From Triparma columacea (lineage: Eukaryota > Sar > Bolidophyceae > Parmales > Triparmaceae): a stretch of DNA of 64,000 bases. The position numbers and the translations under genes were made by a program. The notes below the pieces were generated by a model, which saw only the letters and a program-made list of their open reading frames with translations, was not told where the DNA came from and searched no databases. The stretch is taken from NCBI GenBank assembly GCA_030267965.1, contig BRYA01000062.1, forward strand, positions 48,709-112,708. Reading direction: 5' to 3'. Of the stretch, positions 1 to 64,000 are shown piece after piece (position 1 is the stretch's first letter; every line of letters begins with the position of its first letter).

Positions 1-270
1 CTCCTCCTCCTCCATCCTCCTACTTATCTCACCCTGAGTTGTTCGTGCTTGGCGGAGTTTAGCTGTTAATAGGAATAGAATTCGCTCCGTTTCCGCCTCT
101 GATTCGTTGGTTAATTTGGAGAGGTGGGAACGGAGGGTTGTGCATTCGAGGGTTTTCTTTGCAAGGAGAGACTTTGTGGCGCGTAACTCGGATTGGAGGG
201 AAGAGATTGTAGAGGAGGAAGTAGGGGAGGGGTCGGGGGAGGGAGTTTCTTTTGTGCTAGAAGAAGACAT
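1..270 (-). CDS. N-terminal part of a coiled-coil-like protein, cut by the window edge
   Basis: Reading the minus strand from ATG 270-268, the frame is open to base 1 (90 codons). The start is Ser/Thr/Pro-rich (MSSSSTKETPSPDPSPTSSS). It is followed by an amphipathic stretch rich in Leu, Glu, Arg and Lys (for example LQSELRATKSLLAKKTLE) that looks like a coiled coil. A GGTGAG at 33-28 resembles the usual splice donor of this region, so coding may stop near base 33 and the rest may be intron. I do not recognise the family, and its function is unknown. Confidence 0.5.
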   Translation of the reverse strand, partial: MSSSSTKETPSPDPSPTSSSTISSLQSELRATKSLLAKKTLECTTLRSHLSKLTNESEAETERILFLLTAKLRQARTTQGEISRRMEEEE

Positions 271-1895
271 TTGGGAGGGAAACTAAACGATTGGTGGGGT
301 TTGGAAACTATAAGGAGCTAGGACGTATGAGATATTCGATGTGGTGGGTTTTTTGGGTGGATTTTGAGATTGACAGCAGTCCGGTGAGCTTGGCTAATTT
401 TAGGAAAATGGGCAATGTGAGATAGATCATTTTGCCATTTTTGCCCTGGCTCAAAATGAAATAACCATGAAGTACGTTTTTTGGGGTGAAAAAGCATGGA
501 CTAGTTCTGCATTATTATTAATATCAACGTCGTAGCGTCGCACGAGAGAAGGGCCTCAGTGAGGGAAGAAAATAGAACTTCCCCCCCCAAAACCTCCCGA
601 GACCAACCCTTCCTAGGCCTCTGGCTCCTCAAGATTTCAACAAACATGCGATCAAAAAGCGGAACTATGTTGCCCGCGAAGTCGTCTATCGAGTACTACC
701 TTTCGATCGCATGTTCCTAACTCTTCCAACCATTTAACCTCCTTCTCTCAAAACACCCCACTCCGGACCTTGAGAAATAATTAAAGAAAGCTGTGCCCTA
801 ACTTTCCTGAAATCCTCGAAACCGGGATATGGTTGCCTCATCTATCCTACTCTTCCCGAAAAAATTAAGGAAATCTACTTAGAAGAGTCCTTCAACTCTT
901 TGGTTGAAAGTGATCATTTTTAGTGCCAAAAAAAATCATATTAATTACGTCGTTGCGCATAATCTATTCGACCCCAACTCTTGTATTTATTACTGTTTTG
1001 GTATCGTAGTACGAGAAATAAAAACAAATGTCGTTAACACCATGAAAAAGCAGAAACCATGTCTGCTTCTATACCAATTTAGATACTTTTACGACCGCAA
1101 AAATTAACTTCGAAAGAATTCCGTGAAAGCGCTGTTATAGTTCTACCGATCACTAAAAATTTACCACGATACGTCGGAATCTTTCTGTTTAAATTTGTCA
1201 TCAAAAAAATCACTCTGACCCAACTCAGCTTCTTCAAGGAGTAGGGTAGTGAAATTGTTTATTCTGAAGCTTATGGGTATTTTCAGAGCTTAATATTTAG
1301 TAAACCGGCTTATCGCATTTTTAGCAACTCTCTACATTAATAGAGTTGCTATTAACGTACGTCTTGTATACTTTTATTTATCTTCTCCCCTAGATGGGCA
1401 ACCAAAACACACTAATATCCACTAATACAGCAATTTGGGGAAGCATAACCGCGTCTTGCTGTGTAATACGTATTAAAAATCTCTCAGATACCTTCTAACC
1501 TTCCCTACCTTTGATGTGGAGCCATAATTCTTCCTTTCCCTCCCCAAGTCGCTGAAAGTCTCCTGCCATTTCTCCATCGGATGACATTTAACGGGACTTT
1601 TAAGAGCACTCCGGTATCAAGTAATCAATATTTACCCTTGATACGGGATAAGAAGGAATAAAACGTTAAGTTGAAAACTCTGGGACCTTTTCCCAAAATA
1701 GCCTCGATCTATCTCACATGGCCCAAATTCCTACTTTTATTGGAGTGTTTGCGGGATTCAAGTTTTAGTTTATCAGGGAGAGAGAGACGTAAAAAGGTAT
1801 TTCCTAGAAAAAAGAATTTAGACCATTCTTCCCCCCCCATCCCTACCCCCCTACACATTCCTTTTGTGTGTTTGTGTGTGTGTTGTGTAACCCTC
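271..1895. other. gene-poor interval of about 1.6 kb
   Basis: No convincing gene is visible. The segment from about 900 to 1650 is AT-rich with only short open frames. The open frames near 1671-2150 are antisense to LSM12. The only structure I see is the inverted repeat at 643-715. It may hold the promoter of the gene at 1-270, LSM12 3' sequence, or decayed repeats. Confidence 0.5.
643..715. repeat. perfect 11-bp inverted repeat (potential hairpin)
   Basis: AACATGCGATC at 643-653 is exactly complementary to GATCGCATGTT at 705-715, leaving a 51-nt loop. It lies in otherwise featureless sequence. It could be a structured RNA, a transposon remnant or chance; nothing else supports a function. 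Confidence 0.35.
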
Positions 1896-2549
1896 TCAGT
1901 TGTTCGCCGCCTTCTCCACAATCATCCTAATCCTCTCCGTCCCTTTCTCCTCCCCCTTCCCTACCCACCCCACATTCCCTCCCCCATAAGGTTCCTCAAC
2001 AATAATATCCCCCAAAACTTCAATATTAACATCCCTCCCCCCCTTCCTCCCTCCGATGCTCCTGTTGGTCCATTTAACTTCCTTGCAAGCCTTCAGCAAA
2101 ACCTCAAATACCTTCTGTCCGACCGGTCCAACATTATCGTTCCTATGTAAAAGCGCGTCGTCCACAAGACTCGTTTGGTAAGCCTCACGCTCCTGGAGTT
2201 TCTTCAGGTCTACACGACGTAGACTTACAGGGAAGGTATCACAGAGGTCTGCATCAGTAAGACGCACTTTGGGGGGGTGGAGTGTTAGTGTAACCATGTT
2301 ACTGTCCTGTTGTGGTGTCTCGTCCTTCCCCCCTTCCTTGACTATAATGTTGTCGAGGTGTAGTGTGGTTATGGTTACGGAGGTCGTGGTGTAGTCTAGG
2401 GGCACCTTGATTGTCACGGTGTTGGAGATCTCGTCGGTGCAATAGACGGACGCGTTGAGGGAGGGAGACTTGGAGAAGGAGGGAGGGTAGGTCAAGGTGC
2501 AGGGGGTTGTTACGGGGAGACGGTGCTCGAGAGAGAGGGGATCAGACAT
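1896..2549 (-). CDS. LSM12: LSM12 homologue (LSM domain plus anticodon-binding-like AD domain)
   Basis: A single-exon protein of 217 residues. I chose ATG 2549-2547 (MSDPLSLEHRL) because the frame upstream is low-complexity TG-repeat sequence read as protein. Residues 1-70 fit a small beta-rich LSM-like fold. Residues from about 110 to the end match the LSM12 AD domain: the V-x-L-x-x-L block, GPVGQKVFEVLLKACKEVKW, a two-strand Val/Ile segment, a PPY-like EEPYGGGN, then the closing R-x-I-V-E-K helix. Human LSM12 has the same order and a similar length. LSM12 proteins associate with ataxin-2-type RNP complexes and, in animals, with NAADP signalling; which applies here is unknown. Confidence 0.8.
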   Translation of the reverse strand: MSDPLSLEHRLPVTTPCTLTYPPSFSKSPSLNASVYCTDEISNTVTIKVPLDYTTTSVTITTLHLDNIIVKEGGKDETPQQDSNMVTLTLHPPKVRLTDADLCDTFPVSLRRVDLKKLQEREAYQTSLVDDALLHRNDNVGPVGQKVFEVLLKACKEVKWTNRSIGGRKGGRDVNIEVLGDIIVEEPYGGGNVGWVGKGEEKGTERIRMIVEKAANN

Positions 2550-2589
2550 GGTTGGAGCCGGGGGGGTGGGAGGGAGGGGGGGGTTGTTT

Positions 2590-2866
2590 GGGTTTGTTGT
2601 GTTGGTGTGTGTGTGTGTAGTGAATTTAGTTGTTGTTGAGTACGTTCTTTGATCTACGTGTGTGTGTATATGGCGTGTTAATTGGTGGGGTGGTGGTTGT
2701 ATGTGGGATTGTATGTATGTGTTTTTATACACTGCACTGATGGTTTGTGTGTGGGAGGGGTTATGGGTGTTGGTGTGTGAGTTACGGTGGCGGTGTGAGT
2801 TAGGGTGGCGGTATGTATGTGTGTGTGCGTGTGTATGTGTGTGTGTGTATGTGTATGTATAAAATG
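2590..2866. repeat. TG-rich simple-sequence region upstream of LSM12
   Basis: Interrupted (TG)n/(GTGTAT)n runs occupy much of 2590-2866, the densest at 2812-2862. They lie just upstream of the LSM12 start and create an artificial open frame on the minus strand. From 2867 to about 3185 I see no gene. Confidence 0.8.
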
Positions 2867-3186
2867 GTTGAAATAATGGTCCCAAAACCAAAAGTCCGTG
2901 ATGAAGATTATTTTCGGACCCGATTATATTTACACAAACTGCGTTAATATGATTTATGTAGACATTTATGGACACGTTATAGACAATAAACGTCGTGGGA
3001 TCTAGTCTTATCGTCAAATATGCCTTAGAACTCTTCAAATCTACGAACCTCAAAATTGACCCAAAGAAGCGAAAAAAAGGCTCAGAAGACGGTGGCCCGT
3101 CGGTCTGGCGTCGCCTCCTTTACATAAGCCTCACCTTAGAGGGTGGTCGTCGCCCAGCCCTACGCCAGACCCATGGGCTTCGGTGA

Positions 3187-3605
3187 GCCCTTGAGGCCGA
3201 GGTTGAGGCCCTGGCCCGCCATGGGGTGGACGCCGTGGGCGGCGTCGCCCACCAGCACCTGCCCCTCCTTGTAGTTACGTTCCGGCGTGGTGGGCGAGGC
3301 CGAATTCGTCGACGCCGTGAACTCGGCCCTCCAGGCGGGCCCGTCCCGCTACCAGGCCGACACAGGCATCGACCTCGTAGATGACCTCGCCTCCACGCTT
3401 GTCAACGGCTTGAGCCTCGTCAACATTGAACGAGCCCAGCGTGCGGCCCATTCGCCGTGCCTCCCCTGTTGGACTCTCTGGGGAGCGAGAGGTTCCTCCT
3501 CCCCCTCCACGCCCATCACGCCGGAACGTACTACAAGGAGGGGCAGGTGCTGGTGGGCGAATTCCGAAAAGATCATGGAAAAAGATTGCAAAAATTTGTT
3601 GTTCT
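3187..3605. pseudogene. scrambled relic of a COQ6/UbiH-type FAD monooxygenase
   Basis: On the plus strand, 3281-3566 reads EAEFVDAVNSALQAGP, then after disruption LPLHAHHAGTYYKEGQVLVG and stops matching after the VG. On the minus strand, 3286-3189 reads EGQVLVGDAAHGVHPM-AGQGLNLGLK, the hallmark FAD-binding motif (GDAAH...HP.AGQG.N) that should directly follow. About 35 bp (AACGTA[A]CTACAAGGAGG... VLVGG) is present in both orientations. The conserved 3' part of the gene has therefore been inverted relative to the 5' part. The family hydroxylates the ubiquinone ring in mitochondria. There is no intact frame, so this cannot encode a working enzyme. Alternatives are an assembly inversion or a fragment captured by a transposon. 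Confidence 0.6.
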
Positions 3606-3629
3606 ACTAGGAATCGAATTTAATTCCAA

Positions 3630-4005
3630 ATGATCGTCGATATGTTTGTCAAAATGTTATTCCTAGGATTCTTAGTTGGATTCCTAGTTGCACCTTCGGT
3701 TTTTGGACTTGCTCCATCCTCTCTTATAGTTCAAGTGAGTAATTGTGTGAATTTTGCCGACACCTCAGTTCTGTATATATGGATTATATCTCTCTATATC
3801 GCTCCATATTGCTAAATTGATTGATATGTGCAGATATATGGATAGATACCAGCACAGATACCTCTTGGACGCATTTTTATACGCATTTTAGACACATTTT
3901 AGACACCCATCACGCCTAAAATACAGCATCACACCTTTTACACTCTATTACACACCTTTTACACACCCATCACACCCATCACACCCATCACACCATACGC
4001 ATACT

Positions 4006-4040
<35 letters not shown>

Positions 4041-5457
4041 TCCTACAAACACACAGAACAAAGGAGGAGGACATGGAGAGATTGGTTACCATACAGCAAT
4101 TGCCTTATCAAACATTGGTCATAAAGTTACCCTCCTCCAAGACTCATCCTGCGACAACACCAAGGTAAGAACAACACAAAGGTGTGTTGAGTGGTATCGC
4201 AAAGTTGTTGAAGATGTTGAATGTTGTTTGTTCCGCTGATGTAAATATACCACAATCAGCATTTCGTTATGATATGCGACGTGCATTTCGGAGACACGCG
4301 CAATGATTTAACGCCAGTAAGGTGAAAATGGCTGCCAAACGACCATACTGAGGAACAAACACATGACAACAACAAGCTGTAGTAGGTTAACACTGTACCT
4401 TCCTGTCGTAGAGTCACCTAACACACATCTTCAATCACACTCGATATCCGCTATCCCCCCTCTCCTCCTACACACACGCACACATTCGACGATGCAGGTA
4501 AGGAAGGAGAGAAGGAGAGGTATCACGACGTTGTTTGTGTGTTAAGTGTCCCCCTTAATTAAGTGCTAATGAACTAACTTTTCCCCAACCCAAACAACAC
4601 CCCCACACCTAAACACCACTCAGGAGCCTTTCGCGTCCTACCCCTCCCTCCCCTCATCCGTGACCGTCGTTCCCTGCTCCATGTCCACCCTCCCCTCCTC
4701 CGTAACCTCTTCCACCTACCACACAATAATCGACAACTACTCCAAAAGCCCAGACTCCCCATTCTCCCAAGCCCTCTGTGACCTCGGGAAAACTTGCAGT
4801 AAATACCTTTACATATCATCTGCTGGTATATACGACCCCCCACCTACACACGGTACTGATGATGGGGGTCCTTTACTTGAATCCTTCCCTGTGAAGGAAA
4901 CGAAAGGTCAGGCTCAGTTTGAGGATTTATTATCCTCCTCCTCCGTCCCACTCTTCGCATTCAGACCGCAATACATTTACGGACCTAAAGCTAATAAATT
5001 CTCATACCTGGACTGGTATTTCTCACGCATTACATCATCAAAACCACTACCCATACCAGGGACTGGGAAACAAATGGTCTCACTTACGAACGCTGTTGAT
5101 GTCGCGGATCTACTTAAGTCATGCACCGAATCTGAGAATGCTATACCTGGGGTGTATAATTGCGGGTCGGGGAAAGTATACTCTTACAATGAGGTCGCAT
5201 CCATGTGCGGTAAGGTTGCAAATATGGATGCTCACATTGTGAATTACAACGCAGACGTTAAAGGGAAAGGTGAATTCCCATTCCGTCCTAACAACTTTCA
5301 CGTAGTACCTACTAAAGCGAAGGAGACATGGGGATGGGAGGGTGGGAATATGGACCTTGAAGGTGACCTTAAGTGGTATTATGATGACTTTTTGAAGAGA
5401 GGTGGAGGGGGAGGAGGGTTTGAAAAAGATGAAGAGATACTTGCTGTTGAGGCTTGA
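3630..5457 (+). CDS. CSP41-like NAD(P)-binding epimerase-fold protein, probably plastid-targeted
   Basis: Three exons are proposed: 3630-3734, 4057-4164 and 4624-5457 (donors GTGAGT and GTAAGA; all phase 0; 348 residues). Exon 1 encodes a hydrophobic signal peptide ending in APSVFGLAPSS, reminiscent of bipartite plastid leaders in algae with secondary plastids. Exon 2 supplies a Rossmann nucleotide loop (GGGHGEIGY). Exon 3 carries blocks typical of CSP41 chloroplast RNA-binding proteins: YLYISSAGIY, VKETKGQAQFEDLL, FRPQYIYGPK and LDWYFSRI. CSP41 proteins bind stem-loop RNAs in the chloroplast and derive from sugar epimerases. The plastid location is inferred from the leader. It converges on the ARM-repeat gene 212 bp away. 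Confidence 0.75.
4012..4040. repeat. (AC)n microsatellite inside an intron
   Basis: A run of about 14 AC units lies just upstream of the acceptor of the first intron of the CSP41-like gene, serving as or next to its pyrimidine tract. It is preceded by imperfect CACACCCAT repeats from about 3905. Confidence 0.85.
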
Positions 5458-5669
5458 TCTATTTTTTCCTGAAGAAGAAGGGCATTGCAAATGCGGGGGG
5501 GGGGGAGGCGAAGTTGGACGGGGGGCTTATTTCATGAGGCTTTCCAAGCCACTATGTTAAGAAAGGTTATTGAGTCTCCTTATTTTAGTGACAACAAAAA
5601 CAACAATCTTCTTTAAACCCCCTCTCCCCTCCGTCTTGCTGTCCCCCTCCTTCCCCCCTTCCCTGTCCT

Positions 5670-8600
5670 TCAGTCGTCGTCCCACGGTACAATAGGGAGT
5701 CTAAACTCCCCCATAGGTGTCCCTGGTGTTCCTATAATCCCCCCCCTACTTTTCGCAAGTGGTGTATGAACTTGTTGACCCCAAGGGATCGCCTTCTCAC
5801 CCTCACCTCCTCCTACCCCCCCCCGTAAAGCGCCCCCCTGGGGACTTGGGGGAAACTCATCGTACCCAACAGGTGTGAAGACAACCCTGTGCCCAGCGCT
5901 GTTAAGGGAGTACGAGGGGCTACCCCAGGGGCTCTGTGGTAGTTGGCCTGATCCTACCCCAGATCCAACCCCGGGGGGAGTTGAGATATGGGAGGGGCTT
6001 GGAGGGTTGCCTAAAGGCAACCTGAAGCTGACCTTACTGAGAGGCCTGTTGGTGTCAAAGTCGTCGCTATTGACCTTCAAGGCGAAGCTAGACTTCCTCC
6101 TCAAAGCGCTCCTCGGTGGCAGCTGGTTAACAGCTGGGGAGGTGGGTTTTCCAAACCCAGGTGACGCCGGCTTGCCGAATCCCGGCGATGCTGCCTTCCC
6201 CTGGGGGCTCTGTAGCATCCCCTCGAGGTGTGACCCCTGAGTTTTCCCGAACGATGGGGAGCTCGGTATCCCGAACGCACCCGTCTCCCCCCACCCCTTC
6301 CCTCCAGACCCCGACCCCTCCTCCTTGAGCCCCCCATCTTCCGCGAACTTGAACTCCTCCATGAACCCCTTCATGTCAACCTTCTGGGACGGTATCTTAA
6401 CCTTTGCTCCCAAAGCATCGAACGTCGCTGGCTGGCTATTGAGGGTTGACGCTAGGAGGGGTGAGGGGGATCGCCTGCCTACACGACTAGGAACGCCCCT
6501 GCTGCCACCCCTGCTGCCACCCCTGCTGCCACCCCTGCTGCCACCCCTGCTGCCACCCCCACTACCGACCCCGCTACCGCCCCTGCTACTGCCCCTGCTA
6601 CCGCCCCTGCTACCACCCTTGCTCCCCCCCTCCCCCCTCCCCTCGCTAAGCACGTACACCCCAGCTTTTTCGTTCCACTTGACCGGCCTATCCCTAGTCA
6701 TCGGCCTCTCGTCCTCCCCTATTGCCAGATTCACGGGCTCAAAGAAAGGGGTGGAGGGAGGGGAGGATAAAGCGGAACCGAGAGAACGAGAGGTGGAGAT
6801 GCGACTGCCGCCGCCCCTACTACCACCGCCCCTACTACCACCGCCCCTACTACCACCGCCCCTACTACCACCCCTGCTCCCCTGCCTACTATTCCCCCGA
6901 CTCGGCACGTAGAGCTGCGTAATTTTATCGAGTCTGTGCAGGTCAAACTCCTTCTGCGTGTTGAATAGATTGTCCATGCACTCCGGCACGAACGGGTGCC
7001 TCCCGACCCTCCACCCCTTCTTCACTAAGAGGCTTGTGATGTTCGATCTTATCTTCTCGTCGATCACCAAATCCTCTTCGTCCTCGCTCAACTCAGCCAG
7101 ATCCTCCTCTCCGACCTGCTCCGAGAGGGCTACCTTCAGATTATTTATCTCTTCGTCGTCGGCCTCGGTCGAGTAAGCGTAGCTGCTGACGCTGCCCAAG
7201 CTGCTGGCGGAGGTGAGGGACTTGCGGTCGGAGGAATCGTGGCGGGTTCCGCCGGCGGCGAAAGATTGGAGGTATTGGATTGCGAAGCTAAGCTGTTTCC
7301 TGGAGATCGCGAAAGGGGAAATACGGTTGAGAATAATGACGTACAGAACTCCTCGTCTTGAGTCACCAACCCTCCCCCCCAAACCTTTCCTGGGCTCATT
7401 TCATTTCGCCCGCCACATCTCCCCCCCCCCCCCTCTCTCACCTGAATACCCTCTGCACACTCCACTGCTTCCTCAACTCCCACACCTTCTGCAAACACAA
7501 CAACCCCCCGCTCCTCCATATCATCCTCCCAAAGTCTTCATCAACGAAGCAAACCCTCATGAAGATTTGCGTCCCCGTCCACTGCACGATGCTGTCGTAC
7601 GGAAGATCCCGCATCGCCGCCACTACCGCCGGTATCACCCCTGCCCTATAAGCCGTCCTCATCCCCTCAATCCCCCCCGTCCTGTCCAGGCATATGTTGA
7701 GCAGCAGCTTGCACGCGGCCCTCTGCACGAAGGCGTTCCCCTCGAACCTGTCCATCGCCTCCACCACCAGCCTCAGCCCGTCGAGCTGCACGATCTCGGC
7801 GCTCCTGCCGTCCAGGCTGAGGCTCCCCATGGCCTCGCTCCCCCTGACCTGCACGTTGACGCTGTCCGCTCCCCCCTCCATCTCCCCCACGATCTTCCCA
7901 ACGTTCCTCTCCGCTACGCCCTCGTCGATCTTGACAATGCGAGTGATCGCCTTCGCGAGGTCCTCGAGCCTCTGCTTCTCAGCCCTCCTGGCCCTCCTCC
8001 TAAAAAACGTCTTGTTCCCCCCTCCCCCCCCTGACCCAGACTCGGCGGGATTGACGTCCCACTTGGGATCGTGCTTTGCACCGCACATTTCGCAAACATA
8101 GACGAGCTTGAAATTCCTGAACTCGCACTTGGCGTTGTCGCAGTACCAGTCTATTTTGAGCTTCTTGGTCTGCTTGAACTTCTCAAACATTTTCACGGCC
8201 TTCTTCTCGCCCTTGATCCATCTCTTGTACTCCAGCTTCTTAGTGCTAAGAAACTTGTACTTCTTCTCCTCAAGCTCCTTCTTGTAGCGTTTCTCTTCCA
8301 CCTTGCTCATTACATCTGCCCTGGCCATATTATTTAATTCCAGCCTCTCGTTCTGCCTCTCGTCCACCTTGACCCACATGGGAGGCATGGCCTTGGCAAG
8401 GAGATAATTGGCAACCTTAAAGCAGAAATCGTTCACTTTTCGGGCGTAATTGGCGCGCTTCCCCTCCAGCTCGCTCGTCGCGAGGTCCTCGATCAGCATG
8501 AGCTGACGCTCCGCATTCTCCCTTTCCATTTCCGCCATTTTCGCCGCAGTGTTGCGACTGATCCAAGGCGGAATTGGGGTCTCCCAGCTGTTGTCGTATT

Positions 8601-9252
8601 CGTCGTCTCTCTTGAAGCGCCATGTCTTCAGTAGCTTCAGGAGCTGGGTGGGTGGTAAAGAATTGAAGGGACTAGGGTGCTTCGGGTCACTCTCATGCAA
8701 CGAGGCGAAGCGCTTGAAAAGCTTCTCGTCCGCCTGCTTAGAGGCGCTAAATTCCGAGTAGTTGTGGTAGTAGTGCTTCAAGAATTCCTTCCGTTCCGTC
8801 CCCTTGGCTGGGGGTGTTGCGTTCATGTCTCTCGTGCCCGAGGCCATCAACTTGGCGAAGAAATTCATTTGAGGGGCTTGCTGGGTCGACGACGCCGGAG
8901 TCTGGGGGGGTGACATAGATGATGTCGATGAAGCCCCGGAATCCGACTCGTCGGAATCAGAGTCGTCCCTGTAATACTTGTTCCCAGTTGTTCGAGGAGG
9001 GAGGGGCGCCAGTACCTGCTCTGGGATCATTGATGGCACCGGGGCAGTGTGCCTCCTCAATGCGGCGTCCGATAATGAGCTTTGACTCGAGCGAGAAGAG
9101 CCAGAAGGGGAGCCTTGCCTTTCATCCTCTTCTGGAGGACCAACAGTCTCGAGGGGAGGATTAGGCTTGACCCCCAGGGGAGGAGCACGAGGCAATTTCC
9201 TTGGGCGCCTCTTCCGGCGTGGTGGCAACGAGGCCCCATAGTTGCCCAACAT
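5670..9252 (-). CDS. large ARM-repeat protein with RanBP2-type zinc finger and Gly-Ser-Arg repeats
   Basis: Two exons, 9252-7442 and 7299-5670 (intron GTGAGA...CCAG), give 1146 residues. I start at ATG 9252; the frame extends a little upstream but only to GTG. The N-terminal third is basic and Ser-rich. A charged helical region follows, then a RanBP2-like zinc finger (W-x-C-x4-C...N...C-x2-C, in DWYCDNAKCEFRNF ... YVCEMCGAKHD). Next come armadillo-like helices (VQRAACKLLLNICLD, AGVIPAVVAAMRD), and the splice joins SVQRVFR to KQLSFAIQYLQ inside the last of these. The C-terminal third is disordered, with two blocks of GGSR/GGGSR repeats (DNA 6495-6620 and 6800-6895). RanBP2 fingers usually bind ubiquitin, RNA or Ran. 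The role here is unknown. Confidence 0.7.
6495..6895 (-). repeat. in-frame GGSR / GGGSR coding minisatellites
   Basis: Two arrays of 12- and 15-bp units (GCTGCCACCCCT at 6498-6560 with degenerate copies to 6620, and CTACCACCGCCC-like at 6805-6875) encode Gly-Ser-Arg repeats in the ARM-repeat protein. Unit length is a multiple of three, so copy-number change keeps the frame. The same arrays create long spurious frames on the plus strand. Confidence 0.85.
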
Positions 9253-9416
9253 CGCAGTCAGGGCTGGGTCCTTTCTCCACACAAAATTGAGAGCCCTTCT
9301 GAGAAAAAATTGAGTTAATAATCACACAGTCCCCAAACAGTTTAATTGTCAGATACTGAGTTCGTGGCGCATCTAAAATTCAGTAGGTTGAGGTTGTCAA
9401 CGCCTCTTCCTCAAAC

Positions 9417-10088
9417 ATGGCCAAGGTCAAGAATTTGTACTTCCTTCGACACGGGCAGGCATTTCATAATGTGCGAGCTGAACCAATGAGAGCAGCGGGC
9501 TGTACTTTCCAAGAGTTTTTGGATCAGATGAAGGAGGACGATAGTCTGGATTCCGCTCTGACGGAGGAGGGTATCGTCCAGGCCAAGGAAGCTAGTGACT
9601 CACCGATGTCTTCGCAGATCGCAGAGAAACTGGAGCTTTTAGTTTCCTCTCCATTGTCACGGTGTATAGACACAGCCGATTTGATCTTTCCTCGTCGAGA
9701 TCCCCCGACAAGGATCATCCTGGAGGAGGTTAGGGAGATTAATGGGCTGTTGCTGAATGGCAAGAGGCGCAAGCGGTCAATGCTGGAGAAGCTATATCCT
9801 CACTGGGACTTCAGCGGAGTCAGCAATGATGATGACGTGGATTGGACCGCTGATGAGCTTGAGAGTGATGAAAGTGTTAGGGCGAGAGGCTTGAAGGCAC
9901 TGGACCTCCTTTGGAGGAGGAACGAGACTGAGATCGCTATTGTCGCTCATGGTGGTTTCTTCCGGAAACTATTTTCGTCTTCTTCTGTTGTCGTCAAGGA
10001 TGATGTGGCCCGGTTCTCGAACTGTGAGTGTAAGGCTATGAAGTTTGTGCGCAAGGATGGGGTATACAGCATAGAGCAAGTTAGTTAA
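9417..10088 (+). CDS. histidine phosphatase superfamily protein (phosphoglycerate-mutase-like)
   Basis: A single-exon protein of 223 residues starting at ATG 9417. It has the catalytic RHG signature near the N-terminus (LYFLRHGQAFHNV, nucleophile His12), a conserved second arginine in SSPLSRCIDTA, and the distal catalytic His in IAIVAHGGFFR. It resembles fungal and plant phosphoglycerate-mutase-like proteins that have phosphatase rather than glycolytic mutase activity. The substrate cannot be read from sequence. It is divergent from the ARM-repeat gene, with 164 bp between starts, probably sharing a promoter. Confidence 0.85.
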   Translation: MAKVKNLYFLRHGQAFHNVRAEPMRAAGCTFQEFLDQMKEDDSLDSALTEEGIVQAKEASDSPMSSQIAEKLELLVSSPLSRCIDTADLIFPRRDPPTRIILEEVREINGLLLNGKRRKRSMLEKLYPHWDFSGVSNDDDVDWTADELESDESVRARGLKALDLLWRRNETEIAIVAHGGFFRKLFSSSSVVVKDDVARFSNCECKAMKFVRKDGVYSIEQVS

Positions 10089-10151
10089 TGCAGAACTGTT
10101 CTATTTTTGAAATTCTCTCTATGTTTTACTGAACTCTTCGTGATAAGAATC

Positions 10152-12406
10152 CTACAACTTACTCCTAGCACCCCCTCTCCTGTATGCCTCTTCGATTTCC
10201 CTTTTGTACGCTGCCTTGACCTTGTTCCTGACAACTTTGAATGTGGGTGTCGTGAATTTATTGTCCGGGGTCCAAGCCTCTGATGCAACGACGACCTCCC
10301 TTGGGACCTCGAAGCCATTGAGCTTTGCCGCTCTGCAGGTGGCCATGATATTACTCCTTAGTACTTCCTTATCGGCGCCTTCGCACCCTTCGGCAAGAAC
10401 GACAACCACTACAAGCCAATCTCTCGTCCCATCGCCGTACACAAGGCATTGATCGACCTCGGTGACGCCCATAACGACGGCTTCGATCTTTTCGGCGCTG
10501 ACGAATTCCCCCTGCTGAAGCTTGAAACAATTCTTGATGCGGTCAAGAATCCTCAGTCCACCTCCCTCAAAAACCCCAATGTCCCCCGTTTTGAACCAGC
10601 CGTCCTTGTCTTTGCAGCTCTTATAGCCCCCTCCTTGTACATAGTAACCATCGATGACGTTCTCACCCCTGACCTCAATCTCCCCGCCTTCTTCTACCCC
10701 CTCAACATTGACAATTCTGCGGTGGGAAGGGGTGTGTAGTCGCAAAAATTAGAAATGTATCCTCCTCCTCCATTAAATTTCTCGTTCATTCTCACCTGAC
10801 TTCAACCCCGTTGACATTGCCTCCAACGCACCCTGCGTTGCCCTCTCCCGGCCTAGCCACAGTGACCCCCCCCGTCGTCTCAGTCAAGCCGTAACCCTCA
10901 ATGATGGCGGTTCCGGGGAGGATACAAGAGAGCCAGACAAAAGTTGAGGGACGGAGGGGAGCAGACCCCGATATTAGCATCGTGCATCGGTCCAGGCCAA
11001 GGGCAGCTCTAATTTTGCTGAAAAGGAGCTTGTCGAAGAGAGGATGATGCGTAGATTGGGAGGAGGCGTACGCGACCGATTTGGTCTTTATACCGTAGTT
11101 GTAGAGCTTCGACTTCATTCCACCGGCGGCTGTAACTTTCGCCTCCAAGCCCGACCTTATCTTTTCCAAGACCCTCGGCGCGGCGGTGAAGAGAGTTGGC
11201 CTGGCCACCTTGAGGTCCTCTAGCAGGTAGGTAGATGTGACTTTGCTCGAGGGGTTCCACCTCATGTACCTAATCTCCCCTCCCCCTCCAAGCATTCCCT
11301 CCGTCACAATCCTTTCGAAGACGTGGGAGAGGGGAAGGTAGCTGAAGTGCACCGTCCCGAGGCTGATCTCGAAGGACAAGTGAACCTTCATTGACTGGAG
11401 CATGAAGGTGACGTTGCGCTGGGTAATGACGCAACCCTTGGGGTTCCCGGTCGTTCCAGAGGTGTAGCAGATTGTGTGAATAGAAAATGGCGATGGAGAA
11501 GTTATCAGCTTTGAGAAGAGGGCGGGGATCGGAGAGGTGGGGGAGAGGGGGGTGGGGGAGGAGAATCTGCTTGCGGCGAGAGAAGCGAGTGTGTGAGTTT
11601 CAAGAGTAGAATAAGTAGAAAGGGTTGCGTTGGACGATTTTTTCCTTTCTACACTCCTCTTCCGACAGCGTCGCTTCACCCCTTAACGCTCTACTTTTTG
11701 CCCATTCTCACCTCAACCTCGACTCTAGGAGGACAGAGCCCTCCGCCATGACTTCGGCAAGACTGGTCACGCGCAGAAAGTTTGGTGCTGAGAAAGAGGT
11801 TGGAACGGGACCCCCGGTTATAATGAGAGTCGTTGAATCACAGGAACCTTGAGGGAGCAAGTCGAGAAGCCTGTAGTCGACGTACATGAGAGCGGGGCAA
11901 GTCTGCTGAACAATGTACTCCCTATGATCCTGCGTGCTTGTGGTGTAAAGTGGGACTAGGGCGGAGTGCAGTGAAGACGTTGCTAGGGAAATTATTGAAA
12001 ATGTTGGGGAGTTGGGGAGAAGGACGCAAATGTTGTCGACGGTGGAGGGGGAGGACGGAGAGGGCGGTGAAACGAAGGAAGATGTCAGAGAGAGGTAAAG
12101 TTTCAGAACCTCTTCCATCAATCCGACGTACGTCTGTGCAATAAATGGACCATCTTTAACTCGGCTCGATACTGAAGGTGCCAAAGGTTGAGAAAGAGTC
12201 GTAGCGTAGAAAGATGACAGAACGGAAGGAGTGGGTTGAAGGGGTTGTATAGGATCTGAGGGGGCACTGGTAGCGTATATGGTTGGAGAGGTCAGAGGGA
12301 GGGCAATCGCCGGACCCTGTAGTGTGGAGATTTCTCCTGAGATTTCTTCATTCTCGGGTTGGGGCGGCGAGGAGGAGGCAACATGTTGAGGTTTTGCCTT
12401 TGACAT
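10152..12406 (-). CDS. long-chain acyl-CoA synthetase (AMP-forming)
   Basis: Three exons are proposed: 12406-11712, 11566-10796 and 10716-10152 (donors GTGAGA; both junctions phase 2; 676 residues, usual for eukaryotic ACSL). The AMP-binding P-loop is YTSGTTGNPKGCVIT. The ATP/adenylate motif is EGYGLTETTGG. The C-terminal hinge region reads GEIEVRGENVIDGYY, KTGDIGVFE and RIKNCFKLQQGEFV. The splice at 10796/10716 joins GVEVR to IVNVEGVEEGG, as ACSL proteins require. It activates fatty acids to acyl-CoA for lipid synthesis or beta-oxidation. I saw no obvious peroxisomal targeting signal (the C-terminus is ARSKL, close to but not the usual SKL-type context) and no clear membrane anchor. Confidence 0.9.
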
Positions 12407-12610
12407 CAAGAGTATGTGGAGGGCTGTACTTCGATGCGGGCGTCAACTGTTATTGCAGAATTAATTGGGTTTTGGAAGAATTTTTAGGAGAAAAAAACAC
12501 TATTTTGTCCAATTATGCGTTGGGAGATGGATGTAAAAGCCCGGCGCGTGCGTAATGACAGTATTAAATTCTGTAATAAAAAGCCGAGCCCGTGTGTTTT
12601 TGTTTTGGTT

Positions 12611-13384
12611 CTAACCTCCAGCCGTAGGTCCGTTCGAGGCCTTGGGTTCGGGAGCGACTGCAATCCTGTACTGTTCAGGATTCATGGAGGAGACCATGAC
12701 TAACCCCGGGCCAACGAAGACAGTGTTGAAGATTCCCTCTCCGCCAACCACCATACCGCAGCATCCCCCGGCGCTCTGGAGCTCCATCTCCACCCCCTCG
12801 GCCCAGGCGAGCACGCAATTGGTGTCCACAACAATCTTCTCTCCGTCTTCAAGGACCTTCTGCATGATGGTACCGGTAGAGTTCAAGAACACGGTCCCGG
12901 TACCCTTGAGGCCTTGGCGAATGAAGCCCGCTCCTCCACAGCAAGCCTTGCATGGGTTGAAATCGAAGTCAGTCTCAATTTCGCACTCTCCATAGTGCGC
13001 CATGTAGCTCCCGGCCTTGCACACGAGGCTTCCATTCACGTTTTTGCTGTTGAGATCAACGGGGATGACCTTAGAAGGGAAGTTGGGGGTGAGGCCGACG
13101 AAGCCGAGCTCCTCCTGAGTGTTCTCCATGACCATGGTGCAGCAGGACTCTCCAGAGCAGCAGCGCTGGAAGCATCCCCCGCACTCAGTGTTACTTGCAA
13201 TGTGTTCGGACATATACATCATCGTGCCAGGCTCGGAGTAAACGGATTCGGCGCCGGCGAGCTGCACAGTAACAACCTGTGAGTCCGCTCCGGTGACGTT
13301 GTATTTGGGCTCATCGGGGTACAAAATCTCGAACTTTTGCCAGCCCGTCGATTTGAAAACAAGAAGCCCGTCCTCGTTGACCTC
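12611..13384 (-). CDS. AIM24-family protein, 5' exon not found
   Basis: One exon of 258 codons begins after an acceptor (CCTCAG at 13390-13385) with EVNEDGLLVFKS and ends at TAG/TAA near 12611. Family features are the beta-helix-like repeats, EPGTMMYMSEHI, GFVGLTPNFPSKVIPVDL, AGSYMAHYGE, FIRQGLKGTGTVFL and GEKIVVDTNCVLAW. It is rich in Cys pairs (ECGGCFQRCC, CKACCGG), more than usual for AIM24, which suggests metal binding or disulfides. AIM24 and its bacterial TIGR00266 relatives are poorly understood; the yeast member affects mitochondrial cristae organisation. The first exon probably lies toward or inside the gap at 13598-13648. It is divergently paired with the paralogue starting at 13770. 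Confidence 0.75.
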   Translation of the reverse strand, partial: EVNEDGLLVFKSTGWQKFEILYPDEPKYNVTGADSQVVTVQLAGAESVYSEPGTMMYMSEHIASNTECGGCFQRCCSGESCCTMVMENTQEELGFVGLTPNFPSKVIPVDLNSKNVNGSLVCKAGSYMAHYGECEIETDFDFNPCKACCGGAGFIRQGLKGTGTVFLNSTGTIMQKVLEDGEKIVVDTNCVLAWAEGVEMELQSAGGCCGMVVGGEGIFNTVFVGPGLVMVSSMNPEQYRIAVAPEPKASNGPTAGG

Positions 13385-13597
13385 CTGAGGTGGGGGGATA
13401 GTGAAGAAAGGGGTGAGAAGGAGGTGTTATGATGGCCATATCTTCGACGTGCGGGGGGGGGGGGGTTGAGGAGGGCTTGTGGGAAGAATAGTTGACATTT
13501 TGGGCCGTTTAGGGAGAACATGGAAGTTAGAGGGGGCGGGGGGCGCTTTTATGGATCCGAAAGTCGCAAAGGTGAAGAAAACTGTTCCAACTTCCTC

Positions 13598-13648
13598 NNN
13601 NNNNNNNNNNNNNNNNNNNNNNNNNNNNNNNNNNNNNNNNNNNNNNNN
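13598..13648. other. assembly gap (51 N)
   Basis: A run of N between the two divergent AIM24-family genes. The right flank carries three to four copies of an 11-bp unit (GGTGCTGTGTC, 13668-13703), so a collapsed tandem repeat is likely. First exons of one or both flanking genes may be hidden here. Confidence 0.95.
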
Positions 13649-13769
13649 GGGGTGGAGGAAGCTATCGGTGCTGTGTCGGTGCTGTGTCGGTGCTGTGTCG
13701 GTGGTGTGCACTCTAAAATCTAACACGTCTCGCATTCACCCACCCCCGTCCCGTCCCCCCGAATCCCAG

Positions 13770-14562
13770 TGCGCCTGACAATGATGGGTTGCCGCGCTTT
13801 GAGATCATTGGCACCACCTGTCAAATCGTTCAATTTCCGCTTCAGCCTGGGCAGGCGATAACATGCCAACCGGGGGCAATGTGCTACATGAACAACGGCT
13901 GCAAGCTCCAGATCAAAAGTGGAGGGCTCATGTCCATCATAGGTAGCGCTATGGGAGGAGAGGATCCGTGGAAGTGCGTCTACACCAACAAGACACAGGG
14001 ACCAGGGTACGTTGCTATGACGACGGATATTCCGGGAGTTATGGTACCCATCGATATGAGCCAGATCGACGGCACCCTTAGGTGCAAGAGGGGGGCATGG
14101 GTTTGCAGCACAGGAGACAATGAGACACAGGTGCTCGCCGGATTCAACCCTTCCGAGAGCTTTGCCGGTCAGTGCTGCGGAGGCCTCGACTTCATTATGC
14201 AGGAGCTCAAGGGGGGGGAATGGTCCTTCCTCTCGGCAATGGGAACCGTCATCACCAGGGAGCTCTCCCCCGGGGAGGAGTTCATTGTGGACACCAACAG
14301 CATCCTCGCCATAACTGGATCGGTCCAGGTGGACGTCCGCCGGGTTGGGGACTGCGGTGCCATGTGCTGCGCTGGCGAGGGAGCCTACAACACCGTGTTG
14401 ACCGGGCCTGGGAAGGTCTGGCTCCAGAGCATGCCCATCGAGAAGCTAAGGGCCCTCTTCCCTGCACCGGCTGAACCGTCTCAAGGAGGAAATGGAGGAG
14501 GAGATGGAGGTGGAGATGGAGGTGGATGGGGAGATGGAGATGGAGGTGGAGGTGGAGAATGA
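13770..14562 (+). CDS. second AIM24-family paralogue, 5' exon missing
   Basis: The exon starts after CCCAG (13765-13769) in phase 2 and encodes APDNDGLPRFEIIG onward, about 263 residues, with no ATG in frame near the start. A 5' exon in or before the gap is needed; ATGGATCCG at 13551 is a candidate. Conserved blocks parallel the neighbour: QPGAMCYMNNG, GPGYVAMTTDIPGVMVPID, CKRGAWVCSTGD, FIMQELKGGEWSFL and GEEFIVDTNSILAI. The last 35 residues are a Gly/Asp repeat (GGGDGGGDGGG) made by a GGAGAT-type minisatellite. Together with the minus-strand gene this is a head-to-head duplicate pair. Function is as uncertain as for the rest of the family. Confidence 0.75.
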
Positions 14563-15404
14563 GGTGGAGATGGAGGTTAGAATGTTGTGTGACATGGAGG
14601 TGCACGAGGAGGCCGTCCTGTGGGGTATCATGTCAGGTCCTGCACTTTTAGATCAGAAGAGAAGAGGGAGAGGAAGATGGATGAAGGGATTTGATTGACA
14701 GATAATCGCCTTCTCAAATATCATAATATACTAGTCTATGGGCTATACTTGAAACTTGTTGCACGCTATTTTTGTGGAAAGACATAGTGTGACGCACCTA
14801 CGCACAGAATCCTTTGTCCTTTCTTCTCTGTCTATAGCCCTCTGGCCTTTCTCTCTATAATCTCTAATACCTAGTATCCTGTTATCGCTCCAATTTTTTT
14901 CTTCTTGGTCGTCCTTGATGTCACACTCGAAAAATGAAAATCGGCAAAATTAAATTGTCTATTTTACACCTACGAAATATATATAAATATAAAGGATCAA
15001 ATTTATAAACTAATTTAGTATATGTGATAATATTAAACGTATTTTGACACCTCAAAAATATAATTTTATTATTGTCTCAAATGTAACTTGATAAATGATA
15101 TTATCATAAATGTATCGCAAATTGAATGCTTTGTATGTTCATATCACCTAAATAAATATTTGAAATTTCTCAGATGTAAAATATTTTTCTATATAATTTG
15201 TTGTACATTTTAACATCAATTGAGCAGATTTGATACAAATTGAAAGATATTCAGTAAACAGTAAAGAATTTAGAAGACTTTTGAAACATGTTGCGAGCAA
15301 AGTTGACTGACATTGACATGATTTGTGATTGATAAAGGGAGAAATCACAGAGCAGAATTAAGCGTAATCATGGGTTTATAGTGGGATTCAGTGCCCAAGC
15401 TCCT
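14563..15404. other. AT-rich intergenic region
   Basis: No gene is seen. 14570-14700 continues the GGAGATG-type minisatellite out of the coding region. 14900-15350 is markedly AT-rich compared with the flanks, with no frame longer than about 70 codons, and probably holds the 3' ends of the convergent genes on either side. Confidence 0.6.
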
Positions 15405-17834
15405 TTATTTGTCCACCCCCCCCCCCGCTCCTTCTCCCGGTAGCTGCAGTCCGAACATGGAGCTCGAGTGCTTCCCATCAGCATTGATTTGCATTTGCCC
15501 CATCCCCTCCCCCTCTTCCCCCTCCTGCGCTTTCCTGTAGACGCTGCGGAGCCAGTTCGTTTGGAGGTTGAACTCCAACGCTCCAAGCTCCCTGACCTCC
15601 CCTACGAGCTCCGCGAGGTGAATGGCAAAGTCGGGGTTGCTCGCGTCTGTGCCCTGCATTTCGCCGTAGCCCCCCGACTTGAGCATTTGTTGGATGTCTG
15701 GGGGAAGATCTAGATGCGGGAGCTGTATGGGCGTCACCTTTAAGTTCCCCAGCCGCTTCTCTACCTCATGCATCATTTTCCCCTCGGACTGCCACTTGCA
15801 GTTCCCCCCCTCATCAAAGAGTCTCCGGTCGAACTGGGGCGGCTTCTTCTTGTTCTGGCACCACCAGACCTTTTCCTTGACGTTCGCCGCCACCAAACTA
15901 ATAGCGAGGCCCATCCTTTCGGCCCGCCCGACCCTGCCGACCCTGTGGATGTAGTTCTCGGACTGCTCGGGAAGGGTCATGTTCACGACGTATGGTAGCC
16001 CCGAGACGTCAATGCCTCTTGCCGCGACGTCCGTGGCAATGAGAATCCGCACTTCTCCGTCCTTGAAAGCTTCCAGGTTCTGTTTCCTCTCCTGCTGACT
16101 TCTCATCCCAGCCAACACACAGCACGAGTAAATACCCTGCTTCCCCCCCTCCTTCTTGCCACTGAACTTGCCCCCCCCCCCCGCCGCGACGAAGAACTTT
16201 TCCAAATGATCGCAGTCCAGGTTCGTGCGACAGAACACGAGCACCTGCTCCATGTCCAGCTGTTCAATGAGTTTCAACAACACAACAGGCTTCATAGCCT
16301 TGATCCTCTGGCTCATTTTCTCTTCCTCTGACATGACTTCCCACTCGACCTCTTCCTCGACCTTGCCATACTTGTGGTGGACGGCGTCAGTGACGACCCA
16401 CTTCTTCGCCTCACTGCCGAGCAGGTTGATGCTCTTTGCGAGGACTAGGTTGTCCAGGTCGTGCTTCTTCGGATCGACCCTAATCACGCAATGGTGGACC
16501 GTGTCCGGGACACTCTCCTTCCCCTTTAGATCGATCCACATCGGCTTGCTGCATATCTCGGAAACGAGCGACTTGACAGACTCAGAGTGGAGGGTCGCAG
16601 AGAAGAAGCACACCTGAAGGTCCAACTTGCTTCGGGGTAGCATGGAATATATTGCCTTGACGCCCTCGACGTTGTCCTTCTCCGCCAGCTGGTCGGCCTC
16701 GTCCAGCACGAAAAACTTACAGCGCTTGGGGTTGATCTTCTTCTGCTTCATGAATTGGGAGATTATGGGAACAGTCCCGACTAGGACATCAACATCGTTG
16801 TTCTTGAGCCTCTCTAGGACAGGCTTGGGAGAGTACCCTCCCACCAACAACGCTGCTTTAATCGGCGGGTCGTTCAGGTTCGACGCAAGGGACGCAAAAG
16901 TGTTGTAGGTTTGCTCCGCAAGATCCCTGACAGGCTCGAGGACAATTGCCAAGGGTCCGTTGCCGTTCCACCCGGTGGTGTAACCCCCCCCTTCCGTGTC
17001 TTGCTCACCCCGCGCGTTCTCGTTCTTCACCAGCACCGCTTCGTCAGCCTCCGAGAAGGCCACCCCTCCCAAGCTCCCAAGCCCGCCGGCCCCCAAGTCG
17101 AAAGTGCACTGGGCGTTCTTCATCGCGACCGTCGGAAAGAGCCCCCCCTCCAGCTCACTTTCTCCTACAACCGTGTCGAAGCCGATTCCGAGATCCTTCC
17201 CATTCTTTGTCCACCCCACTTGGACCCTCCTATCCTCCCCAATGCTGAAGTAGCATCCCACCACGTCGCCCTTCCCGTAGGACTCTCCCCACTTCTCGAA
17301 CTTGCTGCTCTGTACCTTCATCCCGGTCCCCCCGAAGCCGTACGAGGCCGTATCCTTACCGAGCTCCAACCTGGCCGCAGAGGACGCGACACCCACCCTC
17401 ACGATGCCCTCGTCCTCGCACTTCACCGCGAACGAGTAGCTCCCGGACGCGACTCCCGTCGTACACCTGACCCCTGCCCATCCGTTCTCCTTCCTTGTCT
17501 GCACGGTGAGTCCCCCGGACGCGAGGGAAATGGAAGGATCTCTATCCACAGAAGACATGACGAAGTAAGGCTCGTCCTTTCGAACATCTGTCTTCACCAC
17601 TCCCCTCTTACCCTCCCTCTTCTCCCGGTATTCCTCCACGCAGAGCTGTAGGACGGGCAAAGCGAAGGCTCCAGTCTTTCCACTTCCTGTCTCTGCGGCA
17701 GCCAAGACATCACCCCCCCCAAGGATCAACGGTATAGCTTCTTCTTGGATAGCTGTTGGTAGCATCCAATCTGTAGTCGCAACATAAGAGAGGAGTTCGT
17801 CGAGGAGCGGCAGGGCCTCCCACCCGCCTGACAT
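15405..17834 (-). CDS. DDX1: ATP-dependent RNA helicase DDX1 (DEAD box with SPRY insert)
   Basis: A single exon of 809 residues starting at ATG 17834 (human DDX1 has 740). Motifs by residue: Q-motif region TAIQEEAIPL (about 27-36); Walker A AAETGSGKT (46-54); a SPRY domain inserted between motifs I and Ia (about 85-250), the DDX1 hallmark; DEAD in VLDEADQL (378-381); SAT in FFSATLHS; ARGIDVSGLPYVVN; and HRVGRVGRAER. DDX1 acts with the RTCB tRNA ligase complex in tRNA splicing and also in mRNA and double-strand-break processing. Domain order is certain; involvement in tRNA ligation is inferred from the family. Long antisense frames in the SPRY region are shadows. Confidence 0.95.
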   Translation of the reverse strand: MSGGWEALPLLDELLSYVATTDWMLPTAIQEEAIPLILGGGDVLAAAETGSGKTGAFALPVLQLCVEEYREKREGKRGVVKTDVRKDEPYFVMSSVDRDPSISLASGGLTVQTRKENGWAGVRCTTGVASGSYSFAVKCEDEGIVRVGVASSAARLELGKDTASYGFGGTGMKVQSSKFEKWGESYGKGDVVGCYFSIGEDRRVQVGWTKNGKDLGIGFDTVVGESELEGGLFPTVAMKNAQCTFDLGAGGLGSLGGVAFSEADEAVLVKNENARGEQDTEGGGYTTGWNGNGPLAIVLEPVRDLAEQTYNTFASLASNLNDPPIKAALLVGGYSPKPVLERLKNNDVDVLVGTVPIISQFMKQKKINPKRCKFFVLDEADQLAEKDNVEGVKAIYSMLPRSKLDLQVCFFSATLHSESVKSLVSEICSKPMWIDLKGKESVPDTVHHCVIRVDPKKHDLDNLVLAKSINLLGSEAKKWVVTDAVHHKYGKVEEEVEWEVMSEEEKMSQRIKAMKPVVLLKLIEQLDMEQVLVFCRTNLDCDHLEKFFVAAGGGGKFSGKKEGGKQGIYSCCVLAGMRSQQERKQNLEAFKDGEVRILIATDVAARGIDVSGLPYVVNMTLPEQSENYIHRVGRVGRAERMGLAISLVAANVKEKVWWCQNKKKPPQFDRRLFDEGGNCKWQSEGKMMHEVEKRLGNLKVTPIQLPHLDLPPDIQQMLKSGGYGEMQGTDASNPDFAIHLAELVGEVRELGALEFNLQTNWLRSVYRKAQEGEEGEGMGQMQINADGKHSSSMFGLQLPGEGAGGGVDK

Positions 17835-18104
17835 CTTTGGGGGCCGAACTGAGGGTCTCGATGCCTATGTTCTTATTTCAACCAACAATCAAGCAAACGA
17901 CGATCTATGAAGCGAAGTTCTACAGAAATTATATTCGTTTCGTCACAAAATTGAAGAAAATGTCGTGAAAGGAAGGAAGCAGTAATTTGGGAGATAATTA
18001 ATTTGGGCCCTACAGGAAGTCCTTTGAGGCCCAAGGATCACGAAAACATAAAATACTCCGAGACGTTTCTACCAAAAAATATTACATGACGACTCCGATC
18101 ACAA

Positions 18105-19319
18105 CTACTCCCAACTCAAGTTGATCGACGATGCCCTTCCCCCCTGCCTCGGAATGGGCTGAATTGGCTTCCAAACGAGCTGTTGAGGGTTCCTATTCTC
18201 CGCCCCTAGGTTCCCCATCCCAGCCTTCCCGGAAGACTCTTCCATCTGCCACCTTTTCTCTCTCATTTCTTGAAGCTTCGAGGCGTGGGGGTTCTTTGGC
18301 TTGCTGAGCCTCCCTTCGAAGTAGTCGGACGTGCTGAAGCCATTGCCGAAGCCACCCCTACCCCCACTCCTCTTTTCCTGAGACCTCTGCGCGGCCTCGT
18401 CCAGCCTCCTCTCATACTGCTGTCTGGCGATTTCGTCCCTCCTCTCAACGAGAGCTTGCCTCTCCTTCTGCTTGTCAATTTCTTCCACCACCTGATTCCT
18501 GAGCGCCGCCGCCTCCCTCCTGACCCTTTCTTCGTCCCTCCTCTCCTCTTCAATTTTCCTCCTTTTGTCCTCCTCGTTCTTCATCCTCTGCTCAGATATG
18601 TCGGCCATAAGCTGCTGCGCGTAAACCTCCCCTGTGACGTGGCGGTTGAGATCGTTCCCGGGCTGGACGGCCCGATAGAGGTTGGCCTCCTCCCTCTCTT
18701 TCTCTCGCCTCCTCCTCTCTGCCTCAACCCTTTGGATTTCGAGCTCGTGAACAGAGGGACCAACCGAGGCCCCCCGCCCTTGACTGCCTGAGGAGGCCGC
18801 ATACTGGGGAAAAGCGGTGCGCTTTGTGGCACGGAGGGGCTGTTCGAAGGGCTGGTACTCGGAGTAGTTGTCTGCGTGGGTCACTGTATGGGGGGGGAGT
18901 GATGTGAAAAGTGAGAAGGGGTTAGAATTAGAATTATCTAGACTTTGGGATAGAAGCTTACCCTCCCCAGATTTGGCCCCGGCAGGCTCAAGGCAGGCGC
19001 TCGCAAAACTTTGCTCCCTCTTTGCTTGCAATAATTTCATCTCCTTCTCGTAATGAAAGTTGTCCTCCCCCTGGTAAGCCCTCTGCTGCTGAGGTGACTG
19101 TTGGGGACGAGCCTGAGGTCTATAGTACTGCTGAGGGGCTTGCTCCAATTCACTCATATGCCGCCGTTGAGGTGCATGATAAGTTTGAGCGTGATGAGGC
19201 ATCTCGCTATAGTGATTTTGAAGACCTTGCTGAGGAGCAGGTTCCTCGGGGGCGCCCCATGATAAGCTTATGGAGGTGTGCCCTCCTGGAGGTACTTGGG
19301 TAAATCGACGGTATGACAT
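18105..19319 (-). CDS. coiled-coil protein with repeated S-x-S/N-L-S-W motifs at both ends
   Basis: Exons 19319-18962 and 18883-18105 give 378 residues (intron GTAAGC...CATACAG, 78 nt). The N-terminus has PPGGHTSISLSWGAPEE and the C-terminus RQGGRASSINLSWE. These paired Gly-Gly-x-(S/T)-S-I-x-L-(S/G) motifs recall the PPGG-x-S-x-x-S-L-G motif of JPT1/HN1 and the C-terminus of plant SPIRAL1. The middle is Gln/Pro-rich, followed by about 110 residues of charged coiled coil (from EEDKRRKIEEERR to RLDEAAQRSQEK). Microtubule association is a guess from the motif and coiled coil. The intron is a multiple of three and has no stop, so retention would give a 404-residue form. Confidence 0.6.
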   Translation of the reverse strand: MSYRRFTQVPPGGHTSISLSWGAPEEPAPQQGLQNHYSEMPHHAQTYHAPQRRHMSELEQAPQQYYRPQARPQQSPQQQRAYQGEDNFHYEKEMKLLQAKREQSFASACLEPAGAKSGEGKLLSQSLDNSNSNPFSLFTSLPPHTVTHADNYSEYQPFEQPLRATKRTAFPQYAASSGSQGRGASVGPSVHELEIQRVEAERRRREKEREEANLYRAVQPGNDLNRHVTGEVYAQQLMADISEQRMKNEEDKRRKIEEERRDEERVRREAAALRNQVVEEIDKQKERQALVERRDEIARQQYERRLDEAAQRSQEKRSGGRGGFGNGFSTSDYFEGRLSKPKNPHASKLQEMREKRWQMEESSGKAGMGNLGAENRNPQQLVWKPIQPIPRQGGRASSINLSWE

Positions 19320-19592
19320 TGTTACTGAGTAAATATAGGATTTTTTTGTTCTTTAACTGACGGTGGAAAGTGATAAAAAGGGTTTCCTGACCTTCAAATT
19401 AACAGTCTGATTTTTTACAAGTATTTTTTCCTTGACTGGAGTGGGTGTAAATACAGCGTTTTGGGAAGTAACATTCTCCGAGCACTTTAGGAGTGCAATA
19501 AAGGCACCGTATCTCCACTCTCGTATATTCAATTCGAAGTATTAGATTCATAATTGAGCCCATAATTGAGCCCCCTTGTCGGCGACGGCATC

Positions 19593-21307
19593 ATGCAAGC
19601 AGTTTCTCCCTCCACTCCACTCCACTCAACGCTGTACTCTCAGATTCATAGTTGTGTGATGGAAACATACTCATCATTGCCAAATCGTGGCAAAGCACTG
19701 CCATCAACGGGGGAATGGTGCGTTTTATCATCCATAGTCTGCGAGGAGACCTGTGAGAAGACCTGTGAGGAGACCTGTGAGGAGGGGAGGAAGCTGTGGG
19801 TTGTAAGCATCGCTACGGGATCAAAATGCGTGGGCCCCAAGTTGATCAACCAGGAGCCAAGAGGTTACGTTCTTCACGACTGCCACGCGGAAGTTTTGGC
19901 CAAGAGAGGCTTCACTAGAGTTCTGCTTGAGGAGATGAAGTCTGGGGTTGGTCGCTTGCTGGTTCACCCCACTTCCACGACGTCCACAACGCCTGCACCC
20001 ACATCAACACTCACATCAACACTCACATCAACACTCACATCTACACCAATCAAATCATCATCCACATTCACTTCATTATCATCACCATTACCCCCATCCC
20101 CTACGCCCCTCCCTTTCTCCCTCAGACCCGAACTGAAATTCCATCTCTACGTGTCGGAGTCTCCTTGTGGGGATGCTGCCATCTATAACATCGACAAGGA
20201 TTCAACACCGACCTTTACTGGCGCTAAGATTTGCTCAAATACTTCCGCAAACCCCAACCCAACCCCAGTTCGGGAGCCGGAATCCCAAGCCCTCGCGACC
20301 CTCCGCTTGAAGTCGGGTAGGTCCAACATCCCTACCCCACACCGGTCTTTATCCCACTGCTGCTCCGACAAGATATTAAGATGGTCAATCTTAGGTCTAG
20401 GGGGTTCTTTGGTGCAGTCCATCTCCCCCCCCCCTGTCTTATCGTCCGTGGTCGTGGTCGGGGATCCCCGCTGCACCTCACCCTCATCCATTGCGAGCCA
20501 GCAAGCCTCGCTGACCAGAGCTATCACCGAGCGCGGCGGTTGCGAAGCCCACGTGATCCCCCAATCCTCCTTATCGCCAACGTGGGAGCTAAGCAGAATG
20601 TCGAAGCAGGTGCGCAGCGAAGAGGAGTAAAGGACACCCCAACACGCGATATGATTGACCCTCATCTGTGTCCGCTCCTCTCCTTTCCCACAGGAAAAGT
20701 TCAAGAAGATATCCCCCTCAGGGATGTCCATAAACTTCGTCTACACCGACTACAAAGCGGGGAAGGGCGGGGCGAGCCACACGGAGATAGTGGTTGGGGC
20801 GACGGGAGTCAGGCAGGAGCAGGGTAAAAAGAAGAAAAGGAAAATTGAGAAACAACCAACGGACTCTGCTGCTGCTGCTATCTTGCCCGCTTCGACCCCT
20901 GATACACCCCCCGTGCCACCCTTTTCAAGGCTGTGCAGGAGAGAATTGTTGGGGTGAGATGAGGGGGGAGGGTGGCGCGACGACGTAATGGCATTCAAAC
21001 TCACCTCCTCCCCCCTCCCAATCCTCAAGACTTGCGCTCGAGGTCTCCCTCCCCCAACCCACCACCCCCCGACCCCCCACCTACCAGGATGCCAAAACAT
21101 TCCTCGTGAAACGATCCTCCTACTCGCAAACAAAATCAAGCGCCATGGAAAATAACCTCAAAAACTGGGTGAAGACTAGGTGAGAGCGCGTGTTCCTCCT
21201 TGCAACGACTAACAAATCTATGTGCAAACCAGAACTGACTCACATCGGTCGTCGCTTCGCTCGTCCCTCCTCTTCGCAGCGACGAAAATAACTTCAAGCT
21301 ATTTTGA
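19593..21307 (+). CDS. ADAT1: tRNA-specific adenosine deaminase 1
   Basis: Four exons are proposed: 19593-20609, 20694-20953, 21030-21179 and 21280-21307 (donors GTGCGC, GTGAGA, GTGAGA; 484 residues). The zinc and catalytic residues are present: His98-Ala-Glu100 in DCHAEVLAKRGF, Cys192 in SPCGDAAIYNI, and Cys256/257 in HCCSDKILRW. These are followed by the family's MSINFVYTDY strand and a C-terminal YQDAKTFLVKR helix. ADAT1 converts A37 to inosine in eukaryotic tRNA-Ala. Two in-frame minisatellites lie in surface loops: CEETCEKTCEET (residues 50-62) and a Thr/Ser repeat (about 128-152). The last exon (SDENNFKLF after the splice) removes an apparent stop at 21181. Confidence 0.88.
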
Positions 21308-21341
21308 GGACAATGGGTTGTCTATTTTTAATTGTACGAAT

Positions 21342-23429
21342 CTACTTTCTGCCGCCCCTCCTACCATCTTTGACGGCCTTCAAAGTTTCAGCGTCAATCT
21401 TTGCAACCTCAACACTGCTGACTTTCTTCCTCTTGCGCTTCTTCGTCCTTACCCCCCCTACCACGTCCCCCCTCCCCTCCGTCATGTCCATTAGCACCTC
21501 CGACGTCACGCCCTTACTCACAAGTGAGTTGGAACCCGGGGGCACGCTGGGAAACTTTGCCTTGCCCTTGCCCTCGTCGTCGTCCTCCTCCTCCTCCTCC
21601 CCTCTCCCCCCCCCCCCGCTGCTGGAAGAAAACTTCGCAGCAATAGAAGACCGCGATTTCTTGCTGTCCCCTTCGTCCTCCATGTCCCTATCGTCACCCC
21701 CCACCCTCTCCGTCCTCCCAACCATGGCGGAACTGGCAGCGGCGATGGCCGCAATGCCTTCGTCCCCCTCCTGGCACTTCAAATCATACCACGTCCTGAC
21801 TCTCCGCTGCTCTTCAAGCTCGACCTGCGCCATCGCGACAGCTATGCAGAGTAAGTTGTCGCTAGTAGCCCTCTTCGTCGCGAATTTTGGGGAGAGGAAA
21901 TTCGTGATTTGTGAAGAGAGGGTGCAACTGCACTTCGTTTGTTCTCCAAAGAATAAAGCGCTCCCAACAGCGCTCCCAACAGCCCCGCTCGCACTATCCT
22001 CCCCTCCAGCGACCTCCACCCCGTCCGCCTCGTCACTCAAATAATCCTGCAGTATCTCGAGGCTGCTCCTGACAACAATCTGCGCTGGCCACCAGGGCCG
22101 GTCTTTCGCTTTCCCCCAAACCACAGCACACGTCACAGCCACAGCGTGCTCTTCAAGCACGATCCACCTGTGAACTGGCACCTTCCTCCGAGCCGTCCCG
22201 GACCTAAACCTGACCAAGAACTCGAGGTTTTCGTGCCCACCCACGCCGTAAAAAGTCTCAGGGGGTTGACTATTATTCACAACGTCCTCACGCGAAAGGG
22301 ACTTCTTTTGATTGGTCGAGGCGACGTAGGGACGTGCGTGCCTCCTGTGGCTAATGATCCTCCCCACATGGTACGTGTTGTCGTTTGGGCAATAAAGCCT
22401 CACAGACTGCCCGAGGAGGGGGTTGTCTTGTTTAGGAGCAGAAGGTCGCTTCTTTTTGGAGAAGGGAGAGGCGACGATGCTAGCGTCATCGTGATCTTCG
22501 TCTTGATCTTCATTCCCGTCTGCGTGCTTACCACCGTCACCATCATCCTCATTGTCCTCCTCCCCTAGGCTCCCCGCAAGGTCCTCCAAGGCCCTCTCCC
22601 TGCGGAGCGTGAACGAGCCAATCTCACTCTCGAACTTGCCTCCCTTACCGAACTCAGCCATGCACTTTTCAACATCCTTAGTCCCAAAGCCCGCACCCTT
22701 GAGGGCCTTCTTCGCCTTGGCCATTACAAAGGCCTCGCTAGAGCCGCACACGCTCTTGTTCGATTCACAATCGTAGAAGAAGTCGTTGAGGCCCTTGCTC
22801 GCCCCCATGGGGCAACAGTCGAAGCAGAAAAACTCAGACTCCGGAATGGCCTCAAGGTTGGCGCACTTGAGATGATACTCCCTGGTGCAGAAGTTGCCAT
22901 CACACAGCACCGTCGGCTCGTCCAGCTCCGTGCACTCCTCGTCGCGTGCCCCATTGCAGCCAGCGCACCTCCCAGGCGTGTTGTACTTGATAAGTTGACC
23001 TTGCCCGTCCCTCCACAGCCCGCTTACGTACTCCCTACCCACGGGGGCGCAGGAGGAAAAATTCTGCATGGCGTGCAGGGGAATATCACCGTTTTGGTCC
23101 GACTTCCCCTGCTTTGACAGCAGCACTCGACACTTCCTATGGACACAGGACTGACGCATTGTCCCAGGACCCCCATTCTTTTTCATATTCAAACATTGAG
23201 GACACGCACCGCATTCATCTGCAAGACAGCCCTAGTAAGTCAGTTTTAGGCAACAAAAAGTGTTAAAATGGTGTTAAAATGGTGTTATAATGGAGATAAG
23301 CGGTCTTCCCACCGAGCGGCAGCCCAGTCATTTCTTCCCTAACCCATCCCTAACCCATCTTCTCATGCTTACCTTGCATACGCCGCATCTTATATTGCGT
23401 TGTATTCCACTACCGCCACCTCTCGCCAT
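21342..23429 (-). CDS. CXXC zinc finger - PHD finger - PWWP chromatin protein
   Basis: Exons 23429-23373 and 23231-21342 (phase 0, 648 residues). The intron splits the CXXC domain: exon 1 ends RCGVCK and exon 2 begins GCLADECGACPQC, followed by MKKNGGPG and SCVHRKC, giving the CXXC consensus with KNGGPG in place of KFGGPG. A PHD-type Cys4-His-Cys3 finger spans about 108-158 (CAGC...CDGNFC...YHLKC...CFDC). An acidic stretch and basic SKKKRPSAPK follow, then a Tudor-like strand set (about 300-378) and a PWWP motif (RPWWP, 398-402). A Ser/Gly/Glu/Asp-rich tail ends in a basic nuclear signal (KKRKRKK). CXXC fingers bind unmethylated CpG, PHD and PWWP read histone tails; a role at CpG-rich promoters is inferred. 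Confidence 0.85.
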
Positions 23430-23557
23430 GGAACACCAATTTTGATTCTTTAATAGAGAAGCTCTTCAGATTTTCTCCCCCATTTTGGACGTTATATGCA
23501 GTTATATGCAGCTTACCGTAATTCCTCTCTCACATCAAGTCATCTAATAATCGATAA

Positions 23558-24811
23558 ATGCCCATGTCATATGCATTACTACGGCTCTCCTCCCTCATCT
23601 TCCTTATTGTCAACTTCTATGAGATCAAGTCAGATATAATCAGCGAGGAGACTCCTCGAGTTTTCAATAGACCGCGATATCCATCTCTTGCACAAATTAT
23701 CATCAGTGAGCCCTCTCTATTGTCTCCCAACCTTTCAGTGCTGGAGTCGATTCAAAATTGTTTCACATTGCTGTCAACTGCTGTTCGGGTCATTCATGAC
23801 AACTCATTCGTGGACTATGGGCACCTCATGGATGTGCGACGGATGTACGACCGTTGCGTGCGCGGCATACCATTCAGCGAGTACGTTTCCGAGTCCTCCT
23901 CTCCTTCTGACACTCACACACTAATTGAGGACTACTTCCTCTCCAAGAGACAGCGCATGGAAAGCCTTTTGCCCTCGTACGAGGAGCATTGTAAGAAAAG
24001 TATAAACAATGAAAGTGGACTTATAGAATTGGTTTCGTTGGAGCGAGGATCTCCCACGGATCCTCACAAGAAGGGGAACTTCTATTTAACCTCTGTCCAT
24101 CACTTGGAGCACCACGCTGACCAGCTTGAGTACCTGGTTAAACTTGGCGAACTACCGCCACCTTTCTTGGATATTACCTACAACATTCGGTGGAAGGTTA
24201 TCCCAGAGATGTTGAAGGCTGTGGGGGGAGATGGATGTATTTACGACGTTTCCACAAGATCCCATTCCACAGGTTGTCACCCTGACTTCCGGCGATCCAC
24301 CTTCCTCCTGAACCCGTGGATGACGGATATCATGCAGGGAACCTTCAACACTCTCATTCATATGCCTTCACCCCTCCCCCTTCGGTCCACGAATCCCTTT
24401 TGCCTCAATCCTAAGCTTGATTTTGAAGAAATTCAGCAGGCCTACCTCGCGGGGAAGGTCCTCGGTGAGGATGGACAAAGTTGTAACAATTGTATCCCTA
24501 ATTGAAACTCACTCCTAGTCTTCGTACTTCACTCGCAACAGTTATCGACAACCTTCTTACTCCTGATTGCCTCTCCGAGCTGAGGAGGTTGGCTCTCGAG
24601 GGGACGATATTTTACGATGGCAAGAAATCGTACGTAGGCGCATACATCGATCAGGGTATGGGGGAGTCACCCTGGCTCCTCCAGCTGTCAGAAGAATGGC
24701 GAGCAAGGTTTCCGAAAATATTGAATTTTCCGCTTTCCACGTCGTGGTTTTACAAGTATGACTCAGTTTCCTCGGAGGCTGGCGGGATTGGTATTCACGC
24801 AGGTGAGGTAA

Positions 24812-24905
<94 letters not shown>

Positions 24906-25375
24906 GCGAAACTCGATCCCCAGCTAACCCTCCCCTCCACATCTCCTCGCCTTGCTCATCTTCAGATCAAGCCATCGTGAACATTAATATCTGGATTACC
25001 CCAGACGACGCCAACTTGGACCCTGATTCAGGAGGACTCATCGTCTACGACACTGCCCCCCCGGTCGAGGAAGTTTTCGGGTCTGATTTTGCCAAGTGGA
25101 ATAATGAGAGGTTTGAGGGCGACAGAATGGATTGGTTGAACGCCAACGAAGCGAAGCATATCAATATCCCTTATAGGTGCAACAGGGCGGTAGTTTTCGA
25201 CTCCCGAAGGTTGCATAAAACCGACACCTACACCTTCAAAAAAGAGTACGAGATGAGGAGAATTAACTTGACCCTCCTTTTCGGCATGGTAGATGACGTT
25301 GGAGAGGACATTGGAAGTAAAAGAGGCGACAACGGCAAGTTCCCCAACGAGGCGAGTATTCACACCGCTACATAG
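23558..25375 (+). CDS. 2-oxoglutarate/Fe(II)-dependent oxygenase with membrane-anchor N-terminus
   Basis: Three exons are proposed: 23558-24464, 24542-24802 and 24966-25375 (525 residues; junctions phase 1). The N-terminus has a hydrophobic segment (LLRLSSLIFLIVNFY), a signal anchor or signal peptide. Residues 30-300 are helical and may be TPR-like. The oxygenase core begins at VIDNLLTPDCLSELR. The iron ligands are His388-Ala-Asp390 (GIHAD) and His473 (SRRLHKTD); RRINLTLLFG provides the 2OG-binding Arg. The second intron falls between the His and Asp codons and contains a long (GA)n tract. The family resembles prolyl-hydroxylase-like proteins widespread in algae; the substrate is unknown. Confidence 0.8.
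24814..24901. repeat. (GA)n microsatellite in an intron
   Basis: An almost perfect GA run of about 88 bp, with one GC interruption near 24856, lies directly after the donor of the second intron of the 2OG oxygenase. It is open in frame (Arg-Glu repeats), so intron retention would add a long charged repeat between the catalytic His and Asp. Confidence 0.95.
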
Positions 25376-25440
25376 AACCGCTAATAGAAATAAAGATGGC
25401 GTAGATTTTGATGTCACAACGGCTTTTTTTGTGACCACAG

Positions 25441-28400
25441 TCACTCCTTGCCCTCCTCAACAAACTCTTCGAAGCTATCGTCCTCATAGTAATCGGTAAT
25501 TTCTTCCCCCCCCCCCCTCTCCTCCTCTTCCTCCCCCTCTGTCTCTTCATCATCCACTCCATGACCCCTCGGCGTTCCAAAGACGCCCGTTTTGATTTCT
25601 TCCCCAGCCACCGCCCTGGCCAGGTTCCTCTCCGCCTCGACGAGACCCGCCTCCAAAGCGAGGAGCCGCTGGACGTTGAAAACTGCACTGCACGCCTCTA
25701 AAACCCCACCGCAGCGCTCCACGATGTCGTCTTGCATGGACTCAACTGCAAGGTGCATTTCTTCCGTTTTCTCCTCCGAGTGGTTGCTGTCCGGCATCAT
25801 ACTCCCCTCCTCGTCAATGAACCTTTCCTTGAACAAGGTATGAAGCTCGTCAAAGGCGGTCCCAAGCATTTTCCTGCACTGTTTTCTTGCTCTCGACACT
25901 AGCTTGTCAAGGTCCGACACGTACTTCTGCATGTTGCCTATCAGCTCGATCCTTGTTGGCTGGGGCGTCAAGACTCTGGCGCCTTCCACCGAATTCAAGT
26001 TGTGCTCGTCTTCGCTGCCAATCGTGGCATCCATGTCCTCCTCCCCTCCAGCCACCTCTTCATCTTCATCATCGAAATCGTCAATGAGAGGTTCCATGAC
26101 CTCGTAAAGCGGATGGTTATTGTCGTCAACTATTTGGACCGAACCGTCCGGCGGCAAAGAGGCCTCGTAATCACCAGAATAAAAAAGATCCAGGTCGTCT
26201 TGGCGTTGTTCTTTGGGAACGGCCTTCTCTTCCCCACCCGCCTCACCGACACAGTGATCATCATCATCATCATCATCATCATCAATCACGGTCCACTGCA
26301 CCTCCCCGCCATTACCATCGTCACCCGGATCAGTGTGGTCGTCGCATTCATTAGCGTTATCACCCGGGTCAGTATAATCGTCGTCTTCATCGTTGCCATC
26401 GCCGCCACCAACGCCGCCACCATAACTGGACTTCGGGACGGCCGCAAAATCATTTTCAACAACATCCTCACCCTCTGCATCCTCTCCGTTGACAGTCGAC
26501 GGGAGCGACGCGTCCTTGGCATCGAAGTCCTCGCTAGGGTGCAAAGCAGCTAGCTTAGACTCCGAAAGGAAGTCGTCTTCAACTTGTTGGTCAACTCTTT
26601 TATGTCTAGGCAAAGGCTTTGCGGGGGCGGGTTTCACCCTAACAACCCCCACCTTAGACTGCCTAGGTGGGGGGGGGGCTTGGGCTTCGTGAAGGTCGGT
26701 AGTAGAAGGATGTCCATTCACAGTCATGAGGTCACCCAAGTTTGCGTTGTCTCCGGTTCCTCCTGACAACTTGTGCTCCGCCTGTTGTTGATGAGAATAC
26801 TGAGCCTTGGCGTAAGAAGATCGATTCGAAGTCGGCTTCATGTAGGCATTGCTACGGCCGGAGGGCTTGGCTTCCATCTTCTGGTGCCGTGTTTGGGCGA
26901 TCGTGCTGACATTGCGCTGCCCCCCCCTTACCCTATTTCCACGTATACCGGTCGCGTTCCCCTTTCTAGGAATGACCTCTAGCGGCTTTCCGGCCCCAAC
27001 CTTCACAGCTCCGATGCCATTAACGCTGAAACTGCTAGGAGCCACGGCAGCGTTCTTCGACGGAGTGTTGCTCTCGTATTGGTTGTTCCTTGAGGGGGCC
27101 CCGGTTACAATTCTCTTTCGATCATACTTGTTCGGGGTCGGCGGCTTTGGATTGAGGGCCTTGGGAGTAGCCGGTGATCTAGAGTGGGCGTGGGCCTTGT
27201 TTCCGCCTTTGTTCAAGTTCTTCACCTTGGGAGTGTCGGTAGGAGTTGGGGAGGTGGCGGAGGAGGGTGTCGGTTGCTGGTTTGCTTGAAGGGTCTTCGA
27301 CGGACGCGAATGAAGGGCGGTGGTTGTGGTTGGAGGCTTCTCTTGCTCGGGATGAAGCACCTCCGCACCGTTGACTTTCTTCACTCTCACAATATTCTCC
27401 GGAAGTTCTAATTCGTGCTGGTGGATCATGTCCTGGACGTAACTCAGCGAGAGGAGGTCGGAAATGGAGGGCCTCTTGGCGCAGTCATGCGTGAGGCACA
27501 TTGACACAATCTTCTTAAGGTTTTCGTCGGCGGGGTGATCGTCCGAAATGGGAGTGAACTTGCCCTTGATGATCTTTAAAATAAGGGCGCACTGGTTGCG
27601 AGCCTCGAAGGGGTGATTGAACGTAAGGCATTCGTAGAGTATGACGCCAAGGGCCCATACGTCGGACTTGTCATTATATGGCTTGTCCTCGCAAAGCTCT
27701 GGAGACAGGTAGTAAGGGGTCCCCACCACGGTGTTAGCAAATGCGGTGCTCGTGCCCAGCAGCTTCGCCACCCCTAAGTCTCCGATCTTCACAAAGTAGC
27801 GCGGCCCCGTGTCAGGATCCGGATTGGCGGTGAGGAACACGTTTGCAGTTTTCATGTCCCTAGGGAAGCGCGAAAGGGGAGGTAAGAGGTGAGAAGGAGG
27901 GAAAACAAAGTACTCTGTTAGCGTTCAGGTATTACCTCATCACTCCACGGGCGCGCTCCCCCCCTATTCTCACCTGTGCAGCACCTTCTGGCAGTGAATG
28001 TCATAAAGGCCAAGCATCATCTGAAGCATCAAGGACCAGCAACGATTTGACTCGAGATGAGTGTCCTTCTAAGGGGGGGGGGTTAGGGAGGCGGCGGGTC
28101 AGAGGTGTCTTGGTGTAGGTAGAGGATGAAGAGGAGATGAAGAGGAGGATGTAAAGGAGGAGGATGAAAAAGATTTACTCACCTTGGACTTCCGCCGCTT
28201 CAGCAAACCCTTCAAATCCCCACGATTACAGTATTCCATTACAATATACAGAGTCTCATTCTCCACGAACGAGTCAAAGTACTTCACAACATAGAGAGAC
28301 TGTATCGAGGCAAGCAACTTCACCTCATTTATAGCCTCAAGCTGTTCAGCATGAGTCAACTCGCCAATTTTGATAGTCTTTATGACATAAGAGAGTCCAT

Positions 28401-28575
28401 CTTTTAGCCGATGAGCCCGATACACAGTCCCAAAAGACCCAGAACCCAATTTACCCTGCCGAACGACCAAGAGAGGGGGGGGGTGGGTTAGTCAAGGCCA
28501 TCAAAGACAGGAAACGTAGACGGTACGATAGCTCACCTCAACCTTGAAGTCCGAGAGTGTAGAACGTGCCGCCAT
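25441..28575 (-). CDS. NIMA-related (NEK) serine/threonine protein kinase
   Basis: Four exons are proposed: 28575-28537, 28455-28183, 28068-27974 and 27859-25441 (941 residues). The kinase domain spans about 13-275. The Gly loop is GKLGSGSFGTVYRA, with Lys39 in VIKTIKI. HRD (135-137) is created by a splice junction (VLHR|DMKTANVF). The magnesium motif is DLG (163-165, KIGDLGVAKLL) rather than DFG, as in NEK6/7 and several algal NEKs; PYYLSPELCE and SDVWALGVILYE follow. The 650-residue tail is disordered and basic, then acidic, with eight consecutive Asp from an ATC repeat (26262-26285), and ends in a short coiled coil. NEKs act in mitosis, centrosomes and flagella. Confidence 0.88.
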
Positions 28576-28848
28576 GCAGTTCACGGCCGGTCTATTTAAG
28601 GGGTAGGGGTGGTTAAAATTCTAAATAAAATCCGATTTTCGGATTGTGGACTTGTTGTTGTCCACACCCCAAATTGTCAAAAACAGGTGAACGAATGGCC
28701 AGAGGATTTTACGATGTAGTGCGCTTCAGCGGCGTGCGAAGATAGCGAAATGCAAAGATTCAAATGTCGCGAAAGTGTCCATAGACCAGTTTCTGACACC
28801 CCCCCGACGTCTACGATCACGCTCTCTCTTCATTCTCAGCTAAATCTA

Positions 28849-30340
28849 ATGGCACCCTCATCTTCCCCTACTCTCGGCGAGCTAGTCGTACCAAAGAACA
28901 TTCCCCCTCTTTTGTCGTTCCTGCTGATGACCCTGAGGCTTCACTTTCATGTTGGTGTGAAGACTGGACCCAATCTCAGTCTGTCTATTCAGGGTTCCTC
29001 GTCTGAGTTGACTGACTACTACACTGTGTTGGCTACACTCCAGAAAATGTTCGTAAGTACCGTCGCCGTCGCCAGCCAGGCTGTGCAGGGTGTGGAGGGG
29101 GGATTGGTAAAGGAGAAGGGCTTGGGGAAGAAGGAGCTCGCTGCCTTGATTTCGAGGTGCGGGGAGAACCAAAGCTTCATTAACGGTACTCCCTGTATCA
29201 GTCTGGGCGACCTGTATGTCTACTTTTCGTTGAAGGGGGACGAGAAATTTGAGGGTGACTGGTTCAGGTGAGAATGGGCAGAGGAATATGTAGGGAGGAG
29301 CGCAGCTATGGCATTAAGGGGGTTAGGGTAGAACGGAAACCCGCCACATAAATACGTCGCATGAATACGCCCACGAATACTCCACAAGAATACGTCACAC
29401 GAATCTGTTTCACAATGAATCTGTCTCACTGACGTCAACCCTTTCATGATTCATTCGCTGCGCGTTTTACAGCCGCTGGCACTCATGTGTGGCGTCCTTT
29501 GTGGCGGAGTCTGTCAACGACCCTGTTGGCTTCTCTGATGTCGGACTGATCGGCAAAGTTGAGACTCAAAGTCTCAATGGAGCCAAGACTGCCGATCCGG
29601 TTTTTGTTGAGTTGGCAAGTGCTAACGTTGTCGTTGGAAGTGGGGGAGACAGCCAGGGTAAGGAGGGCGGAGACAAGAAGGCTGGCGGAAAGGCAGTCGT
29701 TGGAGCCGGCGGAGGCATGAGCGAGGAGGAGAAGAAGGCCGCAAGGGAGAAGAGGGAGGCTGCCAAGGCTGCCAAGGCGGCCAAGAAACCACCCAAGGAG
29801 AAGGCTGCCGCCGCTGCTGCACCTACGGCAGACGGCCCCACCGTGGGAGCCCTTGAAATCCGTGTCGGCAAGCTCGTCAAGGTGTGGCCACATGAGACCG
29901 CAGACAAGCTCTTTTGCGAGGACATCGACCTCGGGCCAGAGCTCGGAATCAGACAGATCGCTAGCGGTCTCAGGCCTTTTTATAAGCAGGAAGATATGGA
30001 GGGCAAGCTCGTCATGGTGCTTTGCAACCTCAAGAAGCGGAATCTTGTCGGCTTCCCTAGCCACGGGATGGTTATGTGCGCCTCGAACGACGACCACACT
30101 GACGTTGAGTTGGTGATCCCTCCCGAGGGTGTCCCTCTGGGGGAGAGGATCATCTGCGCTGGCTTCGACACGCCCCCAGAGCCTGAGAACAAGGTCGCAA
30201 AAAAGAAGATCTTCGAGAAGATTGCCCCCGAGCTGGTAACGGACAACAACGGCGTGCCTACCTACAAGGGCGTCCAGTTCATGACCACTAAGGGGCCTTG
30301 TGTGGCCGAGAAGAAGATGAAGGGCGGCCATGTTGCGTAA
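28849..30340 (+). CDS. AIMP1/Arc1p-like protein with C-terminal EMAP-II tRNA-binding domain
   Basis: Exons 28849-29267 and 29473-30340 (phase 2, 428 residues). I prefer ATG 28849 (MAPSSSPTLGEL); the frame is open back to ATG 28750. The N-terminal 150 residues look like an all-helical, perhaps GST-C-like, domain. A Lys/Ala-rich linker (SEEEKKAAREKREAAKA) follows, then the OB-fold EMAP-II domain from about 267: LEIRVGKLVKVWPHETADKL, IRQIASGLRPFY, VMVLCNLKKRNLVGFPSHGM and the C-terminal pseudo-dimer part. Such proteins hold aminoacyl-tRNA synthetases together and deliver tRNA. No synthetase catalytic domain is attached. It is divergent from the NEK kinase. Confidence 0.88.
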
Positions 30341-30491
30341 TTTGGATTTGAAGTTTAGCAGAAATAAAGTAGTCACATTGCAAGGTGAAGGAACATTTGC
30401 TTGTTGTTTTACTTTTTCTTCTTGTAGCCCCCCCCACCTCCCCCCCCCACCCCCCCCCCCCCACCTTCAATATCTTCGGTCGCTCCGCCTT

Positions 30492-31714
30492 TTAGATCAA
30501 AGGAGGGCAGATGCCAGTAGCCCCGCAACCAATCACATCCCTGCATGCGAGCGTTTCAAGTTCCTCAAACTCAACGTCACCAACGAGGCCATGCATTCTG
30601 GGCATCTGTACCGGATCGGGGCCGACACTCCCTGTGATGTAAACATCCGTGGTGGAAGTGCACAACTCTTCTGCCTTCAAGCTGCAGGAAGCGCAATCAG
30701 ACTTGATGCTATCATACATCAAGGACCAATCTGAAGAACTAGCTTCAAAGAATCCAACCACATCGACACTTCCAGGATTGTCTTTCCAATCCCAGGTCGA
30801 CTTCTTCACCTTATTGCCGTACCCATCCCTATATGGTTCGTTGCTCCAGTCATCGTACCATTTATGACAATCTGTGTTTAAAACACACGTCATTCTCGGG
30901 TTCGCCCCTACACCCCCTTGCCCAGAGCCGAGCTTAACCCCATCCGTCTTCAAATGTGCGGGGTAGTACACCTGGAACTTGGCATCCGCCGAGATTGCAT
31001 ACATCATGTTGTAGTTTGTGCAGAGAAGAGGCACATTCATCTTGAACTGTGATGAGCGAAGCGAATCGCAAAAGGTGGCGCAAATGAGTTATAATTCGGC
31101 ATCTTTGTTTTGCGGCCAACAAAGATCGTCATCGCGATGTTCTTTCCCTTCTATGTCCACGTTCTCACCTTTAGAGTTTTCTCCAGGACGTCCAAAGAGA
31201 ACTCGTACGAATACTCATCGTAATGGATCGAACGCTTGTCGACTTGGCCCTTCAATTTCTCCTCGTAGACCCAAACGTCCACCGGGTACGGCGCGAAGAG
31301 GACCACGTTGAGGATGAACAGGATGAGGGTGAAGGGCAGGCAGCAGCGCTTCATGCAGAGGCTGCGGTGCGAGAAGCAACAGAGGCACCTGTCGTACTTG
31401 CAACACGGACTTAGACAGCAGCACTTGTCATAACAGGGACAGTCCTCCTTAGGAACGTCATTCTCTTTCAGATAAGTTGAGTTGCCGCAGAGGACACTGA
31501 GGAAGTCATTGGGTTTTGGGGCCTGTGTGCCATAAGCACTGCTGCGATTGGGAGGAAAAGTAGTCGGACCCACAAAAAGGCCAGAAAGAAATACAAAAGA
31601 GGGTTAGGGTGAGATATAGTGGAAGATAATCAACCAGGAGAGTTGTGTGTGGATATCGTACCTAGAGGACTCATTTCCAATGCCCATTGGCTCCATATCT
31701 CCTTTCTTTGTCAT
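30492..31714 (-). CDS. single-span membrane protein with Cys-rich cytosolic head and LEA2-like ectodomain
   Basis: Exons 31714-31662, 31541-31169 and 31046-30492 (326 residues; donors GTACGA and GTGAGA; frame exact). The N-terminus MTKKGDMEPMGIGNESS joins SSAYGTQAP. Residues 40-85 contain 14 or more cysteines (CPCYDKCCCLSPCCKYDRC) that could be palmitoylated or bind metal. A transmembrane segment follows (LPFTLILFILNVVLFAPYPV). The remainder begins with beta strands and a P-x-x-x-x-N-Y-x-M-x-Y pattern (MNVPLLCTNYNMMYAI, KFQVYYPAH), which resembles LEA type 2 / NDR1-like domains. Function is unknown. Its first exon is antisense to sequence just upstream of the next gene. Confidence 0.65.
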
Positions 31715-31792
31715 GATTCACTCGGACGTTTCAATGTGAAAACAGATCAAGGGTTAAACTTGCGTTTCTCGTTCGATAAAGAATCTTTGAGA

Positions 31793-32548
31793 ATGTTGCC
31801 AAAAATTCGGGCAAACCTTCGACAACAACTCCCGCAACCTCTTTCTGCTGCAGGTGCTCCAATTTGCCTTCAACCCAAAATTATAGGCACTTCTATGTCG
31901 AGTATCACCACCTTATCACCTTTCCGCGCTGAATTCAACACAGATATAGACAAGAACGAGAGAATATGTTCGGATATTCGCTCCTTTGTTCTAACTTTGG
32001 AGAAACTTCCGAAGTTCGACAAGCATAGGAACTCAGTAAGGGAAAAGATCTGGTTGACGAACATCCTTCCCTTCTTGGCGATGGAATCTTGCCCGTGGGT
32101 AGCTGATCAAGCGACGGAAAGGGCACAGACCCGGATCGAGGTCGATTCTGAGGTTGAGATGGGCGATGAATTTTGTCGAGGGGAGAAACATCAGGTTTTG
32201 GAGCCGGCAAAGGAGTTCTCAAGCACCTTAAATATCCTCGGGGAGCCCAATTCTCACCCGTCGAGTACATGGGAGAGGATGTCCATCACCGGAGGGGTAG
32301 AGTTTGGCAAAATCTATGTGGAGTTTACTCTCAGAGCCCTTGCGAGGCGTGAGGAGAATGAGGAGAACAGGATCAAGAGGGAGCAGTTGAGCAGTGGACT
32401 GAGATGCAAACTGGCCAGGAAGAACAAGGAGCTAGAGGAGGAAACGAAGGGCAGGGACATGGACCAGAGGAGGGGCTTTGTTGTGGCTTTCGGCTCCCCC
32501 CAAAGGAGGGGGAGGGGGAGGAACCCTATCAAGACCATTGGATATTAG
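31793..32548 (+). CDS. hypothetical protein with charged helical C-terminus
   Basis: The frame is open from 31619 but begins there only with GTG just after a stop, and 31662-31714 is exon 1 of the opposite-strand gene. ATG 31793 is therefore the simplest start (251 residues). The middle (IRSFVLTLEKLPKFDKHRN) is helical and the last 80 residues form a charged helix (RREENEENRIKREQ, KNKELEEETK) ending in an Arg-Gly-rich tail (RRGRGRN). I do not recognise the family. Strand, frame length and codon use suggest it is real but the 5' end could involve another exon. Confidence 0.45.
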   Translation: MLPKIRANLRQQLPQPLSAAGAPICLQPKIIGTSMSSITTLSPFRAEFNTDIDKNERICSDIRSFVLTLEKLPKFDKHRNSVREKIWLTNILPFLAMESCPWVADQATERAQTRIEVDSEVEMGDEFCRGEKHQVLEPAKEFSSTLNILGEPNSHPSSTWERMSITGGVEFGKIYVEFTLRALARREENEENRIKREQLSSGLRCKLARKNKELEEETKGRDMDQRRGFVVAFGSPQRRGRGRNPIKTIGY

Positions 32549-32663
32549 AGGAGGGGGATGGAGGATGGTAGGGGAGCACCTTTTGACTCTCTTTACACAA
32601 AAACATCTATACGACGACAACAAGCTAGATAGCGAAAAGAAACAATTCATTATTTATGTCCCT

Positions 32664-33263
32664 CTAATTGAGCACTTTCATTCTCTGCTTCTTGACCGCT
32701 CCTCCTCCGCTGCCCCAAGTCTCAGCGACCTCCCTCTTGAACGTATCGAGCCCTGACATGTCCGACTCCACGTCCGCGAGCTTCATCACGACCATGGGAT
32801 GGGGGGGAGGGAGGTGGGAAGGGTAGGGCCTTGTCCTTTCCTTCTTGGTATCATCAGTAGAGGACAACGACGGTAATGTGTCATCAAAGATATCATCGTT
32901 ATCGTCATTCCCCTCCCCGATATCCTCCCCGACCCCCTCCTCCTCCACCCCAACCTCACTCCTCCCCCAGCTCACATCCCCCGGATCTTGCTCAGGTATT
33001 TCCTCAGCGTACATTCCAACTTCCTCAGTTTCAACTTTATCAATCCATTCTCTTAATCTCTTGTGCCCACCGGTGGAGTTGATGACGTCAATTACGTTGA
33101 TATGGGCATTATTTTGCCCACTAAAGGTCTCCGTATCGACGCTACTTCTGACGACCTTCTTTGTTACTTCCCCTAGCACTCCTAGCACCGCAGCAGGCAG
33201 CTTTTCGATGCCCAGTGACATTGCAAGTAGAGCTATTGAGGTATGTGATGCGGTTTGGGACAT
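32664..33263 (-). CDS. BTP (bromodomain-associated) histone-fold protein, TAF8/TAF3-like
   Basis: 199 residues from ATG 33263 (MSQTASHTSIALLAM). The frame is open to 33380, but that part would overlap the start of the divergent IQ gene. Residues 1-75 form three predicted helices in histone-fold order: a first helix with ALLAMSLGIEKLPAAVLGVLGEV, a second with KKVVRSSVDTETFSG, then INVIDVINS. This matches the BTP domain pattern of TFIID subunits TAF3 and TAF8 (A-L-G-x-x...A-L-x-x-L-x-x-V). An acidic middle and a helical, basic end (DTFKREVAETWG, VKKQRMK) follow. A role in TFIID is inferred from fold only. Confidence 0.55.
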   Translation of the reverse strand: MSQTASHTSIALLAMSLGIEKLPAAVLGVLGEVTKKVVRSSVDTETFSGQNNAHINVIDVINSTGGHKRLREWIDKVETEEVGMYAEEIPEQDPGDVSWGRSEVGVEEEGVGEDIGEGNDDNDDIFDDTLPSLSSTDDTKKERTRPYPSHLPPPHPMVVMKLADVESDMSGLDTFKREVAETWGSGGGAVKKQRMKVLN

Positions 33264-33354
33264 TTTTGCTCCCTCTACTTTGGGCTGTTTTTGCTTTTGC
33301 TCCCCACCATTTCCTTTTCTGTTACTTCTTACCTCCCTCGCTGTACACCCCAAC

Positions 33355-35000
33355 ATGCCATCCTCAAAGGTTATACCCATCCCAATGAGCCTCGAGAGAA
33401 CCGGTCTCCTTCCGGCCTATCAGAACATCTTGTCAGTTTTGTCCTCGAAGACCTCCCCTGCTTACCACACAAAAACTGGCGTTTACAAGGTGGCATTGGA
33501 TATATTGAGGGCAAGACTGGAGGAACATGGCAAGGCGGAGAGTATCCAGAGGATCCACAGGGGTAGGAAGGCCAGGAGAGACTTGGAAGAAAAGAAGGAG
33601 GCCGCAGTTCGGTTGCAAGGAGGTGAGTTTCATTTGGAACAAATGGGGTGGTGAGCAGTAACTGACGCGCCCCCACTGCCTGCTTCGGCACACACCCGAA
33701 ATCTCCTGCTCTTCCCTAGTCGCCCGCGTCCGAAAGGCGAAGAAGGATGTGGGGGATCGTCGCAGTCAGAACGCTGCTGCCACCAAGATGCAGGCGGTCC
33801 AACGGCGTCGCAACGATGCCGCCAGGGTAAAGGAAATGAAGGAACAGAAAGGGGCTGCAGTGAGGCTGCAGTCGATACAGAGGGGCAGGGCTACTAGGCG
33901 CGATGTAAAGGACAAGGCTGAGAAGGAGCGCGGCATGAGGGAGGAGGAGGAGAGGGAGAAGGAGGGCGCTGCCACCAAGGTTCAGAGCGTCTTCCGCCGG
34001 AGGGAGAGCATGAAGGAGGTTGAGGGTATAAAGGAAATGAACGAGATGAACGGCGCAGCATCTGCGCTGCAGAAGAATGTTAGGTCGAGGCAAGCTAAGT
34101 TGGAGTTCCAGGAGAAGCGGGCTGCCGTGGGGAAGCTCCAGGCCGCTGAGAGGGGGAGGAAGGGGAGAAAAAAAGCCGAGATGATGCAGGCCTCGTACAA
34201 GGGCGCGAGCGTACTGCAGGCGAGGGTGAGGGGGTCCAATGGGAGGAAGGACGCAAGGTGAGGGAGAAAGAGTGAGGGGGAGCGTAGCCAAGAATTAATG
34301 CGCAGTAAATCCTCATAGGACGGGTGATGCGAAGTGCAGTGAAGCTAATCGTACCATTCTAACCCTCTTCGATGGTCGCTTCGCTCTTCCCTCCCCGCTC
34401 GCTTATTGCAGGCAGGCGCAGAGGATGTCGGCCCTCAGGCCCGTGGGGGAAATCTGTGTCGGTGACGTCGTCAAGGCGAAGCTCATGGGAGAGGCAATTT
34501 GGTGCGAGGGGATCGTCATCGCTAGGAGTGGAGAGGGGGACGGCGGGGTCGAACTGGACGAATGGGACATTGACTTTGGGGAGGGGGAGGTCCAAGAGCA
34601 CGTCCCCAGCTCTAGCATGAGGAAGGTACTCACTTGGGACGCGCTCGAAATCGGCGACTTCGTCAAGGCACCCGTGCCAGGGCTCCGGGGACTCAAGGCC
34701 GACGCCGAGATTCAGAGCCTGGACAGGATAGGCCTGGACGGCAAGCAGTACTACACGATTAAGTTCACAGAGGACGACGAGGTTTCGCACGACGTTTGCA
34801 TTGACGATCTGGTCAAGTGTGCCAGTAAAAGAATGAAAGCCGTGGTGATGTGGAAGAAGGGCGGAAACGCCATCAAGGCAATTTCTGCCTTCTCTGACAA
34901 GAAGTGGGGGGCTTATCGGAGGCTGTCCACCGTCGAGGCCGGCATCGCCGCAAAGATGCGGAGAAACAGCAAGGACGGTATCAACCCGAACAAGCAATAA
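33355..35000 (+). CDS. IQ-motif protein fused to Tudor-like domains
   Basis: Exons 33355-33622, 33720-34257 and 34412-35000 (464 residues; frame exact through phases 1 and 2). The N-terminal half has at least five IQ-like repeats built as I/V/L-Q-x-x-x-R-x-x-x-x-R (SIQRIHRGRKARRDLEEK, AVQRRRNDAARVKEMKE, LQSIQRGRATRRDVKDK, KVQSVFRRRESMKEV, LQARVRGSNGRK) for binding calmodulin. The third exon encodes two beta-rich, acidic Tudor/SH3-like segments: EICVGDVVKAKLMGEAIWCEG and ALEIGDFVKAPVPGL...YYTIKFTEDDEV. The first exon repeats were mis-terminated by stops immediately after GTGAG donors, which splicing removes. A Ca2+/calmodulin link to methyl-lysine or methyl-arginine recognition is inference. 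Confidence 0.7.
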
Positions 35001-35074
35001 TAAGATCATCATCAAATCATCAAATCATCGTCGTCAATAAATTGTGTTTTTAAGAATAGCACTTTTGATTTGAT

Positions 35075-36937
35075 TTACCACGGTTCGTTGTCCCAAGTGT
35101 TTGGATCGGAAAAGCCCTCCAAATCTACAGCATATGAGCTGTTCCAATCCCTATCGAAGGCAGCCTCGACGCCTTCGCGGATGGCCGCATCGTCAGTGTT
35201 GAGCGAAGTCCCTGCAGTCTGGTAAAAGTATCCCCACTGGTAGTTTGACGTCCCTACGTTGACACGACTCTCTGTCAGGAGGAACTTTCCGTGAGCGACG
35301 CGCGAGTAGGTGGGAAACACGGGGTCGTTGGGTTTTGTGGTGTTAGGGTAGTCAAGGGTTTGATTCCAGCCCGGAACCAGGAACATTTTTATCTGCAAGA
35401 GCGAAGGGGGTAAGTTGGAGACACTTGAGGTGCATATAGTGCATACATGCATATAATATTCTAGTAACACGAGTCGTCGCCGCGTTCCTCTTCGATCCTT
35501 CGCTCCTCCTCGCTCCTTCTTGCTTCTCCTTGCTCTCCCTCTTACCTCAAAACTTCCGCACGTGCTGTTGTTGGCCACGCAGACATTCGACTGTGACTTG
35601 AGGGCGTCCAAATACTCGACCATACCCGGGGCAGTGTGAGCCCAGTAAGATATCAGCAGCTGGACGTCGACAGTGGACCCGTATGTCGCCGCGAGCAGGG
35701 CGTCATTGAGGGTACCCCACCAGTTGAGGTCGTAGGCGTTGGATGGCGCGAAGTCCATCACGCTCAGCTTGACATACGACTTTGCTGTCCGGATTGTGTG
35801 GACGATCCCGTCCAGGTCGAAGGTCCTCGACGAGCTGTGATGGGGGTTGGCCCCCACTGTTTCAAAAGGCGCGGAGGATAGGAAGAACGAAGAGGGAGAG
35901 GAAGAGGAAGGGGAGGAAGCGGATGAGACCGTCAGGGACATTGGCTTTTTGGAGTTGTGCGGGATGTGCGAGGGAAGCATGGCGGTGGGGTATTCACAGC
36001 GGTCCTCCTCATCAAGGTGGTGGGACCAGCAAGGGACGGTGAGGTTTTTCTGATTAGTCAGCGAGAAAAAGGTGCGGGTCAGCTCTCCCGGAGGAGGACT
36101 TACGCTCTCCCCGTACTCGCTCCTCTCGATCAAACCACACCAGCCCCACCAGGTGTCAAAGAGGTCCGAACTCTCGCCACCCCACAAGGTGCTGTTCCAC
36201 ATCACAATTCCCATCTCCTTTACCTGAGCCAAGCTCAGCCAATCCATGTTGCTGCTACCAAGATAGACGTGGATATCGTCCACCACCCACAGCTTCTGGT
36301 GCATGATGCCCCCGTTGTACCAATCCATGGCCTTCCAAATTCTATAGTTGACATTGTCATACTTGCTAGTCAGGTCCGTGACCTGCTTTGGCACGAAAGA
36401 CTGCTTTGTTTCATTCAAACCGTAGCTGAGGAGGAACCTTATTTCCACTCCCCTCTCCGCCGCCTCTTCGAACGCCTTGTAGACTGCCTCACCCCTGTCC
36501 CCTCCCAGCTCAATGCACCTCTCATAAGGTAAACCCCCGTTCGTCTCGTTGCAGTTCTTCTGGTCCTGCGCAGGAAGCAGGTTCCAATACATTGCAGTAA
36601 CATCTATCGTATCCTTTGCCCCATTCAACATCCTTATCTCTGCCTCGTGAGTGGCCACCGAGGAAGAAATTTGCTTCAAGTCGTACAGAGACACCGGTAT
36701 GGACTCCACAACCTGAAAGGTTGGGGACATTGTCTCTACCCAGTAGTCTCGCGAAGAAGACCCCCCCTCGTCGTCCTTGAAGTCCACAGTAAGCCAGATG
36801 GCACACGTGAGAGCAGAAACCACAGCAAGCGCAACAATGAATAAACGGGTCTTGTAGCTGCAAATAATACCCGCCGGCCGGGAATCTGCAATAAGGCTGT
36901 TGTTAGGGTCAGACTTGGTCAGAAGTTGGTCGTCCAT
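35075..36937 (-). CDS. type II membrane phospholipase D family protein (PLD3/PLD4-like)
   Basis: Exons 36937-35546 and 35392-35075 (569 residues; intron GTAAGA...TTGCAG, 153 nt). I start at MDDQLLTKSD. A short cytosolic tail precedes one membrane span (LFIVALAVVSALTCAIWLTV), so the catalytic part lies in the lumen or outside. HKD motif 1 is MHQKLWVVDDIHVYLGSSN. Motif 2 is AHGKFLLTESRVNVGTSN, where Glu replaces the usual Asp, as in animal PLD3/4. There are several N-glycosylation sequons and paired Cys. PLD3/4 are lysosomal 5' exonucleases and lipid-modifying enzymes; activity here is unknown. The intron is stop-free and divisible by three. Confidence 0.85.
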   Translation of the reverse strand: MDDQLLTKSDPNNSLIADSRPAGIICSYKTRLFIVALAVVSALTCAIWLTVDFKDDEGGSSSRDYWVETMSPTFQVVESIPVSLYDLKQISSSVATHEAEIRMLNGAKDTIDVTAMYWNLLPAQDQKNCNETNGGLPYERCIELGGDRGEAVYKAFEEAAERGVEIRFLLSYGLNETKQSFVPKQVTDLTSKYDNVNYRIWKAMDWYNGGIMHQKLWVVDDIHVYLGSSNMDWLSLAQVKEMGIVMWNSTLWGGESSDLFDTWWGWCGLIERSEYGESVSPPPGELTRTFFSLTNQKNLTVPCWSHHLDEEDRCEYPTAMLPSHIPHNSKKPMSLTVSSASSPSSSSPSSFFLSSAPFETVGANPHHSSSRTFDLDGIVHTIRTAKSYVKLSVMDFAPSNAYDLNWWGTLNDALLAATYGSTVDVQLLISYWAHTAPGMVEYLDALKSQSNVCVANNSTCGSFEVRGRARRSKKERGGAKDRRGTRRRLVLLEYYMHVCTICTSSVSNLPPSLLQIKMFLVPGWNQTLDYPNTTKPNDPVFPTYSRVAHGKFLLTESRVNVGTSNYQWGYFYQTAGTSLNTDDAAIREGVEAAFDRDWNSSYAVDLEGFSDPNTWDNEPW

Positions 36938-37016
36938 ACTGATATATATTGGACTGGTATGTACTGGAAAAAGTAAGTCCAAAGTCAAGAAGAGTCAAAA
37001 GGTTTCAATTCGTCTT

Positions 37017-39224
37017 ATGTCAGAGAGGAAAACTCTCAAGGATTACCTGAGACGGATTGGTACCTTCAAGACGCGGCACGATCGAAAGACTAGGCGGTCG
37101 TTAGGGCAACACTTGATTGGGACCTATGATATCCTGATTCACGCTGGGTGTGAGGAAGCAATTGCCCTTGCTGGAGGACTCCACTCAATTTACGGTACGT
37201 CTGTTTTCAAGAGGGTGACTGTTCAGCCTACCGATGTTCACCGCTCGGCTGTTGCGAACAATTTCGGCACATATGCGGAGAATCTTGCGTTCCTATTCCA
37301 TACCTTGGACAGACCAAAGGGGCTTGAGAGCGGGGAACCACGACCGCGGTGGTCGGTCGACAAAACGACAACGATAAGTAAACGGGAGCTCAGGGATCTA
37401 AGACTAATTGAGGCGGCCAACTTGCTAGAGCAAAGTCCGAAGATTAACCTCAAGAAGCAATTCCCCACAATCTCGAAGGTGTGGGAGGATCAGAAAGAGA
37501 GGCGAGAGACAATACGGGCCTCGTGTGTGGTAAGGAACAGGTGGTGGTATCAAGTTGTCCGTCGTTATGGGTCTTGCATTGGCGGTCTACGTTTCGGTCT
37601 TAAAGTGGTGGTTGGGAGGTGAGACTGGACAAAACTGAAGACAGACAACGCTGCAACAACGATGTCATGGCGGAGGGGCGCAAAGGAAACATTGAGTATT
37701 AACTTATACACCAACACAACGAACGCATCCACTCCCCACTCGTCGCAGCAAACATCTCTTCCTGCCCCTTCCCCTCGATGCCGTTTCAGTCCGAAGAGCG
37801 CTTCTCGCTGCCTCTGGGCTCAGCGAAATGGAGAATGCAATAGTCGGATTCGTCATCAAGGGAGAAGCAAATTATGGGATGCCTCCTGCTCGGATTAACA
37901 TGCTCTCCCGCTTCTCAAACTCTGCCTGTGCAGGTTTTGAGCTGGAGCAGCGGTGGCTTCCAGCCCTCCCTATAGAGATCGTCGTTAAAGAGCCCCCCGT
38001 TATTGAATGTGAATTACCTCAGAACGAACCAATAAAAATGGCAAGCCTGGTGAACGACGACGATGAGAATGCAGGCCAAAGGATATTAGAGGCATTTTCG
38101 GAACAAGGGTTTGTAGTGGTTGATGTCGGGGAGGCTTTTGCTGAAGCTGTGAATAAGACGTTCGCAGGGACCGGGGCAATCTTAGAGGGCTTGCGAGGGG
38201 AGGAGATGAAGGGCAAGAGAAGGTGAGAAGGGACGAAATGTTGACAGAGACTACGACAAAGATGTCGGCGGGTCGCGACGAGCACCCACTAACGTAACCC
38301 TCTCCGCGACTCGCTACGCTCGTCGCAGACTCAATTTTGACGGTGGCAGATATTGTGGCTATGGATGTGACATCGCGCGCGAGTGGGTGCAGATGCGTTC
38401 GGGCATCGCAGAGAAATTCCCTTGGCCAAGCGGGACTGAGGCTCACGTTGCATCCCTCAAGACGGTGCACGACGAGTGCAACCGGGTAGCAAGGTGAGAA
38501 TTAACAAGAATGAAGGCATAATCTTCTTACGACAAGTCACACCCACTTTGCTATGCGGTCGTCGCTTCACTCCTCCGCTTCCCGCTTCGCTCGTCGCAGA
38601 GAAATTCTATCGAAAATCCTAAAAGCTCTGTGGGTTGACGAGGCTTCGCGACCATCGATCGAGTCTCTTCTTGATGCACCTGGGGAGAAGGGAGAGGACG
38701 ATTTCGGCGCGTCCGTCCAGAGGTTCATCAGGCTGAAAGACAATGCAATGGTGACTTACTATAAAAGCATACCCCACGCCGACATGGGCATTCTAACAGT
38801 GGCCCCAAGAGCGAGTTCCCCCGCTCTGGAACTCTTAACGCCAATGGGCTGTACGAGCAGACCAGAGGAAAACCTCAAGGACAGCGAATGTGTCGTATTT
38901 GCAGGTGAGAGGCGGAGTGAGGAGCGAGGCAGGAGAGAGCCTCAAGTGCTGCCATACACGACGAGCTCAACTCTCCCACCCCCCCCTCCTCCTCAAACAG
39001 GCGAGACGTTGGCATTTCTCTCGCGCGGCAAAGTTCAGGCCCCAATCCACTGGGTCCCCGTGAGCAACGGGGTGGAAGGGCGTTGTTCCGCCCCATTCTT
39101 TCTCCGCTCATCGCCAAATGCAGTGCTCAATGAAGAGATGACGACGAGGGAATTCTGCGAACAACACGCAGTGGGACCACGGCCATGGAGGTACAAAAAA
39201 TTAGGGACGAGAACGGATTGGTAG
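37017..39224 (+). CDS. DUF6817 domain fused to an isopenicillin-N-synthase-like 2OG-Fe(II) oxygenase
   Basis: Five exons, 37017-37618, 37749-38222, 38329-38493, 38600-38904 and 39001-39224, sum to exactly 590 codons (589 residues); donors are GTGAGA throughout. Residues 1-110 match DUF6817 (QHLIGTYDILIHAG, ALAGGLHSIYGT), a His-rich all-helical domain of HD-like appearance. The rest is a 2OG oxygenase: VRRALLAASGLSE at the start, HADMGILTVAPR (His473, Asp475), IHWVPV (His532) and GRCSAPFF (Arg543-x-Ser545). All iron and cosubstrate ligands are present. The substrate is unknown. Without splicing, every exon ends at a false TGA overlapping its GTGAG donor. The last two-thirds have near-identical intron 3' ends. 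Confidence 0.82.
38223..38328 (+). other. candidate introner-type intron (106 nt)
   Basis: Second intron of the DUF6817-oxygenase gene: GTGAGA donor, 106 nt, ending CGCTACGCTCGTCGCAG. The next intron (38494-38599) is also exactly 106 nt and ends CGCTTCGCTCGTCGCAG. Both are phase 2 with the exon junction AG|A. Confidence 0.6.
38494..38599 (+). other. candidate introner-type intron (106 nt)
   Basis: Third intron of the same gene. It shares length, phase, donor and the last 17 bases (one mismatch) with the intron at 38223-38328, while the central parts have little obvious similarity. Similar tails occur in other genes of the window. Confidence 0.6.
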
Positions 39225-39646
39225 TATTAATCGAATTTGATGTTTTTCATATGGTCGCCCTCTCAAAACGCTTGAAAAGAGGGTAACTTTCGTTGTCAAA
39301 AAGTATAATCATTTTGACAATATATTTAGATATAAATTATATATACGTACTCAGTTATATCGTATTAGTCAATAGACCACATTTTTGTAATCATAAGTAG
39401 CGTAATTCAACAAAAATGGACAAGATACAACTCGCTGGTCGTAGACTCTGAAAAGGCTAGAAGAAAATAATTCGAGCAAAGTAGTTGACTAGAGACCAAC
39501 TACGTGGTTCGGATGGTAAGCGCCAAGCACGCCGTATGGCTGTAGTCAACTACTGAAACTCCTAAAGCACCTAACACCCCATAAGCCAAACATAGCCAAC
39601 GATGAAGCATCCATAAAACCACCAAATCAACTCATCGAGGCTTAAA

Positions 39647-40056
39647 AATACTCCGGCACATCTTTTATATACATGCTAAGCTCCAATACTAAGTATCTAC
39701 TTACAAAAGCAAAACTTTAATTTTTTCCAATTTACAGGAATAGAGCTGTAGGTAGAAAACACACGAAGGCTGTACCAGGAAAACTAACCCATTAATCAAC
39801 AACTTAACGATTTTTATATTGAGNNNNNNNNNNNNNNNNNNNNNNNNNNNNNNNNNNNNNNNNNNNNNNNNNNNNNNNNNNNNNNNNNNNNNNNNNNNNN
39901 NNNNTTCCAAACCATCAAACTTTCCGGCCCCAACCCCATAACAAAACACAAAAGCACCATTAAAACACTTAGTTTAACTCGTTTACCCTTAAAATTACTC
40001 CGGAACATCTCATTTATACATACTTAACTTCAATACGAAGTATCTGCTTACAAAAG
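39647..40056. repeat. diverged direct repeat of about 67 bp, spacing about 343 bp
   Basis: 39647-39714 and 39990-40056 share ACTCCGG-ACATCT-TTTATA-ACAT, then AATAC-AAGTATCT-CTTACAAAAGCAA with about 80% identity by eye. Sequence before them is also similar (AAAC-A...AACTC...CTTAAAA), so the unit may be a tandem repeat of about 343 bp, part of which is lost in the gap. Confidence 0.6.
39824..39904. other. assembly gap (81 N)
   Basis: A run of N inside the diverged direct-repeat region, consistent with failure to assemble a tandem repeat. Confidence 0.95.
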
Positions 40057-40289
40057 CAACACGAATATCATCAAATAAAGAATCTTAAAAGCCCCCAAAA
40101 CCCCCAAATTTATTTTTTATTTATCATGTTGAAGACGGGCGAATTTTTAGCGCAAACTTTCGGAGCGGGTCGGGCGTATACAAATTAGTCTATTCCAACC
40201 TTCTGCGGGTATGCGGCGCCGCGAGCGTTGCTTTTTTCGGGCAAAAATTGTGCAAGGGGTTTTGGGCGTTTTGAGAGGGCGACCGCAGG

Positions 40290-40299
40290 AGTTTTGTGC
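40290..40299. repeat. left target-site duplication of the MULE
   Basis: AGTTTTGTGC, directly abutting the left terminal inverted repeat. It is identical to 44127-44136 on the far side of the element. Confidence 0.85.
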
Positions 40300-40360
40300 G
40301 GGAATAATACAGAATAAGCCAAAATCTTGGGTGCCCGTGACAAAAAAAGCCATAAGTTTG
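40300..40360 (+). repeat. left terminal inverted repeat of the MULE
   Basis: It matches the reverse complement of 44067-44126 with one substitution (AAT to AAA near position 16) and one 1-nt indel (CATAAG versus CTAAG) over about 60 nt. The transposase start codon lies only 19 bp inside it, so it probably contains the promoter. Confidence 0.88.
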
Positions 40361-40379
40361 TGCCTCAAACTTGTGACAT

Positions 40380-43300
40380 ATGAGCGCTTCCGCCCTCACG
40401 ACAGAGGTCTGCAAATTCTTTGACGCGTTCTTCGAGCACTACACCGGATGTCCAATTCCCCCAAGAGTCCCAACAGGCACTGAAATGAACCCTTCTCAGG
40501 CAGCTGAGCGGGAAGAATTGAGGGTGAGTTTATATGGGAGAGGGGGCGAGTTTAAGGGGATTATGGTGGTTAATGTGCCTCCCGTGATTGGAGCGACCGA
40601 CGCCGGTGTATTGTATGCTCACCCCTCCTCTCTAAAGGCCAATCTCCCTATAGGCAAGGAACCTTATGTGTCGGAAGCTTTGTATGATCATGTTACTGAG
40701 GAATTGATGGAGGACAACGAGGAGGCGGGGAGCCGCAGGGCCGCCCTCTTCCAGAAGAAGTTTAAGGAAAGGAAGGATCTTACTAACGCAATCAAGTGGG
40801 AAGGAACCCATTCCGGGTGTACATATGTACAAGCAAAGGGGAAATCAAATGATACCAGGGTTGTAGCATTCTGTGCAAATTCCGTAGTGAACGGCAAGTT
40901 GGATGGTAAAGCACTATGTTCGGCAAAGATAGTTGCACGTAAGAAGGATGGGTTTTGGCAGGTAAGTCCCTATATAACACCCTCCCCTTGGGCTGCAGTG
41001 AATTGCACTCACTAACACTTCACTTGAATTACAGGTTGTTCCCCTGTTAGGACAACTCACGACAGTCTTTGAGCACCACCCGTTATGCACTTGCAAGGTG
41101 AAAATGACTCAGCATCAGTTGGGCGATAATTACAAGACTGCCGTTGGCTCAGATGGTGTAGTAGATACGAAAGCCAATAGAGCAATTCAGAAGAAGCAAG
41201 GAGCCGGAACGAGAACTCCTGCAGAAAGGCAAAAGGCGAACAGGGCATTGAATCGAGTTATTAACGACAACAAGGCAAAGCAGGATGAGGAGTATTGTCG
41301 TTTACCTTCACTTGTAGAGTATTTCAATAAGAAAAATAAAGATGAAGGTGAGGAACAAGCATGCACAAAGGGACAAATCCCCCCCCCCTCCCCCCCCTTC
41401 CCCGCTTACCCGTCCCCACCCCTGTTTTCTCCTCGCTCGCCTTCACCGCAGGTTCTGTTGCAGAGTTGAAAGTTGACGAATACAACCAGTTCTTATACCT
41501 ATTCTTCTACCTCGGGCCCTGTGCTGACGTGCTCAAGAAGGCGGGTTATCCTGTGCTCGCCCTTGACGGAACACACATCAAGCACGATAATAAGGGTGTG
41601 ATCCTTGAACTCGTTGGTCGTGATACGAACGACAAGTTGAGGACATTGGCGTTCATGATTTGCCGCGCGGAGGACGGCAATAATTATGAACGATTTGCCA
41701 CTCTTTGTAAGAATGCTGGCCTTGATACACTATTTGGCGCACTATTAGCTGGTAGTGGTGTGGAGAAGGTCCCCGTTTTCTGCGACCGGGATCAAGGCAT
41801 GAACTTCTTCTTCAAACAATTCGGCAACAGCCTCGTCCGTCTGAAGTGCACATGGCATCTGATAAGGAATATCAGACACGCATTACGCAAAAACAAAGGA
41901 GGAGGTTACTTCGAGGACAGCGATATATGGCGGATCCAAGGGTCGAGGACGGTGCAAGAGTACAATGAAGCAATGAGTGAGCTTTACTCCAAGTGTCCTG
42001 CCGCCCAAGTCTACCTTAGCAACGTTGATAAGAAAGACTGGGTAAACTACGCAATCTGGGAGGAGCACAAGGTGTTCACGTTAGGTTTGCGTAGTAACCA
42101 GCAGGTCGAGTCCATCAATGGGGCCAATGTGGAGAACCGCAAGAATTCCATTCTCTCCCTTGTGCTCGACCTGCTTACAACGGAACGTGACAAGCTTGCA
42201 GATATCAGGAAAGAGGTGACCAATCCCAACTCCAACTTCATTGCGAACAACAAGCTTTCGACTCCGAGTGTAGAGAAGAAGATTGGGGCTCAGTTGCATT
42301 TAGCGCATCATTGGAGAGCCCACCAAACGACTGACAAGATTGGGACGGTCAAACATCACAAGAAGTCAGGAGCAGGAGGCTTCTATACTGACACCATTGT
42401 GAATCTCAACAACCTAATTGCCTGTGACAACCCTTGGTGCGACCACCAGAAAAAGCACATGACACACTGCAGTCATGCCCTTGCGTACTTGAGGGATATG
42501 GACATGCTCGATTGGGGGGTCTACGTGAAAGATTACATTCCTGCCTTCATGACGATTGAAGAATATATCGAGGCTTACTCCAAAGTGATCATCCACCCTA
42601 TCGTTAAAGATCACCTCGAACCCAGAGTCTTCGAAGGCCCCTTGCCTAAACCAGCAGGCGACGAGGAGGGGGGAGAGGGGGGGGATGAGGACGCTGACCT
42701 CATGAGTCTCGATGGCGATGTTGTGGAGGAGGAACAGGAGGTGGAAGAGGGGGGGGATGAGGACCCTGACTTCATGAGTATGGGAAGTGTCATGAGGGTA
42801 CTAGTTGGAGAGGGATTCACCTATAAGAAAGGGGACAAGGGGGTGGGGTTCTATAGGGACGATGAACCGGAGGTCGATGAAGAGTGGATGGATGAACTCA
42901 GAAGGAGGGGGGGGGTTCAACAGGGCTCGACTACTACAACTTCCTCTACTACTGCAACTTCCTTGACGACTACAACTTCCTCAACGACTATGCCTGTGGA
43001 AACAGTATCACCATTTGCAGCTGCCTTCGGTGAATTTGAAGCGCCTGTGGAAACAGTATCACCATTTGCAGCTGTCTTAAACGGATTTCAAGCTGCCTTC
43101 GGTGGTAAGCCTGGGGAAACAGCTTCAAAGAAACCTGCATCCACGAACGGCTCAAGCAAGGCCAAGGCCAGGAAGGCAACCCACCCAACTGTCGCTCCCG
43201 ATGTAGCATGGATGGCCTACGGAGCCCCCTCTGTTCTCCCTCCTCCAGGACCAAAACCGGGACCGGGTAAGCCCCAGATGAAGCGCTGGAGGGGCCAAGG

Positions 43301-43442
43301 GTATGGTCCAAAGGATGGGGGCACAGTGTTCAAGCTCAAGCCCGGTAACAAGGAGGAACCTCTTGTTGATGCCACACGTCGCCACACGTGGCGCCACAAC
43401 GCGGGCAAGAATCGACGGTTGGATGTAGGTGAATGGGTTTGA
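40380..43442 (+). CDS. MULE transposase
   Basis: Exons 40380-40961, 41035-41347 and 41452-43442 (961 residues; donors GTAAGT and GTGAGG; frame exact). The catalytic core is Asp337 in VLALDGTHIKH and Asp410 in VFCDRDQG, followed by the C-x-W-H motif CTWHLIRNIRHAL typical of MULE transposases; the third acidic residue should lie in the ESINGANVE region. A SWIM-like zinc motif follows (ACDNPWCDH...HCSHALAYL). The N-terminal 190 residues may bind the terminal repeats. The C-terminus is acidic, then Ser/Thr-repeat and basic (SSTTATSLTTTTSSTT), with a duplicated PVETVSPFAA segment. No internal stops or frameshifts were seen. Confidence 0.88.
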
Positions 43443-43579
43443 TTGAGGCTGGTGGTAGTGGTGGGGTGGGGGTGGGGGGTCGTGACGGGGGGGGAAGGGG
43501 GGTCGTGACGGGGGGGGAAGGGTAAAGCACAAACACTTTGACAAAAACACCTTTAATATTCATATTGAGTCCCTCTATC

Positions 43580-44060
43580 CTCCTCCCTCCCCTGGTGACC
43601 TTTTCTCTACCCCTAATTATTCTTGTCCCTATTTTCACGCCGGCAAATCCAAACACACGCCGCGCATCTTCCCCTTTTTACACCCCTCGGCTCGGCCAAA
43701 TACCTCCACATAGTTCTGAATCTTTTCAAATAGCACTTTGTTCCTCCTCCATCCCCGGTGACCTTTTCTCTACCCCCTATTTCTTCTTGTCCCTTTTTTC
43801 ACGCCGGCCAATTTGCACATGCCGCGCATCTTCCCCTGTTTATATCCCTCGACTCGGCCAAATACCTCCAAGTAGTTCATAATCTTTCAAATAGCACTTT
43901 GTTCCTCCTCCCCTCCCGATGACCTTTTCTCTAACCCTATTTCTCCTTGTCCCTATTTTCACGCCGGCCAATTTACACACGCCGCGCATCTTCCCCTTGT
44001 TTACATCCCTCTGCTCGGCCACATACCTCCACGTAGTTCTACATCTTTTCATATATCACG
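43580..44060. repeat. three tandem units of about 162 bp inside the right end of the MULE
   Basis: Repeated landmarks include GACCTTTTCTCTA (43597, 43760, 43921), TTTTCACGCCGGC, GCCGCGCATCTTCCCC, CTCGGCCA-ATACCTCCA and AATAGCACTTTGTTCC. The spacing is 163 then 161 bp. Subterminal repeats of this kind are common transposase-binding regions in large DNA transposons; here they occur on one side only. Confidence 0.85.
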
Positions 44061-44066
44061 TTTCTT

Positions 44067-44126
44067 CAAACTTAGGCTTTTTTTGTCACGGGCACCCAAG
44101 ATTTTGGCTTTTTCTGTATTATTCCC
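44067..44126 (-). repeat. right terminal inverted repeat of the MULE
   Basis: Inverted copy of 40300-40360, ending ...CTGTATTATTCCC at 44126. Confidence 0.88.
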
Positions 44127-44136
44127 AGTTTTGTGC
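44127..44136. repeat. right target-site duplication of the MULE
   Basis: AGTTTTGTGC, identical to 40290-40299. From here to 44397 I see only AT-rich leader or promoter sequence of the next gene. Confidence 0.85.
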
Positions 44137-44397
44137 CCCTTCCACCTTTTTCCCAAGATTTATTTGCATAAAGATTTGCATAAAGATACGCACAAATCAG
44201 CAAGCATAAAAGTCAACACAGGAACAATTTAACCCCCCCAGTACCCCACATCAATATATATCATCAATACAGCAGTATTAAACCTCAATATATCATCCAC
44301 CACAAACCCTCGAGTTAGACTTAGGGGACATTTTGAGCTTCATTTTAAACCATTTTAAGCTATTCTTCCCTTAACGACAACATAGAGAATATCATTA

Positions 44398-45057
44398 ATG
44401 TCTGTGAATAAGGATTTATTCGATAACGTATCATCAGACGACTCTTCTGACTCGGAATCATCGGTAGTATCAGAAGCTTCAAATATTGAGAGTCAGGAGG
44501 GTGATAACACTTTCAAACCACTAGCCGATGATAATATCGAGGTGTGGGAGGTCAAAGTTCCGACATCACTGTTGAAGAAGGGAGTGAAAGGCCTTGGATT
44601 AGGTGGAACTATTCTGCTCCAGAGCGGCTACCAAGATCGTGTGGGGGGGGGGAAGGTCAAGATCACGCACAAACCTTGCATCGGCCACAAGTTCATGCTC
44701 GCCGACGTGGACGGGAAGGGGATAAAGGCTAGGAAGGTCGATAGGACTGTGATGATATCCATCCCTCCAACGGTGGATCTGTCCAAGGGGGTGAAGGGGG
44801 TTGTCAAGGGAGGCTACGGGCTCGTCGAGCAGGACAAGACGATGAGGAGGAGGTGGAAGGCCATCGGGGATGTCGTTTCAGAGTGGTCAGGAGAGCCAAG
44901 CAGCGGCGGGGGCAAGGAGGCGACGAAGAAGATTAAGAAGGAGACGCCCAAGGAGACCCCCAAGTCTTCCAAGAAAAGGAAGGCGGACGACGGAGGAGGA
45001 GACAAGTCTGCGGCGAAGAAGTCGTCCAAGAAGAAGAAGAAAACGAAGAAGGAGTGA
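44398..45057 (+). CDS. acidic-basic nuclear protein, possibly RPA34/PAF49-like Pol I subunit
   Basis: A single exon of 219 residues. An acidic Ser-rich N-terminus (SSDDSSDSESS) is followed by a compact beta-rich core (VWEVKVPTSLLKKGVKGLGLGG to VMISIPPTVD), a segment MRRRWKAIGD, and a Lys-rich tail ending KKSSKKKKKTKKE that should drive nuclear or nucleolar import. This order resembles the RNA polymerase I A34.5/PAF49 subunit, whose beta dimerisation domain pairs with A49, but the match is weak. The last codons and stop belong to a 121-bp unit that is repeated downstream. The MULE lies 262 bp upstream. Confidence 0.55.
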   Translation: MSVNKDLFDNVSSDDSSDSESSVVSEASNIESQEGDNTFKPLADDNIEVWEVKVPTSLLKKGVKGLGLGGTILLQSGYQDRVGGGKVKITHKPCIGHKFMLADVDGKGIKARKVDRTVMISIPPTVDLSKGVKGVVKGGYGLVEQDKTMRRRWKAIGDVVSEWSGEPSSGGGKEATKKIKKETPKETPKSSKKRKADDGGGDKSAAKKSSKKKKKTKKE

Positions 45058-45534
45058 AAAAAATATAGGATTAAGTCACTACTAACTCCGTTGAATTATT
45101 AACGCTGGAATTCACTTTTGTTAGTCACCAGTATGTGCCCCTTTCACTTGAAATCCTTGGGCCTCCTCGGAAGGAGTGAAAAAAAGATAGGATCAAGTCA
45201 CTACTACTCCGTTGAATTATTAACGCTGGAATTCACTTTTGTTAGTCACCAGTATGTGCCCCTTTCGCTTGAAATCCTTGGTCCTCCTCGGAAGGAGTGA
45301 AAAAAAGATAGGATTAAGTCACTACTACTCCGTTGAATTATTAACGCTGGAATTCACTTTTGTTAGTCACCAGTATGTGCCCCTTCCGCTTGAAATCCTT
45401 GGGCCTCCTCGGAAGGAGTGAAAAAAAAGATAGGATCAAGTCACTACTACTCCGTTGAATTATTAACGCTGGAATTCACTTTTGTTAGTCACCAGTATGT
45501 GCCCCTTCCGCTTGAAATCCTTGGGTCTCCTCGT
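45048..45534. repeat. four tandem copies of a 121-bp unit across a convergent gene junction
   Basis: Units begin GAAGGAGTGAAAAAA at 45048, 45170, 45291 and 45412 (periods 122, 121, 121) and end CTTGG(G/T)(C/T)CTCCTCG. Copies differ at only a few bases. Unit 1 starts inside the last codons of the plus-strand gene (KKE stop). The end of unit 4 encodes the last 22 codons of the minus-strand LRR gene (RRPKDFKRKGHILV...). Each extra copy therefore carries both gene ends. Confidence 0.93.
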
Positions 45535-47800
45535 GTGCAGCACCACCCTGTACCTGCTCTGCACATCTTCCTTGAGGCCGAACTTCTTCTTGAGCTCGTT
45601 TGTCCTCATTATCGTGTTTCGTCTCTGCTTCACCTTCGCAGCCCACATGTCGTCAGTGTCATCCGCGTCCCTCTCCTCCTCCTCGTCGTCGCTTAGACCC
45701 TCGTCCTCGTCGAGAACACCGCGATTCTCGAAGCTCTCCTTGATGACGTAGGTGTCGCCACGGACAGCCTTGCGAGGCCCGAGACGCTTATTGAATTTGT
45801 TTTCTAATTCCCCGCTTGCGATCCTCTCGAGCTTAACCGCCCAGCTCCCTAGCTCTTTTATCCTCCTCGTGTTCTCCTTCCTCATGTCCTCATCCTGCCC
45901 TCCCATAAGGGAGACGCGTTGGGTGAGGATTTTGGCCTCGGAATACAATTCCTTCGACTTGTTGATTGCCTCTGCGTGGGTGACCCTGCGCCAGGTTGGC
46001 TTCGGCACGTCACCGCACCCCTCAACCACTGCAGCGAGGAAGTCCCTCAGTCCCGCCGAGGGGCCTCCCCCGCAAACTTCCTCGAGGAACCTCGTAATGG
46101 GGTTCACGACGACCTCCCCGGCCTCGTCGTCCTCAGGATCCTTGTCCTCGAACTCGGCAAGGGCCAACCGGGCCTGGCGCTCCTCTTCAATGAACCCATC
46201 AATGTCGGTGGTCACCGCGACCTTTCCGCAGAGAATCATCATCTCGAGGGCCTTGCGAAAGTCCTCCATCCCGCACGTTCCAGCTTTGGCATCGTACGAG
46301 GGACGGGACATGACGAGGGTTCTCAAAGAGTTGACCTCCCACGCGGTGAGCTCGTCGGCAGGCTTCACGAAATCCTTCTCGCTCTTGGCCATGGGGACTT
46401 TCATCTGCCTCTGTTTCCTTGCGGCCTCCTCGCTCATTTTTATCATGGCCATCCTCTCCGCCTTTTTATTGTCCTCAATGCTCCTCTTAAAGTCAGCGAC
46501 GCTTTTCCTAAGGTTTTTGACAGTCTGACTAAGTGGTACCTTGTCGTCGAGGGTCGGCCCGAGCCTGAGATCCCTCGCCTTGGCCCTCAGCCTCTCCATG
46601 TTGTCCAAGTCCCTGCTGCTGAACTTTGGCTCCACGTCCATGCAGAACCGAACGTAGTCTATATGCCTAGCTTCTTTCGCAAATGTATCCCTGCCCATCG
46701 TGCGCGAGCGCACAGGTGCCCCGGACTTGACGGCGTACTTTGAGAGGATGAGTTTGTAGGAGTCAAACTCTCCCCTGAACTCTCTCTCGCCCTCTTCGAG
46801 CTTCGCGACGAGGTCGAGGCCGTAGAGCTCCATATACTTTGTGAATATTGCTTCAGTCACGACCCACTCCTTCCTCGGATCTTCGAACATGAAGTGATCC
46901 TTGAGAAGGATGCGCTTCGTCTTGACCACCTCAGCAATGGCTGCCATGGCGGAGGCGAGCTGCGACTTAGCTGCCACTTGCTTCGCGGTGGGCTTCTTTT
47001 TCACGATAGGTTTTTGCGGCGAGGTGCCATCCTCGTCCAAGGCCTCTGCCGCCGTCCTAACCTTCTGCGCCGCGAGGCGCTCTTCGTCAGTGATCTTGTG
47101 GCGATCAAGAACATGAAGCCAGGGAAGGTAGCGAATAACGAGGAGGCGATAGTTGGTTTCCTCGGCGAGAGGGTTTCCATGCATGTCTAGTTCCTCCAAG
47201 TGCCTCATTTGCTGCAGCTCCTCGAGAATTGTAATGAGGTCGGAGAGATTGTTGTTGTAAATAATGAGAGTGTCGAGGAAAGTGAAGCTGGGAAGGGAGC
47301 CCTTAAGACTGTCGAGCGTGTTGTTCTGGAGATACAGCCTCTTAATCCTGATGTTGTCGTCAAGATTGGTGATCTTGGAAATGTTGTTGTCGTTCAACCA
47401 AAGAGTTTCAAGGTTGACGAAACGCTCGAAACCTGCAATTCGGGTATAACCACGATCGGTAAGGTGGAGCTCAACGCAGTCCTGGACGGCCCGGCCGTGC
47501 TGGGTTAGGAAAAAGGAAAAGAGGGAAGATAGGGGGGATGGGCAGTTGGGGGGGGAAGGAGGTTAGTTATTAGTAAGGGGGAATTCGGAGGGAATGGGAT
47601 GGAAGAAGAAAGAAAAATAGAAGATGGACAGCAATGAAGAGGGCCATACAACCACAATCACTCACTTTCACAGCCAAACCATCAAAGGGGTTGGTCGGGT
47701 AATCTTCACTGTCCCCACCATGAAGGGCACCGCTCATCGTCCTCGACAGACCAGTTCCCCGAATTTGACTCATAGAGGTCGAAGACATCATGGTCGTCAT
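45463..47800 (-). CDS. SDS22-type leucine-rich repeat protein with long coiled-coil C-terminus
   Basis: Exons 47800-47666 and 47499-45463 (phase 0, 723 residues). Residues 45-190 contain four or five LRRs (VELHLTDRGYTRIAGF, NLETLWLNDNNISKI, KRLYLQNNTLDSLKG, DTLIIYNNNLSDL, LEELDMHGNPLAEE) and an LRRcap-like end (YRLLVIRYLPWLHVLDRHKI). The remaining 530 residues are charged and mainly helical, with Lys/Arg-rich heptads and an acidic segment (GLSDDEEEERDADDTDD). The SDS22/axonemal LRR type is common in flagellar and dynein-assembly proteins; a ciliary role is inference. Its last 22 codons lie in the 121-bp tandem repeat. Confidence 0.75.
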
Positions 47801-48420
47801 CGTCTCAACAAGGAGGAAAAAAAAGGTGAGGAGGGGAGGGAAGGTGTGAACTGGGGGCCGAGTCGTTGAATGATGGGAGAAGGAAAAATTGAGAGGTAAG
47901 TTTGGGCTACACGGGTTTTTTGTGAGAGTAAGGGGGGGGGATAGGGATAGCTATGGGGTAGAGGGTGGCATTGGGGGAGTTAGAAGGGCGCGGGGAGTGC
48001 TAGGTAGGGAAGGAGAGTTGGGAGTTAGAGGTGATCGAGGAGGAGGGGGTTTGGGGTTAGTTTGGGTTTCTGTGGGGATAGGGTGGGAGTCGGTGACGCT
48101 GGAGGGAAGACTAATGCACAGGGACGGGAGGGGGTGGAGTAGGAAGTAGGAGTTGCAGGGGAGGGAGGGGTTTGAGGTGCATGTTGGGGAGAGGGTCGGG
48201 GAGGGGTGGGGTCTTGAGGGTGTGTGGGGGTTGGGACTGGGGTTTGGGGGACACTGTTTGGATTAGATGGTCACGGGTAGCAGGGTGGGGGGTCGCGGGC
48301 GCTTGGTTATTCGCCACGTTGTCTTATTTGCACGAAGTACTAACTCCTCTGTTGCACCCCTTCCTTTGCAGATATTAAGTGTGTGCGTGTGGGCAGCGAA
48401 AGAAGAAGAGAGAAAAAGTG

Positions 48421-48466
<46 letters not shown>

Positions 48467-48543
48467 AATCAAATAGAGGGTAAACCCCAAAGACGACTGA
48501 AGGAGGCCAGAGATTATTGAGTATATTTGTTCAACCATCAAAC
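47801..48543. other. intergenic region with a GA microsatellite
   Basis: It lies between the divergent LRR gene and the coiled-coil gene. 47930-48290 is strongly purine(G)-rich on the plus strand. A (GA)n tract of about 40 bp occupies 48426-48465. I see no convincing coding frame. Confidence 0.6.
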
Positions 48544-49260
48544 ATGTCAGCAGAGGACATCTTGACGACAGAATCGCCCCAGGTTGAGGAGCTTTCGGCG
48601 CCCGCCCCGACGCTGTTGTCTACCCGGCATAGGAAGAAGCAGGCCGACCACGACGCGCTGCTGCTGAAAAACAGGATTGAGCTGTTGAAGAAGGAGGAGG
48701 CAAGGGCATTGAAGAAGATTAATAAAACCAAGACTAGGGCATCGGAGATCATCCGCCTGCGAGAGGAGAACGAACGCAAACACCAGGAGAGGGTCCTCAA
48801 CACCGCGAAGGCCGCGAAGGCCCAGGAGAAGGCCCGGAAGGAAGGGTTAGAGCACGAGGCCATGGCACAAAGGAACAGGGCCGAGAGAGTGGAGAGGGAA
48901 ATGCAGAAAAAAATATAATCCGTCCGCATGGTGAGACAAGAGAAGCAGCACTTGAGGAAGGACCTTGTCGAGCAGCGGAGGATCGAGATCGAGGCCAACA
49001 AGCAGAAGAGCAAGCAGATCAAGGAGGAGCAGAAACAGCTCAAGAAGCGCAGGGAGTTGGCAGCCAAGAAAAAGGCGATGGCTACCAAGGCGAGCTACGA
49101 CAAGAGGGTCAATGAGGAGGAGCAGGCCATCAAGGCGAGGGAGAAGGAGGTCAAAAAGATGGAAAAGACGGAATTGGAGTTGATACACCAGCTCAAGAAG
49201 GCCCAGAAAATGCAAAGGGAAGCATTTGTGGTTTTGGAGGGGGCTTTGAACAGCGCTTAG
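48544..49260 (+). pseudogene. coiled-coil protein frame interrupted by an in-frame TAA
   Basis: From ATG 48544 (MSAEDILTTESPQ) one frame runs 124 codons to TAA at 48916-48918, then continues in the same frame for another 114 codons to TAG 49260. Both parts are one continuous Lys/Glu/Arg/Ala heptad pattern (ERVEREMQKKI [stop] SVRMVRQEKQHLRKDLVEQ). This suggests a single coiled-coil protein of about 238 residues broken by a nonsense change, a sequencing error in the A-rich AGAAAAAAATATAA stretch, or programmed readthrough. No splice sites remove the stop neatly. Family not recognised. Confidence 0.6.
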
Positions 49261-49363
49261 AGTAGGCGCCGCGCGCGAGCGAAGCAATCCAGGGAGGGGG
49301 GGGGGGAGGAGAGTGGGGGGGTGTAAAAAGTACCCAACGTCGTTTGGCAATAAATCAGCACTT

Positions 49364-50890
49364 CTACTCCCCTTTGCTAGCCATCGCAGCCAAAATCTCC
49401 TCTCCCTCTGTCCTCCCTATCTCCTTTAACCCCAACCCCAATTTTCCGTACTTTCCCTTTGTCACCCTCTCTATCTCCTCACAAGCAAACTCATGAAGCT
49501 TTTGAGCCACCTCAATGTCGGCGACAGAGCCGTCAACGAGAGCGACATCCTTCTTGTCGTTCACATTTGCGGGGCGGAGGGCTGTCTCGCGCGAAGCCAT
49601 CCTGAGGCCCATCAAGGCGCGAAGGTTGCCGCGTTTAAGGTTAAGCGCCTCCGCAAAGTGCCGTCTGTGGTGAGCGAAGCGGGCAACAGAAAGGGCCGCG
49701 TTAGAGAGCGAGGGCGGAGCAGTAGCAAGGACGGAATGATTCTACCGAAAAGCTAACCGAACCCGCCAGTCCACTCTATATTCTATTCTATCCTATCCTT
49801 ACCTGGCCATGGCCATCATTCCTTCCCCGCTGAAATCCTTGCAAACGCCGTCCTTGGAACTCGCCGCCATGCCGTAGTAGCACTCTCCGAGCTTTGTGTG
49901 AACCTCGTGGCTCAGAGGATCGAATAGGACCACCTCCTCGAACGCAGTTGCAGCCCCCTGCCAGTGACCCTGGGACAGATACAATTCAGCAAGCTCCCAC
50001 CACCCGGCGACGTCAGTTGGGTTAGAGTCCAAGTAGGAGAGAAGGGACTGTCGGGGGCGGGAGAGGGGAGGGGGAGAGTTAATCAGCTGAGGGGACAATA
50101 TATATTATTACAAATTGCTCCTCCTGCTCCCTTCCGCTCCCTTCCACACCCCACTCTTACCTTCACGGCCTCGGCGGGGGTCCCGATGGCCTTCTGTATC
50201 GCACACAGGCGCTTAGAAGCCAGCACGTTGGCAGGGTTCTGCGTCAAGAGAAGGTTGTAAAGCTCAGTCGCACCGCTGTAGTCGCCCTGAGCCTCGAGGA
50301 ACTGGGTAGGGGTTGAGGTAGGGGTGGGAGTTTTGAGGTCAGGGTTTTTTGAGGGGAGGGGGTGGGGGGCATAAGACGAACGCCAAACACATGAAGTCGC
50401 AGTCGCGATAGCGCGTTCACTATGCTACACTTCACACCACACTCACCTTCCCCTCGAGGATCCCAACCCTACTGCTACCCTCAACCTTCACCTTGGGCTC
50501 CTTCCCAGGCTCGGCGGGCAGAACCGTCTTGACAATGGCCCCAAATTGTTCCTTAAGCAGCCCAAGGCATTGCTTAACGACTTCAAACTCCCCAAGGTCA
50601 CAACCCGCTACTATCAGCTGCTCAAATATAGCAAGATCAGACTCCTTCTTTGGTGAAAGTGACGGGATTAGAGGGAGTGACAGAGATAACACAAGGGCAG
50701 GGTCTCTCAACTAGGTAAAGGGGGGATAGAGGGGCAGGGGGGTGAGGGGGAAGGGACCGCGATGGGCAACGGTGGGAAGGGGAGGGGATGGGAGAGGTTT
50801 CAAACCAGTTTACGCCCGGTGGTCACCATCTAGAGAAACATTGCTCACCTTCTGCTGGCGCAGGTACTGGAGCTCGGCTCTGGGTTTCAT
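49364..50890 (-). CDS. EMC2: ER membrane complex subunit 2
   Basis: Five exons, 50890-50849, 50710-50447, 50301-50161, 50047-49803 and 49664-49364, give 330 residues (human 297). TPR helices are clear: FEVVKQCLGLLKEQFG, YSGATELYNLLLTQNPANVLASKR, SLLSYLDSNPTDVAGWWELAELYLSQGHW, AATAFEEVVLFDPLSHEVHTKLGE and RHFAEALNLKRGNLRALMGL. The WWELAELY and FDP blocks are characteristic of EMC2. EMC2 is the cytosolic scaffold of the EMC insertase for tail-anchored and polytopic membrane proteins. The last intron ends CCCGCTTCGCTCACCACAG, like the introner-type tails elsewhere. A variable C-terminal acidic helix (EIGRTEGEEILAAMASKG) closes the protein. Confidence 0.9.
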
Positions 50891-51564
50891 GTTGGGGGAG
50901 ATTGGATGAATGTGGGATTTTGATAAATCAGGGAATGAAGGTGAGATTTTTTAGGTCACTACTTTCTACACCGTTGGGAATTTGGAAAGTGATAAGAACA
51001 CGGGGAATCAACGTTTATGTCGTTAGAGGAAAAAATGGAAGCGTTTGATGGTATTGGGAACCATATATTGTCACTTAATTTGCAAAACATTAATTTAGTA
51101 AGTTGTTTCCGGCTGCGCGAATCATGTAATATCACTGCGAATGAGAGATTATTGTTTACTTGACGCATGGAGCAAATATAAAGTCGAAATGGAGCACAGA
51201 ACCTTTAAAGTGCAGCAAAAAAATCTTCTCCATTTTCGAGGGACGCCCTCGTCAGAATTCGAATCGAGGGCCTGTCATTTCTCAAGATCTCTGGCTCAGG
51301 GACACCTCATTTAAGGCAAACAAGAATCAAACTTGTAAGAAACCACGTTTAAATTTACCAACGAACTCCACTCTTTAGTTAAAGGTACGTCAAGGGATTG
51401 ATAGGTTTTTGCGCCGATAAAAACCACACTAGCCCAATTTATTCCCATTTCATTTCAGACTGAGTCGTGTTTCCACACATTGTTCTCACACCACTCTAAC
51501 ACACAACTAGGCGGTACAAAGGCTTGATCTTGTACCTAACTAGCTAATCCTAATCAATCAGATC
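50891..51564. other. divergent intergenic region
   Basis: It separates EMC2 and the UDP-glucuronate epimerase and should hold both promoters. It is AT-richer than the genes. I see no ORF with coding character. Confidence 0.6.
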
Positions 51565-52943
51565 ATGTCTAATACTGAAGACGCTGTCTCTGTGTCAAGT
51601 TCTGACGACAGTTTTGACGATCACATGTTCGTCAGGGCTTCTAAGGCGAACTCTGCTGCGACCTACCGCGGTACCGTGGTCCTACCTGCCTGCATGGACA
51701 GAAAGACTGTGCTAGTCACTGGCGGGGCTGGCTTCGTTGGTAGCCACACTGCAGGTAAATCACTCCTTGGCTGCATGAGTCATCGTGGCTCCCTCAAACT
51801 TGCTCACATACAAACTAACCCTCTCTCCCCTCTCTCCCCGTCATTTCCCCTACCACTACCTCATGATCAGACGCTCTCCTCTCCCGTGGCGACTCCGTGG
51901 TCATAATCGATGAGTTGAACGACTACTACGAACCCTCCCTCAAAAATGAGAACCTTGAGTACCTTCGCTCCACCCATGGCAAGGACTCCTTCACCTTTGT
52001 CAAGGGCGACATTTGCGACGAGGATCTCATCGATAAGATCTTCAAGGAGTACAAGATCGACTACGTCTGCCACCTCGCTGCTCGCGCCGGGGTGAGGCCA
52101 TCCATTGATGACCCTCAAATTTACGTGCACTCCAACATTAGAGGCACTACTAGCCTCCTCTCCGCGGCTGCCAAATATGGAGTCAAGAACTTCGTCTACG
52201 CCAGCAGCTCATCCGTTTACGGCGGTTCCAAGAGCACCTACTTTTCTGAGGATGAGGCTGTTGACATGCCTGTGTCTCCTTACGCCGCCAGCAAGAAGGC
52301 CTGTGAACTCCTCGCTCACACCTACAGCCACCTCTACAACATGCCTTGCACCGGCCTCCGCTTCTTCACCGTCTTTGGCGAGAGGGGAAGGCCCGACATG
52401 GCCCCCTACAAGTTTGTGGACAGAATCAGCAGAGGCGAAGGCATGCAGCAGTTCGGTGACGGCTCAAGCTCCCGCGACTACACTTACATCTCTGACATTG
52501 TCGACGGTGTTGTGCGCTCGATCGACCGTCCCTACAAGTACCAGGTCTTCAACCTCGGCAAGGGCAGTGGGACCACACTGAAGGAGTTCATCTCCATCGT
52601 GGAAAAGTACACTGGCAAGAAGGCCAACAAGACCATCCTTCCCGACCAGCCCGGGGACGTACCAAGGACCTGCGCAAGCACCGAGAAGGCCGCCGCCCTC
52701 CTCGGTTACAAGGCCGTTGTTCCCTTCGACGAGGGCATCCGCCAGCTTGTGCTCTGGTACAACAAGAAGAACGGAATCGCCAACGGTCGCGCGGTCGAGG
52801 ACGCCAAGGAAAACGCCATCATGAGCACGAGGAAGAGGGGAAGGGTCGACGAGATGGTCACCGCCAAGGCATTCGAGAAGTCGAGGATTCCCGCAAGCGT
52901 CTCCATGGATGAACTTCCTGGAAACTTGGCCACAACATTTTGA
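51565..52943 (+). CDS. UDP-glucuronate 4-epimerase-type SDR enzyme
   Basis: Exons 51565-51754 and 51871-52943 (phase 1, 420 residues). The Rossmann loop is VTGGAGFVGSHTA; the intron follows it. Other motifs are VCHLAARAGVRPSI, the catalytic SSS in YASSSSVYGG, Tyr-Ala-Ala-Ser-Lys, CTGLRFFTVFGERGRPDMA and SRDYTYISDIVDG. ARAGVR and GPWGRPDM-like blocks mark the GAE/UDP-GlcA 4-epimerase group, which makes UDP-galacturonate for cell-wall or extracellular polysaccharides. Unlike plant GAE there is no membrane anchor; the N-terminus is Ser/Asp-rich. A 45-residue basic extension follows the SDR fold (VDEMVTAKAFEKSRIP). Confidence 0.9.
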
Positions 52944-54070
52944 AACGCGGCCTCAACTTTTAGGAATACATGTAGCGAGGCGCTTGCTGCTGCCAAACAG
53001 CAGCACGTGCCGAACAAATAGTAGAAGCAAAGTAGTTTTTGCGATTTGTAATGGTAGCACCAACATAACCAGCAGTCTGTTGACAATGAAGAAACCCACT
53101 TATTGTTTATAGACCATCTTTATATAATATCGAATCGCGCGGATTGGCGGATACAGCACGTATTTTATATACTATCAATCAAACCAATCCAGTCAATCCA
53201 ATAAGGAGAAGACGTTAGGGTTCTTAAACAAAACGTTACGCTCGTTTCTTTACATCCGCCTTTTCCTACTCTAGCTGCGAGATGAACAGCCCATCTACCG
53301 ATGCACCCACCGAGGCCCTCTCTTACTGAGGCACCCACTGGGTGGGAAGGAGGAAGGGTGCAGCATATAGATACAATTTTGTTATTGGGAAAATATAGCG
53401 TACTTGAAATGGAAAATGGGAGCAAACGCTGATCTTAGGACCGGAAACACGAAGACATGGAGGCATAGACGGAGTTCAAGGTGTGTTAAATTAACTTTCC
53501 AAAACCCTCAAAACAATTTCTGAATACACCAATCCCATTTACATCGCATTGTCGTATTCGTTGCAACAAGAAGATCGATAATACTACACAACACTCAGAA
53601 AATAGAGTTTGACGGCTTTAAGTGTCGACTGAAGCATAATACTAGCCCACACCACTCCCGGCCAACGTCGTGAGCACAAGCAATTTAGTCCTGTAACATA
53701 TAATCATCTAGTGTTATGATCCGAGCAATTTAGTCCTCATTTGGAAGGTGAGAATGTGAAGAGAGGGACGAAAAGGCTTAACGTTGGATCGGAGCGGTAT
53801 ATTGAGGGGTTCTATGTGCCTGATCGTGATGATGAGGCTTGCCCCCACCCTGCAACTTGCCTTCCAGAGAAAGAGACTGGCGTTGGGCACTTGCGATGGA
53901 CTCTCACTGATTGGGTGCTTTTGGAAAAGATAAAAACGCGCAATAATGAACCACTATGTGAATATGCCAACTTACGATATCTTCACTCACACCTAAAAAC
54001 GCCCCACCACCACCTTTTTTTACGCACGTCGTTGCCAACGCATAATTTTCAGCACCCAATTAGGATCGTC
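52944..54070. other. intergenic region before the subtelomeric array
   Basis: No complete gene is seen. A 16-bp direct repeat (AGCAATTTAGTCCT) occurs at about 53678 and 53725. From 53741 a frame of 110 codons without ATG is open into the next gene (DRDDEACPHPATCLPEKETG); it may be a remnant of another gene or an unrecognised 5' exon. Confidence 0.5.
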
Positions 54071-57000
54071 ATGGAGGGCGAGGTTGAAGCAGATGCAGGA
54101 GTCGTGAATGACGCCGGCAAGACCAACTTCGCCTCCGAGCCCCCTTCAGGCTCCAATCACACACCCTCCGCAATACACGGCCCCGTAGATATCGATTACG
54201 CAGCTCTTGGACCCGAGCAAGGTGAACTTGTGAAGCTTCTTGAGGAGAGAGGAGCCGTTGAAGGCCTCATAGACAACTCTACCGGCGTCGATGTGAAGGT
54301 TATGGAGCTCGCTGATGTCTTCCACGACGAGCGCGACAAGATCATTGACTTTTTCCTCACCGATTGTGAGCAGGGCAAGTTCCGAAGGAAGACCCTCCAG
54401 GAGTATGACGAAATGGAAGGGGCCATTCACAGACTCGTCTACTGGCAGCACTACGGCAGCGGGAATAAGTTTGTCGAATTTCTCCTCGACATCAAAGTCG
54501 TATCTCCTGACAAATCGACGAACATTATGGAGTTGGCACCCCTTGATGAGGATGACCTTTCTGATGAGGCAACTGCGAAGCTTGTTGAGATTCTAGCGCC
54601 AATAAAGACCAAGACTGTCAAACAAGGTGTCATTGAGGGGGAGCTCAGCTTCACTGATTTTGGGTTTGGACAAACTGCAGTCACCATGGTGGGAACTCTA
54701 AAGGCAGAAGAGAGATTAACAGAGGAGAGATTAACAGAGGAGAGATTAACAGAGACAAAATTGGAAGTTGGCATTAGCACAATCAAAAGCTCAAAGAGTG
54801 CGCGCTCACGTTTCAAGAGTGTACGCCGTAGTTTTAAGAGTGCACGCCCTGCGCTCTCTAGTTTTAAGAGTGCGGGCCCTGCTCACCCTAGTTTCAAAAG
54901 TGACGGGAAAAGCGACACCAAGTCTGCCTATGCCTCATTGAAGGGAATTCTCAATAAAGTCATGAATGAGTTCAGACAGCCTACAGTCATTGACGAGAGG
55001 AGGAAAAGACACTTTGTGGAGGAGATCATGTCAAGGGCACCACCTCTGACAATAGAGGAGGAGGCAATGTTGGAGAGGGTTGGGAGGCTAGAGAAGGAAC
55101 TTCATACAAAGGGAAAGAGAGTCAAGGGGACACTGAAGGAGGACATCGACAAGTTTCTGTGGAGAGAAGGGGACAATGTTTGGGCAGCCTTTGGGGTCAT
55201 TGTGGACAAGTCAGCGAAGGGTGTATTGGCAGAGCAATTTCTGCTTGACACATTTGCGCGATCTGAGAAACAATTCAAAAATAATGGGAACTTACCAAGG
55301 GTTATCAGGAATGGTTTTAAGGGAACTAGAAGCATGCACTATCATTTTGGCGTGAAGGTCCCTGCCGCCACCAATCGACTATTTGAGAATTGGTTTGTGT
55401 GGAAGGAGGCTAAATTGGACAATGGCCAGACTGCATACATGCTAGGATTTGTGCCTTTGGGTGAATATTATGGGGCAAGCTTTTCCAACCTTAGCAAAGA
55501 TGGCTTTGTAGTTGGAGTAACAAGAGGAATCTACATCATGGCCGAGGTTGCCCCAAATGTCTGCAGAGTGACACGCATTCAAACAGTTGATCTGAAATTC
55601 AGTGGCATTCGTAAGACAATGATGGACAAAGCAATTGACTACCTTGCAAAGAATCAGCTTGTTGAGGCCAACAGGTTGCAGAGGAAGTTCAGGAGGAACG
55701 GAAAGGAGGTTGATGCTGAGGTCAGGGGGGCCTTGGTGGAGAGGATGAGGGAGGGTGTTGAGTTGGAGGAGGACCAGAAGAAGGTGTTTGGGGAGGTGGA
55801 GGAGCTCTTCGGTGGGGAGGAGGAAGAAGGGTGGGGACCTCTTGAGTCACCTTATGAGGGAGTGAAGATGGAGATCAAGTACAAGCAGCAGGAGAAAGGG
55901 AAAAAGACACTCACTTTTGGTAGAGCCGAGTGTGTTGCTGACTGCTCAGCCGAGGAAGCAGCTGCTTGGTTCTTTGAGTTCTGCAGCAGGGAGAAAATGC
56001 TTAAGAGCAGAGAGAAAGGGGAGCTTGCAAGACTTGAGATAAGGATGGAAGGACAGGGAAGGATCAATGAGAAGCTATTTGCAGTAGTAATGAGACCTCC
56101 ATTCCCCTTTTGGAAAAGGGAATTTGTGATGAGATATGTATGTCAAAAGGGACACCAAGATGACACCATGTCTGTAGGGTTTGTCCCATCTAAAGAGCAG
56201 GTAGACTATGGGGGAAATCTAGGAAAGCTTGTGCGGGCAACGACAAGTGGCATTCTCACTGCCAAGAATATTGAGGACCATGATGGTGCTCTCCAGTGTA
56301 AACTTACATTGACCCAGTTTGTGGACATAGGAGGGTATATTCCAGTCAAAATGGTCGACAGAAAAACTCCACGAGTACTAAGTCAGATAGCAGTACTCAG
56401 GGACACCTTCAATCGGGACGAAGAGGTTGATAAAGCTGCACTAGCCTCTCTTACCAACATCATCAAGAATGAGCCTCAAGATTACTCTGAGGAGGAGAAG
56501 TATGCAATCAGGAAGGGGAGGGAGTTTTATGAGAAGTGCAAGGAGGGGAGGAATTTTTATGAACTGAAGAGTCCTGATGAGAGGGTCAAAATGAAGCTAG
56601 TTCATGTTGATGGGGCGAGCAGTGGGACTGGTGTTGCCACTACTGTGGTTGATGCGAGTGTGGAGGAGTGTGCTGCTTTTGAATTTCACATCAACTCAAG
56701 AGAATACAAAACTACCACAAAAGTGAATGGCATACTTGCTTCATCATTCAAGGAGTCAAACAAACACAATCTGTTTGTACGCCAAGTAAGAACTCTTGGC
56801 GTTCCTGGGTTTTCTCATCGAGAATTTAGAACAAGGGCAATCTGGAAGGTTGAAAGTAATGGCAGTATTATTCTCTCTATAGCAGACACTGGAGACCTAA
56901 AGGAAGAATTTCCTGTTGATCCAGGAAGTATCTTGGCGTCTGCTCACTCAGTCTGGTATTTTGAGTCCCTTAATTCCATAGGCGATGTGCAACAAACAGC

Positions 57001-57256
57001 CGTGACATTCATCTCTAAAGCGGATTTAAAGGGGGCAATCCCTACATCTCTATTTAACACGATCGCCCCACAGTTTTTGGCTGCCATTTCTACACTGCGA
57101 AAGAGATACGACCAGAGCAAAGAGATTGACGCCTTCAAGAGACAGCAGATCATTGCAAAGTTTGAGGAGATTGCAATTGACGGAGCACCAGGGAATGAAA
57201 GGCACTTTGATGAGATTGATGGAGCTCAAGAGATCAGTAGCGGGTTGACTGGATAG
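54071..57256 (+). CDS. START-like lipid-binding-domain protein, N-terminal part of the subtelomeric array
   Basis: 1061 residues from ATG 54071 (MEGEVEADAGVV) to TAG 57254-57256. After an acidic N-terminal region and a triple EERLT repeat (about 214-230) there are three START/SRPBCC-like segments: about 415-565 (GTRSMHYHFGVKVPAATNR... SRVTRIQTVDLKFSG), 595-790 (AECVADCSAEEAAAWFFEF... VMRPPFPFWKREFVMRY) and 835-1000 (ATTVVDASVEECAAFEF... GVPGFSHREFRTRAIWK). These domains usually bind lipids or sterols in a helix-grip fold. The terminal TAG replaces a CAG found in the parallel module at 61221-61223, so this is probably a nonsense mutation rather than the true C-terminus. Confidence 0.7.
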   Translation: MEGEVEADAGVVNDAGKTNFASEPPSGSNHTPSAIHGPVDIDYAALGPEQGELVKLLEERGAVEGLIDNSTGVDVKVMELADVFHDERDKIIDFFLTDCEQGKFRRKTLQEYDEMEGAIHRLVYWQHYGSGNKFVEFLLDIKVVSPDKSTNIMELAPLDEDDLSDEATAKLVEILAPIKTKTVKQGVIEGELSFTDFGFGQTAVTMVGTLKAEERLTEERLTEERLTETKLEVGISTIKSSKSARSRFKSVRRSFKSARPALSSFKSAGPAHPSFKSDGKSDTKSAYASLKGILNKVMNEFRQPTVIDERRKRHFVEEIMSRAPPLTIEEEAMLERVGRLEKELHTKGKRVKGTLKEDIDKFLWREGDNVWAAFGVIVDKSAKGVLAEQFLLDTFARSEKQFKNNGNLPRVIRNGFKGTRSMHYHFGVKVPAATNRLFENWFVWKEAKLDNGQTAYMLGFVPLGEYYGASFSNLSKDGFVVGVTRGIYIMAEVAPNVCRVTRIQTVDLKFSGIRKTMMDKAIDYLAKNQLVEANRLQRKFRRNGKEVDAEVRGALVERMREGVELEEDQKKVFGEVEELFGGEEEEGWGPLESPYEGVKMEIKYKQQEKGKKTLTFGRAECVADCSAEEAAAWFFEFCSREKMLKSREKGELARLEIRMEGQGRINEKLFAVVMRPPFPFWKREFVMRYVCQKGHQDDTMSVGFVPSKEQVDYGGNLGKLVRATTSGILTAKNIEDHDGALQCKLTLTQFVDIGGYIPVKMVDRKTPRVLSQIAVLRDTFNRDEEVDKAALASLTNIIKNEPQDYSEEEKYAIRKGREFYEKCKEGRNFYELKSPDERVKMKLVHVDGASSGTGVATTVVDASVEECAAFEFHINSREYKTTTKVNGILASSFKESNKHNLFVRQVRTLGVPGFSHREFRTRAIWKVESNGSIILSIADTGDLKEEFPVDPGSILASAHSVWYFESLNSIGDVQQTAVTFISKADLKGAIPTSLFNTIAPQFLAAISTLRKRYDQSKEIDAFKRQQIIAKFEEIAIDGAPGNERHFDEIDGAQEISSGLTG

Positions 57257-60200
57257 ACATTGATAAAGGCAGAGAAGGGAATGGGATGGGGAAAGACTTC
57301 AATAACTATGAGAGCATCCCACAAGGAAGTTGCAGCATACTTCTGGGGCCTTAAAAGTGTAGTTGACTCCCAGCTCGAGTTTCACAGAGTAAACAGCAAG
57401 ACTCTTATAGCCACAGTTGAACAAGAAGGACAGTTCACAGCTGTAAGGTTCTCAGAGGCTGGCCAGATGAAGACAGACGTTGAAATGATGACTAGACTGA
57501 AGGGTTTACGAAAGGCTGCTAGCAAAAAGAGTGTAATTAAGCACCTGAGCATGGCAACTGATGCTGCTTACTACTTTGACAACCTTCTTAAGAGCACAGA
57601 AGCAGGGGACCAAGATGGGAGGAGGTTTGGAGAGCAGCTGATGGAGAGAGTGAAGAGAAAGAGTATTGGGGACAGTAAGGTAGAGGTCGTGAGGGAATAT
57701 ATTGCTGCTAATAGGGCACTGAGAGAGATTACAGAGCAGCATGGTTTCATGAGAACTATGCTGTATGCTATGGTTATGAACAAATTTAAAAGGAGAGCTA
57801 CAAATGAGGGAGAAGATAAGAGTGAAGAGGAAGCCAGGGGGTGGGAGATTGGGAGTGCAATGACAGCAGTCATGTTGACTACTTTGTCAGCTGCTCATGC
57901 TGTAGATGAGTGGGCCAATCAATTCACTGAAGTGCAAGAAGTCATGAATGAACAAGAGTGGTTAAGGCCCATGCTTGAGGAGATAGTTATGAAACTATTT
58001 ATGAAGTCTACCTTAGGCTTAAAGGCAAGGGTCACTGTTGGTGCTGCCACAAGCATGGTTGATTTGCTGACTGATGTGTATGTGACACATAAGTTTTGGC
58101 AAAATAGGAAGTATGGGTACTTCAAGGCTTCTTTGGCAAGTTTGGCAGTGTCAATTGGGATACAAATGCTTTTAGTTTGGGTGTCAAATAAGAAGTTGGG
58201 GATGAAAAGGATGGTGCGAGAGCTGATTCCAATCTTGCTTGGGTACAAGCCTGCAGTAGATGCATATAGGGTAGCAACTGGTTCAAAACAAGAGGTTGGG
58301 ACTGCACTTGACCCAAAGCTTGAGATGACATGTGTGAAAAGTGTTGAGATGTTTGCTGAGGCAATTCCTGGTGTAATTATTCAACTTATGGCTATAGTAA
58401 CAAGTGACAAAGATGTTGGAACTTCAGCATGGCTTTCAGTTGCTGTGTCAGCAATTACAACAGGCTTTGCCTCAGCAACAATTAGTTATGATTGGGACAC
58501 AGACCCTTTTAATAGAGAAACGGCACCAGACTTCTATGGATATATACCAGCAAAAGCAAGCAAGAGATCAGTAGTGTTTGTTTCCATGATGCTGTTGTCA
58601 GCAGGGATGCTTTTAATAAGGTGCACAACAATAGTTCTTCTTGGGTTGATGGGAGGTAGTTGGGCCTTTCTCTACATTGGAGCTGATCTAAGCCTGTACA
58701 TTTTTGTTAAGATATTAAGGGGAGACTTCTGGTATTGGATGCCTGTTGGTGGCAAGGCAGAAATAGTGATTAGTATTCTTTTCAGAGTGCTGGTAAAGAT
58801 TGTTGTAGACTTCACTTCAATTGCCCAGTTTAGACATCCTAATGAAGTTGGGGGAGCTTACTGGGTGTTTGGCCTTCTATTGACAATGGGGAGCCTACCA
58901 GTGTCAATATATATAGCTTCACCCTATGTTGATGGGAAGGCAATTGATATTGCATCATCGATAGTGAAGTATTTTATACTAGTAACTACCATGTGCTTTG
59001 CTGTCTTCTTTTTGAACATTGAGAAGAAGTACTGGCACACCTTCTTGAGCACACAGAAAGGCAAGGAATATTCAATGGCCTTTTTTCTTGAAGAAGAAAG
59101 TGAAGCAGCAAAGTTTAAGGTTTTAGATAACTCAAGGCATCAGTGGGTCTCAATTGAAGGAGAAGTTAAGAAATGGGTTGCGTTAAACTGGGCTAAGTGG
59201 GAAGAGGAGCAGCCAGAATGGCTTACCGATGTGATGAAGGCTAAAGTACCTGTAGATTTTATTCCAGCAGATGGAAATGCTAGAAGGAGAGAGAGTGTGA
59301 GGAGAGCAAGTGTTGATGCTGAAGCTGATGGTGGTCTAGCAGGTACTTTGAGAGCAAGTATTAGAAGAGCAAGTGTTGGGTTGGACAATGGAGGCGCATT
59401 GGTTTCTTCACTAGCTGTGAATGATACTACACAAGACTATGCAGGTTTAGATCCTAAACGAATAGGACAGTTGTTGGGTGAGCAACTGTTGATTGCATTA
59501 AGTTTTAGGAAGAAGGGAATGACAAAGGAGGAAGCTGTTAGGTCATTTATTAAGAATAACTATGTTCTGAAACAGGCTGCAGAGAAGTACTTGTTTGTCA
59601 CACCAATGCTTGGCGCTGTTGTCAAGAACAAGCTGTGCAAGTTGAGGAAGGTTGAGGGAAAGGCTGTAGAGCTGGGAGAGAAGGATGGAAGGGAGATCGG
59701 AGAGTCTCTAGCGAGGAGCTTGGCTATTAATACTCAGCCAGTGGCTGCAATTGATGCCTTCATATTAAATTTCCTTGCTTTACAGGAGCTTGATGATGAG
59801 TATGAGTGGTTCAGACCCATGCTTGAGACAATTAGCTACAGGCTATTGGAGGAAGTTCCTTGGGGGTTGAAGGCTAGGGTAACTGTTGGAGCTATCACTA
59901 GTATGACAGATTTGCTAACTGATGTATATGTGACGTATATGTTTTGGAGTGATGAGAAGTATGGGTACTTTAAGGCTTCGTTGGCAAGTTTGGCAGTGTC
60001 TATTGCGATTCAGATGCTTTTTGTTTGGGGTCAGAATAGAAAGTTGGGGATGAAGAGGGTCACGAGGGAATGGTTTCCTATTTTGATTGGCTTTAAGCCT
60101 GCTGTTGATGCTTACAAGGTCGCAAAGGGCGAAAAACATGAGGCTGGGTGTACTGTTGATCCAATGTTTGAGATGACAGCTATGAAGATGGCAGAAATGT

Positions 60201-60319
60201 TTGCCGAGGCCATACCCGGAGTTATCATTCAACTTATGGCTATAGCATCAAGTGACAAAGATGTTGGAACTTCAGCATGGCTTTCTGTTGCAGTGTCAGC
60301 AACTCTATATTGGTGCTGA
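57257..60319 (+). pseudogene. continuation of the array: START-like half domain, membrane module 1 and truncated module 2
   Basis: It is in the same frame as the upstream gene but separated by one TAG. It begins IKAEKGMGWGKTSITMR, a fourth START-like remnant, then a long amphipathic linker. Membrane module 1 follows (58018-59400): LKARVTVGAATSMVDLLTDVYVT, AEAIPGVIIQLMAIVT, SISYDWDTDPF, LIRCTTIVLLGLMGGSWAFLYIGADL and FTSIAQFRHPNEVGGAYWV, with about eight hydrophobic segments. It ends with basophilic phosphosite-like repeats (RRESVRRASVDA, RASIRRASVG). Module 2 begins near 59465 and breaks off at 60302 where 215 bp present in module 1 are missing, giving LYWC and a stop. The TDLLTDVY and PG-x-x-Q blocks recall XK-related scramblase-type proteins; this is tentative. 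Confidence 0.65.
57826..58035 (+). repeat. about 210-bp segment identical to 61793-62002
   Basis: The two stretches, one in each linker preceding membrane modules 1 and 3, appear identical base for base (including third codon positions) from GAGGAAGCCAGGGGG to AAGGCAAGGGT. The surrounding sequence is about 85-90% identical. This points to recent gene conversion or unequal crossing over within the array. Confidence 0.75.
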
Positions 60320-63300
60320 TCTTGGTCTATACTTGTTGGTGAAGATCTTGATAGGAGACTTTTGGTATTGGGTTCCTGTTGGTGGCAACACTGAAATAGT
60401 GTTTAGTATTGTCGGCAGACTGTTGATAAAAGTTGTGACAGACTTCACATCAATTGTACAGTTTAGGCATCCTAATGAGCTTGGTGGAATTTATTGGGTG
60501 CTTGGATTTGTATTGACAATGGGCAGTCTCCCAGTAGCTATGATGCTAGCTGTAAGGGAAGATGTTGATAAGGAGCGACTTGAAATTGCATGGGCAGTAG
60601 TTGGAATATTTATACCATGTACAATTGTGTTGTTTGCTGTATTTTTTTTAAACATTAACAGGAAATACTTGAGCACCTTCTACAGCTTGCAAAGGGGAAA
60701 GGACTTGACAGTACAGCGATTTAGAGATTCAGCTGACGATGCATCGAAGGCAGAATCAATATTCAGTAACTCAAAGCACCATTGGGAGTCAATAGAAGAG
60801 GAAGTAAAAGCTTGGGTAGAGGCTAACTGGATTATATGGGAGGAGGAGAAGCCAGATTGGTTTGATGAAACAATGAGAGCCAAAATGCCAGTTGAATACA
60901 TTCCAGAATCTGGAGACGCTAGAAGGAGAGAGAGTGTGAGGAGAGCAAGTGTTGATGTTGAAGCTGAGGGTGGTCTTGCAGGTGCTGTGAGAGCAAGTAT
61001 TAGAAGAGCAAGTGTTGGAGGCGCTGATGGTGGAGAAATTATGGGGGTGGGAGGTGGGAAGGCTAAAGTAAGCAGTGATGTGCCGATAGAGGTTGATGCC
61101 TTCAAGAGGCAGCAGATCATTGAAAAGTTTGAGGAGATTGCAATTGAGGGAGCACCAGGGATTGAAAGTCACTTTGACGAGATTGACGGAGCTCAAGAGA
61201 TCAGTAGTGCGTTGAGTGGACAGACATTGATAAAGGCAGAGAAGGGAATGGGATGGGGAAAGACTTCAATAACTGTGAGAGCATCCCACAAGGAAGTTGC
61301 AGTATTCATCTGGGGCCTTAAAAGTGGAGTTGACCCCCAGCTTGAGCTGCACAGAGTCAACAACAACACACTTGTAATCAAAATCGAACAAGAAGGACAA
61401 TTCACAGCTATAAGTTTCTCAGATGCTGGACAGATGAAGACAGACGTTGAAATGATGACTAGACATGAGGGTTTAGGAAAAGCTGCCAGCAAACAAAATG
61501 TAATCAAGCACCTTGGCTTGGCAACTGATGCTGCTTACTACTTTGACAACCTTCTGAAGAGCACTGAAGCAGGGGAACAGGATGGGAGTAGGTTTGGAGA
61601 GCAGCTGATGGAGAGAGTGAAGAAAAGGAAAATTAGGGACAGTAAAGAAGAGGTTGTGAGGGAATTCATTGTTGCCAATAGGGCACTGAGAGAGATTATA
61701 GAGCAGCATGGTTTCATGAGAACTATGCTGTATGCTATGGTTATGAACAAGCTTAAAAGGAGAGCGACAAATGAGGGAGAAGAGAATAGTGAGGAGGAAG
61801 CCAGGGGGTGGGAGATTGGGAGTGCAATGACAGCAGTCATGTTGACTACTTTGTCAGCTGCTCATGCTGTAGATGAGTGGGCCAATCAATTCACTGAAGT
61901 GCAAGAAGTCATGAATGAACAAGAGTGGTTAAGGCCCATGCTTGAGGAGATAGTTATGAAACTATTTATGAAGTCTACCTTAGGCTTAAAGGCAAGGGTG
62001 ACTGTTGGTGCTGCCACAAGCATGACTGATTTGCTTACAGATGTGTACGTGACGTACATGTTTTGGAGTGATGAGAAGTATGGGTACTTCAAAGCTTCTT
62101 TGGCTAGTTTAGTGGCGTCAATTGGGCTTCAGATTCTTGGTGTTTACTTGCAGAACAGAAAGTTGGGGATGAAAAGGGTCTTAAGGGAATGGTTTCCTAT
62201 TTTAATTGGGTTTAAGCCTGCTGTTGATGCTTATAGGGTGGCAACTGGAGCAAAACAAGAGATTGGAGCTGCAATGGACCCAATGTTTGAGTTGACGATG
62301 ATGAAAATTATTGAGATGTTTTCTGAGGCAATCCCTGGAGTGATCATCCAAGTAATGGCAATAGCAACCAGCAACAAAGATGTTGGAACTTCAGCATGGC
62401 TTTCAGTTGCTGTGTCAGCAATTACAACAGGCTTTGCCTCTGCAACAGTTAGTTACGACTGGGACACAGACCCTTTTAATAGAGAAAAGGAACCCGACTT
62501 CTATGGATATATACCAGCAAAAGCAAGCAAGAGAACAGTAGTATTTGTCTCCATGTTGCTGTTGTCAGCAGGGATGCTACTAATAAGATGTACAACAATA
62601 GTTCTTCTTGGGTTGATGGGAGGTAGTTGGGCCTTTCTCTACATTGGCGCTGACCTTGGTCTTTACTTGTTGGTTAAAATTTTGAGGGGAGACTTCTGGT
62701 ATTGGGTGCCATTGGGGGGCAGTGTAGAAGTTGTGACTAGTACTATTATTAGAGTGATTGTAAAGATCATTGTGGACTTCACTTCAATTGCACAGTTTAG
62801 ACACCCATGTGAGGTTGGAGGGGCCTATTGGCTGTTCGGAATTGTGTTGACAATTGGAAGTCTCCCAGTGTCAGTATATATAGCTTCACCTTATGTTGGT
62901 GAGAAGGCAACTGATATTGCATCAACAATTGTGAATTATTCCATACTGACAACAACCCTGTGTTTTGCTGTCTTCTTTTTGAACATTGAGAAGAATTACT
63001 GGCACACCTTCTTAAGTATACAAAAAGGCAAGGATGTTTCAATGTCACATTTCCTAAAGGGAGAAAGTGATGCTATAAAGATTCAAGTCTTTACAGCTTC
63101 AAGGCATCATTGGATCTCAATTGAAGGCGAGTTGAGAAAGTGGATTAAGTTAAACTGGGCTAAATGGGATGAGGAGCAGCCAGAGTGGTTTACTGATGTG
63201 AGGAAAGCAACAGTACCTGTAGACTTCATTCCACAAGATGGAGACGCTAGAAGGAAAGAGAGTGTAAGGAGAGCAAGTGTTGATGCTGCAGCTGAGGGTG

Positions 63301-63431
63301 GTCTAGCAGGTGTTTTGAGAGCAAGTATTAGGAGAGCAAGTGTTGGAGGCGCTAATGGTGGAGATATAATTGAGGGAGGAGGTAGGAAGGCTAAAGTAAG
63401 CAGTGTTGTGCAAGATGAGGATGGGGAGTGA
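60303..63431 (+). pseudogene. rest of module 2 plus full linker and membrane module 3
   Basis: Frame resumes at LYIGADLGLYLLVKIL (60303), one frame off from the preceding segment because of the 215-bp deletion, and runs open to TGA 63431. It contains the end of module 2, a START-like linker (61082-61925, QTLIKAEKGMGWGKTSIT), and an intact module 3 (about 61950-63330; TSMTDLLTDVYVTYMFW, SEAIPGVIIQVMAIAT, YDWDTDPFNREKEPDFYG, RCTTIVLLGLMGG), closed by SVRRASVDA and RASIRRASVGG. No obvious ATG sits at a natural domain boundary at the start, so as an independent gene it would begin inside a module. Expression as a separate protein is possible but unsupported. Confidence 0.6.
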
Positions 63432-63516
63432 CTAATAGGGCAGCAACATTTGTAGGACAAATTGATTTGATTTGTTATGGTTTTGATTGTTATGTAAGTG
63501 GTTAGGTGTATGTTGT

Positions 63517-63932
63517 GTATTGTGGGAGTGTTATATTGGTTTGTGCGTATTTAAGAAGCGTAGTAGATGTATTGTTGAAGTGTTAAACTTGTTTGGGAGT
63601 ATTGAGGAAGTGTAGTAGATATGTATGGAGTTTTGAAGAGTTGTGGCAGCGTTATAGTGGTTTGTGAGTATAAAGGAAGTGTAGTAAGTGTGTATGGAGT
63701 TTTCAAGAGTTAGGGAAGCGTTGTAAAGTAAAGTAAAGTAAAGTAAAGGTCTCTAGTTTACGCTCTAGGCATCTAGCCCTTCGAGATCAAGTTCCCGAAG
63801 CGCCAGTCAACCTTGCCCTGGGTGTGCCTGTCGGTCCCAAGGGTTAGTAGTTTGTGAGTATAATGGAAGTTTGTTAGATGTGTATGGGGATTAATAAAAG
63901 ATAGAAGAGTGTAATTGTGTAAAGGAGAGGGG
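63517..63932. repeat. subtelomeric minisatellite
   Basis: Degenerate units of about 70 bp share GGTTTGTGAGTATA-AGGAAGTGTAGTA-ATGTGTATGGAGTTTT-AAGAGTT, with starts near 63520, 63580, 63645, 63720 and 63848. The last two are separated by an insertion (63725-63845). It lies between the last coding frame and the telomere. Confidence 0.75.
63725..63845 (-). mobile_element. SINE-like insertion with (TTTAC)n tail
   Basis: About 120 bp interrupts a minisatellite unit exactly (GCGTTGT | insert | AGTAGTTTGTGAG). Read on the minus strand it starts CCCTTGGGACCGACAGG and ends in five TTTAC units, the arrangement of a small retroposon with a short-repeat tail. A clear target duplication and a full tRNA-like promoter were not found, although TTCGAGATCAA on the plus strand vaguely resembles a B box. 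Confidence 0.45.
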
Positions 63933-64000
63933 TAGGGTTAGGGTTAGGGTTAGGGTTAGGGTTAGGGTTAGGGTTAGGGTTAGGGTTAGGGTTAGGGTTA
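63933..64000 (+). repeat. telomere, (TTAGGG)n
   Basis: About 11 perfect TTAGGG units run to the last base of the window, G-rich strand oriented toward the end. It is preceded by GGAGAGGGGTAGGG, a degenerate start. The window therefore ends at a natural chromosome end. Confidence 0.97.

Follow-up and report, generated by a model that had tools for sequence, protein, structure and literature searches.

The analysed window, a 64,000-nucleotide stretch of the genome of Triparma columacea (Bolidophyceae; a tiny marine alga related to diatoms), contains one member of a subtelomeric gene family predicted to encode giant single-chain proteins, in which three to four START domains are joined to two or three XK-related modules. 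The window copy comprises three full START-like segments (A, B and C), a short fourth (D) that is present twice, and three membrane modules related to the XK/XKR scramblase family, all running on the + strand from an ATG at 54,071 to a TGA at 63,429-63,431 (Table 1). A first-pass annotation had described START-like segments and three membrane modules in one orientation that stopped some 500 bp short of the telomere, and this layout held: the open reading frames lie on the + strand, the modules contain 300-nt repeat blocks at 58,016, 59,864 and 61,983 (76-80% identity to the middle block), and TTAGGG repeats start at 63,938, about 500 bp beyond the TGA. A second repeat pair, with blocks at 57,121 and 61,088, is 89% identical, and an Rfam scan of 52,000-64,000 gave no match at the gathering threshold.

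Table 1. Features of the START-XK copy and its surroundings (positions in the window).
Feature	Positions	Strand	Basis
5' flank common to one copy subset, sharp left border	53344..54070	+	genome matches
Broken gene, first part, 1,061 aa counted from the ATG: N-terminal segment, then START A-C	54071..57253	+	ORF; START 20.8 bits
Conserved N-terminal segment; START similarity not detected	54203..54721	+	tblastn placement; hhalign
START-like domain A	55046..55789	+	hhalign
START-like domain B	55847..56533	+	hhalign
START-like domain C, hypervariable in the family	56576..57178	+	hhalign; Pfam slice; copy comparison
Short START-like segment D, first copy, cut by TAG	57191..57553	+	weak START similarity
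In-frame TAG stop	57254..57256	+	alignment with other copies
XK module 1: helical part 57,566-58,018; XK-related membrane domain 58,019-59,113	57566..59113	+	PF09815 in ORF 57,257-60,319; placement
Module 1 tail with RRxS motifs	59114..59404	+	placement; sequence
XK module 2: helical part 59,405-59,857; membrane domain 59,858-60,301 and 60,303-60,749, differing frames	59405..60749	+	PF09815; placement
Junction of 215-bp gap (bases present in modules 1 and 3); frame change	60302..60303	+	three-module alignment
Module 2 tail with RRxS motifs	60759..61091	+	placement; sequence
Short START-like segment D, second copy	61158..61520	+	placement
XK module 3: helical part 61,533-61,985; membrane domain 61,986-63,080	61533..63080	+	PF09815 1.6e-6; placement
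C-terminal tail with RRxS motifs and TGA stop	63087..63431	+	ORF; placement
TTAGGG telomere repeats at contig end	63938..63997	+	sequence

The same annotation proposed one very long protein, a description that fits intact sister copies, whose lengths run from about 2,400 aa to 3,233 aa or more, but fails for the window copy, which is a broken three-module member of the family. Two of its reading frames (53,720-57,256 and 57,257-60,319) form one frame with a TAG between them, while the third (60,246-63,431) lies in a different frame. Among 30 aligned rows, the codon corresponding to the TAG is CAG in 22 and another triplet in 6, with TAG confined to the window and to L009, which is the same place. 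Furthermore, 215 bp that are present in modules 1 and 3 are missing from module 2 at 60,302/60,303, which shifts the frame. The three-module layout is nevertheless one gene, because a copy on contig C91 carries it in a single unbroken frame that contains three XK stretches and is at least 3,233 aa long.

Recognition of the membrane modules as XK-related, which the first reading had anticipated, was borne out by Pfam profile PF09815 (gathering cut-off 24.8 bits). The two XK-bearing window frames scored 40.2 and 25.8 bits, the former (57,257-60,319; E 2.7e-10) with its best stretch in module 2, and module 3 on its own scored 27.8 bits (E 1.6e-6). XK-related matches were also found in 17/24 aligned relatives (E <= 0.01) and at 112/119 scored genome places, compared with 0/14 control genomes. 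Moreover, D159/D163 and K251/E254/E258 of the modules show the spacing of Xkr8 residues D26/D30 and K134/E137/E141, reported to be needed for scrambling (PMC8500837), the pairing resting on this spacing; the four acidic residues D159, D163, E254 and E258 are invariant in 93/93 aligned sequences, and the basic residue of the track is K or R in 92/93. Compared with Xkr8, Xkr9 and XK, the family differs in having two or three tandem modules, each with an extra helical part, that are fused to START domains within a chain at least 2,400 aa long, and a counterpart of Xkr8 R183 was not located in its modules. PDB sequence searches with the window frames and with a module alignment (A1) returned no XK or START chain, and in a viral collection 50 stretches matched our patterns, 0 of which encoded a relative.

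The START assignment is supported by comparison among profiles. The START profile (PF01852) scored 20.8 bits in the window, just below its gathering cut-off of 22 bits; on single slices, segment C gave E 0.16 and 11.8 bits while A and B gave no Pfam match, and a Pfam scan of the intact three-module copy on C91 gave no START match at E <= 0.1. The window segments are nonetheless tied to START by profile-profile comparison with relatives that lie above the cut-off (P0023, P0025 and P0026; 9/24 relatives match START at E <= 0.01), in keeping with the original proposal. In hhalign, A-B, A-C and B-C were paired with probabilities of 97.1%, 93.9% and 99.94%, B was paired with the START of P0023 at 99.9% and A with the first START segment of P0026 at 98.2%, whereas control comparisons of XK with START stayed near 0. 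These results support homology of segments A, B and C to one another and to accepted START segments, as judged by profile similarity. Segment D resembled the START segments weakly (67% at best), and the N-terminal segment was dropped as a START candidate, its hhalign values against the START segments being near 0-1%.

The family has at least 242 copies in T. columacea and is directed towards chromosome ends. Placed copies lie at contig ends and read outward in 68/68 cases on the minus strand and 68/70 on the plus strand (136/138 in all), and in a telomere-first count, which starts from telomere repeats and disregards the gene, 14 of the 16 sampled ends carried the family reading outward. Repeats that break short-read assemblies might alone have placed the gene at contig ends, as could be argued from the presence of three or more terminal TTAGGG units in only 7/20 fetched copies and from one copy (C207) that sits 25.5 kb within its contig; we set this explanation aside as very improbable because of the orientation and the telomere-first count. 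Another subtelomeric START gene, C53, has a START stretch followed by a kinase-like stretch in a different frame.

Upstream of the ATG, sequence common to other copies starts at about 53,344, and this flank is probably promoter and leader. Its 53,344-53,700 part matches 40 places, one of them itself, out of 76 candidates of which 40 were scored; at the 39 further places the identity is 91-97% and the match starts at query base 1-9. Among fetched copies, the homology starts at 53,340-53,348 in 5/20, and in the remaining 15/20 the shared flank is shorter, different or missing. The idea that the entire family has one fixed 5' border was therefore dropped, since the border holds for one subset only.

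The yeast Y' element is a subtelomeric repeated unit present at many telomeres (PMC11042809), and the T. columacea unit likewise occurs at many telomeres, in one orientation. Were the unit chiefly a selfish or passively spread element of this kind, its protein being of little importance to the cell, then its uniform orientation, its telomere adjacency, the sharp border in one subset and the broken copies (18/138 by the rule used, the window copy included) would all be accounted for. We hold this to be improbable in view of the coding sequence: dN/dS was 0.30-0.36 in 36/36 pairs of nine intact copies, which are under purifying selection, open frames at least 2,300 aa long are present in 62/150 copies, and the module and its charged motif are kept in relatives, transcript entries among them. 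Y' encodes a helicase, a coding content unrelated to that of the T. columacea unit, most copies of which keep a long open frame.

Among 22 copies compared segment by segment, similarities were uncorrelated in 20/21 segment pairs, and START-C ranged from 37 to 92% identity. The domain histories thus look as if shuffled among copies, although the pattern may in part be a product of short-read assembly. The genome was assembled with Platanus from an Illumina library of 150-bp paired-end reads, and the correlation between segments fades over about 150-250 aa, a span resembling common library insert sizes, as would be expected if the assembler had fused pieces of different copies into mosaics. Against such fusion, the longest match was short (median 68 bp, 90th percentile 93 bp) among those pairs that share any exact match of 40 bp or more, 231 pairs having been examined. 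We judge the artefact less likely than not, yet of appreciable weight, because the comparison covered 22 of more than 240 copies and one match reached 396 bp.

The START-XK protein may sense or move lipids, a reasonable inference. The reading we favour, with modest confidence, is lipid transfer and scrambling by a single chain, with recombination between chromosome ends as the source of its diversity. Working on the cytosolic side, the START domains would bind lipids and either carry or sense them, and the XK modules would pass lipids between membrane leaflets, so that one chain may perform the job of the partners VPS13A and XK, in which a lipid-transfer protein teams with an XK scramblase (PMC9436381); there, two proteins and bridge-like transfer are involved, whereas in T. 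columacea START and XK would be combined in one chain. The RRxS-rich tail behind each module could act as a phospho-switch, and may be phosphorylated as is the XKR8 tail behind its membrane domain (PMC10938166). Recombination between chromosome ends would spread copies and swap domain cassettes. Of the lipid-binding domains, START-C would be the most diversified and perhaps the one that gives specificity.

Alternatively, the XK module could be a START-gated channel, receptor or tether, making the protein a lipid-responsive signalling protein and no scramblase. The scramblase role of the module is itself putative, the RRxS tails, rich in basic residues, are suggestive of signalling, and other subtelomeric START genes look kinase-joined (C53). 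Ban et al. 2023 (PMC10328945) moreover describe START enrichment in Parmales together with START fusions to transporters, kinases and others, a pattern that the START-fused family shares. A signalling role nevertheless seems rather unlikely to us, given that the acidic pairs for Xkr8 scrambling keep their spacing and are invariant. Section 7 of Ban et al. mentions neither XK-related modules nor a telomeric location, and 'telomer' has 0 occurrences in the main text of that paper; in the open-access papers searched, the START-XK fusion and its telomeric spread were not found.

Scramblases are familiar as partners of lipid-transfer proteins, each a molecule of its own; a natural protein that unites the two in one chain, as in the reading we favour, would open their coupling to direct study. 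Because the copies number in the hundreds, are mostly open and telomere-directed, and carry a hypervariable lipid-binding domain, one can ask why an alga should diversify its lipid handling; membrane remodelling, phagocytic feeding and virus entry are candidate uses, all speculative. The family is also a pointer to very small chromosomes in the diatoms' sister group. A further and more doubtful proposal is that the copies, many of which would sit on very small chromosomes, constitute a combinatorial telomere-wide repertoire, in which cassettes are swapped and the hypervariable START sets the lipid specificity of each copy. Trypanosome VSG and Plasmodium var genes are likewise large subtelomeric families, VSG genes being found also on hundreds of small chromosomes (PMC11739655), and the variability of START-C and the uncorrelated segments may be comparable to their recombining variable segments, with assembly as a possible contributor. 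VSG/var families are further marked by surface exposure and one-at-a-time expression, and the host of the START-XK family differs in being a free-living alga. If the repertoire reading is true, this diatom relative would have a generator of VSG/var-type diversity whose building blocks are lipid-handling proteins.

The first-pass annotation had placed several START-like segments and repeated membrane modules in one very long protein. On the plus strand of the window we find three START-like segments (A, B and C), a short fourth segment (D) present twice, and three membrane modules carrying the XK-related domain (PF09815). The window copy comprises three ORFs, split by a TAG and a frame change, and its module 2 lacks 215 bp present in modules 1 and 3. 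Among 30 aligned rows, partly non-independent because the window and L009 are one place, as are L010 and L011, the codon opposite the TAG is CAG in 22, another triplet in 6 and TAG in 2 (the window and L009). The window copy is broken; the TAG and the 215-bp gap may be true lesions or assembly errors. The window spans positions 48,709-112,708 of contig C62 in the T. columacea assembly (37.85 Mb, 789 contigs), whose contig C225 agrees at 100% with residues 1-1493 of the 1510 of the T. columacea protein TrCOL_g12708 (P0007). L111, a sister copy on contig C91, shares the window's layout, and its three XK stretches (XK-related, 7.2e-13) lie in a single frame of 3,233 aa or more; the START–XK layout is therefore that of a single gene.

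Coordinates of the START–XK array, its surroundings and other matches discussed in the text
Feature	Sequence	Position	Strand
UDP-glucuronate 4-epimerase-like gene, immediately internal to the subtelomeric unit's border	window	51,867-52,943	
Non-coding flank used as query	window	53,344-53,700	
Array, ATG to stop	window	54,071 to 63,429-63,431	+
In-frame TAG	window	57,254-57,256	
Frame change	window	60,302/60,303	
GC-rich stretch adjoining the telomere, ~97 bp	window	63,745-63,850	
TTAGGG repeats	window	from 63,938	
Copy 25.5 kb from contig end	C207	23,359	+
Longest XK-bearing ORF seen, 3,829 aa	C248	58,115	
XK-related match, strongest in genome (52.6 bits), possibly not outward subtelomeric	C528	27,823	
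XK-related match, possibly not outward subtelomeric	C470	4,815	
XK-related match, possibly not outward subtelomeric	C133	39,666	
XK-related match, possibly not outward subtelomeric	C236	39,734	
XK-related match, possibly not outward subtelomeric	C377	37,595	

XK-related scored over the cut-off in both XK-bearing window ORFs and, across the genome, at 112 of 119 scored places (of 580 candidates; the weakest exceed it only jointly with neighbours in the same frame), with some matches covering profile positions 4-333 of 337; 14 control genomes gave no XK-related match. For START, the window scored 20.8 bits, just short of the 22-bit cut-off, which the relatives P0023 (29.7 bits), P0025 (48.3 bits) and P0026 (70.2 bits) exceeded. 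Profile comparison gave 97.1% for A-B, 99.94% for B-C, 93.9% for A-C and 99.9% for window START B against P0023, with the XK vs START control near 0; by this method segment D showed weak START similarity only (67% and 65%), and the N-terminal segment none. We count against the START reading that window slices A and B and the full-length D of L111 had no Pfam match, that slice C reached only E 0.16, that START was matched by just one of the two P0026 slices, at 18 bits, and that L111 as a whole had no START match at E <= 0.1. The five XK-related matches on C528, C470, C133, C236 and C377 are possible ancestral forms.

A 24-base pattern drawn from the gene’s 5’ region, allowing up to three mismatches, matched the genome 123 times forward and 119 times in reverse; the reversed control matched nowhere. 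There would be fewer loci than matches if both haplotypes are retained in parts of the assembly. Of 370 candidate copies, 150 were scored for placement: all 68 minus-strand copies lay no more than 11 kb from where their contig starts, and 68 of the 70 placed plus-strand copies (of 82) no more than 10 kb from where it ends, the exceptions being on C122 (13.9 kb) and C207. An open frame of at least 2,300 aa was present in 62 of the 150, and 18/138 looked broken (a shorter frame that also fills less than 85% of the space left before the contig ends); the C122 and C207 copies fall among the 18 because more space is left to them. Starting instead from telomeres, the first 100 of 1,116 matches to four TTAGGG units defined 16 ends on contigs C2-C70 (in C22 the repeats lie 594 bases from the contig start). 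A family gene had already been located at seven of these, and 600-base probes taken ~2 kb from the telomere matched the family, always outward, at seven of the remaining nine, so that 14/16 ends carry it; of these, C53 matches by its START segment only, and C2 is divergent (56%). The probes from the starts of C68 and C70 found no match to the family. The C68 start carries a kinase-like stretch (PK_Tyr_Ser-Thr, 2.5e-12). At the start of C70 the place of the START–XK gene is taken by a frame that is rich in cysteine and appears to span the membrane, and at the C53 start a kinase-like stretch in another frame follows the START stretch.

C70 (75,484 bp) has TTAGGG repeats at both ends, and 16 contigs of 56,898-101,402 bp (C34, C67, C121, C122, C126, C134, C184, C252, C257, C264, C305, C340, C379, C467, C470 and C527) carry family members reading outward at their two ends. 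If these are not false joins, this suggests many very small chromosomes in T. columacea.

Scoring 40 of 76 candidates placed the non-coding flank at 40 sites, its own included; the other 39 show 91-97% identity and match from query base 1-9. Homology began at 53,340-53,348 in only 5 of 20 fetched copies, so the sharp border is a property of one subset; in 7 it began at 53,909-54,137, and in 8 no match was found up to 54,170. Mean coding identity among nine intact copies was 80.5% (75.8-83.8%), below that of the flank, with different copies compared in each. The GC-rich stretch recurs unchanged (100% identity) at five further places, and two more match part of its length at 99-100%; it is thus much more alike between places than the coding parts, and may be a recently spread insert.

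All 36 pairs of the nine intact copies gave dN/dS of 0.30-0.36. Across 22 copies (the window, 20 fetched copies and L111), START-C averaged 60% identity (37-92%; nine classes at 75%) and the other six segments 71-86%, and of the 21 pairings of different segments, 20 showed no correlation in similarity, N-XK1 being the exception (r 0.27, p 0.02). Among 20 copies, the halves of a segment correlated in START-B (0.78), START-C (0.88) and XK1 (0.70) and were uncorrelated in N, A, D and H1 (0.22, -0.10, 0.01 and 0.05), the correlation falling to ~0 past 150-250 aa. The assembly was made with Platanus from paired 150-bp Illumina reads (PMC10328945), so part of this decorrelation could stem from false joins. 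The longest exact match between copies had a median of 68, a 90th percentile of 93 and a maximum of 396 bp (231 pairs; statistics over those sharing at least 40 bp), which speaks against false joins being the entire explanation, in a comparison covering a minority of copies.

The protein collection yielded 24 long relatives. Six of them are named T. columacea proteins and one is from T. laevis; two others bear MMETSP transcript names, and one is a Bolidomonas entry in EukProt. It also yielded 295 module relatives, of which 120 were listed, mostly from JGI; the viral collection gave no confirmed relative. Among the open-access papers searched we found no account of the START–XK fusion or of its telomeric context in Triparma; Ban et al. 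2023 (PMC10328945) describe Parmales as enriched in START domains and as having START fusions.

In Xkr8, changing D26, D30, K134, E137, E141 or R183 is reported to have markedly reduced PtdSer exposure (PMC8500837). D159, D163, K251, E254 and E258 of the Triparma modules have the spacing found in Xkr8 (4; 3 and 4), and E246 lies five before K251, where Xkr8 has D129; the residues are paired by spacing only, and R183 has no established counterpart. Across an alignment of 93 sequences (84 from the 120 listed module relatives, 8 long relatives and the window module), D159, D163, E254 and E258 were invariant, position 251 was K in 90 and R in 2, and position 246 was E in 91. The pattern D...D, 70-125 residues, [KR]..E...E..P occurred in 143/146 family proteins, themselves collected by similarity, vs 0/120 epimerase controls, which are soluble enzymes. 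Each of the nine intact copies carries 4-6 R[RK]x[ST] motifs in its module tails, and RRxS suits PKA-like kinases.

The sequences show homology and conservation; for T. columacea, the activity, topology, regulation and expression of the proteins are putative. Most likely, the START domains would bind lipids or carry them on the cytosolic side, the XK modules would let lipids cross the bilayer, and tail phosphorylation would act as a switch. VPS13A and XK have been proposed to act as partners (PMC9436381); under the proposed mechanism, such partner roles would be fused in the Triparma protein.
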